A stretch of DNA of 64,000 nt from Asterella californica. Taxonomy: Eukaryota; Streptophyta; Marchantiopsida; Marchantiales; Aytoniaceae. A program made the translations under genes and the position numbers. The stretch covers positions 124,001 through 188,000 of the forward strand of contig JAYKYS010000038.1 of NCBI GenBank assembly GCA_036924285.1, given 5' to 3'. Each line of letters begins with the position of its first letter. The first letter of the stretch is position 1. Under the pieces are notes generated by a model, which worked only from the letters and a program-made list of their open reading frames with translations, was not told the DNA's origin and made no database searches. Shown in pieces: positions 1 to 64,000 of this stretch.

Positions 1-43
1 TCCGCCTGAATCACTCACTGAGTCAGTGAATAATAAAAGCAAG

Positions 44-3000
44 ATGATCGTCAGGATGAAGCAACAGTTGATCGTTGCATTCATAGCGCTGCTGATGCTC
101 CTTACAACGAATGTCGAAGGTCAGACACTGTGGCTGTGGGTGGAGAAAAGTCGATGCGTGGGCGATGCATTTATTCACACATTTCTCCCTTTCACTCTCC
201 TGTCTCCTCAACCACCTCCTCCACTCCCTGTTCCCTCTCCTCCATCACAGCCTACAGCACCCTCTTCAACCTCGATGTTGTCGGCTTGAATCCAGGTGCA
301 TCACTAGACACCCAATCCTTCACCTCCTACGCACCGAATCCAAACAAAGATCAGAAACTGGCGGTGGATCTATCAGGACAATATTATCAAAACACTGTAT
401 CGTTGACTATTCCTGCTATAGCAAATCGTGTATTTATACGATGGGTATTCTCCACTGACGATGGACAAGGTGGTTTGAATTATGTCGCGAATATTGATAC
501 AGGCGCGACGATTGTGAGTGGAGTGTGGTGGGAAGTTCCTGTCTCAATGATGCCTGGATCGAATTCCCTTTCGTTCACGTCACCTGAACTGACACAATCA
601 TTTGGTTCATTCTCTGTCATAATTACACGCGGTGGTTATTATCATCAAATCAGTACTTGGTCTGATTACCAGTATGATCAAGTCTCACATGTCTTACCTA
701 GCTCATCATATGTGATTCGTATTTATCCAACAGCACCTCCTCAAAATGCAGATCGCAATTATGATATCTATATCACATCAGGAAAATTGGGTGTCAGTAA
801 TATTACATTCATTCAAGGCAGTTCGGACCCTGCTGTCATCTTTTACACACCAGACTTGACGCATTCACAATCCGATGTCGTCATATTAACAGGTGTGCGT
901 AACTTAACCCGTGCACCAGCATACTCTGGAGCAGTACAGAATGATATTGATGATTGGGATTTGGGTGATTTACCACCATTCGCCGTTACAATCTTACCGA
1001 ATACCCACTGTGCTACAGATAATGGACATCTGATCCTAAACGATCAATACAAACTCTACGTCGAGAATTCAGGTGATTCCAGGTTTGGATTAGGAGGAAA
1101 AGATATGACAGCATGTTGGTGGATGCGTCCACAGTTCTCTACACAAGATGCACAAGTATGGTTAGCAGTAGGACCGGAAGGTGATGATTTACAGATGGGA
1201 ATGTATGGTGCTGATCCAACGCGTACTTCAAATAACGGGGGGATTCCTTTCACACCCTTCATGCGTCTCTTCAATCAAACAGTCGAACTCCCTTCCGTCT
1301 CACGTTACACTCCATACGATTCTGCAAATAACAACGGATTAGTAACTCAAGATAAATGGGTTCATATTTGCCATGTGTTCAAGCAAGGAATCAACGATCT
1401 GAGTGGTGCTGGTCGTACATCGATGCAGATGTATCTCAACGGTGTACCAGCAAATGAAGCAATACCTGTTACGAACTCATTTATGTGGAATCCACCTTCT
1501 TATCCTGTGACATTAGGACACACATGGAGTTCAACTCTCCCTGCATATGGCGCGATTGATGAGCTCGCATACTTCACTGAATCTTTGTCACCACTTCGTA
1601 TCCTTGATGGATTTTTGCGTACTTTCTGGACAATACAAGCCAATCCAAACACTCAGCGTCTCATGCAAAGTACATTCATATGGACAGATGTAGGACAAGT
1701 GTATTTTGATGGTGAGAGTAGTTGGGAAAGAAGTGGTGGCGTCCCTGTATTTTCTCATACCGATCCTGTATGTACAAGCATGACGCCATTTGTTGGAACA
1801 CTCAATAAACTCTCTGGACGTGATTGTATTCAGCCATTCGAGACTAAACAGACAACTGGAATCGGCATGAAAGAAACACAAGATGGCCAGTTACGTATTG
1901 GTGTAGGTGGTAGTACTACTATTGGAGGTGCAACATGGATCGGGATGACTGAACCAGGACTAGGATGGCTGGCCCCGAATGCAGGAGATTCTTCACCCAC
2001 TATGCTTGTGTGTTTCTGGGTGAAGAGAATGGCGAATTATGGTGCAGGACAGAAACAGACTATATGGAGTTGGGGCTCGAAAAATCATAATGGTGATGGA
2101 TTAGCATCGATGAGTTATGTTGACGATAAGTTATCCGTATCATTCGGTCCATCACGTCTCGATAATACTCTCATCTCACTTGCTAGTCCTAGCAAGGATG
2201 GCTCTTTCTCCCAAACACAAGACGATGTCGGAATCTGGGTGCATTGGTGTATGAAATACGAATCGAGTAATCCAGATCGTCCTGCATATCCTCCATACCG
2301 TCACTTACTTCGTAATGGACAATGGTTCCATACTGAATATCTGCTTGATGGCTTTCAGGAGGAAATTAAAACGATTGTACAGGATTCTGATAATGCTTTC
2401 TGTTTAGGATGTATGTTAGCAGGAGGAAATGAATATCCATTAGATGGAATCTTAGATGATATGCATCTCTTTCGTGATGAGCCCTACTCTTCCGTCGCTG
2501 ATATCTACAGATACTTCTTCCTTGACTCGTGGCCTTATGATAGTGATGCAGCTGCTGTTGCATATCTTCCGTTTAGTGAGGGAACGAAAGGAGCAGCACC
2601 AGGAGGAAGTGAGCTGACAGGAAGATATTCTAATTCGAGTAATCTTCTCATTCCACTTTTACGTAATTTCACTATTTTTTCTGGTTCATCCCAGTACAGT
2701 TTTACGAATGGTACTGATATCACTTGTTTGAAGTTAGGATCGAGTATTCAAGATGATGCAGTACAGATGGGTGATGCTTCACAATCCTACGTGCATCGAT
2801 ATGCTGGTCTGCATCAATACGGTGTTGGGAATACGGATTATATTGCTACCGACAAAGCGACATCCTCTGCTTTGACGTTAGCATCACATACCTACACATT
2901 CACGAATAACGACTTCTCAATGTGTTATTGGTACAGACGCGCTGCAACGAACTACTCAGAATATATCTCGGATATCTCATATGATGTTAGTATCGGTACT

Positions 3001-6000
3001 GGATTATCTGCTTCATCACTCTTCTACATCGGTGAGTTCACCTCCCCTGTAGATGGTACGACATATTATCAAGTGTCATTTGGCACAGGAGATACACCAT
3101 TAACTGTACCAGCTGACATCCGTGGTGGAAATATGGAGTTGAAGAAATGGATCCAGATCTGTGTGACATATCAATCTAAATCTCAACATGGGTTATCAAC
3201 TGGTGTGAGAAAGCTGTATCGTATGGGTCAATTGATTGGTGAAGATACTCCTTCAACAGATCTGCAATCTTCTGCACCTATCACAGTCGGTAAACGTGCT
3301 GATGGGAAGTTCGGACAATCTGGATCGCACTATTATGATGAGTTACGTATCTGGTCCGGGAGAGCAATTACAACAGATGAGATTGTTTCACATTTGAATA
3401 CACAATCTTACACGAGCAGTAGTCTAGCACCACAGATGTACTTTGATTTCACCACACGTTCAGCGAGTGGTCCTACTTCACCTTCGAAGGGTGAAGTCCT
3501 GACATGTGGCGGTGCTGGAGGATGTTTGTATCGTTCCAAGACAGATGGTGGTCAGCTCGCAGTACAATTAAATGTTCCATCATTATGTCCGCTCGGTCAA
3601 TATGCTGACGGTGCACTCATGATGACTGGAGCAACATACAACAATGCTACCTCACAATCCAACACACTCCTCAGTGGCTTATCATACACAGAATCTACAC
3701 CGAATGAACTTCATCTCTATCAGCAATCTTATTCCTTCTCAATGTGGCTACGTCGTTCTGATCTTTCAAGAGCTTCCACTTTTGTTTCGATTGGATGTGA
3801 AGCAGTGAATCATATGTATTCTTTTAGTCAAATCTTGGATAATACTTCGAGTATTTACTCACCCACATTGTTCAATGCACTTGAAATCAATCTCACTGAT
3901 TTCACGGTAGGACAATCCCGTGATTCCTATTCTAGCGTAGGTGACTGGACTTCTCTCATAATCGTGTTCTCTTCTGCTTACTCCGCCGGACAATCTTCTT
4001 TCGTGATCACACACAACCTCGCACAAAATTACAATCCTGATTTGGTCCAGACCTTACAGAGAGACGCACCTTTCGCTTTACTTGAGCTGGATCAGTGTGT
4101 GGAGAAAGGAGGGAAAGGATTCAAGGTGATCTTAGGAAATGATTTCTCAGGTACACGATCTTTCTCAGGATATATCGATGAATTCCGTCTCTGGTCACGT
4201 GCACTGACAGATAATCAGATCCGTAGTGTGCAATCAGGATATGCCGCGATTCCTGTATGGAATAACTATGCATACACACCACAGCTCAAACAATGGACAA
4301 ATGATCAAGACTGGGATGTCACGAGTGCAATGGAGCTGTATTTTAATTTCCAGGAACAAGCAGGAAGGAAAGTATACTCCATGCATGATGTGACGTTACC
4401 ACCAACAGTGAATATCACCCAATCGTACGGAAAGCCTTCTCTTACACGATACGCACTCCCACTCAACAACTTGACGGAGCTACAATGGTCAGGCAGTGGT
4501 CTTAGCACCTTTCTGCAAGATGGGTACGAATCAAACTCCCTCCCGATGATGCAGACTTCTATGCCTCTCGCTGAAGGAGCTGTAGTGTGTAGATCCTCCT
4601 CAGTTGTCGGGCGTCCATTCGTCATCTACTCCTCTGAGGTGATTAAAACCGCTGGTCTGCCGCAGATGAATCGTTCTTATACTTTCGAACTGATCTGGTT
4701 ACAAACTCTCGGCAAACAAGGATTGAATGTACAGATTATGACCTCTTCACTTAATGTCACGATCAACCCAAGTACGATCGTCTATGCCCCAGGTGAAGGT
4801 GGTTCTGCACTTTCAGTATTCTCTCCAAAAACTTTTACAGTACAATCCTCGATCGAGCAATTCTTCACACTTGAATTCTACTTATCTGGTCCAGAAGCTG
4901 TTCATTTTGCTCAGCCCATTGCGAATAATGTTGCAAGACAACCTGTTGCTAGTTATTCTCTCACATCCTATCTCGATGTCACTTACATCAGCGTCGTCTG
5001 CAATGTCCTATCAGACGGTGTTGCAATAGATCAACCAGATCACTTTCCTTTCTCCGCAGGTGTTCAACCAAACTATATGCAGCCTGATGGATATTTCACT
5101 AATGGAACGATAGACGGAAGTCTATATAACGCGTGTTATTTCGTAATTCGACGATATAATAATAGAAAGGAGATGACACCACTATTCTTAGAAACACCAG
5201 CAGGTTCCACTTTCTACTCCTCACCTACACAAATAACTGGTCAGATGTTCCCTACCCCTTTCTTCTATGTGCCGATCGGTGATAGTTACTTATCAGTACG
5301 CGCACCATATCAAGGTACATTCACTTACCTCCTGACACGTACACCACCACCACAGCAAATCATGAATACGACCGTACCTTCGAATGGAACACAGAATGTT
5401 CCTCTGCCGATCACACTCGAAATACCGAAGATCGCGAATCGTGCGAACTTTACTTTCAACTCGACGACACCGAATGTCGAGTTCAATCCACCTGAGATCA
5501 TGTTTGTCGCAAACTGGGCCGGTCCTTCACCACAGTCGTATGAATCGAATGTGAGTATCCCTGTGAAACATCCTGCACTTTCGAAGATTAAAGTTAATGT
5601 TGCGTGTACAGGATATGGATGTGATCAACTCATTCTTCCAGCTGCGGGATTTGTGGTGGATAATACGTACTGGCAGACAGGTACTGAGATTATTTCGACT
5701 CGATTTCAATATGATAGTGATCCGCAGAATAGGAATACGACTAATACGATTGGTTGGAATTTTACAAACAATGGACCATTGATGGAAGTGATGGCACATC
5801 AACCTACAGGATCATTCAGTGTCCTTCTTGAGCTAGATCAATATATTAGTCAAGTCGAATGGAGTTATGTCTTGAGTACTACACCAAATATCATCGAACC
5901 TTCGAATTTCGATAACAAAGTTGATGTCTCCGCCGTCCCTTCTGTACTGACAGACACACCATCTTACACATTCACACTCGCTTCTGCTGGTGTGTTACCA

Positions 6001-9000
6001 CAAGGCAGTCACATGGTCTATATCCGCTTGACATCCGGTGATGGTGCACATCAGAAAGTGTTCTATCACTACTTAACGCTGTTGAGTGATCTTGCATCGA
6101 CGAGATTTCAGTGTACGTCGAGTATTGATGCAGCATCGAGTATATCACATTTAACTAATCCATCTGGATCATTCCCTGTCACACTCATTCCGAATCAATT
6201 GATCTACTCACTCACCACCGATGCATACGATAACTGCACGTGGTACTTCTCATGGTCGAATGCAGCGTTTCGTAATCTGAATGCATCTGTCTTGAATACA
6301 GGCAAGTCTGGTAATGAAACAGTACAATTAGGTATGTTCGTCTCGAAACTTGGTCAACAATCCTCACCAGTCCCTTTCTTCTTACCATACAACTCCAATT
6401 CCACAAGTGTACAAATACAAACATGGTCTGGCTTGTATACATTCAATTTGAAATCGAGCTCAGATCAAGTGTCTGCGCTCGCTGCAAAGCAAACTTCTCT
6501 GTTTCAGGCAAAGATTAGTCCTGGACAGTTTGCAACAGATGATGCAGTCCCTGTGTTTCAACAAGGAAAATATGATTATGTCAGCAATGTTACATTTGAT
6601 ATTAATACTTCGAATAGACTTGCTCTCTTACTTACACCAGAGAATCGTGATGCGAGTATATCATACGTCCTAGTTCCGACAAGTGACGGATACATCTTCA
6701 ACACTTCGAATCAACCAACTGGGAGTATGTATGCAGGTATTGCGAATTCACAATCATTTCAAGATCCTCATACACTACAGAGTGAGACATCGTATCAGAT
6801 CTGGGTTCGTGTATCATATATGGTATCGAGCAAGCTCTCCTACACAAGCACGTATATGATCTCATTCGAAACGAATCAGAACTCAGTACAACAATCCTGG
6901 TTAACACAACTCATCTTTACATCGAATACGAATCCGAATAATCCTGATGTTGGTACGAAAGTGTTCGTGAATACACAACCATATATTTATTCGTATTCTG
7001 TCACACTACCACAAAACACAACCACACTCTCCTTCCTCGTTACCTCACTCAACAACGCTGCTTCACTGCAATACATCTTCCTCTACAACAAGTCCGCATC
7101 ACCAGATAATGAGATCCTCGCAACACAGAGGAAGGATATGCAACAAGGTTCACAAGTGCTGATGTCGGGTCTTACAGAGAATACGACTGATGGATTATAT
7201 ATTTACTCAACATACAAAACATTCCCGACTACCACGTATAGAATTAATATTACCATCGCTGCACCAGTCGTCACTCCACCTCCACCTCCAACGAATGCTT
7301 CTTCATGTGCAGCATTGCAATGTATGTACGGTGGAGCATGTGACGACTCGTTACCAAATCTTGCATGTCAATGTGCGACACGTTTTTCTGCGACAAGATG
7401 TCAACTTGGTGTATTGTACTGTTTGGATAACTGTCTCATCCCTGCAGCACCAAGTAATACTTCAGCACGTGCGGTGTATGCGAATATCTCACTCGTCGTC
7501 ATCGGAGCAGAAGGATTGACTTCAATTACTGTTGGAGATTTAGTTATTCCTTCCTCCGAGTTTATTGTTGAATCCCTCACTGCATCTGACTCACGTGTAC
7601 AACTTGCTTTGGATCAACCGAGTAAGAACTGGGATGAGTCAGTGAAGACATTACAAACTGGATTCTCTCTGGTGACACTTCAACTTGATACAGCGAAAGT
7701 GAGGAATTCGCCGGTAGCTGGAGAGAGTTCGAGTTCGAGTACAGGAGAGAGTAGTAGCAGCAGCAGCACTGGTTTGAGCAGCTCAAGCAGCTCGACAGGT
7801 AGCAACAACAACACTACTGATGACGATGAGTCATCATCATCCTCTTCTTCATCAACCGCACTCATCTCGTCCTCATCTAGCTCATCCTCAGGTTCATCCA
7901 GTTCATCAGCAGCAGTATCATCATCGAGTTCAAGTTCCGCTTCCAGCTCATCCTTATCCATCATAGGTACAGGTACTGGTACTGGCACACGTCGTCTGCT
8001 CTCCCACTCCGCACTCTCATTTGACACCATCTCCACTTCAGGTAGTTCTCATCTCACCTTGACATTCACTTCCTCCTTCGATGGTGCTTCTTCCTCCATC
8101 TCCTACACCGATCTCGCATACCACTCTGCATACGCGACATGTAACTCTGGTGGTGCAGATGAATGGAAGCCTGATCCAAATGATGGAAGTAAATGCTTGA
8201 AATGTCCAGAAGGTGGTTATTGTCCTGGTGGTGGAAGAGTCTATCCACTTGAAGGATATTGGTCACCAGATGAATGGACAGCACCAGTCAGTTGTATCTT
8301 ATCTGAGAAAATGTGTCCCGGCGTCACACCAACTACCATCGAGACAACGAAGAACGGTGCAGTAAATACACGTGTATGTAACGATCAGTATGATGGCAAT
8401 GTATGTACGAAATGTCGTGATGGCTATTATCAATCTGGTGCACAATGCTTACCGTGCGCTAGTCATAGAAGTGAACAAGCACAATTAGCTGGTTTACTCA
8501 TTTTAGGTATTGCTGTCATGGGCTTCCTGTGTATCGCTGTCGCGACAGCCACCTCACGTCGTCTCGCATTCATCGTCGCCATGTTCGTGTTACTCCAACA
8601 AGCAATCGCACTCGGAAAAGATTCGTCACAATCATGGCCAGATAAATTCAAACCATTGAGTGATATGTTGAATGCACTCGGTATTGTGAACTTCGATCTG
8701 ACTTTCATGAAACCAGGTTGTATTGGACCACATTACAGCTTTATTGGTACATATTATGGTACACTCCTCTTCGCTGCAATTGCATGGTGCATGTTCGTCG
8801 CAGCGTGTGCATTGCGTCGTCAATTCCGTTTACTCAAGATTCGTGCAGCTTACTTATTAGAGAAGCATGATCATTATACACGAGTCAACAAGGAACTAAC
8901 AGATGGTGATAAGACACAGATGCAAGTCACAAAGGAGAATGAGACCTTCGAGAAGTATCAACTCCAGGAAGCAGATCGTGCGAAAGCTGATACCAAGATT

Positions 9001-10719
9001 GAGTTTAAACGCAGATTGATTCACGCAACCATGATTCTGGGATCGTTGTTCTATCTCAAGATCTCCACGTTGAATGTGAACGGATTGCTGTGTACAACAA
9101 TCCCAAATCCATCTGCAGATCCTGATTCCCAATCAGTTGCGACAATCGATGTGTTGAGAAATGATTCATCGATTGAATGTTGGACTGGTGCACATATTGG
9201 TACGAGTGTGGTGATTATCTTCTTACTGGTATTCTTTACGTTAGGATTCCCAGTCATCTGTGCTATCACACTCACAAGAGCATTCGCACCGATCTTACTC
9301 CGAAGTCCAAAGTTCAAGTCGACATTCTGGAGGAAAGTGCTTTTACTCATGGGTTATCGTGCCCCGACTTCAATTGATGCTGATGGTAATTCTACACATG
9401 TCACGACTGCCCCAGGCACGATTGTGAAGTTGAATTCATTACATCGTATGGCCTCGCTTCATCGTGCGACATCACTGGATCCTGACTATTTACGTGAGAG
9501 GATCGAACAGGAGCTTCAGTCGCAAGCACAACAGAAAGGTTCTCCACTAACGATTGAGGAAATTAAAGAGATCTCTGATGATACGAGAGTACATGAAGAG
9601 ACTATATCATTACACGTCGTACATATGGAACTATTTGGATATTTGTTCAGAGGCTTATTGGATGATCGTTACTTCTTCCGTCTCTTCGCATTTCCGATCT
9701 CATTCTGTTTTGCATTGGTATTGATCTTCTGTAGTCAACCTCTCGTGAGAACATTCTTACTAGGATTACTTTATGCATTCAATGGCTTCTTACATACCGG
9801 TCTCATTCCATTTATATTGTGGAGAGATAACGTGCTGTCGTCCGGTATTCAACTCGCTTTATTATTCTATACGATCGGTGTCCTGTCATTACAACCATCT
9901 GCTGGCGAAGCTGGTGCACAATCTGCTTATATGTTAGTACTGTTCTTTCTCGCTATTGCTATCTTAGTGAGATACATCATCTCGATTGTTATGAAGAGGA
10001 AGGAGATGCAAACCGCACAGTCTGGTGTTAGAGGAAGGACTGATTCAGCGATTGATCCAAACGCTACTGCGAAAAGTGTCAATTCGGATGATATTGATGA
10101 GGAGAATATGAACTCGGTTATGCCCTCATCGTCAGATAAGAAGGGAAGGAGTAAAGACCGAAGTGCAATCCAACTCGTTACCATTAATGAAGTTGGTAGT
10201 GGTAAAGGATCAGTTCGTCCCAGTAAGAAGAAACATCGTGGACATGATGATCCTTTACATTCTTCTGGTGCTATTCCACTCGCACATCCACGATTCTCTA
10301 CGCTTGAGAATGAATCATCTCCACCTGCTACTGCGGCTGTTGCTGATGTACCACAAGTCGAGAATAATGATATTGATGAAGATGATCAACGCCATATCGG
10401 TCTTTTGTCAGTCAGTGGCGCGCCAGGTGCAGCTGGTATCAGTTCACCGTCCGGCATAGCATCACCACCGAATGAGCGTACTGATGGTGAGAGACAGCTG
10501 CAGGCGATTAATACGACTTCACCATCAGGTGTACTTGTTGGTGAAGATGTAGCAGTAGCAGCATCATCATCCTCCTCTCCACCAGCAGCGCCTTCCAACG
10601 CCGCTGTAGCTGATTCTTTCTCTGCTCCAACATCATCACTGGCTGTTCCACCGCCTGCATCTCACGAGCGTGTCTCGAGTGCTGTAGAAATTCACACCTA
10701 TGAAGAGGATGCAGAGTGA
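44..10719 (+). CDS. Giant LamG-repeat/EGF/multi-pass membrane surface protein
   Basis: Two exons, 44-119 and 251-10719, joined by a 131-base GT..AG intron in phase 1; the product is about 3514 residues. Exon 1 supplies a signal peptide (hydrophobic LIVAFIALLMLLTT) that the long downstream frame lacks, which is why I start at the ATG at 44 (the ATG at 56 is also possible). Four LamG-like jellyroll regions follow at about 1020-1620, 1900-2520, 2860-3400 and 3700-4240, each ending in an 'IDE/YDELRxWSRAL' type strand. Next come long beta-rich, Asn-glycosylatable repeats resembling cadherin-like sandwiches, an EGF-like six-Cys unit (7300-7430), a Ser-rich stalk (7720-7960), a Cys/Gly-rich block with CPEGGYCPGGG (about 8190-8460), and about nine hydrophobic spans (8480-10000). 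The tail is a polar Ser-rich cytoplasmic region. I infer an adhesion or sensing receptor at the plasma membrane. The membrane part is not a GPCR class I recognise. Confidence 0.85.
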
Positions 10720-11189
10720 GGATCAGCAACTCTTCCTCCTCATATCCTCGTCCATCTTAAGCGATCTAATAGCATCATCTGAAGGAGAGCATACGCACTT
10801 TTCCTTTGACATTCTGTGCTCCTTCTTTTCTTCTTCTTCCAAATTGCATGTTGTTTGTTACTCCCGCTCCTCGTCTATTATTCACCCCTTCTTCGGTCGT
10901 TATCTATTCTTGCTCTTTGCATCGCACTAATCAATCGCACCAATCAATCGCGGCTATTTGAGCCCCGCCTTCTCCGCATGTTTCTTACTGATACACTACT
11001 TCCAGCTTCGAATGACAATCAAAATCGTTTGCAAATCGACTTGAAAAACAATGGAACAAACAAGTGAGAAGAATGAAGGAATGAGAGGACGGCCATCTGA
11101 TTGTGAAAAGTGATTGCAATCACACGAATTTTAAACTTGATTCATTCACTTTGATTCGAAGTTTGAATGAGTCTTACTATTGGTACACG
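10720..11189. other. Intergenic, no gene seen
   Basis: Region between the 3' end of the LamG protein gene and the 3' end of the decayed LRR copy. It has pyrimidine-rich stretches and only short open frames without recognisable domains; probably 3' UTR and spacer. Confidence 0.5.
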
Positions 11190-13434
11190 ATCTTTGAGCC
11201 TCTTCACAAAATCTGTGTAGCGCGTATGAAATGGTGAGAGAATGATAATATCATTAGTTGGTGATGGAATAACAATTTCATATAGTGATAATGGTAGTGC
11301 GAGATCCATGAGTGATGAGATATGTGTGAATGATGTTGTATAATTCATATTGGATGAAGAAGAAGAAGAAGAAGAAGAAGAAGAAGAAGAAGAAGAATCT
11401 AAAATAACACCTAATGACAATATTCGAAGTTAGGTGGTATCTGTAATGTTAATGGTGCGAGTGATTGTGAGAATGAACTACCAAATTGTAATTCAGTTAA
11501 TCCAGCAGGTAATCGAAGTTCATCTAATGGTTGATTAAAATCAAAGAGAAAACGAAGTGATCGTAATGTTGAAGATGAATTCATTTGGACGAGTGAAAGA
11601 TGATGAATGATTCCAACGATTCAATTCGAGTGTAACGAGTTGCGTGAGTGAGTGATGGTAATGGTACAGATGGACCACGATAGATGAATTCCTCAAGTGT
11701 CGATGGTAGTACCAATCGATTGAATGAATCTTCCAAACCGGAACCAAGTATAATATGCATGAAGAGACGACGTAAAGTTGGAGGTAAATGAAATTCTGAA
11801 GCAACAAAATTGTAAGATTTGATTGTTAGTTGAATTATGTGAGGTGGCCATCGATACTGTGCTGATACTTTAGGTTGACATTTCAAATCGAAAAAAAAAT
11901 AAATTTCTGTTACGGTATCAGGTAATGTGAAAAATGAAAGTGGCTGATTCCATCGCTTTCCTTGGTACACTGTGAACGACTTGAGTTGAGTGTGACTCCA
12001 ATCACGTGGAAAAGTAAAATATCGATGAAAATTAAATTCGATGAGGGTCGAAGGAAGTACTATCGACTCGAGTGATTGGTTATATTCGGATGGTAGTATG
12101 AGTGAGGTTGATCGAGGAGGTAATCGAAGTGCAGAAATATTTTGCTGAAAGACAGTATACTCGTTCTCGTAAGTAGAAAATGTGAGAGTAAGAAGAGATT
12201 CAGGTAGTTGCCATTGTGAAATATCAAGATCATTCACACTTGGATCGAAATCACACTCAAGATAAGTCAATGATGCAGGTAAGTGCCATCCTGTAAGTCT
12301 GTGAGGAATGAACGGACAAATTAACTTGACCAAACCTGATGGATACTGAATTGCCTTCAACTGCATTGATTCTTGCTCATTCAACTGTTGGTAGACCCTC
12401 TGGGGTAATTCGAGTTCAGTCAGTGTCGATGGGAAGGTGATTGAACGTAAATCAAATCCATCAAACAATCGAACTGGTTTACTGCGTGTACTACTGCCGT
12501 TCATATTCTCGTCATTCTCATCCTCCTCGTCCGCATCATCATCATCGGAATCTTCCGCATGATAAGGTAAATCATAAAACTATCGTTTGATCTTGAGTCG
12601 TTTCAGTTGTGGTGGCCAATATGATGAGGCTGCAATTGGTGTCAACTGCCATGACCATAATGCACCGAGTGTAAGTGACTCGACATGGTGTAGTATCGAC
12701 ATCGATACATGAGGTGATAGTAGGATTGTGGATGATATTTCCAATTGTCTGATGGTTGATGGTAAGAAATTAAAATGTGCTAATTCTGGTCTTCCGATTC
12801 GTCCATCATCAGGAGATAATTGCGATAATATTCCAGCTCTGCATCCTCATTCTCACTCACATGCCGATCCTTCATATTCCTCTGATATCTTAGTCAGGAT
12901 CGATCGTGGATCTACAGATCGTGCTAAACAAATGTGATTGATCGCACCAATACGATACGAGGACGGGGGCGAGGATGACTCCGATGAGGAGGACGATGAG
13001 TTTGGATTTGAGTCAGCATTTTTCTTGTGTTTGTCTGTGTCAGTGTCTGTGTCAGTATCAGTATCAGTATCGACTCTCTGAAATGCAAGTGAGTAAGGTG
13101 GTGGACACAGTGTAATTGCTTTCTCAATCAGATCACCCTTTTCATATGAGGAAGAGGTGTGAATGGCAACGACTGTGATATGGCAACAGTACCAAACACA
13201 CTCGTATCATCAAAGAATGGTTGAGCAGTAAATTTCGCACTCATCTCACAGAGACGAGCACAACCACCCGCACGATCAGTCATCACCTGATATGAGACTC
13301 CGCCTTTCATGCGATACTGTGAACCAAGCAGTTGAACTAGGAGAGTATGATTTGCATTACCGAGTGCAACTGTATCACGATCTTGAAGGAAATCATTAGC
13401 GATCTTTTGTGTCAGTACGCGCGAGTATGTTCAT
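11190..13434 (-). pseudogene. Decayed copy of the FNIP-like LRR gene at 44401-46692
   Basis: The reverse strand follows the intact LRR gene at 44401-46692 from its start codon (near 13434) to near its C-terminus, but in broken frames. The first codons already hit stops through indels. A well-conserved stretch (GGVSYQVMTDRAGG, 13128-13310) is cut by a frameshift, and there are stop codons near 12580. The longest surviving frame (11581-12504, about 307 codons) holds LRR units such as FPSTLTELELPQR. A GAA microsatellite sits in the C-terminal part. A multi-exon working gene is less likely, because the breaks are not at splice signals and the intact paralogue has no introns. Confidence 0.8.
11356..11397. 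repeat. (GAA)14 microsatellite
   Basis: Uninterrupted GAA units, about 14 copies, inside the decayed LRR copy. The intact gene lacks this tract at the matching place (near 44615), so the expansion arose in the pseudogene. It would read as polyserine (TTC/TCT frames) on the reverse strand. Confidence 0.9.
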
Positions 13435-13720
13435 GACGCGGTGACAGCGTTGTGGTAATAGTAGAGATCCCGTATAGGTATGGTAATTGTGAGAGTGACA
13501 GCAACCGTCTCGTGACCTTAACACAGTCACGCTGAGTAATTCGGATCAGTGCTGCAAGAAAGAGTCGGGGAGACAGTGACGTAGATCAGGTCGGCAGAGG
13601 AGAAGAGGAGTCAGAGGGAGAAAGTGCTGTCTCTTTGCAACTTACTTCACTACAACCTCTTCTGTTTTCCTTCCAACTCTTCTCTTCTGCAATCCAACTC
13701 TTCAACCTCTCAAATTCAAA

Positions 13721-14500
13721 ATGTCCCTGCCTGCGACCACCGATCACCGCTCATTCGTCCCAGATGGATACCCAACCATGGAGGATCTAGGATACGCTGG
13801 AACATTTTCGAAATTGACAAAGGAAGATTTCTTCCTTGCTCAACCTCCAACCATCCAACCCATCCCATCCGACTTTCCAGAGAAGTATCGCTCATTACCC
13901 GGTTGTTGGTCTAGAGTATCGAATGGCCCCGCTGTCATGTCATTTGAGGATATACTCACACTTCAGTCTAATTGGACCTACCATTTCTTACGAATCTGGC
14001 ATTACCAGGGCGATCACCCAAAACATGCGACATTAGGAATCTTTTTAACTGGAACATGGGGCCCACCCGAAAAAGATCACCTGGCCGCAATAACAATGTT
14101 GATGTCCGTACGTAGTGGGATAGGTGCAACACTGCGAAAGGCTGCAAAACCGACTCGTGGTAGTAGTGTCAGTGTGGAGGAGCGCATCCGACATCTCCCT
14201 GATGTGCTCATCGGTCTCACATATACACCGCGAACAGAAATTACCAAATCAAGCCCCCTCAAGGCGATATTGTCAGACGTCATGTTTTTAACCCGTTCGG
14301 GCACTCTGTGTGATATCTGCCATCCATCACCCGAGCATCACTTCACACGAACTTGTAAACCTCACCACTTTCCTTATTTTATCTTTGATGCAGCTGGATA
14401 CATCTCTACTGAACACGAGTGTTGTACTAAAGGGGAATCATCGAGCGAAGTTATGAAAGTTAAATCCGATGAAAGGGCTGATGACAAGCAAGCCCAATAA
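13721..14500 (+). CDS. Unrecognised 259-residue protein with C-terminal Cys/His cluster
   Basis: Single open frame from ATG at 13721, preceded by a pyrimidine-rich leader and the context CAAAATG. I do not recognise the family. There is no signal peptide or membrane span. The N-terminal half has Pro/Phe-rich segments (YPTMEDLGYAGTF). The middle is mixed and basic. The C-terminal third has clustered Cys and His (CDIC, HH, CKPHH, then HECC), which might bind a metal ion; that is inference. The last 25 residues are charged and Ser-rich. It is transcribed convergently with the polyserine gene at 15381-19442. Length, composition and lack of stops suggest a real gene, but an intron or a lineage-specific orphan cannot be excluded. 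Confidence 0.6.
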   Translation: MSLPATTDHRSFVPDGYPTMEDLGYAGTFSKLTKEDFFLAQPPTIQPIPSDFPEKYRSLPGCWSRVSNGPAVMSFEDILTLQSNWTYHFLRIWHYQGDHPKHATLGIFLTGTWGPPEKDHLAAITMLMSVRSGIGATLRKAAKPTRGSSVSVEERIRHLPDVLIGLTYTPRTEITKSSPLKAILSDVMFLTRSGTLCDICHPSPEHHFTRTCKPHHFPYFIFDAAGYISTEHECCTKGESSSEVMKVKSDERADDKQAQ

Positions 14501-15380
14501 CATTTCATTGTTGGCGAAAATATCGTTCGTGCCATCCAGGATTGCTCTATGTACCGGGAATGGCAGGCAAATGATGCAATGCGAATTTAATATGAGGAAT
14601 AGATAGTCCAAGGCGGTGACATTCTAGCTGTGTCAGATGCTGGTTCATGAACTTCAGGAGGGTGATGTGCGACACCATTGTCAGTGTGAGTTGCTCTTTG
14701 CTTGTACGCGTCGAGGCACCACTCTGCCAGTTACACATTGCACACGCCAATTTGCAGGTGCATGTGTGTCTCATGTATTGAAATCCAAGGCTTGCATTTT
14801 CAATATGTTGAATTGTTTGCTGCCGCGTATAGATGTATTTTTGAGTGACAAAAAACAGCACGAAGTAATCTGAAGACATGAGAGTGGCGAGGATGCAGCG
14901 AGATTTCAAAAGCCATCGATCCATTCAGAACATGCGCCAGTCGTTCAGTTGATGATCGAATCCGACTCTGTGTGATGTTGAAGTGAATGAAAAAGCGAAG
15001 GGGAATAAGAATGGTAAGGCAGCGAATGAGGGGAAACAAAAACAATGAGAAACAAGAAACAAGCGAAGAATAAATAAATAAATAGGGAACAAAATGTTGA
15101 TTACGATCACACCTTTGTGTTGCGTCGTTTGCGTGATGATGTTGATGATGAGTATGTTTGTTGATGTTGCGGGGAAGTGTCTGAGTACTTGGACCATGTG
15201 ATGATTATTGTTGTCGATGGAAACGATGACGACTGTTTGTGGTGTGAAGGTGAGGAATGAAGCGAACGATCAGAGTGATATTTGATGAGATGTGCAAACG
15301 GATACAAAAAGGTCTCATTGTGCACCTCCTGCATCACAAACTGCCTTGACACAACTCCTCCGTTCGAGTGATGTTCAAGT
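14501..15380. other. Convergent intergenic region, no gene seen
   Basis: About 880 bases between two convergent genes. Small open frames on both strands show no domain or codon pattern I can support. It has an AATAAATAAATAAAT run near 15070. A stretch near 14835-14890 (TGACAAAA..GCACG..AAGTAA) loosely resembles the flank 3' of the LRR gene (44235-44260), perhaps a dispersed remnant. Confidence 0.5.
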
Positions 15381-18300
15381 TTAAACTCTCAAATAGTTGA
15401 CAGGCTGAAGATCGTACTCTGACATATATCCTCGTCTTCTTCTATATCTCAACAGACAGAAGTAGCCACCAATTGCGAGGAGAATTACACCAATTATGAC
15501 ACCGATGACAATACCTGCAATTGCACCACCAGAGAGACCATCGGAGGATGGAGTATCTGCTGGAGTTGGATTACCGGTTGATGAAGATTGGATCGGAGCA
15601 GCGGTGGAGGATGACGAAGAGGAAGGCGCAGTTGAGGAGGAAGAAGACGATGATGATGAAGAAGAGGATGATGAGGAGGAGGATGATGATGAAGAGGAGG
15701 ATGAGGATGAGGATGAGGATGAGGAGTGTGCAGTCGATGAGGATGATGAAGACGATGATGAACTCGATGAAGAGCCACCACCATGTGCACCACATTTATC
15801 TGTCAAAGTCTTTCGTACCGGTGGTGCCAGTGATGCAACTTCTGCATCTGTCAGAGCATTATAATCATGACATGGCAGTCCAGTCGCACATCCAATTGAC
15901 ATTGCATTTACAGTCGTGGTTTGAATCACTTTCGTTTGATCAACAGTCAATCCGGAACAACCTGGTGTTTCAATATTTGCGAACTGATTGAATGTCATAC
16001 TTGCAATAGATTGAGTCTGTAGTAATGGAACTTGAGTGGCAGTGAATGAAGAGAATGATAATGCTGGAATATACGCGAAACATATTGGTCCAATCGATCC
16101 AATTGGTGGAATTGCATCTGTGGTAGTAAGATTTGCAATACACGACGGTTGGATACCTTTACATAATGTTGTTGCCTCAGTCGACTCCCATTCCGTTGCT
16201 GTAATACTTGCACAAGCAAGACCAGGTATTTGAGCAAAAGTCTTGAATGGAATCGAAGGAAATGCTGTAATATCAATGGAAGTAAGTTGTGTTCCAGTCA
16301 CACGGGAGAGTGAAGTTGGTGCGAGGGAAGAGATTTGTGTTGGAGTGAAGGCTGTGAACATGTCGGTGGACATAGAGAAGAAACAACCGGCGGAGAGGTA
16401 AGGCTGTTGAGAGGAAGCAGAAGGAGAAAAAAAAGGAAAGTAAGAATCAACGAAAAGCAAGTCACACAGCACAATCTCCTCTTCTTCTCCTCCTCTCAAA
16501 ATACTAACAATCACTTTCGACATCGCCTTCGCCTGTTGAAATACAAATCCCGCACACGAAGTTGTCATTCCAACTGCATTCTGATTCAATGCCGCGATTT
16601 GTGGATTCGTTAATGCTGACACTTGATCTTGATTGAATGCTGCAAGTTGATCCTGTAACAACACTGCCATACACTGAGTACTTAATCCAGTAATCGCATT
16701 TGAATAGATATGTAAGATACAATTTGCTGTCAGACCTTGACATGTCGTAGATGGAATATTCGTTGACATTGCAACTAAGCCCTGGTTCGACCAACCTGTA
16801 CACGATGTTGGTGGAATCAGTGACAAGTCGTGTGCTGTACCTGTACGAATTTGAGCGTCGGTGAGTGCAGTCAGCTCGGCTGAAGTCAATGTTGCCCAGT
16901 CAATTCCGTTTGGACCTGATGAGGAAGATGAAGATGAGGAAGGACCAGACGAGGACGATGATGAAGACGAGGATGATGACGAAGACGAGGATGGATGTAA
17001 ACCACATCTCTTCTGCAACTCCTGTATCTCAATTGGTTTTATGCTTGCTAACTGCGCAGCCGTAAGAGCCATATAATCTGCACATGGAAAACCTTCGGAG
17101 CATGTCTTCGAAAGACCACCTATTGTATTCACATTGATTTGTTGTACTTGTGGAATAGAGAGTGCACCACATACAGTTGCATTATTCACATTCGAGAATT
17201 GTTGAAAAGTTAATCCTGCAAATGTTGCTGATGGAATTGCCAAAACTTGTGATTCCGAGAGTACATTAAATGAGATCGGTGGAATATTCGCAAAACATGC
17301 TTGTCCAATACTCGTCAGTGGTGGTGCCACTAATGCAGCGAAACAACTCGAGAAGATTCCCTTACATGTTGTAGCACCATTTGTTGTCGATGCTTTTGCC
17401 CACTGATCACTCGTGACACCACCACAAGCAGCTCCTGGTGCACCTTGTAATGTCACACCTGGTAAAGCAGCGAATTGATCTGGTGTTAATGCAGACATCT
17501 GTGTGGCAGTGATTTGTCCGAAGGAGGTTGATGTGAGTTCACCAATTGCTGCAAGAGGAATAGCAGTTAGTGTTGGTGCTCCCATCGCAGCATAACATCC
17601 AGCAGAGAAATATGGTGCTGGTGTAAAAAACTGAGTAGCTTGTGTCGCAGTGAATCCACCACATCCTGTTGTCATCGTGTCAGCATTCGCAGCTAATGAT
17701 GCTACAGCGCCTTGATTGAGATACGCCACTTGTTGTACTGACAACTGTGCTAACTGTGCGGGTAACATAAATCCAACACATTGTCCGGCACCACCTACAC
17801 CTAGTCCGGCAATTGCTTGTGGGATGATATTTGCCAGACAGCCAAGAGAAAGACCTTGACATGTCGACCACGGTTGGAATTGTGCAATATATTGTAAGTT
17901 ATTCGCACTGAATCCTGCACAACTCGCAGGTGGAATAGAGAGAAGTTGATTGATCGTGACAGGATTCAGTTCAGCTGCTGTAAGTGCAGCAACTTCGGGA
18001 ACAGTCAATGTTGCCCAATCGATTCCGACAGGTGCTGGAGGAGCTGTAGAAGAGGATGAAGATGAAGGTGCAGTCGATGAGGATGAAGATGAGCTCTGTG
18101 CAGGTGGTTGTCCACATCTTGTAATCATTTTGCCAAGTAAAAATGCAGGTACTGCTTTTTGTTGTGCACCATTGAAGACTTCGAAGGTCAGACATGGTAA
18201 AGCGTCAGCACAGAGCTCAGAAGTGGTGGTAAGCTGGTGGAGGAGAAAGAGAAGAGATAAAGATGAGACCAAAGAGCATTCGATTTCGATTTTGAAAAAA

Positions 18301-19442
18301 TTTCTCTTATCTCCTCTTCTCTTCCAACTCGCTCTCTCACTCACCATCGACGGTGTAAACAACTTCGCTTGTGCAGTTGTAAACCCTGAACACGCACCGA
18401 GAACACCCGCAAACTGTTCATAAGTAATTACTGGCATACTTGCTGGTGACATCGCAGCAAATTGTGGCGATGTAAATGTTCCAAATGTAGCAGCAGGTAT
18501 TTGAACCATACAGTTGGACATGATACCGGCGATCGGAGCATTGTTACCGGTACTACTTATACCAGAGGCACAGCCCGAACCGATACCAACGCACTAGTGA
18601 GGGAGGAGGAAGAAGAAGAGGGAATGAGAATTTAAGAGACGAAGGCAAAACACACACGCGACTATTTCATCTCACGCATGGATTTCTCTCTCTCTCTCTC
18701 TCCTGCTTCTCCCACCAGCACTGACCGTCGTCGACGTCTGTACACCTGTCGCTTGCCACTGCGCAAACGTAACATACGAACAAGTCATTGCAGGTTGAGG
18801 TAAATTTCCTAAAGTTGTTCCACTAATCGAAGCAAATGCTGTCGGATTGAGAGAGGAGAATTGATTACTGGATAATGCACCTAATTGTGTGGCGGTTAAG
18901 ACACCACCACATGCTGTACTGATTCCAGTAAAAGCATCGGCAGGAATCTGTTGTAAGCATGCTGTCTGAAAACCTGTGCACGACGCACCGACGTTGGAGA
19001 TGAGTGTGGATGTCCAACCAGCACATGCTGCTTGCGGGATTAAGGAAAGATCGGTAGCAGTTGCAGCAGCGACGTCACTTGGAGCAAGGTTGGCGAGTGT
19101 GGCAACGTTCAGACCAGCCCAATTGACGGTATCATCAACGATTTGAGCAAGGCGAGTGAGAGGTGAGGATGATACGGCCTCTGATTTTGCTAAAGATGCA
19201 GCGTCGACCGATTGCGTAATGTGTTGTGCGATGCGTGCGAGGAGGCTACTGTGAACGGAAGGAGAGGATGGTGCGTGCACAGTGTCCGCCGCGTTTGGTG
19301 CCACAACAGATGCTTCGGTTGCTTGTCCAATGTATACTGCATATTGTGGTGTGACATCTGCTAATGTAGATGTGCAACATAACGAAAGTAGGAGGATGAA
19401 GGCACACGCAATCGCCCGGATCATCGGTGTGTGAGTGCGCAT
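15381..19442 (-). CDS. Polyserine/Cys-module surface protein A, type I membrane
   Basis: Four exons on the reverse strand: 18726-19442, 18345-18593, 16515-18233 and 15381-16403, giving about 1235 residues. Introns (132, 111 and 111 bases) are all phase 0. The two 111-base introns are stop-free, so they also read through; I call them introns because paralogous modules continue directly across them and the boundaries are GTGAGT/GTGATT..CAG. The start at 19442 gives a signal peptide (ACAFILLLSLCC). The ectodomain repeats a Cys-rich module: 'ATLTxxEVAALTxxxL', an 'IPPASCxG' turn, C-x(4)-GC, 'LTxxQxxxL' steps and CGGFTxxQ. Pure Ser blocks with Ala-Pro/Thr-Ala-Pro breaks separate the modules. Near the C-terminus a hydrophobic span (GIVIGVIIGVILLAIGGYF) precedes RYRRRR and a short tail. 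Likely a heavily O-glycosylated, mucin-like adhesin; the role is inferred. Confidence 0.85.
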
Positions 19443-20133
19443 TCTGCTTTGATTATCGACTGTGAGCAGGAGGAGGCAATGAGCTATGCAGCGGCAATGT
19501 AGTAGTTAGTAAGAGACCTTAACGAGAAGGTGAGTGTGAAGTCAGGGCACGAAGGGCTTATGGTGGTGTGACGAGGCAGAGGCAGGCTGCCTGTGCCCTG
19601 ATCTTAGTGATCACTCTCAAGAAAATTAGGTCGAATTCTTGAGACCAAGTTCGGCTCCTTCGGAGCACAGCGGTTCATTCCGAGTGAGTTGTTGTTTGCC
19701 TTGGATAATCAAAATTACAGTGTTACACTAAGAAGGTTGCAGCAAGCGAATCTTCAATTGCGCACTTCAGATTCCTCCGAAGCTGATGTCTGAATGTAGG
19801 ACCTTACCAATGCGAAAGAGCATCGTCGTTGTGTAGCACAAGAGCACCGTCATTGAGTAGAGGATGCTTACAAATCCTGCTGGCATTTTGAGTTCTGAGG
19901 CCAGTCCAAGAATGACCATTGACCCGCAAGACCGTCGAAGACCCGGTGATTGCGGGTCTGCAATCTGATTTCTGCTTTGCAGTTAATAACTGATGGAGGG
20001 TGGGATAATAACTTGAAATGTACTTAAATAATTGTGCGATTGTGTGTAGAGTACAAACATGTAGTTCGATCGAGGTGAAACAGCTTTCGCGCTTTTATGA
20101 AACAATCACAATCTCAAACAAGTCTGATACTGA
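19443..20133. other. Intergenic, upstream of polyserine gene A
   Basis: About 690 bases between the start of gene A and the 3' end of the EF-hand gene, all reading leftwards; presumably promoter plus 3' UTR. It contains an inverted repeat at 19921-19958 and no supported coding frame or tRNA. Confidence 0.5.
19921..19958. repeat. Short inverted repeat, 9-bp perfect stem
   Basis: GACCCGCAA at 19921-19929 pairs exactly with TTGCGGGTC at 19950-19958 across a 20-base loop. It could be a hairpin in a transcript or a palindromic factor site; function unknown. Confidence 0.6.
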
Positions 20134-22749
20134 TCAGGAGCGTCGAACGAGTCGAGGAAGAACAACGCTCGTATTATGCTGGTGCTGTGAGATCGACTTC
20201 GTGTGCGCATGCTTTGGTTCCACTGATGCAACTTGTGCGATCGGTCGCAGCTTCGTTGTCGCGATTGTCGCAGGGCTCGTCGATCCATGCATCGCACCCT
20301 GCTTCTTGTAAACTTGTTGAAATGTCTTCCAATAAATATGTGTGACAGATGGTGCGTATGATGCAAGTAGGAATGTTACTTGTTCCTGGCTGAACTGCTT
20401 GAGCAGACCCTCGCGCATATCTTCGATCGAGATCGTACCGGTGGATGCGGGATCGTACATCTGGAAAAGTGTGCGAAGGTCTCGCAGTTGAGTTGGTGTC
20501 ATCTGTTGCGCATGTTGTTGGGCAGCAGGCAGCTCACCACACCACGTGAGAATCTCTTCCATCTGTGATTGATGTGATTTGGAGAAAAGGATCGAGAGTA
20601 GCTCCTGCAGCGTCACACGTTTATCCAACTCTCTCGCAGGTGTAGGAGAATCCATTCCACCAAGTGGATCATGCCCTCCACTTCCACTTGCATGTGAATC
20701 CAATTCATTGACATCAATATATTCTTGTAACTTCTTACTTGGACGAAGGATGGTGAGGAGTGAGTTAAGTGAGACCAGGCCATCGTGTTGTTTCTCTGTT
20801 GAACCTGATCCTTCAACTTCCTTTTCACTCTCTTCCTCATTCATCTTCTGCATCAACACTTCCTCCTCCTTCCATTCCTTCTCTTCCTTCTTTCTCACAC
20901 CATCATATATCTCACCTAACTTCTCAATCAGACTTCGTGGTATCGAAGGACGAACTCCCGGGTCTGTACTTGCGACGATCAAGTCGAGATCACGTTTCGA
21001 TTGTGATACATACTCAGGATAATACGATCTAATCACATCTCTAAACGTCACATCTTGTCCTGCTTGAATCGGACCATCAACTGTTCGAAAAGAAGGTAGT
21101 TTCTTCCACCTCGGGAGGTTAAGGGATCTCATGTACGAACCGAATACGACCAGTTGTGCTGATCCGGTTCCAGGGATCGTTGCACGGAGATAGGATGGAT
21201 GGTGGGAAGAGTGAGAGGAATGGGAGGAGGGATGAGAGGAGGAGGATGATGAAGAGGTGTGATGCTTTGATGCAGAAGAAGAGGAGAGGATATGATGATT
21301 CGATGATAGAGGTGATGTAAAACCGGAAGATGATTTCCCATTCGCAGCTGATGCTTTCCTTGGTGACATCGATGATTCTGTTCTTCTTCGTGGTCCATTA
21401 CTAGAAACACCTCTACTCGTACTACTCCCATTCGTTTGTTGCTCATGTGTCGAAATAGAAGTAGCCGATACGATGCTTTGATTCGCTACCGGAATACCAC
21501 TCCCGGGTATCTCACATGCTTCGAAACATTTTCGCAAGAAGATAAATTCAGAGATCTTCTTCTCCCAACGATGAGGTTGTGTTGTGAGGACAGTGGAGTT
21601 GTTGGAGGTGGAGGAGGAGGAGGAGGATGGGTGATGATGGGATGGATGTGATGATGAGGAGGTGTGAGTGTGTCCGTTCGATGCTGTCGGTGAATGTAAT
21701 GTTTCGTGATGATACTCTCCACTGCCACCCTCCATACACATCTCCTTCCTCATCTTCATCTTCTCACCATGTTGATTCAGCTCTCTCTGTGTCGGCAGTG
21801 CTGGTTTTGTTTTATTCAATTCACGCTCACGTTGTATTGCGTCGTCGATGATGGAAGACATGTTCTGATCTGCTTGTATCAAGACAGTACTACCATCTGC
21901 ACTACTCGTGAGTACAGCAGGTGGTAGAATCATTGTACTGCGACGTGTATTATTTGATTTCCCACTGCTCGTACCTGCGTTGATAGCTCGTACTTCTTCG
22001 ATATCACTTGTGTTAAATTTGCCAACTAACTCGAAACACTCATGTGTGACATTCGCCCAAATAATCAACTCCTTCAATTCAATCTTATTATCCTTCTTAT
22101 CTTGTCGATCAGCAGATTTGAATGCTAACCTCGCAATATCGTTGAGTTCTTGTGTTGGTGGAGGTGTAGCACCGATGACACGACAATATCCACACAATGC
22201 TGCACGAATCATGATACACATCTCATCTCTACTGATATAAGCATTACAATCCATATCAAACAACTCAAATAATGCAGTGACTTTCTCGTTAAATGTTGCT
22301 GTGGAGGTTAAGATAGAGGAAGCGAAGATTTGGAGAACGTCGGTACGATTGCGTTGCAGTGGATCCCAAATGGACCAAGCGGAGAGAAGGAGAGAGTCAG
22401 CGGAGTCGACGGAGGGTGAGGGAGAAGTTGTGTTGTTTGCTTGTAATAGTGATGCAGCAGAAGATGATGGAGCTAACTCTGCTGCAGCACCATTCGCATT
22501 CCCGTTATGATGTTGACTCGTCTGTTTATACAATGCTTTGAACATGTCATAGTTAATCGCATATCCAAATCCAGCTGCTGATCCACCACCATCGCCGCTA
22601 CCACTACTGCTTCCACCGCCTGCAGCCGCTTGCTGTTGTAGTTTCTCAAATCGTGCTATGAGACGACGTGCACCTTTGAGATCAGTGGCGAATGGTGCAT
22701 GACGAAATTGTGGTAGGAGTGGAAGTGTAAGCGAGGAGATGTTACCCAT
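20134..22749 (-). CDS. Myristoylation-signal EF-hand protein with long Ser/His-rich linker
   Basis: Intronless 871-residue frame from ATG at 22749. The N-terminus MGNISSL fits the MGxxxS/T myristoylation pattern, so membrane attachment is likely. Residues about 150-260 look like a calcium-sensor core: an EF loop DMDCNAYISRDE, then a second loop around DRQDKKDNKIELKE followed by a helix, as in NCS/recoverin-type proteins. A third EF-like loop (DPASTGTISIED) lies near the C-terminus. Between them are long low-complexity Ser, His and charged stretches and a 'VFGSYMRSLNLPRWKKLPSFRT' segment of unknown fold. No catalytic domain was recognised. It probably acts as a Ca2+-responsive adaptor at membranes. 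Not every EF loop keeps all chelating positions, so binding needs testing. The downstream neighbour on the same strand is polyserine gene A, separated by a normal spacer. Confidence 0.8.
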   Translation of the reverse strand: MGNISSLTLPLLPQFRHAPFATDLKGARRLIARFEKLQQQAAAGGGSSSGSGDGGGSAAGFGYAINYDMFKALYKQTSQHHNGNANGAAAELAPSSSAASLLQANNTTSPSPSVDSADSLLLSAWSIWDPLQRNRTDVLQIFASSILTSTATFNEKVTALFELFDMDCNAYISRDEMCIMIRAALCGYCRVIGATPPPTQELNDIARLAFKSADRQDKKDNKIELKELIIWANVTHECFELVGKFNTSDIEEVRAINAGTSSGKSNNTRRSTMILPPAVLTSSADGSTVLIQADQNMSSIIDDAIQRERELNKTKPALPTQRELNQHGEKMKMRKEMCMEGGSGEYHHETLHSPTASNGHTHTSSSSHPSHHHPSSSSSSTSNNSTVLTTQPHRWEKKISEFIFLRKCFEACEIPGSGIPVANQSIVSATSISTHEQQTNGSSTSRGVSSNGPRRRTESSMSPRKASAANGKSSSGFTSPLSSNHHILSSSSASKHHTSSSSSSSHPSSHSSHSSHHPSYLRATIPGTGSAQLVVFGSYMRSLNLPRWKKLPSFRTVDGPIQAGQDVTFRDVIRSYYPEYVSQSKRDLDLIVASTDPGVRPSIPRSLIEKLGEIYDGVRKKEEKEWKEEEVLMQKMNEEESEKEVEGSGSTEKQHDGLVSLNSLLTILRPSKKLQEYIDVNELDSHASGSGGHDPLGGMDSPTPARELDKRVTLQELLSILFSKSHQSQMEEILTWCGELPAAQQHAQQMTPTQLRDLRTLFQMYDPASTGTISIEDMREGLLKQFSQEQVTFLLASYAPSVTHIYWKTFQQVYKKQGAMHGSTSPATIATTKLRPIAQVASVEPKHAHTKSISQHQHNTSVVLPRLVRRS

Positions 22750-23045
22750 ATTGTTGTCACACCGCGTGAGGGGAAGATCGGAAGAAAGAAGCGCAAGGTG
22801 CGGCTGACGGCGGTAACAGTGGTACGGCTGTACTGAAGTTCGCTTTCGATAGCACCCGTGAGTTGACTACAAATCTGTACACAACTTCGAAGTGACCCGC
22901 AGCGGATCACGTCGGACCGATGTCATGCGTCTCAAATATTTCGGATACACGCAGTCAGCCAAAGAAATTGCTGTCTCATTTCTGAACCACGCGTCGCTCA
23001 AGGATTCTCGACTGCGCACTCACTCACACTCAGCGACCAACGACC

Positions 23046-24919
23046 ATGTTTCTTCGATCGCTCTTCCTCGCCTTTGCCCTCTTCTGTGCCACCGTCACAA
23101 TTGTCACATTTGGTGTTGCCGCAGTTCAACCTGCTCCACCTTCCGATCCTCTCCTGCTAATGCAACTCGGATGCGGCCTTGCGCAGGGCACATGGATTAC
23201 TGTACAAAATCGGCCTGATAGTTCTAATCCACAAGGTACTTCGCGTGTTGCAGCCTGGCACAATATTCCATTTGCCGCCCCACCAATTGGGAATCTTCGT
23301 TGGCAGCCACCTCAGGCACCTACTTGTTGGACAGGTATATTAAATGCAACAACATTTGGTAATGTATGCGCACAATCACACCGTGGATCTGAAGAGTCAG
23401 TCATGACAAACGAGACAGTAGAGGAGAAAGAGCATGGTGCCACTGCCATTCCCTGCTTACTTCTTACACTTCCATCTTTCTTTGCTTCTTTTTTTTCGTC
23501 AGTTGTCTCTATCTGTCAGTCTATGTGCCCGAACGCATTTTGGTCAACCTGACTCTTGATGATGTCATTCCCAAAAGTGCTCTGGGATCACCTGTTCTCT
23601 TCTACATTCATGGTGGTGGTCTAACAGGTGGTTCTAGTAACTCTGAAGTACTCGCACCGTTTGTTGCACATGCAGGTCTCGGTGATCCTTCAGGAGAGTC
23701 GATCATATCAGTCGTCATCAATTATCGTCTCAATATGTTTGGATTTCTTACTATGCCTGAGATGGTTGAGACACAGGATGTAGCTGCAAATTTTGGTTTG
23801 CTTGATCAAATAGCTGCATTGAATTGGGTTCAATCAAATGTTGGCTACTTTGGTGGTGATCCATCACGTGTCACAATAGCTGGTCAATCATCTGGTGGTA
23901 CATCTATCTTTGGTCTCATGAGTTCAAATCTTACACGTGGTCTTTTTAGTGGTGCAATTTCACTCAGTGGTAGTATCAATACTTCAATGACAATTCAACA
24001 AGGATTTGAACAGAATTCAGGTATTGCAACTTCACTTGGGTGTACTAATTCTAGTAGTAGTAGTAGTGATCCGACGACAGTAATGGCATGCATGCGAGAA
24101 CAGTCGATAGATGCACTACTCAATGCTGTACCACCATGTTGGGGTACACCTCATCTCTGGGGTATATCAGATCTTACACCGAATGGTCGTAACTTTTGTG
24201 GATTCATCTTCATTGATGGTATTACGGTACAGACAGGATTCCCTGATGCATTAGCAATCGGTCTAATTGATATTCCACTTATCATTGGTAATATGGGTCA
24301 AGAAGCAGATCTTGCACCTGAACAAGATATATATGGATCGAATATATCATACTGGCAATCACTCTTGAACTCATCTGTTGTGAATTTCAACATACCTCAG
24401 ATGGGTGGCGAATTATATGATATGTATGAAAGTGATTCAAATATTGATCCGAGTAAAGCTTATTGTTCATTTAATACTGATTATGGACTCACTTGTGGTA
24501 CGATTGATCTTCTTCGAGCAGCGAAACTTGGTGGTATTTATTCAAATCCACTCTATTTCTTCGTGAATCAATGGGCACCATCAAAACCAGTTTTACTCGG
24601 CACTAGATCTGCGCATTGGGCATATCATACATTCGATTGGGCTGCGGTCTGCGAAAATTGGCCGATTACTCTCTCTCCCAATGCGAAAGATTGGGAGCTC
24701 AGTTCCCTTCTTCAGACCATCTGGTTCGAGTTTATTCGTACTGGTCGAGTCGAGTCGACTGGTTGGCAGAGTATTGAGGAGGTGGAAGGATTTCCGACAA
24801 ATTACGCTTCCTTCTTATTCAATGTGACTGGATCAGGTCCGACTGAGAATTATAAAGCAGATACTTGTCAATCTCTCGAGGCATTTGGATTCAATCAAAA
24901 CTTCTGGTGGTGCGATTGA
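23046..24919 (+). CDS. Secreted type-B carboxylesterase, copy 1
   Basis: Two exons, 23046-23395 and 23503-24919, joined by a 107-base phase-2 intron. Splicing rebuilds the family motif ...SE-D-CLYLSVYVPE, with the Asp codon split GA|T. The product has 588 residues. The N-terminus is a signal peptide (LFLAFALFCATVTIVTFGVAA). Family motifs in order: RVAAWHNIPFAAPPIGNLRW, oxyanion-hole HGGG, nucleophile elbow GQSSGG (Ser in G-x-S-x-G), and a catalytic-His region near SAHWAYHTFDW. It should hydrolyse carboxylic esters outside the cell or in the secretory pathway; the substrate is unknown. The coding part from about 23600 on is almost identical to the copy at 47046-48923. It is followed by a rearranged fragment of the LRR gene that, next to copy 2, is intact. 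Confidence 0.92.
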
Positions 24920-25002
24920 ACAACTTGGTCAGATCAGTTATGTTGAGTCTTGAATGGATTTGAGATGATGATATGACAGTGTAACAGTGGTACGACTAAA
25001 GT

Positions 25003-25370
25003 CTTAGCTTTGACGATCCATTTGATCAACATTTATCTCAACTTCGATTACCTGTTGGATTAACTGAATTACGATTTGGTGAGTCATTCTCACAGTCACT
25101 CGCACCACTTGCCGAACAGATGCCACCTAAACTTCGAGTATTGTCATTAGGTGTTACAGTTACACCCGCTAAGAATAATACCTCATTCGCACTCCCATTG
25201 TGGTTGCGTGAAATTCTTCTTCCATCACCAACAACTAGGGGTATCGTGACAGGCGTCACTACGATATCACGCTGCAGTTGGAGTCTCCTCACGAAATCGG
25301 TGTAACGCGTATGAAATGGTGAGAGCACCACCCAACGCATAAATTCATCTAACCTTCCTCTGTTTCTGCC
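25003..25370 (+). pseudogene. C-terminal fragment of the FNIP-like LRR gene, with a micro-inversion
   Basis: The plus strand at 25003-25249 encodes the C-terminal repeats of the LRR protein at 44401-46692 (FDDPFDQHL, QMPPKLRVLSLG, LREILLPSPT). The next roughly 90 bases (about 25247-25335) match the same gene only on the minus strand (SPFHTRYTDFVRRL), so they are flipped. The last codons and stop (HKFI) return on the plus strand at 25338-25356. Bases 25357-25520 resemble the reverse complement of the 3' flank of that gene (about 44240-44395). It is a dead fragment. Confidence 0.85.
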
Positions 25371-25565
25371 AATAGGTCAAGGAACCACCTTCGCATTCTC
25401 ACTCTGCTGTTCTCTCATGTTCTTGTTGCTTCGCGTGCTGTTTTGTCACAAAAGAATATACGCACATGCATTCAACGTCTGCAAAATCGGCTCTCGCGCT
25501 TGCAGGCATATTTAAAAGCGAAAATTCAAAAGACTGGGGTTATGTCCATGTATGACAACAACTCA

Positions 25566-27434
25566 TTAATCCTTCTTCTTCTCTTTCTTTGACGTGCCAT
25601 TAAACTCCCCCCACACTTCCTCGTAGGTCAAATTACCTCCATGCCTAGATGCGATCTTTTGAATAATATATTCAAACACTTCCTTATATCTCCTCGCATC
25701 CTCCTCCCTCTCGACCACATTCGTTGAATACACAACAATATTCGTCAAGCCGCCTGTCGAGGATGAGATGACATTATTGACAAAGACAGATTGTTGATAG
25801 TGTGATGGCTGGAGGAATTCAATATTCTCAATCATGTAACCAACTTCACGTTGCCATTCCTTACTCAACACAGCATTATCTGTTGCATCGACACTACCTA
25901 AGTTACTCACTAATACCGAACCAACTCTTCTTCTCCACTCATTCTTCGTCTGATTCAATACGAAATCACGTAGATTGATCATATTCATCATACCCATATG
26001 TTCGAAAGAAGAGAGGAGATTCGTCTTCATTTTTGTTAAATACGAATATGCGAGATGAAACAGACGCTGCTCGGAATCTTTCGTCATTGCTCTGGTCTGT
26101 CCATGTAATACCAACTCAGTAGTATCAATCGACACAGCATTCATGATAAGATGATCAACATTCAATTGCGTCAGGTAAGATCGTGAGTGTGGTGTGAGTG
26201 ATTTCGCACCATTCGCTAATTCCTGTTTCACACTCTCTTTCTGTAAACCTCTCGTCGAGAATGGTGTCACGACTTTCAATGTACATACTTCCTCACGTGA
26301 TACCACAGCTGTTGTAAATGCGGCTGCGAGGTTGAGCAAGCCGTGAAGTGTACAGCTGTAATATTTCGCAGCGGATGTGAGTGAGGAGACAGTTGAAGCA
26401 GGGAAATGCATATGTTGATATTCTGTACGTCCTAATACTGTCTTATCATCCACACTTGCATCATTTGCGAGTGATTTTCCACTCCACCATTCATTTGGTT
26501 TCGCTCTCCATTTGGCTGTTTTCGAAGTCCAGAGAAACTCGAGTACATCACTTAAACGTGGACGATAATCGACGAGATCATCTTGACTTGGATAAGCGGA
26601 GATAGACATCAGTTCGGAAGGAGAGATGCTGGAAGGAAGTTGCTTGTTCGTGGAGGATGAGGAATCGGTAGCTTTCGTGAGCACGCTGAGTTCAGTAATG
26701 ATGTGTCGAAGTAACGCTACACCAGACATACCGTCACCGATGAGATGCGCCAGACGAATGACCAAGGTGAAAGTGCCTTTACTTCCACTATTGCTGCTAT
26801 TCTCACTCTCCTTCATCAGAATGACTCTCAATCCCGACCATGTTGACTTTCGTTCGTGTCGTCGATCATATTCCTCTGATGTCAATTCAGGTTCACTCTT
26901 CTGATTCAGTAACTCATCGTAGAGATTGTCCTTTACTTTCTGTACAGCTTCTTTGCTTGCAGGCAGGATGATCTCACGACACGTTTTCACGACACATTCC
27001 AACGGCCATACAATCCTACCATCCTCTTTCCTGACATCATACTGTGTCACTTGCGATGCTGTACGATCTCTCGATGGTGCTGGTAACTGAATCAACACTG
27101 GATGTCTCAATGCGACACGTGATACTGCGTGTTGAAGTTGTGTCAACGTTGGAACGGTTCCATTTGTGAGTGTAATTGATTGTATGAAACCACGCTTCTC
27201 ACCTTCTGGTTGATTGTAGTACCAACGATCGAGCAGTCCACCACGACGCTCATGATGGAGTAATGATGCATCGCTGGTAGTACCATTACTAGCAGGCCAA
27301 ATCTTCTCACCATCTCTCGTACCTAAAGCTGGTCGAACTCTCTTGCCAATTTGCATGCGAAGTAAACGACGGATCAGGTAGTTTAGGAAGGTGAGTGTGA
27401 CACTCAAGTAGAGGAGTGTGCGGATGAGTGACAT
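25566..27434 (-). CDS. Membrane-anchored HxxxDG acyltransferase (AATase/condensation-like)
   Basis: Intronless 622-residue frame from ATG at 27434. The first 25 residues are hydrophobic (LLYLSVTLTFLNYLI) and followed by Arg-rich sequence, which suggests a signal anchor facing the cytosol. Near residue 230 lies HLIGDGMSG, the HxxxDG active-site motif of the CoA-dependent acyltransferase superfamily (alcohol acetyltransferase, condensation domains, WS/DGAT, BAHD). N-terminal 'LQHAVSRVALRHPVL' is the usual helix before the first strand in AATase/condensation folds. The His is expected to deprotonate the acceptor hydroxyl or amine, with acyl-CoA as donor. The distal DFGWG of BAHD enzymes is not seen, which points to the AATase or WS/DGAT-like side. 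The substrate cannot be inferred. It is divergent from the kinase gene at 28353 across a 918-base spacer. Confidence 0.75.
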   Translation of the reverse strand: MSLIRTLLYLSVTLTFLNYLIRRLLRMQIGKRVRPALGTRDGEKIWPASNGTTSDASLLHHERRGGLLDRWYYNQPEGEKRGFIQSITLTNGTVPTLTQLQHAVSRVALRHPVLIQLPAPSRDRTASQVTQYDVRKEDGRIVWPLECVVKTCREIILPASKEAVQKVKDNLYDELLNQKSEPELTSEEYDRRHERKSTWSGLRVILMKESENSSNSGSKGTFTLVIRLAHLIGDGMSGVALLRHIITELSVLTKATDSSSSTNKQLPSSISPSELMSISAYPSQDDLVDYRPRLSDVLEFLWTSKTAKWRAKPNEWWSGKSLANDASVDDKTVLGRTEYQHMHFPASTVSSLTSAAKYYSCTLHGLLNLAAAFTTAVVSREEVCTLKVVTPFSTRGLQKESVKQELANGAKSLTPHSRSYLTQLNVDHLIMNAVSIDTTELVLHGQTRAMTKDSEQRLFHLAYSYLTKMKTNLLSSFEHMGMMNMINLRDFVLNQTKNEWRRRVGSVLVSNLGSVDATDNAVLSKEWQREVGYMIENIEFLQPSHYQQSVFVNNVISSSTGGLTNIVVYSTNVVEREEDARRYKEVFEYIIQKIASRHGGNLTYEEVWGEFNGTSKKEKKKD

Positions 27435-28352
27435 GGTGGAGAGGGTAGGGAGTACAATTCAACTAACAAAAGGAAGGAGCAGCAACGTCAGCACAGTGGC
27501 TTTGCGCACTGTTTTTTGCACACACAAGTTCGAGTTTCGCACAGTATCACAATAGCCAGATGAATTGTGACGACATTATAAATGTCTGCACTCAATTCCT
27601 CGTCGTCTGTATCGGGCGTGCGGCAGACAACGTCATCGATGGAATGACAACGTGAGAGCGAGCCGTCGATGTTGAGAATGATGTCAGAGAGGGAGCGGAG
27701 CGAGCATCGTGGCTATTGTACAAGCGATTCACATGCAACCGCAGGCAAAGACGAACTAGAGCGAGTACACAGCACTCACCTAATGAGGTAACAGAAATGA
27801 CTGCGCGTTAATGGTCGGCACATAGACTCATGTTCTTGTGATGGAGGGGAAAGACGGTGATACTGAATCTTTCCCTGTCTGTAAATATCTAGTAGAACCT
27901 TTTATCTGATATTTTCATTGCATTCGCGCCATTACTGCATGCAGTAGAATGAAAGTACGAAATGACAGTGAAGATGGATGATAATATACCAGTATAAATA
28001 AGAATATATTTTAATATATATGACTGTCACCGGAGTTCCATTACTAACCTGCATCATGCACAATCAAAATCGTCCTGTCGCTGAAGCATCTGCTCACTTC
28101 TGCGAGCTTTCAGCTGTCGATTGAGTGTTCATCCATCTCATCGCTCGGTGTTCTACTTGAGTTGTAACTTTCCTCCCTCAACCTGCACTCTCACACCCTC
28201 ATACTGTACCTGTGTGCAAGCCTGTGCTTTGCGAATCTGACTCGCGATCACTAGGACCGTCCTGCAGCTGTCGTGCTTCATACTTCCGATACGACACTAC
28301 ACACAGAGTGAGTAAGTGATCACATCCTCCTCCTTCTTCCTCTATTCTCATC
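27435..28352. promoter_or_regulatory. Divergent intergenic region with A/T-rich core
   Basis: About 900 bases between divergent genes, presumably holding both promoters. The most notable element is an A/T-rich run at about 27980-28022 (TATATTTTAATATATATG core). No coding frame is supported. A pyrimidine-rich stretch directly precedes the kinase ATG at 28353. Confidence 0.35.
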
Positions 28353-31300
28353 ATGGCTGATGTGAGTACCACACCACCAGTGCAAGGTGTACAGCCGCCA
28401 CAGCCTGGTGCCTTCATCCAGTCACGATCAGCTGCATTTCAACAACAGGCACAATTGAATCTGAATAATGCAGGTAACAATAATAACAATAATGGTGGTG
28501 GTGGTGGCAACAACACCAACGCCAACGCCAACAATCTTCATATCAATGCACCACCACCACACTCACCAAATCCCAATCTCCTCTCCTCACCCGGTATGCG
28601 TGATCAACATCAACAAATCACAACACAACAAGCACTCGCTGCAGTTGCTGCACCATATCTTACTGGACTTACAGGTGCATCGATGTTACTCCACTCACAC
28701 AACCTCTCACACGCATACAATAATCCACATCATCGTCGTCCTGAGAGCTTGATTCCAACACTGGATGAAGTTGGCCTGGCTGTAGAGATTGTTAAACAGG
28801 GATGGCTACACAAACAGGGAGGCGCGAGAGGAGGAAGAAAGAGCTGGTTAGTTGAGAGAGGAAAAGAGGAGGAGAGAGAGGAGTGTAGAAAGAGGAAGAG
28901 ATGGAGGAATACGCATGCGAGATGCAAAAGTTCACACTGTTTTCTCTATTTTTATCCAACAGGAAACGACGTTGGTTCGTGCTGAAAGAGGATTGTCTGT
29001 ATTATAAGGAAAGTCCTGATGTCAGTATTTAGATGAGAGAAGTTGAGATGAGTTGGATGAGGATCGAACTCTTCTCATAAATCGATTTCTGCTCCTCTTC
29101 ATCTTTAGTCCCTCGTCCTCCTCGGTGTGATGCCACTTCACGGTTGTCACATCCTCGATCTCGGTTGTTTGACCCAATCACCTCCTCCACCACACAACGA
29201 GACTCAAACTGTGTGTCACGAATGTAAACGTGCTTTCAATCTCCTCGTCGCGAAATATCATTGTAAGAATTGTGGTAATACCTTCTGTGCGAATGATACG
29301 ACGAAAAGGATTAGTATTCCGAAATATGGTTATCATGCGAGAGTACGTGTGTGTGATGCTTGTTATACGACTGTGGCAGCAGAATTAGAGAAGAATGATG
29401 CCGTCCTGAAGTTACTCTCACTAACAGGAGAAACCATCCTGGATCCAACCGCACGTACAACAATCCAGGCACACGAACAAGCGATGCAACAACTGAAGAA
29501 AACGAGTTCGCAAGATATGACGAATGATCCATCATCAGCATCTGCAGCGAAGGATTTGACGACACCGACAAGTGCGAATGATAAACGTACCTCCTCCTTC
29601 AACGCATCACCTGCTGGTGCAGGACCTACTGCCGCGAATGCTACTTACAATCTTCCTTACGGTGCACCAACACAAGAAGACAAGAAGAAATTTACACTTC
29701 CCGCAGTGAATAAACCACATCTCTTCGCATTGAAGAATAGTGAACGTGAATTATGGCTTCATGCAGATGATGCACAGACGAGACAAGAATGGGTGAGTCT
29801 GATTCGAAATATTCAACATCGTAAGAACTTTCATAAGACTCTTCGTACACCATTGAATAAATTACTTGCAGCAGTTACGACTCAAGCACAACAACAACAG
29901 CAACTTCTCACATCACCTCAAGCTAGTCCACCTGCTGCCGGAAAGACAGCGAAAGCATTACCAGCAGCACACCAGAACACATCTGATGATGAACTCGATC
30001 TACATCCAGCACATTCACCATCATGGGAGATTGATTACAGTGCAATTACAATCCTAAACAAAGTCGGTGTCGGTGCATTCGGTGAAGTATTTCGTGCAAG
30101 ATTATGGGGTACAGAAGTTGCATGTAAGACGTTGAAGACAGAACAATTTAAAGATACAGCAGCACTGTTGGAAGATTTAAAGAAGGAGGTCTCGATCCTC
30201 TCACAATTACGTCATCCAAATGTCGTTCTCTATATTGGTGCATGTACGAAACCACCGAATGTGTGTATCATGACAGAATGGTGTTCACGTGGTTCATTGT
30301 ATGATGTGTTACACGATTATTCAGTACACTTACCAGCGAAGTTATGTATCGATCTTGCGATGGGTATAGCACAAGGTATGGCATATTTACATTCCCTGGA
30401 GAAGAAGATTATTCATCGTGATTTAAAATCACATAATATTCTCGTCAATAAAACCTTTCAAGTCAAAGTCGCGGATTTTGGTTTGTCACATGTGAGAGAA
30501 CTGCAAGCGAAGAAAGGTAGTATCTCAGGCAAGTCTGGTGGATTACAATCACAGAGTGGAACATTGAATAGTTCACACGGAAATACCAATGTTACAATCA
30601 CACATAAAGGACCGCGACACTATGGAATCTTTGGATGTTTGAGATCAGATATGATGGTGAGATTAGCGAACGGGAAGAGTATTCGTGCAGGATTAGTGAG
30701 AAAAGATATGAAGTTAGCTAGTGATGCTGGTGATGTAGTCGTACTCGCAGCGTGTCCCTCCGAAGCTTCCCTACCAACATCGAATAGCTTCGCTCGTATC
30801 ACACATGACGATGGTACATCGTATGTTGTTACGAGAGGAGAACCGGATCATACCTTGACGTTGCAATGTGTGAGAGGACCTGAGATGAATGTGAGTGGAC
30901 AATGGTGCAGTATTCGTATCATCGAACCAACGACACTTCAACTCGTGGAATGGGGTCGACGCCGCTACATGAATGATTCTGATATCACCACACTCTGGAC
31001 ACAATTCCATCACGAACGCATCACCTCACCTGAATCTCTCCCAGCGAGATGTCCGAAGAGCGGAGATGGTGTGGATATTACTCTACAGACATTGTTGAAA
31101 GCAGAAGAGAAGATGTGGAAAGGGGAGAATGAATATTTTCGTGGTATCAAGATCTCTTCATCATCATCCTCCTCCGACCTACCCTCTCCTTCAAAATCCC
31201 TCGCCGCCACCACTACAGTCAAAATCACTTCCATCCTCCTCCTCACCACACCCCACACCTACGCTCCAATCACCGTGTCCGGCAACTCCCGTTATCTTCT

Positions 31301-34300
31301 CTCCGACGGCACACTCACACACAATACACCCGAATGGATGGCACCAGAAGTCATGGAAGGAAATGTGTATACGGAGAAGATTGATGTCTACTCATTTGGT
31401 ATCCTCCTCTCGGAACTTGTCACACGTCAGATGCCATTCCATGATCAATTTCGTATCAAGTCTTATATGGATGTCGTAGATGCCGTCTTGGATCAAGGTG
31501 CAATTCCAACTATTCCGAAATGGTGTGAGAATTTACTTGGTGGTATTATCAGGGAATGTGTCTCACGTGTACCGAGTGAACGACCGAATTTCACTGACCT
31601 CATTCTGAGATTGAGAGAAGTTGCTGATCTGGAAGACTCGTTGTATTTCTTTGCTTTTGATTTACCGAGATTGAGACAGTTAATGATGTCAAGTAATCCT
31701 GGTATTCAATCACTCGCTGCCAGTGAAGTAGCTGCTCTTCTGAGTGCATCTCACATCCGACGACGATCATCTCCAGTCGAAGTCATGACACCATCAAGTC
31801 CAAGTTTAAGTACATCCTCATCAGCGAAGAGGAGATTGTCTGGTGAGAGAAGTGTCTCGACAGGGGGAGGTGGTATCAATGGATCACCAGCACTTGGACC
31901 GACAAGACAAGCGAATATTAGTGGTGCAAGTAGTAATGGTGGTAGTCCTGGAATGAAACCTATCGTATTACAAGCGCCTGTAGCGACACAACCGATTGCA
32001 CCAATTAATTTAACTGCTCCCTCATCCTCTGCCAATCCTCTCCTCTCACCCGCTTCCTCCTCCGCAATCAATCTCGGTGGTCTGTCCTCTCCTCTCCTCT
32101 CCGGCCCTGCTTCACGCTATACTCATGTTGAAGGTGATGCATGGATCTTAGGAAATGAAGATGCATTTGATTTCTTGGAGAGATTTACACAGTTACTGTC
32201 ATCATCACATCGTGAAGTACAGTTACATTCGTGTCGTGCACTGTATTCTCTGTTGATGTTAAGTCAAAATGATCCGATTAAGAGAGCACAGGATAGGGAG
32301 TTAGTGATTCAATGTGGTGGATTGGGTTCGCTCCTTGCACTGTTATTGTCATCATCAGCACTCTCCTCTGCTGCTGGACAAGTCCTCCTTCTTCTCACCG
32401 CCGAATTAACTCCTTCCGAACAATCCGCCTTCATCGGACTCGATCATGTCGGATTGAATCAACTCTCCTCTATCATTACAAGTGATATCTTACAGGATGA
32501 GTATGTCCTCCTCGATGTCAGTGCGAGAATTGCGAGGAAACGTGCTGTCTTACAAGTTGTAGGACAATGTGCGAGGGATCCTGGTCCAAGTGGTTCTCCC
32601 GGACCACACGGTCGTAAGCCACGTCAATCTGCACATAAGCGTAGTGCACGTCATCATACAAAGTTTGTCGGTAGTGTCGTACAGGAAGGTGATGAGACTG
32701 GTGCAGAGACAGAGGATGATGATGGCTTGATCAATGCATCACCACCGAATGCACAACATCTCGATCAAGATCAAGCTGGATGGGATGGACCTGATCCATG
32801 GGATTTACCACTCGTACGTGAACGAAGTGAAACAGCGAATCCACTCGGTTCACAAGCTCCACGTGCTTCCGATCATTCTCCTTCACCAAGCTCACCTGAA
32901 CTTCTTCAACTCTTCACACAACTGAATGAACTCCTCGTTTCTACAGCAGGACAACCTGTCCCAGAGAAGATGAGTGATTGGTATAGTAATATCGTTGAAT
33001 CTGGTTGGGTACTGAGATACGAACTTGATGCAGATGAATGGCATATGTCATACGCACTTGTATTACCAGATGAGATGCGTCTCTTCCATGCTCCATCAGA
33101 TGAGCCAGATGAGCCCTTGACGATCTTACGTACACGTATTGCTGATCCAGATGCTGACGCTGGTATGCTAGGTGGAGGAATGGGTGGCATGTCAAGTGGT
33201 ATGTCGATGGGAATCAAGACCTTACCAGCAAAGATCCGTTTAGGACATAAACACGGTCTGCCACACTGTTTCCAGGTCGAAGATTGTGGACGTATCTTCA
33301 CTTTCTGTAGTGGTACGAAAGAGAGGCAAGAGAAATGGAAGGAGGGTATCACAGGAAAGAAACCAGGTGATACACAAGCATCACAACCGAGCTTGACACC
33401 GAGTCAGAAGTTTACAATGGGTGGTGGTACAATGATGGGTACCGGACGTACTTCTGTTCCTCCACAACTTGCAACGAATGCACTTCAACTTACGACAAGT
33501 AGTGGCAGCTTGATCCCTGCACCACCAAGTACTGATCCTCCTTCCTCGAACGGTGGTACAGCTGGGACAGGCGGTGCAGGTACAGGTGGTGCAGTCATGT
33601 CTGGTATGTTGTCACCAACAGTTCGTATCATCAGTACCACACCCACTGCAGATGATCCAACACTCGGTCGTGATATTCCTCACTTGGATATGCCAACACC
33701 ACCATTCGCGAAACGTTATCGTGATATCACATTTCATGGATATCTCATGTTACGTGATTATGGTGGTGGAAATAATGGTACGAATAATACTTGGGTTCTG
33801 AAATATGTCTTGCTTGTTGGTACAACACTTCGTGTATTCGATTCACATCGTTCCTCACCGAATGATCCATGGGCTGAACATGAAATTGATCCAGAATTTA
33901 CGAATGCGACACATGCGAGTATGAGTGCGATTCTGATGACAAATAATCCTCTCCTCGCTCCGATGCCTGCTGCTGCAGCTTCAGCAGTTGCGAATCAAGA
34001 TCCAAAGAATCGTGGTAAAATTCTCGGTGCGAATGAATTCTTCATTCGTCTCCATCACTCCTCTGTTCAATTCGATTGTTGGGCTGCCAGTTCCCGCGAA
34101 AAGGCGAAATGGTTACAAGCATTATGTGCCGATCGCTTAGGTCCAATCTTCGCAGCGAATCAACTTGCTGTCTCGAGTGCGAACTTAGCTGCTGGATTAA
34201 GTCCAGGTCGTATACAAGCATTCATTGCATACTATGGACATATTGATTATTATGGCTTATTGTTTAGGAGAAGACGTTTAACAAATAGATGGATGAGAGA

Positions 34301-34607
34301 ATTCGTATGTCTGATTGATAGTGAAGTACATTATTACGAGTCACCTACAGATCCTGTTGATCAACCAAGTGGAACCTTCTATATCGCTACAAACTCCGGC
34401 AAAGCATTTCATATCAAACAATCAAGTAAGAGACCACATTGTATTGGTGTGATTAATCCATCACGTACTTTTTATTTAGCTGCTGAGACAGAGAAAGAGT
34501 ATCTCTGTTGGACAAATGCGATTCAACAGAATCAGAGGAGATTAGCGAGAAGGAGAGATGATAGAGAGAGAGGTACGACCACGGATTATCATAGGAGGAA
34601 GGCGTAA
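28353..34607 (+). CDS. PH/FYVE-TKL kinase-PH signalling protein interrupted by an intein
   Basis: Exons 28353-28846, 28963-29020 and 29109-34607; introns of 116 and 88 bases. The precursor has about 2016 residues. Splicing joins RKSW to KRRWFVLKED, giving the start of a PH domain (residues about 146-200). A FYVE zinc finger (CHEC, YHCKNCG, FC, VRVCDACY; about 218-278) follows, then what looks like the PH C-terminal half (LWLHADDAQTRQEWVSLI; about 378-425). The kinase starts near 490: GVGAFGEV, VACK, HRDLKSHN, DFGLS, WMAPE, which is TKL/Raf-like. The activation segment carries a 230-residue intein-like insert (694-923). ARM-like helices (about 1190-1290) and three further PH domains (about 1471-1601, 1720-1861, 1895-2001) complete it. 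It probably binds phosphoinositides through FYVE/PH domains on endosomes or plasma membrane and phosphorylates Ser/Thr. Kinase activity should require insert removal. Confidence 0.88.
30636..31325 (+). other. Mini-intein (Hint-type) in the kinase activation segment
   Basis: In-frame insert of 230 residues between Gly and Thr of the kinase motif G|TPEWMAPE. Residue 1 is Cys (CLRSDMMVRLANGKSIRAG, block A-like). Block B-like sequence 'DDGTSYVVTRGEPDHTL' has His72; the usual TxxH Thr is replaced. A stretch DITLQTLLKAEEKMWKG resembles the segment common before the C-terminal block in inteins. Block F/G-like TYAPITVSGNSRYLLSDG ends in TLTHN, giving the penultimate His and terminal Asn, and the next residue is Thr (+1 nucleophile). 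The usual block F Asp and His are not obvious. No LAGLIDADG or HNH endonuclease motif was seen; a Ser-rich linker sits in the middle. It is expected to excise itself and ligate the kinase halves. Confidence 0.85.
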
Positions 34608-35212
34608 TAGTATCGATGAGTGACAACACACAACACGAAAACAAAGCATGACGAATGTATCATAGATGCGAATGAGGCAATCAACTCAGCGCGTTTGCTG
34701 CGATTGTACATGTACGAGACTTCAACCCAACAACAGCCATCGCTGCGTGCTTGTCAGTAATTTGCCGTCCTCTTATTCAAAAACACACACAGCGCTAGTA
34801 CACTGCATTTCAAAACATCTCTCCTTGCAGCGCACTGTGCGATTGCGTACAAAATGTACATCGGCGACCGAAACAAAAGATGAAGAAGGAAGATGCTGGA
34901 AGTGGTGATCATGAGTTCACAGCGAAGAAAGATTTGCACTCCCTTTGTTTTTATTTTATTAAGATCTTGTCTTAGGCTCGTTCGAATGTACATCTTTCGC
35001 ATTCAACAATCCCTTTTCTCTGGCATGATCAAGCGACCAAGGAAATAATGTAAAATGCGAGTGGATGCGTTTATGCGCATGTAGAATAAATAACAACAAC
35101 AAGATGCAAATGTGCGTTTACATGTGAGCGGTGGGATGGGGAGTGAGGGGTGGGGACATCAATAACATGTAACCGCGAGGGCCATGATAGATGGAATAAA
35201 TAGTGAGAGTGA

Positions 35213-35280
<68 letters not shown>

Positions 35281-35299
35281 CGTTTCGTGCTTCCGATGT
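34608..35299. other. Convergent intergenic region
   Basis: Between the 3' ends of the kinase gene (+) and polyserine gene B (-). It holds a long GCA/TGC microsatellite close to the gene B stop codon and no supported coding frame. Confidence 0.5.
35215..35280. repeat. (GCA)22 microsatellite in the 3' flank of polyserine gene B
   Basis: About 22 uninterrupted GCA units. It starts some 20 bases beyond the stop codon of the leftward gene ending at 35300, so it probably lies in that gene's 3' UTR. The transcript would carry a CUG-type repeat able to form a long hairpin. Confidence 0.92.
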
Positions 35300-38200
35300 T
35301 TAGAGGTTGTACTCGTCCGAGTTGAGTAATGCATGATCGAGACTCTCATTCAATCGACGATGTGTTGTTACACGTTTGTAGACGACGAAGAAAATACATG
35401 CGAGGAGTAATGAACCTGCGATTGTACCAACAGCAATACCGACCTTTGCGATCGCTGAGAGACCCGACTTCTTCGGTGGCTCGTCAGTACCAGTCGAGGA
35501 AGGACCAGTCGAGGAGTTGATTGGCTCACTAGTAGAGGATGACGAAGATGCAGTCGAAGAGGGGCTCGTGGAAGACGAGGATGGACCAATGGGTGCTGAG
35601 GATGACGAAGATGAAGAAGACGAAGAAGAATCACTTGAAGAGGAGGATGAGGAAGATGAGGATGAGGATGAAGACGATGACGAAGAGGAGGATGAAGCTG
35701 AAGAGGAGGATGATGAAGATGACGATGACGATGGTGCAGTCGAGGAAGATGATGAGGGAGGTGTCGGAATTCCACAACGTGCATTCAAAGATTTGATAAC
35801 GGCAGCTGAGAGGAGACTTGCTTGGTGTACGGTTAATGCGTCATAGTTCGCACATGGAATATCCATCCAAGTAGCATCGCTTGTACCAGTAATATCAGCA
35901 TCAGTCAAACCACTCATCGCTTGTGCATTCAAACTACTCGGTTGGATGGATTCAAATGCGACAGCAGGAATAAGGGCAACTTGTGGTGCTGTCAATGCAA
36001 GTAATGCCTCTGCAGACCATTGTGCCCATGATTCAGGTTGTGTCAACCATGAGAGTGAGGTAACATTCCATGATGAACCGAGTGATTCAACATGAAGCTT
36101 TCTCAAACCAGCCCACGAGTTTGATGGAAGTGAATTTGGTGTATTTGGATCAGCGAAGAGGAATGGCATCGCTGAAGGACCAGTGAGTGCAAGCTGAAGT
36201 TGTGATTGTGTCTTGATATCAGTCGTTGCATTCCATTGATTCGGTGTCTCACCATCCTGATCGATCTGTGCGAGGAATGCTGTCATGGTTGAAGTATTGA
36301 CGGAGTTCTGTTGTTGTAAATCCCACAGAGTGAAGAGTTGAAGACCGTATTGATCGTAGAGAGCAGCAAACTGATGGTAATTGAGACCTGTAATTGCATC
36401 ATATTGTAGCTCGGTGATGAGAGACGAATCGAAGGAGGTGATCGCTTCGACAGTCAGTTGAGAGACACATGACTGTGAAAATCCATGAGCAGCATTCTTG
36501 AGCAAGCTGGAAGCACAGCTGATCGTGATACCAGCACATGCGGCACCTGCGAGGTTTTTCGTCTGATCTTCTGATAGTGCTTGACACTGTGGACCAAGTT
36601 GAGCCATCTGAGCTTGTGAAAGGCCAGCAATACTATCGGCAGCAATTGACCCAACCTGTGAGGCATTGAAGACACCGATCGATCCAGCTAAAAGATCTGC
36701 GACACATGTCTCGCTGAGACCGGAGACTGCATCATCAGAGAGAGCGATGGAACAACCTGCCGTGATTCCAGTACATGTATCATACGGATCCTCTTGTCCG
36801 AACTGTGTCGTCTGAAGACCAGTAAATCCACCACACTGTGAAGCCAGCTTCGCTAACTGTGCTGATGTGACACCACCAACTGCCTCAGGTGTGAGTGCAC
36901 CAATCTGCTTTGTTGAGAAGGATGCAAAGATAGTTGGTGGAAGGACGGAGGTACAATAGTGGACGAAGCCGCGCATACCGCTGAGAGTGATATTCTGTGC
37001 ACATGAGACGGTGAAACCAGTGCTACAAGTATCGTACGGGCTGAGCGATCCGAGCTGTGTGATCTGATTTGCTGTCAATCCTTGACATACTTCACCATTA
37101 AGCTGTTGGAACTGTTGTCCTGAAAGAGCAGCAATCGCAGCAGGTGGAACAGCACCAAGCTGAGCTGAATCGATTAAGGACCAACCACCAGTCGTATCAA
37201 CGTTGGCAACACATCCAGCATCAAGACCAGAGAATGCACCAACAGTCATCGACATCCAACACGTAGAGTCGAAGCCGATACACATATCTGGTTGATTTGA
37301 GATAGTCTGCATCTGTGCTTGGCTGAATCCTCCACAATTATCACCCATCAATGACGTCACATTCGGTGAGACTGCCGTAAGTACAGCGAGTGAGAGTGCT
37401 GATACTTGTGGTGCACTGAACGCAGCGAACTGTGTCTCTGTAAGGAATGGTGCACACGTGACATTGAAACTACCGATAACGACAACTGGCATGGCGGTGA
37501 TACAAGCACTCGTGAATCCAGAGCATGCTGGTCCAACTTGTGCCAATAGTTGACCGGTCCAACCTGAACAGGCTGCTGCAGGGATCGATGAGAGATTGAA
37601 GGCAGTAGCAGCAGCAACAGTACTCGAGTTCAAGTGAGACAGTTCTGTCGCATTCAACGTCGACCATGACCAAGCTGTGACATTACCGGCTGAGCCTGAT
37701 GAGGATGAGGAGGAAGAGGAAAATGGCGCTGTTGACGATGATGAAGACGACGATGATGAGGATGATGCACTAGATGAGGAGGATGACGAGGACGGCGCAC
37801 TCGATGACGATGATGAGGATGATGGTGCAGTGGATGAGGACGAGGACGAGGATGATGAGGAGTGCGGCGCCGATGATGAACTCGATGATGACGAGGAAGG
37901 TGCCGAAGAGGACGATGATGATGACGACGACGAAGAAGATGAACTCGGTGCAGTCGATGAGGATGAAGAAGAACTACTACTCGACGACGAAGATGACGAG
38001 GACGATGGAGCTGTCGAGGAGGAGGAAGAAGAAGAGGAACTGCGCGCGCTCGATGAAGACGACGATGATGATCCACTCGATGAGGATGACGATGACGACG
38101 GTGCAGTCGATGACGAACTCGAGGAAGACGAAGATGGTGCAGTTGACGACGAGGAAGAAGACGAAGATGATGAATGCGGCGCAGAACTCGAGGAAGAACT

Positions 38201-41200
38201 AGACGATGAGGAACTACCACTCGATGAGGATCCAGTAGATGATGACGATGAAGAGCTGTGCGCAGTTGACGATGATGATGATGGCGCGCTCGACGATGAA
38301 GAGCTCGAAAAGGATGATGGCGCACTCGATGATGATGATGATGAGGAGGATGAAGATGGTGCAGTCGACGACGAACTAGAAGATGACGAAGAGGAAGAAG
38401 ATGGCGCACTCGAAGATGAAGAGGAAGAGGATGAGGGCGCAGAGCTTGATGAGGACGACGACGAGGAACTATGCGCAGTCGACGAGGATGAAGACGATGG
38501 GGCACTCGATGAAGAAGATGAAGACGCACTAGAAGACGAGGAGGATGATGAACTACTACTGCTTGACGACGATGATGGTGCCGTGGATGACGATGACGAA
38601 GATGGCGCACTAGACGAGGACGATGAACCGCTCGAAGATGATGATGGTGCACTCGACGATGAAGACGACGACGATGATGATGATGATGGTGCACTCGAAG
38701 ATGATGAGGATGACGATGAATGTGGTCCCGATGACGAACTGGAAGATGAACTACTGGATGATGATGGTGCCGATGACGAGGATGAAGAGCTCGAAGATGA
38801 AGATGGTAGTGCACTCGATGACGATGATGATGAAGAGGAGTGTGATGCAGAGCTGGATGATGATGAGCTACTTGACGACGAGGAAGAAGACGGTGCAGAT
38901 GATGAGGATGAAGATGATGGGCCGCTACTCGATGATGAAGAGCTCGAAGAAGATGACGAGGTCGGTGCACTCGAGGAAGATGATGACGATGATGATGAAG
39001 ATGATGACGATGACGATGATACTTCGCATCTCTCACGCAATTTCTCCAACGTTGGTACTGGCATACTGTTCTGCTGTTCACCATCCAAAGCGTCGAATGT
39101 CGAACAGACGAGATTATCAGCACATTCTTCAGAGATACCACTCAACTGATAGTGAAAGGGAAAGCAAGAAGGGTAAAAAGAGATGTGAGCAAGGAGCAAC
39201 ATCGATTGACATTGTTCTGTGCTCATCACTCCTCATCTGCACTCACCATCGATTCGGTAAACATCTCTGCTTGTAACGGTAGGAAGCCAGAACAAGCTTG
39301 TTGAATATTCGCGAACTGTTGAAAACTGATAGCAGCGACGGTGGTCGATGCTAATCCACCAATCTGCACAGCTGATAGAGATGAGAAAGTGATGGATGGA
39401 ATCTGTTGGATACACTGAGAGTGAATACCACTGATCGCAGTTGGTGTGACATCTTCGATGAGATCACCACTCCAACCAGAGCATGATGTAGGAGGAATCG
39501 ATGAGAGATCAGCTGCGGTGGCACTCTCGACTTCGGTTGGTGTCAATGCAGCAAGTTGCGGAGCAGTCAATGTTGACCAGTCGACAACAGGTGAAGGTCC
39601 ACTTGAGGACGATGAGGACGACGAAGGAAGTGGTCCACTCGATGACGAAGATGATGACGATGATGGACCAGTCGATGAGGAAGAACTCGATGATGATCGT
39701 GCTGAAGATGAAGATGACGAAGAACCACTACTCGATGAAGACGAAGACTGCGCTGAGGAAGACGAAGATGAAGATGATAATGATGATGAGGAGGAGGATG
39801 AAGACGGTGCACTCGACGAGGAGCTGGAAGACGAGCTCGAGGAGGATGCCGATGAAGACGACGACGAAGAAGCACTCGATGAGGAGGCTGCCGAGCTTGA
39901 AGACGATGATGACGGTGCACCCGAACTACTCGATGAGCTACTAGCCGGTGGTTGCCCACATCTTGTGATCATTTTATGGAGTAAGAAAGAAGGAATTGCA
40001 TTTTCTTGTTCATCATCCAATACACCAAATGAGCGACATGGTAATGCATCAGCACACAGCTCAGAGATGGTGGTGAGCTGAGGAAAAAAAGAAAAAAAAG
40101 AGTGAGAAAAGAGAAATATGTGTCTTCATTCTCATGACGTACAGCATCATCTCCTCTGCACACACACACTCACCATCGTTGGTGTAAATGCCTCAGCTTG
40201 TGATGCAGTGAATCCAGCACACGCTCCGAGAATATTGGAAAATTGTTCATATGTAATCGATGCAACACTCTGTGGTGTTAAACCACCAATCTGTGTTGCT
40301 GAGACATCTGAGAAAGCAATTGCTGGGATCTGTGCAATACATTGCCAGGTAAGACCGCTCATTGCGGATGGTGTAACATCCGCAATAAGATCACCACTCC
40401 AACCAGCGCATGATGCAGGTGGTATCGATAAGAGATCATCTGCAGTGGCACCCTCAATATCAGCAGGTGTTAATGCAGAGAGTTCCGCAGCAGTGATCGT
40501 CGACCATTCGACATCATCAGACGGTCCACTTGATGACGATGATGAAGAAGACGATGATGAGGATAGTACAGAAGATGAAGACGATGATGATGCAGTTGAT
40601 GATGAACTGCTGCTGCTTGATGAAGAACTCGATGGAGATGAGGATGAAGATGAGGAAGAAGGTGCACTCGAGGAGGATGAAGGTGAGGAACTACTACTTG
40701 ACGAGCTCGATGATGGTGCGGAAGATGAAGATGATGAGCTGCTACTCGATGAACTGCTAGCCGGTGGTTGCCCACATCTTGTGATCATTTTATGGAGTAA
40801 GAAGGAAGGAATTGCATTTTCTTGTTCACCATCCAATGCATCAAATGAGCGACATGGTAATGCTTCAGCACACAGCTCAGAGATGGTGGTGAGCTTTTGT
40901 AGAGAGAAGAAAAGAGGAAAAGAAAGAGGAGTGAGAAAAGAGAAATATTGTCTTCAATTATGTCGTAATGTCTCCTCATCTCCTGCATCTGACCATCGTT
41001 GGTGTAAATGCCTCAGCTTGTGATACTGTGAATCCGGCACATGCTCCTAGAATATTCGAAAATTGTTCATATGTAATCGAGGCAACACTCTGTGGTGTTA
41101 AGCCGCTGATCTGTGTTGCTGAGACATCTGAGAAAGCAATTGCTGGGATCTGTGCAATACATTGCCAGGTAAGACCACTCATTGCAGCTGGTGTGACATC

Positions 41201-41512
41201 CGCAATGAGATCACCACTCCAACCAGCGCATGATGCAGGTGGTATCGACAAGAGATCATCTGCGGTGGCACCCTCAACTTCGGCTGGTGTTAATGCAGAT
41301 AGTTGCGCAACAGTGATTGTTGACCATTCGACATCGTCATCGAATGAGAAGGAGGAGGATGCATCTGTAATTTCAGAGAGCAGTGGGTGAAGACGTGCGG
41401 CAGAGACAGTGCGCTGCGTCGATGCGCCAGCTGCTACAGAGTAAGTCAATGCAAGTAGCAGGCAGCAGCATGTTGCAACTGCGAGGAGGAGGGAGGAAGA
41501 GGAGCGCGGCAT
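35300..41512 (-). CDS. Polyserine/Cys-module surface protein B, type I membrane
   Basis: Four exons on the reverse strand: 40994-41512, 40174-40893, 39247-40077 and 35300-39145, with phase-0 introns of 100, 96 and 101 bases; about 1971 residues. The ATG at 41512 gives a signal peptide (LLLAVATCCCLLLALTYSVAAG). Exons 1-3 each end in nearly the same Cys module (SIPPASCAGWSGDLI, CIAQIPAIAFSDVSATQIGGL, ACAGFTxSQAEAFTPTM). Exons 2 and 3 start with the same SELCADALPC segment followed by a Ser tract. Exon 4 has about 440 residues of almost pure Ser broken by Ala-Pro/Thr-Ala-Pro (37690-39025), then many Cys modules, a second Ser tract (35500-35755), one transmembrane span (VGTIAGSLLLACIFFVVY) and a short tail with DEYNL. 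It is probably a long mucin-like stalked adhesin. The D/E-rich frame on the opposite strand is only the complement of the Ser codons. Confidence 0.88.
37690..39025 (-). repeat. About 440-residue polyserine coding tract
   Basis: Within exon 4 of polyserine gene B. Ser is encoded by a mixture of TCA, TCG, TCC, TCT, AGC and AGT, with irregular Ala-Pro, Thr-Ala-Pro, Gly-Pro and His breaks. The DNA is therefore not a simple satellite; the protein sequence seems to be what is maintained. Confidence 0.85.
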
Positions 41513-41821
41513 CCTGCTCTAAATGCGAGAACAGAAGGAGTGGAATGCGCAGCGAGGTGAAGATGAAGACAGCACTGACTGATCGTTGTCCTTATTCAAA
41601 AAAGTTGATGATCATTCTCGGCAGCAGCAAAGAAGCATGATAATGGCAGGATGATCTATTGAATATTTAAATGCAGCGAACGCGTAGGAGAGCGTACACT
41701 CACAGTACTGTCGCTGTCTGATGCATCAGATGTTGCGCTCTTGTCCAGCACTCGTCGCCTTCATCTCATGAAATGGCAACCTCACAACTTCATCCAGTTG
41801 ATTCATTCACTCTGCATCGAC
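41513..41821. promoter_or_regulatory. Divergent promoter region, gene B / haem peroxidase
   Basis: 309 bases between divergent starts. It includes a TATA-like TATTTAAA at about 41664-41671, some 150 bases before the peroxidase signal-peptide ATG. No other motif is supported. Confidence 0.3.
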
Positions 41822-44059
41822 ATGCGTTTGCATCTCCTTCTTATCTGCCTGCTGGCAATTGCATGCACCCTCGTCACAGCAGATGTCTCACTCGATGCTG
41901 CAGCCGCAATTCAGCCTGTACCAGATCTGTACATTCTGAATGCAAGTATTCCAATTTCGGACACGAACATAACTGCTGTACCGATTGACATTGTCGCGAA
42001 CTCAACAACAAGCAACAGCAACACGACTTCAAGTGTAGCAACCAATGCAACAACCACAACGAACAACACTGCACCTCTTCATCACACTTTCCATCAGGAT
42101 CCGAATGCTGCTTTGATTGCTGGCGAGATATTTGGACCACATCGCAATCAGTCCCTCCAGGCAATCGGCAACTCGTTCGAGGATCCACCAGCTGTCCCAG
42201 CAACACCAATAGGGAATGCGACAGAAATAAGTAGTGGTTCAGCAACTTCCTATCTGCCGCCGTCGTGGTACGATTGTCTCGATGTCGACACTCGTTCGCC
42301 TACAATTACAGGGAGGTGTAATAATTTAGTCGGAAATAGTGAGTACGGGACAGTCGGTTCCAACTTCCTTCGTTTAATGGCACCTGTATTCGGTGGTGAC
42401 GGAAGTGGTGCGACGATGATACACTCACCACTGAATCCGCGTCTCATGAGTAATATCATCTTCTCTCAAGATGAACGAGAAGTTGGTGATATCTTCGATG
42501 AGCGAGGACTTTCGAATTGGATTGTAGATTTCGGTCAATTCCTCAATCATGATCGTAACTTGAACAGCGGCAGTGGTGGATTTTATCACGATGTCGAATC
42601 AATTCCCATTCAACTCCCTCTTGGCGAACATAACTTCAGTCAAGCAATTCCCTTCCAACGTGCAGAGTATGCTGACGGTTCAGGAACATCTCGTCGTAAT
42701 CCACGTAAGTTCGTACAGATGGCTTCCACAGGATGGTTGGATGCTTCACCAGTGTACGGATCAAGTGAAATCATCTCGAAGTTACTTCGTGGCGAAATTG
42801 GTACACTGAAGTCACAGATGTTGAACGGTGGTGAGTTTCCATGGTTTCAGAAGGATCTGGATATGCCGGATGCAAGTGCACCGTCAAGTCCGGAGTTTTT
42901 GCTTGGACTTGGCGATTCCAGGTCAGCTGGAGCAACATGCGGAGTCTGAAGTGCATTATTGCTTTGGTATTGCGAGATGTCTATTTCATGTTCTCTTTCC
43001 TTCTCCTTCTTCTCTTTTTCTCACAGAGGTAACGAGCAACTTGGTCTGACCGTCATGCATGTTCTCTGGTTTCGTGAGCACAATCGCCAGGCTCGTGAAA
43101 TCGCCTCCACTTCTCCCTATCTCTCCTCTGATGAAATCTTCACACGTGCACGTCGTATGGTAATTGCGCTGCTACAGAAATGTAGTATGGAATATTTCGC
43201 TGCATTGGGTGTGGAGATCACAGAATATTCTGGGTATACAGGGAGAGATCCTTCCGCATATATTGAGTATGTTGCAGCAGCTTTGAGAGCAGGGCATTCA
43301 CAGATTTATGATCAACTTGAAAGAATGGATGCTGGTCATCAAGAATGTTGTGGCAACAATGTACCACTAATTGATGGCTTCTCTGCACCTCAATATCTTT
43401 GGGATTCACCAGAATCCTACGATGCATTCCTTCGTGGCTTTTCATACAGTCGTGCACAAGCTGTTGATGCCTACTGTGTCGATTCCGTACGTCAGCTACT
43501 CTTTGGTCCTGGCTCAGGTCTTGATCTCATCGCAATCGATATCGCGCGTCAATTCGATGTCGGTTTGCCAAGTTTCGGTAAAGTCAGATCAGCACTCGGT
43601 CTACCACCCATTGCGACACTGAAAGAATTGACATCAGATCGTCGTGTTCGTCAACGTTTACGCCGTGCATTTGCTACGATTGGTGTTACAGATGATGCAT
43701 CAATCTTATCCAAGTTAGATCTCCTCACCGGTTCGTTAGCTGAGCGTCATGTGCGCGGAACATCACTCGGTGCAACATTCTTACGTATCTTCTCACTTAC
43801 TTTGGATCAGACGAGAACGAGTGATAGATTCTGGTTTGAGAGAGTTGGATCGTTATCGAGTGATGCAAAGTTGGATGCAGCGACGCGTGCTATCGTATTC
43901 AACACGAAGTTTAGTGATATCGTCGCGAGGAACTCCAATATTCAGAGAGAGGAGTTGCAGGAGAATATCTTCTTTGCGAAAGGACCATTTCTAGGCGATG
44001 ATGCCCATGGTACGGTGACCAATGGTACAGGTACGAATGGTAGTGCAACGGTAGCGTGA
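41822..44059 (+). CDS. Secreted animal-type haem peroxidase
   Basis: Exons 41822-42921 and 43027-44059, with a 105-base phase-2 intron; 710 residues. I choose the ATG at 41822 because it begins a clean signal peptide (LHLLLICLLAIACTLVTA); the frame is open back to 41741. The Asn/Thr-rich N-terminus is a likely glycosylated propeptide. Peroxidase-cyclooxygenase motifs: FGQFLNHD (distal His and Ca-binding Asp), GDSRGNEQLGLT..WFREHNRQA (catalytic Arg and the haem-linking Glu position of the RxxE motif) and LRAGHSQI (proximal His). The intron falls inside the Arg codon (AG|A). It should oxidise halides or phenols with H2O2 outside the cell or in vesicles; the actual substrate is unknown. It shares a divergent promoter region with polyserine gene B. 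Confidence 0.93.
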
Positions 44060-44400
44060 ACTCGAAGACGGCACTGATCAAGGTCCAGATAATGTTTTCG
44101 GAGAGTTCAAATCGACTTCTCCTTCATACTCTTGTTTCCATCAATGCACCTTGTTCGTCACCCGTGAGATCAACTCAACACATTTTGTGAGCAAGGCTCG
44201 ATTTTGCGGACTTTGAATGCATGCGCGTAGAACGGTGGATTCTTTTGTGACAAAATCGCACGCGAAGTAACAAACATGAGAGGCTGCAGCAGAGAGAAAA
44301 CACCAGTTAGTAACAGGAGATCGGAAACAAACAAGCGAAGAAATATAAAAGGATAGTGCGAAGGGTGGTTCCTTGACCTATTGGCAGAAACAAAGGAACG
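44060..44400. other. Convergent intergenic region
   Basis: Between the 3' ends of the peroxidase (+) and the LRR gene (-). Part of it (about 44240-44395) recurs in inverted orientation at 25357-25520, beside the LRR fragment. It has no supported coding frame. Confidence 0.6.
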
Positions 44401-46692
44401 TTAGATGAATTTATGCAGTTTTTGGTACGATGCGAGAGGTGTCACTACGATATCACGCTGCAGTTTGAGTCTCCTCACGAAATCGGTGTAACGCGTATGT
44501 AATGGTGAGAGGACGATACCTCTAATTGTTGGTGATGGAAGAAGAATTTCACGCAACGACAATGGGAGTGCGAGATCCATCAGTGATGAGAGATGAGTGA
44601 ATGAGGTATTATTCTTAGTGGGTGTAATAACAACACCTAATGACAATACTCGAAGTTTAGGTGGCATCTGTTCGGCAAGTGGTGCGAGTGACTGTGAGAA
44701 TGACTCACCAAATCGTAATTCAGTTAATCCAACAGGTAATCGAAGTTGATATAAATGTTGATCAAATGGATCGTCAAAGCTAAGTGACTGTAATGTTGGT
44801 GGTAATATGAATTCACCTGGACAAGTGAATGAAGAATGATTCCAGCCGATCAACTCGAGTTTGACGAGTTGCGTATGAGTGAATGATGGTAATGGTGCAG
44901 ATGGGGCATGATAGATGAATTCCTTGAGTGTTGATGGTAGTTGAGCCAACGAGGTTAACACTTCTATTGTGCCATCTGCATGTATCTCAATTGATTCAAG
45001 TTGATCAGGTAGTTTCAATTGATTGAATGAATCTTTGGTACAGTAAGATCCATGGTGAAGGATGAGGCGACGCAAAGTTGGTGGTAGAATAAATTCCACA
45101 TCGACCATCGTTGTGGGATCCTTAACGGGGGCTTGAAAAAGCGACTCGAGTTTGACTTCATTCAGATGAGGTGGCCATTGATAATCTTTAGGTACATGAG
45201 GTAAATACTTACAAAGAGCAAATTCGATACGAGTAACGGTTGAAGGTAATGAAAAGGATGCGAGTGGTTGTTGTCGAGGTGGCGGATACACTGTGAATGA
45301 TGAGAGTTGTGTGTGATGCCAATCAAGCGGAAAGGTTGACCCTTGAAAGTTGAATTCAATGAGTGTCGTAGGAAGCACCATCGACTCGAGTGGCTGATCA
45401 TATTTAAACGGGAACTTGATTGAAGTGAGATAAGGAGGCAATCGAAGTGCAGAAAGATTTTGACTGAGAACCTCATTTATAAACTGTTCATCTGGACCAT
45501 CAGAGAAGGTGAGAGTGAGAAGCCATGATGGTAGTTCCCATTGTGAGATATCAAGATCATTCACATTCAGATTGAAGTCACACTCGAGATGAATCAATGA
45601 TTGAGGTAAATGCCATCCTACAAGTCGGTGTGGAATAAATGGTCGAATCAATTTGATCAAACCTGATGGATACTGAATCGTACTCAGTTGCTTCGATTCT
45701 TCTTCATTCAACAGTTCGTACATCCTCTTTGGCAATTCGAGTTCCGTCAATGTCGATGGAAAGATGATTTTGCTTACATCGATTTCACTAAAAAATTGTC
45801 TTTTACTGACATCATCTTGTGCTTCCTCATCAGAAACATGAAACCATCGCTTCAATTTGAGTTGCTTCAATTGTGGTGGCCAATATGATGAGGCTGCAAT
45901 TGGTGTCAACTGCCATGACCATAATGCACCGAGTGTAAGTGACTCGACATGGCGTAGTGTCGACATCGATACATGAGATGATAGTAGGATTGTGGATGAT
46001 ATTTCAAGTTGTCTGATGGTTGATGGTAAGAAATTGAAATGTGCCAATTCTGGTCTACCAACTCGTCCATCATCATCAGGTGTATTATAATAGGTATAAT
46101 ATTCCTCATTCACACTATCACATACCAATCCTTCATATTTCTCTGATGTTATCTCAGTCAAGATCGATAGTGTATTTATAGATCGTGCCAGACGAATGTG
46201 ATTGATCGATCCGATACGATACGAGAAGGACGAGGACGAGGAGGATGAGAAGGACGATGAGTTTGGATGTGAGTCAGCATTTTTATTGTGTTTGTCTGTG
46301 TCAGTGTTAATGTCAGTATCGACTCTCTGAAATGCAAGTGAGTAAGGTGGTGGTGGACACAGTGTAATTGCTTTCTCAATCAAATCGCCCTTGTCTTGCA
46401 TATGAGGAAGAGGTGTGAATGGCAACGACTGTGATATGGCAACAGTACCAAACACACTCGTATCATCAAAGAATGGTTGAGCAGTAAATTTCGCACTCAT
46501 CTCACAGAGACGAGCACAACCACCCGCACGATCAGTCATCACCTGATATGAGACTCCGCCTTTCATGCGATACTGTGAACCAAGCAGTTGAACTAGGAGA
46601 GTATGATTTGCATTACCGAGTGCAACTGCATCCCGATCTTGAAGGAAATCATTTGCGATCTTTTGAGTCAGTACGTGCGCGAGTGAATTCAT
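44401..46692 (-). CDS. Intact FNIP-like leucine-rich repeat protein
   Basis: Intronless 763-residue frame from ATG at 46692 to TAA at 44401. No signal peptide or membrane span is seen, so it is probably cytosolic. Residues 1-130 are a conserved N-terminal region of unknown fold (GGVSYQVMTDRAGGCARLCEMSAKF), followed by a Ser-rich linker. From about residue 210 there are many irregular repeats of about 22-25 residues with the pattern 'LPxxLxxLxFxxxFNQPLxxL' (e.g. LPPTLRRLILHHGSY, LPVGLTELRFGESFSQSL), typical of the FNIP/LRR repeats of amoebozoans. It is likely a protein-binding scaffold; the partner is unknown. It is divergent from carboxylesterase copy 2 (353-base spacer). A full-length dead copy lies at 11190-13434 and a fragment at 25003-25370. 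Confidence 0.85.
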   Translation of the reverse strand: MNSLAHVLTQKIANDFLQDRDAVALGNANHTLLVQLLGSQYRMKGGVSYQVMTDRAGGCARLCEMSAKFTAQPFFDDTSVFGTVAISQSLPFTPLPHMQDKGDLIEKAITLCPPPPYSLAFQRVDTDINTDTDKHNKNADSHPNSSSFSSSSSSSFSYRIGSINHIRLARSINTLSILTEITSEKYEGLVCDSVNEEYYTYYNTPDDDGRVGRPELAHFNFLPSTIRQLEISSTILLSSHVSMSTLRHVESLTLGALWSWQLTPIAASSYWPPQLKQLKLKRWFHVSDEEAQDDVSKRQFFSEIDVSKIIFPSTLTELELPKRMYELLNEEESKQLSTIQYPSGLIKLIRPFIPHRLVGWHLPQSLIHLECDFNLNVNDLDISQWELPSWLLTLTFSDGPDEQFINEVLSQNLSALRLPPYLTSIKFPFKYDQPLESMVLPTTLIEFNFQGSTFPLDWHHTQLSSFTVYPPPRQQPLASFSLPSTVTRIEFALCKYLPHVPKDYQWPPHLNEVKLESLFQAPVKDPTTMVDVEFILPPTLRRLILHHGSYCTKDSFNQLKLPDQLESIEIHADGTIEVLTSLAQLPSTLKEFIYHAPSAPLPSFTHTQLVKLELIGWNHSSFTCPGEFILPPTLQSLSFDDPFDQHLYQLRLPVGLTELRFGESFSQSLAPLAEQMPPKLRVLSLGVVITPTKNNTSFTHLSSLMDLALPLSLREILLPSPTIRGIVLSPLHTRYTDFVRRLKLQRDIVVTPLASYQKLHKFI

Positions 46693-47045
46693 GACGACAG
46701 ACCGAACGGTATCCCTCTAGTGGTGCCAAGGTACGAGATAGGCGAGGACAATACCAAGATTAAAAGTGACAGCGGAACCCCAAAGCCAAAAGAAAAGAGA
46801 CAGCAATTTCTCTGACGAGAGTAAAGTCACGTACAGCCATCGCTAACAGCTACATATTCACTTCATCACGAACTCGCATGTCTTAATCAAGATAATAATT
46901 ATATTGGCATCATTCCGAGCACATGAATGTACGCGCACGGCAGCAAAATCACTCATGTCGCGTTTCGACGGTGCCGCAGATATCACATTTCACGGTATTC
47001 TGGCTCGAGAGATCAACTCTACCAGCATCAGAGACAACAACCACC
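46693..47045. promoter_or_regulatory. Divergent intergenic region, LRR gene / esterase 2
   Basis: 353 bases between divergent starts; presumably both promoters. A/T-rich AATAATTATATTGG at about 46892-46905. The sequence is not clearly shared with the upstream region of esterase copy 1. Confidence 0.3.
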
Positions 47046-48923
47046 ATGCCTCTTCGATCTCTGAATCACTTCCTTCTGGCCTTCCTCTTCTGTGTGGTCG
47101 CTGTCACATTCGGTGTTGCGACCAAACAACCGGAGGATGTTCCTCCTTCCGATCCTCTCCTGATGCAAATTGGGTGTGGCCTCGCTCAAGGCACATGGAT
47201 TACTGTACCAAATCGGCCTGATAGTTCTAATCCGCAAGGTACTTCGCGTGTTGCAGCCTGGCATAATATTCCATTTGCCGCACCACCAATTGGAAATCTT
47301 CGTTGGCAACCACCACAAACACCTGCTTGTTGGACAGGTGTATTAAATGCAACAACATTTGGTAATGTATGCGCGCAAGACATCGGATTTGGTACAGAGG
47401 AGTCAGTCATGACAATCGAGAGAGCAAGAGGGAAAGGGAAATAGACGTCGTGATTCTCTCCTACTTACTTCTCTTCTTTTCATTTTTTCGTCAGTTGTCT
47501 CTATCTGTCAGTCTATGTGCCCGAACGCATTCTGACCAGCCTTGTTCTGGCCCGTGAGATCGGTGACGCCACTTCCGCGAGTACTCCTGGATCCCCTGTC
47601 CTCTTCTATATTCATGGTGGTGGTCTTACAGGTGGTTCTGGTAACTTTGAAGTACTCGCACCGTTTGTTGCACATGCAGGTCTCGGTGATCCTTCAGGAG
47701 AGTCGATCATATCAGTCGTCATCAATTATCGTCTCAATATGTTTGGATTTCTTACTATGCCTGAGATGGCTGAGACACAGGATGTGGCTGCAAATTTTGG
47801 TTTACTTGATCAAATAGCTGCATTGAATTGGGTTCAATCAAATGTTGGCTACTTTGGTGGTGATCCATCACGTGTTACAATAGCTGGTCAATCATCTGGT
47901 GGTACATCTATCTTTGGTCTCATGAGTTCAAATCTTACACGTGGTCTTTTTAGTGGTGCAATTTCACTCAGTGGTAGTATCAATACTTCGATGACAATTC
48001 AACAAGGATTTGAACAGAATTCAGGTATTGCAACTTCACTTGGGTGTGCTAATTCTAGTAGTAGTAGTAGTGATCCGACGACAGTAATGGCATGCATGCG
48101 AGAACAGTCAATTGATGCACTACTCAATGCTGTACCATCATGTTGGGGTACACCTCATCTCTGGGGTATATCAGATCTTACACCGAGTGGTCGTAACTTT
48201 TGTGGATTCATCTTCATTGATGGTGTTACGGTACAGACGGGATTCCCCGATGCATTAGCAATCGGTCTAATTGATATTCCACTTATCATTGGTAATATGG
48301 GTCAAGAAGCAGATCTTGCACCTGAACAAGATATCTATGGATCGAATATATCATACTGGCAATCACTCTTGAACTCATCTGTTGTGAATTTCAACATACC
48401 TCAGATGGGTGGCGAATTATATGATATGTATGAAAGTGATTCAAATATTGATCCGAGTAAAGCTTATTGTTCATTTAATACTGATTATGGACTCACTTGT
48501 GGTACGATTGATCTTCTTCGAGCAGCGAAACTTGGTGGTATTTATTCAAATCCACTCTATTTCTTCGTGAATCAATGGGCACCATCAAAACCAGTTTTAC
48601 TCGGCACTAGATCTGCGCATTGGGCATATCATACATTCGATTGGGCTGCGGTCTGCGAAAATTGGCCGATTACTCTCTCTCCCAATGCGAAAGATTGGGA
48701 GCTCAGTTCCCTTCTTCAGACCATCTGGTTCGAGTTTATTCGTACTGGTCGAGTCGAGTCGACTGGTTGGCAGAGTATTGAGGAGGTGGAAGGATTTCCG
48801 ACAAATTACGCTTCCTTCTTATTCAATGTGACTGGATCAGGTCCGACTGAGAATTATAAAGCAGATACTTGTCAATCTCTTGAGGAATTTGGATTCAATC
48901 AAAACTTCTGGTGGTGCGATTAA
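47046..48923 (+). CDS. Secreted type-B carboxylesterase, copy 2
   Basis: Exons 47046-47401 and 47495-48923, with a 93-base phase-2 intron at the same place as in copy 1 and the same GTCAGT donor; 594 residues. The ATG at 47046 starts a signal peptide (LNHFLLAFLFCVVAVTFGVA); the frame is open further upstream to 46923 but without signal-peptide character. It carries the HGGG oxyanion hole, GQSSGG nucleophile elbow and catalytic-His region SAHWAYHTFDW. Downstream of GSPVLFYIHGGG I see only eight residue differences from copy 1, whereas the segment just after the intron (SLVLAREIGDATSAST) and the intron itself differ strongly. This suggests recent duplication or gene conversion limited to most of exon 2. 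Confidence 0.92.
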
Positions 48924-49289
48924 TATTGAACGAGCAACTCTACAAAGGGGCGATTCAGCTCGATCACACAGCACCTCTTGGTACCCCTTGCGGAGTCTCT
49001 CATTTCTCTCTTGTTTCCATTTTGCACTGCCCCTCGAATCTCACACATGCGCACGCTTGATCCACGTTTTGCCCCTGACAAATTCAAAACAGATCGCTTC
49101 TTTAAAATTTCGTCTGCAATTGGAAAGAAATTGAGGAGTCAGTTTGTTCTAGATGTGATGATCGATTTCAACGAAATGGCTACAAACACATGTACACAAC
49201 TCCGAAACAGCTAAAAGAATTCAAACAGATCAAAGAGAGATGAGGAAGGTGCAATGTGACTGATCAGTGGCTGAAGTACATTCGTACAC
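48924..49289. other. Convergent intergenic region, no gene seen
   Basis: 366 bases between the 3' end of esterase 2 and the 3' end of polyserine-family gene C. No supported frame; it may hold an unrecognised last exon of gene C. Confidence 0.4.
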
Positions 49290-50035
49290 TCACGATCGAA
49301 AGGTCGAACACAGAGAAGAAGAAGATTGAAAGAAAAAAAAAGGACGAACGAGGGAGAGGGGTAGGAAGAAGAGGAGGGGAAGAACGAAGGAAGAAAATGA
49401 CACCGCTTTCCTCGGTGAGCCACTGCTAGATGAAGAAGATGATGATGAAGAGGAGGAAGAAGGTGCACCTGCCGTCGATGATGATGACGAACTTGAAGAA
49501 GACGATGAGGACGAGGAAGAGGATGACGAGTGCGTTGCACGGTACTCAAGAATTATCTTTGCCGAAGGTGGAATCATTGCTGATTGTGCAAGTGAAATTG
49601 CCTTATACGTTGCAATTGGTAGTACCTGTGCACACGCGTCTGACATACCAGACAACTGATGACGGAAAGAGGAGGGACAGTCAGTTTTATCCATTCAACT
49701 TGATCAACTCAGAATTCTCCTCCCTACTAACCACCGGCCCATTACCTGCAAGTCCAAATGTAGGAGCTTGATCGACAGTAATTCCAGCACAGGAATCAGC
49801 GAAATACTGGAACTGCGTTGCCACAATTGCGGTCATCGCATCGAATGGTAGCATGGATACTTCAAGTGCACCAAATGCAGCAAAACTTGCATTCGGGATG
49901 AGTGACACACAGACATCGTTCAGCATTGTGATGCCGATGAGCGAGAAATTCTCGATACATACAGGTGTAAAGCCACCACACTGAAGAGAAGAAACGGTGA
50001 GAAGGGGTCAGCCACAAATCAACCTTGAAGCACCG

Positions 50036-50066
<31 letters not shown>

Positions 50067-52112
50067 GCTACACTAACCACCAATGCACCAGCCTGATCAA
50101 TCTGTTGCCACTGTTGAGTTGAAATACCGCTACACAGCACAGGTGGTACTTGTGACCATACCTGTGCAGTAATACTCGCAAAAGCCGCAGGTGTGATCTG
50201 CATTAATTGATTCATTGTCATTGCCTGTACCGTCTGTGGTTGTAACTTACTCATAAACGGTGCACCCCACAATCCGAAGATATTAGGTTGAATATATTGA
50301 AAACATGATGCTGAGAGATTCAGTGGTGGTGTCAATTGGCCAATCTGATTCGATGTGAGTCCAGCACACGAAACAGACATGAGTTGTGTATTGATTGTTA
50401 CGAGAGAGGATGGTTGGAAGAAGGAGATCTGGAGAGGAGAGAAGGAGGACCATTGTGATGCAGAGAAGGAGGTAGCACATTGTGTGCCGATAGCACTGAT
50501 TGCTGGTAATGATAACTGTTGTAGACATTGTGATGTAAATCCCGCACATACTGTAGTATCTGCACCCAGACCTAACTGAACGATATTAACTACGTTGAAT
50601 CCAACACATGATGCAGATGGTATTGATGCTATATTAGCTTGTGTGGCAAGAAGGAATTGGTTTACAGGAAGTGCGCTTAGTTGTACTGCAGTCACAGTCG
50701 ACCAAAATGTTGCACCATTCGGTTGCCCACCATTACAACGATCATTCAATACCTTGTTTACTTGTGGTGGTATGATTATGACTTGAGTTGGTGCGATCAT
50801 GCTGTATGCGGAACATGATAATGCTTTCGCACAGTCGAGTGTCATACCGGAGGAAACCAATGGATCTTGTCCTTGTCCAAATTGTACTGTCTGTATTTGA
50901 GTAAATCCTGCACATGCACCACCGAGTTGTTGCAACTGTTGATGTGTAATTCCGCTGACTGCATCAGAGGATAGTAATGCAATCTGTTGGGCAGTGAAGC
51001 TAGCAAATCCGAGTGGAGTCACGAGGTTCATACATGCATCACCAATTGTTCGAAATGCGAGAGGATTCCAATTCTGTATGCATGATGACGACATTCCTGA
51101 ACACTGTCAGAGGAGATGAGCATCGAGGAAGCAAAAGTATATCAAGAGTCATGAGTAAGTATCTGTTTGAAGTTGAATCTCTCCTGCCCTTCTCTTTCTC
51201 TCCTGTCCTTCTACAAACCGGTCCTTCAAGATCCGCCTGATTCAATTGTTGCCATTGTGGTACAGTAAGCCATTGACATGCTGCACCCGGTACCTGTGCA
51301 AAAACAGTATAAACAATTATCGCTACAAATGCCGGTGACATGGCTGCTAACTGTGGTCCTGTAATCATTGAGAATGCATTATTCTGTAGATTGTTCAAAT
51401 TATTCACCCAATTCGTACCCATTGCTGCATAGACTGTTGGTGTGATTGAACCCCAACATTGAGGTGAGAACGCGCCCTGAAAAGAGAAGAGAGAAGATTA
51501 AGATTGCATCATATTTTACTCCGATCTGCAATCTCCCACTCCTTTTCCTCTGACTATAGAACTGAGCCATGCCGCCAGTTGTGAAGGAATAATACCAGCA
51601 CAATTGCCAGCCATATTCAGTGCACAACCGGAAGTGCCGATGGATTGTATTACTGCTGGTGTGAGTGCGCTGATCTGTTCGACAGACATTGCAGCCCATT
51701 GTGAAGGTATCATCCAGAGAGCAGCAGCTGGATCGATGCCACTCACTGCTGCGGGTGTCAAATTGTTGATACATCCCGTCGATAATCCAACTGCAGCCCC
51801 ATTACCATTATCACCTCCTGTGGAACCAATATAACCGAGTGTGACGCCAGTAAATGCAGTACATGTGCCAGGTGGAATGACACTGACATTGTGACGTGTT
51901 GCATCCTGTAATTGTGTTGGCGTCAGTGCTACTAATTCAGCTGGTGTCAATGTCGACCAAGGAATAGGATTAATGTCGAATCGTGCATGTTGGGAGGATG
52001 CAGCGCTGGATGCGTCGGGCGTGACCGTGGGTTGAGCATTGATACATGATGTGAGGAATGCAGTCAGAGCGCAGATGCATACGGTAGCAAGGAGGATGGT
52101 AGAGGATGGCAT
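49290..52112 (-). CDS. Polyserine/Cys-module protein C, secreted, C-terminus uncertain
   Basis: Five exons on the reverse strand: 51555-52112, 51219-51476, 50078-51103, 49732-49980 and 49290-49655, all joined in phase 0 by introns of 78, 115, 97 and 76 bases; about 818 residues. I start at 52112 because it gives the signal peptide STILLATVCICALTAFLTSCINA; the frame opens upstream to 52166. Splices were placed by the family pattern C-x-G-x(4)-C, which is rebuilt across junctions (e.g. EGP|CSGMSSSC, GALV|CGGFTPVC). The modules match proteins A and B (TLTPAELVALTPTQL, CAGFTQIQTVQFGQ), but only one short Ser tract is present (about 49430-49540). After it the frame becomes a Phe/Leu-rich stretch that looks like an intron pyrimidine tract, and the usual transmembrane tail is missing. 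The last exon is therefore doubtful. Confidence 0.7.
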
Positions 52113-52495
52113 GGTGGAATGTGCAGCTCCAACAAATACCACTGGCGCCGATCCGTCGGCTGACAATCAAAGAATTATCGTAAATCGGAATCACCCTCGC
52201 ATCGATGAGTGATCAACAACGAGCTATGTGCAACAACACGTTGACACCGCCGGAATGAGTGTGAGCAACGACCGCGACACATCGCTTTCATGCTCTGATT
52301 ATCGATATCCTTCTCTTCTCTCTGCAGCCGCAAGCGAATCATCGAAGAATGAGAATAGATATGCCTAAAAATAGTATGAATCGTAAGAGACGCACGCATA
52401 AAGGAGAAAGCAGCTGCTGGAAGGTGCTGAATAAAAGGGAAACGTCCGCGCGCGACTTCATGTTCGTCGGTTTGATCGTTGTGTGAGATGCTCCT
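52113..52495. other. Intergenic, upstream of polyserine gene C
   Basis: 383 bases between gene C and the 3' end of the LRR-GPCR gene, both leftward. No supported coding frame or recognised motif. Confidence 0.45.
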
Positions 52496-55400
52496 CTACT
52501 GTGTAGAGGAGTCTTCATCTTCTTGTTCTGTTGGATGGAGTTTAGGCGTTGGATACTTCTGCTCTTCAATATCCCCACGGTCGTCCTCGTGGTCAACATC
52601 GCTGCCGGCACGATGCTGCCTATGCTGCTGATGCGACGACTGTTGATTCTGTGGTGACGGCGATGGAGGTAGGGTATCGTCATCGATTGCAATACTCGGT
52701 GAAAAGTGACTCAATGGATTGAGAGTCGCCTCATCGTCATCACCGGAAGAAGAACGACGATGTTGTGTCATGTACGCATCATCGTGAGGATAACCATCAT
52801 CGTCGTGATCGTATGGTGAATCGATTACTATTGGTGCTGTGTAGGGATGAGAATGGTCTTCATATTGTTCGCGTGGTTGTTCTTGCTCCTCCTCGTTCCT
52901 TTGTTCTGGTACCTCTCTCAGCTGACTCCCACCTTTCTTCTGTTCTTCATTCGATTCAAATTTCTTCAATGTCTGTAATCTCTGTTCATGTTCTCTCATA
53001 CCGAGTTCAGATGACAAGACAGAAGGAAATGGTGCTGCGAGAGAGTAGGTGTAGTGTGTGGTGGAAGGCTGATAGGAGGATGGTAAGCAACTCATGTAGT
53101 TCTCACCAACGACATCATTACTATGTTGAGAACTTGTGCCTGCTGTGAGATGACCATCCATAAAAGATGGATGTACACCAGACACACCAGCTCCTTGTGC
53201 AGATGCTGTGGTGGTGACGGTACGAGTATGCATGAACTCATCACCAGCATTCGTCATATTCGAATCGTGATGATGGGCTGGCACCGAGCTCATCTCCTCA
53301 CCTGCTTGTTCAGGCGTCTTGAAATCTGCTGTTGTAGGAAGACCATGACTTGCACCAACAATATGCACTCCATTCGTGGAACCAACGCCGCGATATTGGC
53401 CTGTTCTGTTTGTTGGTGTAATTGGTGGTACTGGTGATGGTGTTGCTGTTGTTGTGGTAACACCACCACTGCCACCACCATGTGTAGCAGCTGCACTACC
53501 GGTTGGTGTTGCTGTCTTGAACATGGCTGGGAGAAAGAGATGGGCGTGTGCACGACCCGAAAGTAGTCCTCCACGGCCGGAACTGAGTCCTTTTGCACTG
53601 CGACTTGATTTACCACTACTCTTTCCACTTGCAGTAGCAGTCGCGATTCCACCTGCACCTGCTAATGTGTGACGAGGTGAGAGGACAGGAGAAAAGCCAT
53701 TCGGTGTCGGAAGTTTCGTCGTGGAATCAATATCAACACGACGATGTGGATGACCATCAGGAGTGCCATCAGTATGATGTTTCTCATCAGTATCATCATC
53801 ATCGTGCTTCTTATCAACTTCCATCATCTCCATCATGACCCCCTGTTCTCTTTGCTTCTCAGCTTGCATCAGTGCAGCAGCATGTTGTGATACTTCACCT
53901 GGTACAACGAGTTTCGTCGGAATTGGGTGTATCAACGCAGCGACAGGACGATATTTGATGTAGTAGAGTTTGACTGAGACGGTTGCGAAGGATTGTAGAA
54001 GAGAGCATAAACTCAATCCAATACCCATGATCAGCATCTGTGAGTTCGGTTGATCGGAGAGGAGGGTTTGCAGTGGGAGTAGGATAATAAGAAAGAGTAT
54101 ATAAATAATCACACTCGCCGCTGCTGTATTACTTTCATTAAATGCAACTGCTGCACGACGAATCTTCCAGGCGTTGTAGACACCCCATGTTAAGAGTAAG
54201 ACGAGTGCGAGGAATTGTACGATCAGCCATGGAAGAAAAGATGATGTACTCTCACATTGTGGTACAATATAACCCAACGTTGATCCAGTTCCGCGAAGCA
54301 TCGAATGTGTGTACATTCCTAACACTGACATAATGACAAGTGCAGCAATCTGTAAAACGGCAATCGCACTTAATAGGACACTCATTCTTCCGATCGATAA
54401 AGTACGGCGTTTGAGTGTCACTCTCGAATAAATCTGCCGAATTCTCTCCGTCTTCATATCAAATGATGATAACGAGAGCATCAAGCCAACAGAAATAAAC
54501 CAGAGTCTCATATGACAGATACCAGAGTGTTGTGAAGAGGAGATTGCGAAGAGGATTCCTCCAAGATTTAACAGGAATAATCCTACGACTATGAGTGCAA
54601 GGAAACCAGGCGTAGCTGATTTCATGACGGAATGTGTTCTGTAATGATAAATCATATAAAGTAAATAGATTTCAACCAATCCAACAAATCCGCCGAACGA
54701 GTACACTGCGATCTGCAAACTCGTCTGCAGCTTGAAAATTGGTGCACAATAGCCGGAAAGAACAGTAAATGGTGTAGGAATCATCTCTCCAGTCTTGCGC
54801 TGTTCTTTCAACTCATCTGGCTCAGCAAAATCAGCTGGACATGTCTGGATGAGCTGGTATTCGGCACGGAAATGTGTCATGTTCACGTCACGTGAACGAA
54901 AGTTGAGCGTTACTTGGTTCGAGTAGATGAGCACGGATGTGGAGTAGACACAGTTGGTGTCGAGGAAAGGAGAGATTGTGGAAGAGGAGGAGTAAGAAGA
55001 TACACCATTCGAATACCTCTCATCTGTGGTGTCATTCTCACTCGTCGCATTCATGTCATAACATCTCCACTTCACTTGCTGATCCAACAAACTTGATCCA
55101 GTGAAAGTAGCAATTCGATCACCTTCCAGGGTCTCATCTCCGAGAAAGACTTCGAGGCGATTGAATGCACCGGTGAAATGTGCTGGATGGAAGAGGAGGG
55201 TTAAGTTGATCATGCGTGTGAGGGAGAGGAGGGAAGCTGCTGCTGCAGGTGAATTAGATGAGTCAGTCGTGTTAATCTCCAAAGCAGACGATGGTCTCGC
55301 ATCAATACACCATGATGTATCTAAACCAGTTAACATACGCGCTGAACCGAATGGCGCATCAGAGAAAGTCGGTACGAGTTGGTCAACAGACGGGGTAGAG

Positions 55401-58400
55401 AAATCGGAAGCAGGAACGGCAGCAAGATTGATCTTTGACACGTAATAAGAACTCTGCTGTTGTTGTTGTGAAGTCTGATTCCAATTCGCTTGATTACTCA
55501 GATCACCATTCTCCACCATTCCTGTCGACAAATTAAGATTCTGTGCTACCACTAATGTAGTTGTAGCAGGAATCTGTTCACAAATGAGAATATTATCTGT
55601 ATCGGACGAGGAAGATGAGAGATAGTATGTTTCACCATCTTCTGTCGTAACTAAATCATCAGGATCACTAGCTCCTCCATCCATGGTCGCAGATTTCGCA
55701 TTCTTCCTAAACCATCCTGAATCACAATCACAGTATTGATAATTAAAATATGTACTATCTACTAGCCAACGACGTGAGCTCTCATCAAGACTTCCTCGAA
55801 AGGAGGGACAGATTACACCGGATAAGTATGCATCACGTGAATAAGAACCCGGAGAGGTATCAACTTCGATTCCGTGTGGAAGTTTCGAAGATCTCGTCCA
55901 TTTGAGTTTTGGATTGCCTGTGGCTATCAAACTCTCGAGTTGAGGTATTCCGTCAAGATTACCAGTCAGTTCAGGATTCTGTGAGATATCCAACACAGAT
56001 AGTGCATTCGTACGTGCAAACTGACCAGAACTGATATCGCCTGAGAGGAAGTTATTACGAAGTGAAAGCTTCACGAGACGATTCCAGTTTGTTGGTGGTG
56101 GTGGTGCACCGTTCGGAACTTGGTTTCCATTTCCAGCACCTCCTCCTCCTCCTCCTCCTCCGCCACCTTGGCCAGGCGGTGGTGGCGGTTTCGTTCCGCT
56201 TCCTCCACCTTGTCCGGGAGGTGGTTTCGTATTATTCTGCCATTGATTGATGTTGCCTGAGATACCACAACTCGATAGATCTAATGACACTAACTGCCCG
56301 ATCGTACGTATGGCATTGATACTGACATTCTTTCCTGAGTAGAGTGGATTAGTCGTCAGTGGAATTTGATTCGAGAGTGGTGGAGTGAGAATATCAGAGT
56401 AGAGTGGGAAGATTGGTGATTGTGAAGAAGACACACCAGTTGATTTGATACCACCTGGCGATAGTGTGAATTGAAGAGGATTAAAACTGAAGTCAATCGA
56501 GTGAACGCTAGTCAAATTCGACCACCACTCAGCGAATCCAGTTGGGGCAGTAAAGTTGTTGTGAGAGAATTGAATTTGCTCCAAGTACTGAACAGTATCT
56601 GCGTTCGCAGTCAAAAAAGATAAAGAGTTATCACTGAAGGAGCCCGAAAATTGATTCCACGAAAAATCGAGAATGAAAGGTGAGTGGATATCACCAATAT
56701 TCGCCTTCAACACATACGGTAATCCATCTGAAATACAAGGATTAATCGGACCAGAAAAATGATTGTTCTGCAGTGAGTAAAAGAGTTTCGTACGATTCAT
56801 GCTCGGTGGTGCACATATCGCTGGAAATGGCGATCCTGTGAATTTATTCCTATGTAGCAGTAGAGTAGTAAGTTGTGAAAAATTCGCAAAGAATTTCGGG
56901 ATTATACCATCGAGTTGATTTGATTCAAGTGAGAGACCAGTAAGATTTGTGTATCGTGCCCAAGTTGGTGGTATTGGCCCCATGAACTGATTTGTTCCGA
57001 GGATGATACGTTCGATGGAACGAGGGAGATCGAATGGAAGTGGTTGTCGTGATAAAGAATTTCTACTCAAATCAAGTGATCGTAGGTGAGGTAATGTCGC
57101 ATTCCATCTTCTCGGTATACGACCGTGCAGCGATTGACAACACAGATCGAGTGTGATAAGATTCGGATAGATGTGAAGTGGTTGCGGTAGTGATTGGTTT
57201 GTAAATGGTGGAAAGAAACCTCCAGTGCCATTACCATTACCATTACCAACATCTGCAGTGCCATTGCCGAAACCAATAGAACCTGTAAAATTATAAATCA
57301 AAATCGAGGCAATATCATCTTGCAGCCTATTATACCCTAAACCAATATAATACCATTCATTCACCTGATTCATCGCATGAAATGGGAAGGAGGTGAGTTG
57401 ATTGCCATTCAAGTTCATGACAGGACCATGTATTGTTGTTGCGTTGGAGCCAGATTGTCCTGGAATTGTTAAGTATTCGCCATAAGGCCAACTCGAGAGA
57501 CTAGAGAACCAACCAGCCAAACCTGTACCAGTACCAGAGATCGCGTTATCGCCGAGATCCAAACGACGCAAGCCACGGAATGCAGCGAAGATAGATGAAT
57601 CGGGAGGAAGTGGACCGCGCAGCGAACGCTGACTGAGGACGAGCGAGGAGAGCGCGGCAGGACACGAGTTCGGATCGTCGGTGATCGAAGTGCCATTAAT
57701 CACGGTCGTCTCTGTCGTGTTAAGTAAGTTCGTCCCATTAAACACTGCTGTCGCCCAACATGAAATCCCGAGCCATTTTCCTCGACACGGATCAGCTTTC
57801 GGATCTTTCGAGTCAATCCACGAATCACTCAGTATCTGTTTCCATTGATCTGCTGCTCTACCTAGTTGTTCGTATCCTGTCGTATCGAGGAGCAGTGATG
57901 CATTCAGTGAGGCGACGAGCCAGTTTGGACCATCAAGCGAGAAGTAAAGTGTACGGAGTGCGAAACGTTCGTGACGTGGCATCAGACAGAGATTGGTTGG
58001 CGGAGGAGGAGGACCTGTACCGGTAGAGGAGGATGAAAATGATGATGTTGAGGACGATGAGGGTGTCGATGAAGATGATGATGATGAGGATGAAGAAGAC
58101 GATGCAGATGATGATGATGAGTCGAGGGCTGTTGATGAAGATGAAGGCGACGTGGAGTTGTCGCCTGCTGTGGATGATGGCGGTGGCGGCTGTTGTGATG
58201 ATGACGACGATGATGGAGGAGGTCCAGAAGATGATGGAGGTGGGCCTGACGATGAAGGTGGTGGGCCAGAGGAGGCTGGAGGAAGACCAGACGAAGATGG
58301 CGGTGGAGGCGGTGGAGGAGGCGGTGGTTGAGGGTGCTGTGAGAGGACGCGTATCGGTGCGATGATAATGCATAATATAAGTATACATAATATCATACGT

Positions 58401-58405
58401 GACAT
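52496..58405 (-). CDS. LRR-ectodomain class C GPCR
   Basis: Intronless frame of 1969 residues from the ATG at 58405, chosen because it starts a signal peptide (MILCILILCIIIAPIRVLS). The frame is open to an ATG at 58579, which would add 58 polar residues. The signal peptide is followed by a Pro-rich then Ser-rich stretch and a plant-type LRR N-cap (LRTLYFSLDGPNWL..WKQILSD..DPCRGKWLGISCW). Many LRRs come next (LRRLDLGDNAISG, LRSLDLSRNSLS, LTGLSLESNQLDGIIP), with a Pro/Gly-rich break near 56100-56230 and a membrane-proximal beta/Cys region. Seven membrane spans lie at about residues 1225-1485 with class C features: VMKSATPGFLALIVVGL, a W-x(3)-VGL..LSSFDMKTERIRQIY stretch, and AWKIRR..FNES. A cytoplasmic tail of about 480 residues is rich in His, Ser and Gln. 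It should sense a ligand through LRRs and signal through G proteins. Confidence 0.87.
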   Translation of the reverse strand: MSRMILCILILCIIIAPIRVLSQHPQPPPPPPPPPPSSSGLPPASSGPPPSSSGPPPSSSGPPPSSSSSSQQPPPPSSTAGDNSTSPSSSSTALDSSSSSASSSSSSSSSSSSTPSSSSTSSFSSSSTGTGPPPPPTNLCLMPRHERFALRTLYFSLDGPNWLVASLNASLLLDTTGYEQLGRAADQWKQILSDSWIDSKDPKADPCRGKWLGISCWATAVFNGTNLLNTTETTVINGTSITDDPNSCPAALSSLVLSQRSLRGPLPPDSSIFAAFRGLRRLDLGDNAISGTGTGLAGWFSSLSSWPYGEYLTIPGQSGSNATTIHGPVMNLNGNQLTSFPFHAMNQVNEWYYIGLGYNRLQDDIASILIYNFTGSIGFGNGTADVGNGNGNGTGGFFPPFTNQSLPQPLHIYPNLITLDLCCQSLHGRIPRRWNATLPHLRSLDLSRNSLSRQPLPFDLPRSIERIILGTNQFMGPIPPTWARYTNLTGLSLESNQLDGIIPKFFANFSQLTTLLLHRNKFTGSPFPAICAPPSMNRTKLFYSLQNNHFSGPINPCISDGLPYVLKANIGDIHSPFILDFSWNQFSGSFSDNSLSFLTANADTVQYLEQIQFSHNNFTAPTGFAEWWSNLTSVHSIDFSFNPLQFTLSPGGIKSTGVSSSQSPIFPLYSDILTPPLSNQIPLTTNPLYSGKNVSINAIRTIGQLVSLDLSSCGISGNINQWQNNTKPPPGQGGGSGTKPPPPPGQGGGGGGGGGGAGNGNQVPNGAPPPPTNWNRLVKLSLRNNFLSGDISSGQFARTNALSVLDISQNPELTGNLDGIPQLESLIATGNPKLKWTRSSKLPHGIEVDTSPGSYSRDAYLSGVICPSFRGSLDESSRRWLVDSTYFNYQYCDCDSGWFRKNAKSATMDGGASDPDDLVTTEDGETYYLSSSSSDTDNILICEQIPATTTLVVAQNLNLSTGMVENGDLSNQANWNQTSQQQQQSSYYVSKINLAAVPASDFSTPSVDQLVPTFSDAPFGSARMLTGLDTSWCIDARPSSALEINTTDSSNSPAAAASLLSLTRMINLTLLFHPAHFTGAFNRLEVFLGDETLEGDRIATFTGSSLLDQQVKWRCYDMNATSENDTTDERYSNGVSSYSSSSTISPFLDTNCVYSTSVLIYSNQVTLNFRSRDVNMTHFRAEYQLIQTCPADFAEPDELKEQRKTGEMIPTPFTVLSGYCAPIFKLQTSLQIAVYSFGGFVGLVEIYLLYMIYHYRTHSVMKSATPGFLALIVVGLFLLNLGGILFAISSSQHSGICHMRLWFISVGLMLSLSSFDMKTERIRQIYSRVTLKRRTLSIGRMSVLLSAIAVLQIAALVIMSVLGMYTHSMLRGTGSTLGYIVPQCESTSSFLPWLIVQFLALVLLLTWGVYNAWKIRRAAVAFNESNTAAASVIIYILFLIILLPLQTLLSDQPNSQMLIMGIGLSLCSLLQSFATVSVKLYYIKYRPVAALIHPIPTKLVVPGEVSQHAAALMQAEKQREQGVMMEMMEVDKKHDDDDTDEKHHTDGTPDGHPHRRVDIDSTTKLPTPNGFSPVLSPRHTLAGAGGIATATASGKSSGKSSRSAKGLSSGRGGLLSGRAHAHLFLPAMFKTATPTGSAAATHGGGSGGVTTTTATPSPVPPITPTNRTGQYRGVGSTNGVHIVGASHGLPTTADFKTPEQAGEEMSSVPAHHHDSNMTNAGDEFMHTRTVTTTASAQGAGVSGVHPSFMDGHLTAGTSSQHSNDVVGENYMSCLPSSYQPSTTHYTYSLAAPFPSVLSSELGMREHEQRLQTLKKFESNEEQKKGGSQLREVPEQRNEEEQEQPREQYEDHSHPYTAPIVIDSPYDHDDDGYPHDDAYMTQHRRSSSGDDDEATLNPLSHFSPSIAIDDDTLPPSPSPQNQQSSHQQHRQHRAGSDVDHEDDRGDIEEQKYPTPKLHPTEQEDEDSSTQ

Positions 58406-58992
58406 AACGCGCGTGATGGATGTTGGGGGTGCGGATGGATGTCGATGTTGATTAGTGGAGAAACGGAGAAGTGAACGATGCTGCTGATCATGCTGTGGTG
58501 TGACCAAGATGTCGTTGATGGACTTGAGACCTTCCTTGCTCTCCTCCATCGTCCATTTCCTCCTCATCCTGGGACGCATTATTGCGTGCAGACGATAGGA
58601 GGAAGCACAAAGGAAGAGCTGCCAATCGAATGCGCAGCGCTGTGCTGTGATGAGGAACTTGAGAGATGATGTCTGCTGTGATGAATTAATGATCGGAAGG
58701 ATGGCAGACGATTTCAGATAGTAATCTCCTTCTAATACACGAACAACTAAATGCTTCCGATGTTGGCGCTTGTGAATTCACGATGCACGCATTAGCATGA
58801 CTGTACACTGCCGAGACGTCTCAAGAGCGGAAGGAACACTTACATGCGCTTCCGATGCAAGACGATAGTATTAGCGGATTAATTAACAGCAGTTCAGGAA
58901 GTCGAGGTTGCGCGCAAGTGTCGTGATTGTAATGGGTGCTGTGTATGTTGTTGTTCGCGATTGAACCTGACACAGTTGCTGCTGCTTGCGCT
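58406..58992. other. Intergenic, upstream of LRR-GPCR gene
   Basis: 587 bases between the GPCR signal-peptide ATG and the stop of the coiled-coil gene. 58406-58579 could code an N-terminal extension of the GPCR. The rest shows no supported frame. Confidence 0.45.
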
Positions 58993-61809
58993 TTACGACT
59001 CATCCGACTTCGCGTCATCCTTGTCTGCCTTCACCGACAATGACGTTGTGCTCTTCGCTGTGACCTTGGTCGCAGCAGTCTCACTTTGTTTCTTCTCCAC
59101 TTGTTTCTTCACCTCCTCCACTGCCTGATCTAACTTCTTCTTCGCTTCCTTCACATCCTCTTTCTTCTGTTGTAAATCTTTCTCTGCTGTTACTAAATCT
59201 GCCTCAAGAGCTTTCTTTAATCCTTCATCTTTCTCATTCAAGATATCCTTCTCAATCGATTCATACTTCGATTGTGCTATCGCTTTCGTTACCTTTGCTG
59301 TCCTGAATTTTAATCGAAGTTCTGTCACTTCGGTTGAGAGCGCTAATTCACCTTTCAAGGCAGTAGATTGTGCATCACGTGATTTCTTGAGTTCAGCAGA
59401 GGATTTACCTTCCTTTTCTTTCTTCTTCTTCTCCTTTTCAGCTTGTTTTGCTTGTTTTTCCTTCTTCTTCTGTTCAGCTGTCTTCTTCGAATCAGCGATC
59501 TTCTGTGCTTCCTTCTTCTGTTCAGCTTCTTTCTCTTTGCGTTTTGCTTTCAAATCTTCTTCACGTTTCTTCTCTTCTTTCTTACGCTTCGCTTTCTCTT
59601 TCTTCTCCTCTGCTTCACGTGCTGCCTTCTTCTCTGCCTTCTTCTTCTTCTCTTTCTCCTTCTGCGCAGCTTCACGTTTTGCTTGTGCTTCTTTCTTCTT
59701 CTTCTTCGCATCACGTTTCTTTTCTTCTACTAACTTCTCTTCTGGTGTCAAAACTACACCCTTCTTCTCACGATCAGCTTTCTTTGCAGCACGTAACGCT
59801 TTCTCTGCTGTAGCAGCCTCAGATTTACGTTTTGCTTCCTTTGCTGCGCGCTCTTTCTTTTTAGCTTGTGCGAGGTCAGCACGTTTCTTCTTTTGTTCCT
59901 TCTCTTTTGCCTCTCGTGCACGCTTCGCATCTGCACGTTTGGCCTTTCTCTCAGAATCAGCTTTACGTTCTGCTGCTTTCTCCTCCTCCTCTTGTTGTGG
60001 TGTTAACTTGATACCCATTGCAAGACGGACTGCACGCTTACGTGCACGATCTTCTGCGAGTGATGATAGCTCTGCTCGGTATGCTGCTTCTCTTGCTAGT
60101 CGTTGTGCTTCCTTCTTCATCTTCCTCGAACGTCTACCAACTTCTTCAGCATGTTCCTCAGCACGTTTGGCTGCTTTACGATCACGCTTCGCTTTGACGG
60201 TTGCAAGTTGTAAGGTAAATTGTGCACGATGCTTCACACGATCTTCATCCGTCATCTTGACCTTCTTCTTCGCGAGGAATTCTTCCTCCTTCTTGAGGTT
60301 CTTCTCGAATTCAGCACGCATACGTGTTTCTATGGATTTAAACTCAGCTTCATATGCGAGTTTACGTGCTTTACGTGCTGCTTGACGTGATTCTTTACGT
60401 GCTTTACGTACATCTTCCTGTGCTTTCTCTTGATCATCACGTGCATGCGATTTCATGTCCTCAGTAGAAGCTGGATCAGCTAAGATTGTATTCAAGTGCA
60501 CGCGTGCATCATTCAAGGTCTTCTCGTATTGAATTAAGACATGAAGTGCTGACTCGGAATCACGTGAGGCTTTCTGAGATTTCTTCTTGGCTGCTGCAGA
60601 GGATTTCTTAGCTTTTGCGAGAGAAGCAGATTGTTTCTTGGATTTCTTTGACTTGGAAGTGGAGGATTTGCTTGAGGAGGATTTCTTTTTGTCAGAGGAA
60701 GATTTCTTACCACTCTTCTTATCTTTCTTCTCTTTCTTTCTCTTTTCCTCTTCTTTCTTCTTTTCTTGCTCTTTTTTCTTCTTCTCTTGCTTCTCCTCAT
60801 ACTTCGCTGCTGCTTCTGGACTTGTGAGGGAGTTGGCTAAATCAGCATCACCTCTCGCACGCTTCGCATGTGCTTCTACTTCTGCAACATGTTTCTTGAG
60901 TTGTTTGATAGCAACAGTACGTGCATCAACCAATGGTTTACGTGTCTCCTCACGTTGTTTCTTCTTCTTCTTCCTATCCTCTTCATGCTTCTCATACAAC
61001 TCATCTTGTAATCTCTTTGCATCACGTGCTTTCTCGAGTTTCTTCTGTGCTGTTTTGAGCTCCTCACGTGCGGCAGCTTCCTCTTTTTCGAGTTTTGATT
61101 GGTGTGCTTTTAACTCTTCGGCTTGTTTCACATCTGGAGCACCGAGTGTTTCTAACTCTTTTGCAGTCTGAAATTGTTGTTTATTCAGCTCATCAATCTT
61201 CGCCGCTGTTTCTTTCTGTACTCTCTTCAATTCTGCATCCGCATCGTTCGCTTTCTTCTCCGCATCTTCTGCAATCTTCTTCGATTCTTCACGTTTCTTC
61301 ACTAATGCAGCTTCGACTTTCGCTATCTCTGCTGCAGCAGTTTCTTGTGCTGCTTTTGCTGCAGCGAGTTGCTCCTCTTTCTCATTGATGGTTGCAGCAA
61401 CTTTCGTTGTCTTCATGGCTGTGGCGGAAGGCTGGGTTGGTGTTGTGGCTGATGCGGAGGCTGATGCGGATGCACCAACAGCTGGCGTATCCTCCATCTC
61501 ACTCCTTCCTTCAGCTGATACACTGACAGCATGTTCCAGCTCAATCAATTGTAACTCCAAATCCATACTTTCTTCCAGCTCATGTGCATCATCAAGACGT
61601 GATTCGAGTGAGGTGATTTCTGTGTGAAGGGAGTGGGCATCGTGCAATGAGGAGGGAGAATCAGCAGGGAGGTGAAGGAGGAGAGGTGAGGAGTAGTCAG
61701 TGACGGATGATGATGCTGCGGTGAGTGTGATGAATATGAGTAGTAGTATGCATGTTGTTGTTATTGTAGCAAATAGGCAAGCTGCCCGCTGGGCGCTTCG
61801 TCGTGTCAT
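58993..61809 (-). CDS. Lys/Glu/Ala-rich coiled-coil protein with N-terminal signal sequence
   Basis: Intronless frame; I favour the ATG at 61809 (938 residues), which begins a basic stretch and a hydrophobic core (CLFATITTTCILLLIFITLTAAS). An upstream ATG at 61905 would add 32 residues. After the signal sequence come Leu/Glu helices (LESRLDDAHELEESMDLEL), an Ala/Ser/Thr linker, then about 750 residues of charged heptad-like sequence dominated by Lys, Glu, Ala and Arg (KKEEEKRKKEKKDKKSGKK, AKREAAQKEKEKKKKAEKK). This predicts a very long coiled coil or single alpha-helix rod. It ends with KSTTSLSVKADKDDAKSDES. No enzymatic motif is present. It may be a rod in the secretory lumen or at the cell surface, or a type II-anchored cytoplasmic coil. 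Composition alone makes remote homology unreliable. Confidence 0.75.
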   Translation of the reverse strand: MTRRSAQRAACLFATITTTCILLLIFITLTAASSSVTDYSSPLLLHLPADSPSSLHDAHSLHTEITSLESRLDDAHELEESMDLELQLIELEHAVSVSAEGRSEMEDTPAVGASASASASATTPTQPSATAMKTTKVAATINEKEEQLAAAKAAQETAAAEIAKVEAALVKKREESKKIAEDAEKKANDADAELKRVQKETAAKIDELNKQQFQTAKELETLGAPDVKQAEELKAHQSKLEKEEAAAREELKTAQKKLEKARDAKRLQDELYEKHEEDRKKKKKQREETRKPLVDARTVAIKQLKKHVAEVEAHAKRARGDADLANSLTSPEAAAKYEEKQEKKKKEQEKKKEEEKRKKEKKDKKSGKKSSSDKKKSSSSKSSTSKSKKSKKQSASLAKAKKSSAAAKKKSQKASRDSESALHVLIQYEKTLNDARVHLNTILADPASTEDMKSHARDDQEKAQEDVRKARKESRQAARKARKLAYEAEFKSIETRMRAEFEKNLKKEEEFLAKKKVKMTDEDRVKHRAQFTLQLATVKAKRDRKAAKRAEEHAEEVGRRSRKMKKEAQRLAREAAYRAELSSLAEDRARKRAVRLAMGIKLTPQQEEEEKAAERKADSERKAKRADAKRAREAKEKEQKKKRADLAQAKKKERAAKEAKRKSEAATAEKALRAAKKADREKKGVVLTPEEKLVEEKKRDAKKKKKEAQAKREAAQKEKEKKKKAEKKAAREAEEKKEKAKRKKEEKKREEDLKAKRKEKEAEQKKEAQKIADSKKTAEQKKKEKQAKQAEKEKKKKEKEGKSSAELKKSRDAQSTALKGELALSTEVTELRLKFRTAKVTKAIAQSKYESIEKDILNEKDEGLKKALEADLVTAEKDLQQKKEDVKEAKKKLDQAVEEVKKQVEKKQSETAATKVTAKSTTSLSVKADKDDAKSDES

Positions 61810-62304
61810 GAAGCAGAGGTTTGCTGAAGGAAAGAAGGAATGAAAGCATAGAATGAGCGAAGTGGTCAATGAGGGTTCAAAGTTAGTACATGGTCTGCAC
61901 TTCATTCGCTCACTTGCTCACCTCGCCTGCAACGATTCGAGGATTTGAAGCAACGCAGAAAAATTGAGACAAGTCTTGGACTTCGCATTTCTACAGTCAT
62001 TTGTGTACAGTCAAGGTCGTAGCAATTTCTGAGTCGAAATATTTCAAAGCATTTCATTGCACGGTTTAGCGTTGTATGTATTAAAGGTGAACGATCGCAC
62101 GTAAGCGTTGCTGTTCTTCGTTGGGCATGCTCATTGCTACGTTCGTTGATTGTTGCGAGATGATTGGATTCGAATCTCACATGACCATTTGGAGACAGAA
62201 GAAAAGGTGAAGTTGGATGTTGAGGCAGTTATGTACATGCGGAAGCAACAAAAAAAAGGAATCATTGAGGCGTAATGAGGATGTGAAAAGTCGGATGCTT
62301 CCGT
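61810..62304. other. Intergenic, upstream of coiled-coil gene
   Basis: About 495 bases to the stop codon of the PLAC8 gene. No supported coding frame beyond a possible N-terminal extension (61810-61905). A TTCGAAT motif near 62170 was checked for a tRNA T-arm and does not pair. Confidence 0.45.
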
Positions 62305-63203
62305 TTAGAGTGGAATGGCGTGATCACGATCGACATGTCTTGCCTCCTGTGCGACAGAGCAACACTGGCAGAAAGTGTGTAGGAGACAATCCTCACATTG
62401 CGAGCCTGGAATCTGATAATGTTCACGTAATTGAGTACGATACTTTGTACCGAGGTAGATCTGAATGATGTTACATGCCATTGCGAGAAGGATAAATGGC
62501 CAAAGTGCTGTTGCATCAAATACAAATTGAAAGATGTACATCAGTAACCATGGTAATCCATATGCAAGAAGTGCATGCGAGTATTGCATGAAGCGAATAC
62601 GCTCCATTGTCGATGCCCATCTTAATGGTGAAATACACCATGACAGAATACAGATAGTTAAGGAATCAAAACAATCACAGATACCATCTGACCAAAGACC
62701 ACGTGGAAGATGGCCTGGTTGCCCCATTGTTGCACCACCAGCGACTGGAATCACATATTGTTGAGGTTGACCTGCCTGATTGTACATCGGCTGTTGACCA
62801 GCATAACCACCTGCAACCGGCACGCCATAAGGAACTGTGAGGAAGAGATCAGAAAGATGTGAGTACGATCAAACACGGTCATTCAGTATCATGAGCACGA
62901 AGATTCATCACCTCAACACACGAGCCGAGGTTATCAAATGCAACTCCGATAACGTCACGCAGCCGCCAACTTTGATTCCATCTTCACCCTTCTCACTTCC
63001 TTCCTCATCCCCCCATTCCTCTTCAACTCACCTTGTCCCTGTGGTTGTTGTGGCTGATATTGTGGCTGATATTGTGGCTGTGGTTGATACGGCTGCTGGT
63101 ATGGTGCTGCAACACCGCCTGGTGCAATATGTGGAGCTGCATACGCTGGTTGACCAGCGACACCGCCGTTCGTGTTATCAAGTGGTGCGTACGGATTCGA
63201 CAT
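62305..63203 (-). CDS. PLAC8-family Cys-rich membrane protein
   Basis: Exons 63032-63203 and 62305-62834 with a 197-base phase-1 intron, giving 233 residues. The start at 63203 (MSNPYAPLDN) gives a Gln/Tyr/Pro-rich N-terminus with short QPQY repeats (YQPQPQYQPQYQPQQPQ), common in PLAC8/Ama1-type proteins. The PLAC8 domain follows: GLWSDGICDCFDSLTICILSWC, hydrophobic helices (HALLAYGLPWLLMYIFQFVF, WPFILLAMACNIIQIYL) and the terminal Cys cluster CEDCLLHTFCQCCSVAQEARHV. In plants and fungi, related proteins affect cell size, cadmium resistance or Ca2+ influx; here the role is unknown. It is probably a plasma-membrane protein. Intron retention gives a quick frame change, so the spliced form is the functional one. 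Confidence 0.9.
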
Positions 63204-63611
63204 GATCACGGGAGAAGAGAAGATGGGATGTGCAGAGGGGAAGGAAGAGGGGAGCGAAAAGTGAAGCAACGAATGAGAAATTCTCAACCAGTACTTTTTC
63301 GAGCCTTGATTTCACACGCACGCATGGTCGAATGAGGCTGTCAAATTTTCTTTATACTTAATAGATTAGTTCAAATATGTGGCAAAAATAACAGACCATG
63401 ATGTTGGTTGGTTCAGGCAGGAGAAGCACCGAAAATGACGCTAAGAAAAATCAGCACTTGCGAGATTCATTGCGTGTTGGTGAGGTCTGGGAGAAGAAGG
63501 CATGTGCGCTGAATAGTGAATTCACATTGCTTATGTCATCCTTCTGTCCTCATCTTCCTCCTTCTCTGCCTCATCCTCCACTCCAGCAGTTATCTTCTCT
63601 GGATTCCGACG
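63204..63611. promoter_or_regulatory. Divergent intergenic region, PLAC8 / secreted acidic protein
   Basis: 408 bases between divergent starts, presumably promoters for both. An A/T-rich TTTTCTTTATACTTAATAGATTAG lies at about 63347-63370. No supported coding frame. Confidence 0.3.
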
Positions 63612-64000
63612 ATGCGCCTCACCACTTTCATTGCAGCTGTGACGCTGCTCCTATGCCTATCACTCGCTGGTAATGCACCTACATCGAATGATCTGATCAG
63701 CAGTCGCAGCAGCGCATCCTCCTCCACATCATCCTGGTTCGTCAACGCAGATGCATCAGCATTCGATGATGAGGACGATGTACCGCAACTACCGATTGTC
63801 GATGACGATGATGCACCTGCAGTATCGGCCACAGTGCCAACTCCTTCAGAACCAACGCCTGTTGCGCCAATCAAGCCAGTTGCGCAGAAGAAATCTTCTA
63901 TCATCGATGATGACGATGATATCGATGAACTTCTCGCTGATTCAGATGAATTCGAAGGTGCAACACCTGTCATAACGAAGCAGAAAGAGAAGACCAAAAC
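63612..64000 (+). CDS. Secreted acidic protein, N-terminal part, runs off the window
   Basis: Open frame from ATG at 63612 to the window end (129 full codons, no stop). The start gives a signal peptide (LTTFIAAVTLLLCLSLAGNA). The mature part is Ser-rich, then strongly acidic with Asp runs (AFDDEDDVPQLP, VDDDDAPA, IDDDDDIDELL), a Pro/Thr/Val linker and Lys-rich QKEKTK at the edge. No domain is visible yet. The opposite strand also has an open frame (63590-63997), but it lacks any such start signal and is the complement of the Asp/Ser codons. Confidence 0.7.
   Translation, partial: MRLTTFIAAVTLLLCLSLAGNAPTSNDLISSRSSASSSTSSWFVNADASAFDDEDDVPQLPIVDDDDAPAVSATVPTPSEPTPVAPIKPVAQKKSSIIDDDDDIDELLADSDEFEGATPVITKQKEKTK

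Follow-up and report, generated by a model that had tools for sequence, protein, structure and literature searches.

A probable mini-intein in the activation segment of a TKL-type protein kinase

Class-1 inteins leave their host proteins through attack by the nucleophile at residue 1, transfer to the +1 residue, cyclisation of the terminal Asn and ligation. According to the main text and table of a survey from 2018, the commonest nuclear hosts are Prp8, VMA1, RNA polymerases, ThrRS, GLT, CHS and eIF5B, which account for 184 of 186 nuclear inteins (186 obtained by subtraction); inteins of up to about 200 aa are HEN-less, and those of about 200-700 aa carry an endonuclease or a linker (PMC5784728). 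The best structural matches to the model of the insert described here are to the Cryptococcus Prp8 mini-intein (PDB 6mwy, 6mx6). As described in the main text of PMC6805012, this mini-intein is, like our insert, HEN-less, with Cys1 and a His-Asn end, and the flexible region between its blocks B and F is unresolved in the structure; it differs in its length (171 aa), its spliceosomal host protein and its native +1 Ser. The RPB2, RPC2 and RPA2 inteins of fungi, a green alga and a slime mould are also nuclear and appear as inserts relative to homologues, and the six complete nuclear RNA polymerase inteins in the main text of that report are 354-488 aa long and lie in polymerase subunits, not in a kinase (PMC1635734). 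The original prediction stated that no intein is known in a protein kinase, which fits the surveys and literature that we searched: no natural protein-kinase intein was found, as judged from titles, the starts of abstracts and open main texts. The word kinase is absent from the main texts of PMC5784728, PMC7765530 and PMC1635734, and its one mention in PMC5874633 concerns an engineered ligation.

Within the window, by which we mean the whole 64,000-nucleotide stretch of DNA analysed, one kinase gene carries an insert of 690 bases (Table 1). The original prediction had placed a stop-free, in-frame insert between Gly and Thr of GTPEWMAPE, beginning with Cys, finishing with His-Asn ahead of Thr and occupying residues 694-923. 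These coordinates and codons were confirmed exactly: the 230 codons contain no stop, TGT (Cys1) stands at 30636-30638 as read from the sequence, CAC AAT (His229-Asn230) at 31320-31325 is followed by ACA (Thr+1) at 31326-31328, and our 2016-aa gene model reproduces the residue numbers. The insert lies within the open frame 29127-34607, with the ATG of the precursor at 28353, and the host without it is 1786 aa long. Pfam identified FYVE, protein kinase and PH domains in the host, the N-terminal PH region being recognized by comparison with a relative, P0001, and the kinase match is broken into two stretches, one on each side of the insert. Lys, HRD, DFG and APE are all present in the kinase domain, whose closest solved structures by sequence are the CTR1, B-Raf and MAP3K kinases. 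We take CTR1/Raf-like kinases to form the TKL group, hence the label given to the host kinase, and the Thr after the insertion site belongs to the P+1 loop.

Table 1. Coordinates of the host gene and of the parts of the insert, numbered from the first base of the window
Feature	Position	Strand	Basis
Host gene, PH-FYVE-TKL kinase-PH precursor, 2016 aa	28353..34607	+	inferred gene model; Pfam domains
Introns (116 bp and 88 bp)	28847-28962, 29021-29108	+	GT-AG, inferred by comparison with P0001
N-extein kinase part, glycine loop to ...HYGIFG	30024..30635	+	Lys, HRD, DFG present
C-extein kinase part, from Thr+1 of TPEWMAPE	31326..31616	+	Pfam, sequence
Probable mini-intein, 230 aa	30636..31325	+	termini, profile comparison, predicted fold, empty site in relatives
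Block A (CLRSDMMVRLANG), nucleophile Cys1	30636..30674	+	hmmsearch and hhalign, aligned from residue 1
Block B (YVVTRGEPDHTLTL), His72 at 30849-30851	30822..30863	+	larger alignment, hmmsearch, hhalign
Linker at the usual endonuclease place	30939..31202	+	mostly low-confidence in model; no LAGLIDADG match
Blocks F/G (YAPITVSGNSRYLLSDGTLTHN), His229 at 31320-31322, Asn230 at 31323-31325	31260..31325	+	motif, C-end HMM

For comparison with other inteins, the C-terminal GNSRYLLSDGTLTHN was converted to a DNA pattern and searched across viral contigs. In all 92 matching stretches the motif lies in an open frame, and the residue after it, which the pattern left unspecified, is Thr in 69 and Ser in 23; some of these stretches are copies, one C-extein start being repeated nine times. 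Filtering for a clear intein start gave 52 distinct viral segments, reduced to 46 by a redundancy cut, of which 41 are at least 290 aa long and five are 138-148 aa, compared with 230 aa for the insert. Five of five tested from this set matched Pfam PF05203 (Hom_end_hint), NCBIfam gave weak matches on five viral inteins, and a profile of the 46 found PI-SceI and the Prp8 inteins among solved structures. VMA1-type and viral PF05203 inteins share with the insert an N-end profile and the C-terminal GNxR[FY]LLxDxx[VLI]THN followed by S or T. In one of the viral inteins (L078, near 513-557) the C-extein starts TPEGAPVG, which we take to be part of an RNA polymerase second subunit.

The F- and G-like blocks claimed originally were borne out by the C-end HMM, which scored the insert at 27.5 bits against 4.2 for the best of 2000 shuffles, though its source sequences had been picked by the window's own C-terminal motif; because the search pattern was derived from the window, the C-end agreement is not independent, whereas the N-end agreement is. 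With the N-end HMM (first 115 residues) the insert ranked first of 2003 targets, narrowly (E of 0.089; the best shuffle reached 0.13, and the whole frame 4.8), and the alignment begins at profile position 1 and insert residue 1. Comparison of the insert with inteins by hhalign gave a P of 3.5e-6 (best of 314; the strongest of the 313 controls gave 0.0059), and the N-end columns by themselves gave 3.5e-4 versus 0.0023 for the best control. The resemblance to inteins was clearer between profiles and weak with a single HMM, and curated profiles did not show it: no Pfam or NCBIfam profile, PF05203 included, matched the insert at E<=1. As a single sequence the insert had no significant similarity to the PDB, it found no match at E<=10 in a 5.8-billion-protein set (proteins of 1004-3195 aa and of 220-700 aa), and as a query against the viral contigs it found none. 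The pattern HN/T..[WYF or similar]M.PE (the slash marking the junction) was found in seven prokaryotic stretches and one viral stretch, with an in-frame upstream DFG in none of the eight, and as read none of them appears to be a kinase with an intein.

Cys1, His72, His229, Asn230 and Thr+1 are all present at the insert. In block B, His72 falls in a column that is His in 46 of 46 inteins and Thr66 in an Asn/Thr column (43 N, 2 T, 1 A); the spacing of the two exceeds that of the usual TxxH by three residues. The main text of PMC6805012 reports that every Prp8 intein analysed has the block B His, the Thr being less conserved. Block B had also been placed at YMNDSDITTL, by MAFFT with five viral mini-inteins, and this placement was rejected, as the larger alignment, hmmsearch and hhalign all pick the one in Table 1. 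The insert departs from three columns that are invariant in the 46 inteins (Thr6, Gly28 and Gly211) and from the Asp29 and Arg34 columns (45 of 46 each). No endonuclease domain, LAGLIDADG or other, was matched by Pfam in the insert at E<=1, and its 230 aa would make it one of the linker kind by the size classes in the main text of PMC5784728. Structure prediction, with an intein alignment supplied as model input, returned the Hint fold that had been anticipated. Taken together, the termini, the motif, the profile-profile comparison, the predicted Hint fold and the exact empty site support the original identification well. We have little doubt that the insert is an intein, and with the same high confidence in its intein identity we assign it to the VMA1/Prp8/viral lineage, as a mini-intein whose host protein and insertion site are both new.

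Conservation of the host kinase was assessed on both sides of the insert. After the site, the window is 74.6% identical to the relative P0003, and the insert-free P0001 is 73.1% identical to it; across eight outgroups the window's identity exceeds that of P0001 in two, matches it in two and falls below it in four, the difference ranging from 1.5 points above to 4.3 below. Before the site the identities are similar or higher, but they were compared over unequal lengths (146-186 columns in window rows, 173-190 in P0001 rows, apart from P0001 itself), and because of this difference the after-site comparison was given more weight. In a kinase tree of 39 rows, the window kinase groups with P0001 and another relative, P0002 (SH-aLRT 97), and its end branch measures 0.085, that of P0001 0.18; the branch of P0002 (0.30) was left out as evidence, since the predicted protein seems to contain a translated intron. 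Plasmodiophora brassicae supplies the named rows among the nearest, the wider groupings have SH-aLRT values of 85-86, and the tree hints at a possible rhizarian affinity of the host. If the host is rhizarian, inteins would be extended to a group that is unnamed in the main text of PMC5784728.

The changes at the five columns listed above (Thr6, Gly28, Asp29, Arg34 and Gly211), the odd spacing of block B and the lack of a curated profile match from Pfam or NCBIfam would suit a decayed intein, one that has lost splicing or retains only cleavage and leaves the kinase inactive or a scaffold. We nevertheless consider decay improbable: every direct chemical residue is present, the catalytic residues are kept in both kinase halves, and both halves are about as conserved as in the insert-free relative. 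Such conservation would be unexpected in a kinase whose activation segment was never restored, and we therefore read the conserved host kinase as the strongest indirect sign of splicing; with the intact nucleophiles, it makes active splicing likely.

In our reading, the element belongs to the VMA1/Prp8/viral lineage, has lost its homing endonuclease and interrupts the P+1 loop of a TKL kinase after the Gly and before the conserved Thr of GTPEWMAPE; as a mini-intein it would be translated as part of the whole precursor. Cys1 would then attack the Gly-Cys bond, the N-extein would be passed to Thr+1, and Asn230 would cyclise with His229 assisting, so that a Gly-Thr peptide bond forms and the activation segment is rebuilt. 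Before splicing the kinase is expected to be inactive, and the enzyme probably works only once the element has been excised and the halves rejoined. We regard such a mini-intein as the best explanation overall and give it good confidence; the sequence, the empty site, the resemblance to the family and the predicted fold have been shown, and the chemistry, the removal of the element and the inactivity of the precursor are inferred.

Among the relatives, 120 matches were listed of 865 protein matches, and nine of those 120 were compared in detail. G is joined directly to T, with no insert, in all nine, and P0001 and P0002 read HKGPRHYGIFG/TPEWMAPE, identical to the flanks in the window. P0001, P0003 and the Plasmodiophora proteins P0007/P0030 are insert-free FYVE/PH TKL kinases, orthologous or close to the host, with flanks identical or near-identical to its site. 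A candidate for the site pattern was found in 115 of the 120 matches listed, at 185 places (126 GT, 44 GS), some of which are second kinase domains or chance matches. None of the 120 listed kinases was matched at E<=1 by the C-end intein HMM, a model that does find the window frame (2.6e-6); the N-end HMM matched none of them at E<=1 either, a silence that carries no weight because it missed the window frame as well. As the relatives lack it, the insert appears to have been gained in the lineage of the window, in a position that is among the most conserved of the kinase fold. Activation loops do vary, with up to 167 residues from DFG to APE in the relative P0053, as an unrelated in-frame expansion tolerated as an ordinary loop would have it, but in the nine relatives the variation lies in the part upstream of YG.FG/YGIVG and spares the G-T junction, and this reading, which would leave aside the Hint match, the C...HN/T termini and the colinear profile alignment, is highly improbable.

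The remaining five frames of the insert contain 6-15 stops each. Stop-free sequences occurred at a frequency of 0.00035 in simulations with the insert's own composition and in 0 of 20,000 with that of the window, and, measured against the host gene, codon log-likelihood is +2.4 for the insert's reading frame; for the other five it ranges from -60 to -142. Third-position GC is 0.465 in the insert against a maximum of 0.378 over 1372 host-gene segments of 230 codons, and climbs to 0.58 over its last 77 codons, which fits an origin different from that of the host gene and proves little. Comparison with P0001 does place two short GT-AG introns in the host gene, but the ends TGTTTG and CACAAT exclude a GT-AG intron here, no AG lies close to the 3' junction, and with a stop-free frame, host-like codon use in frame and resemblance to inteins at the protein level, a spliceosomal intron without stops has almost no probability.

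If the probable mini-intein splices conditionally, splicing could gate the kinase, the precursor being inactive with its P+1 loop broken and the cue being redox, metal or temperature; we consider this doubtful. The post-translational switch of the original prediction, for which the position of the insert is the evidence, is similarly unlikely. If true, gated splicing would switch signalling on once, irreversibly. The locus would offer a natural test of inteins as post-translational regulators, and a clean one because kinase activity would report splicing directly. In addition, an intein at the catalytic core of a signalling kinase would add signal transduction to the processes in which inteins occur.

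Elsewhere in the window, an open frame of 2027 aa at 52499-58579 (-) encodes leucine-rich repeats and a class C seven-transmembrane receptor domain (7tm_3). Carboxylesterase open frames lie at 23525-24916 (+, 464 aa) and 47517-48920 (+, 468 aa) and are perhaps duplicates, and FNIP-repeat open frames are found at 11581-12504 (-) and 44404-46692 (-).
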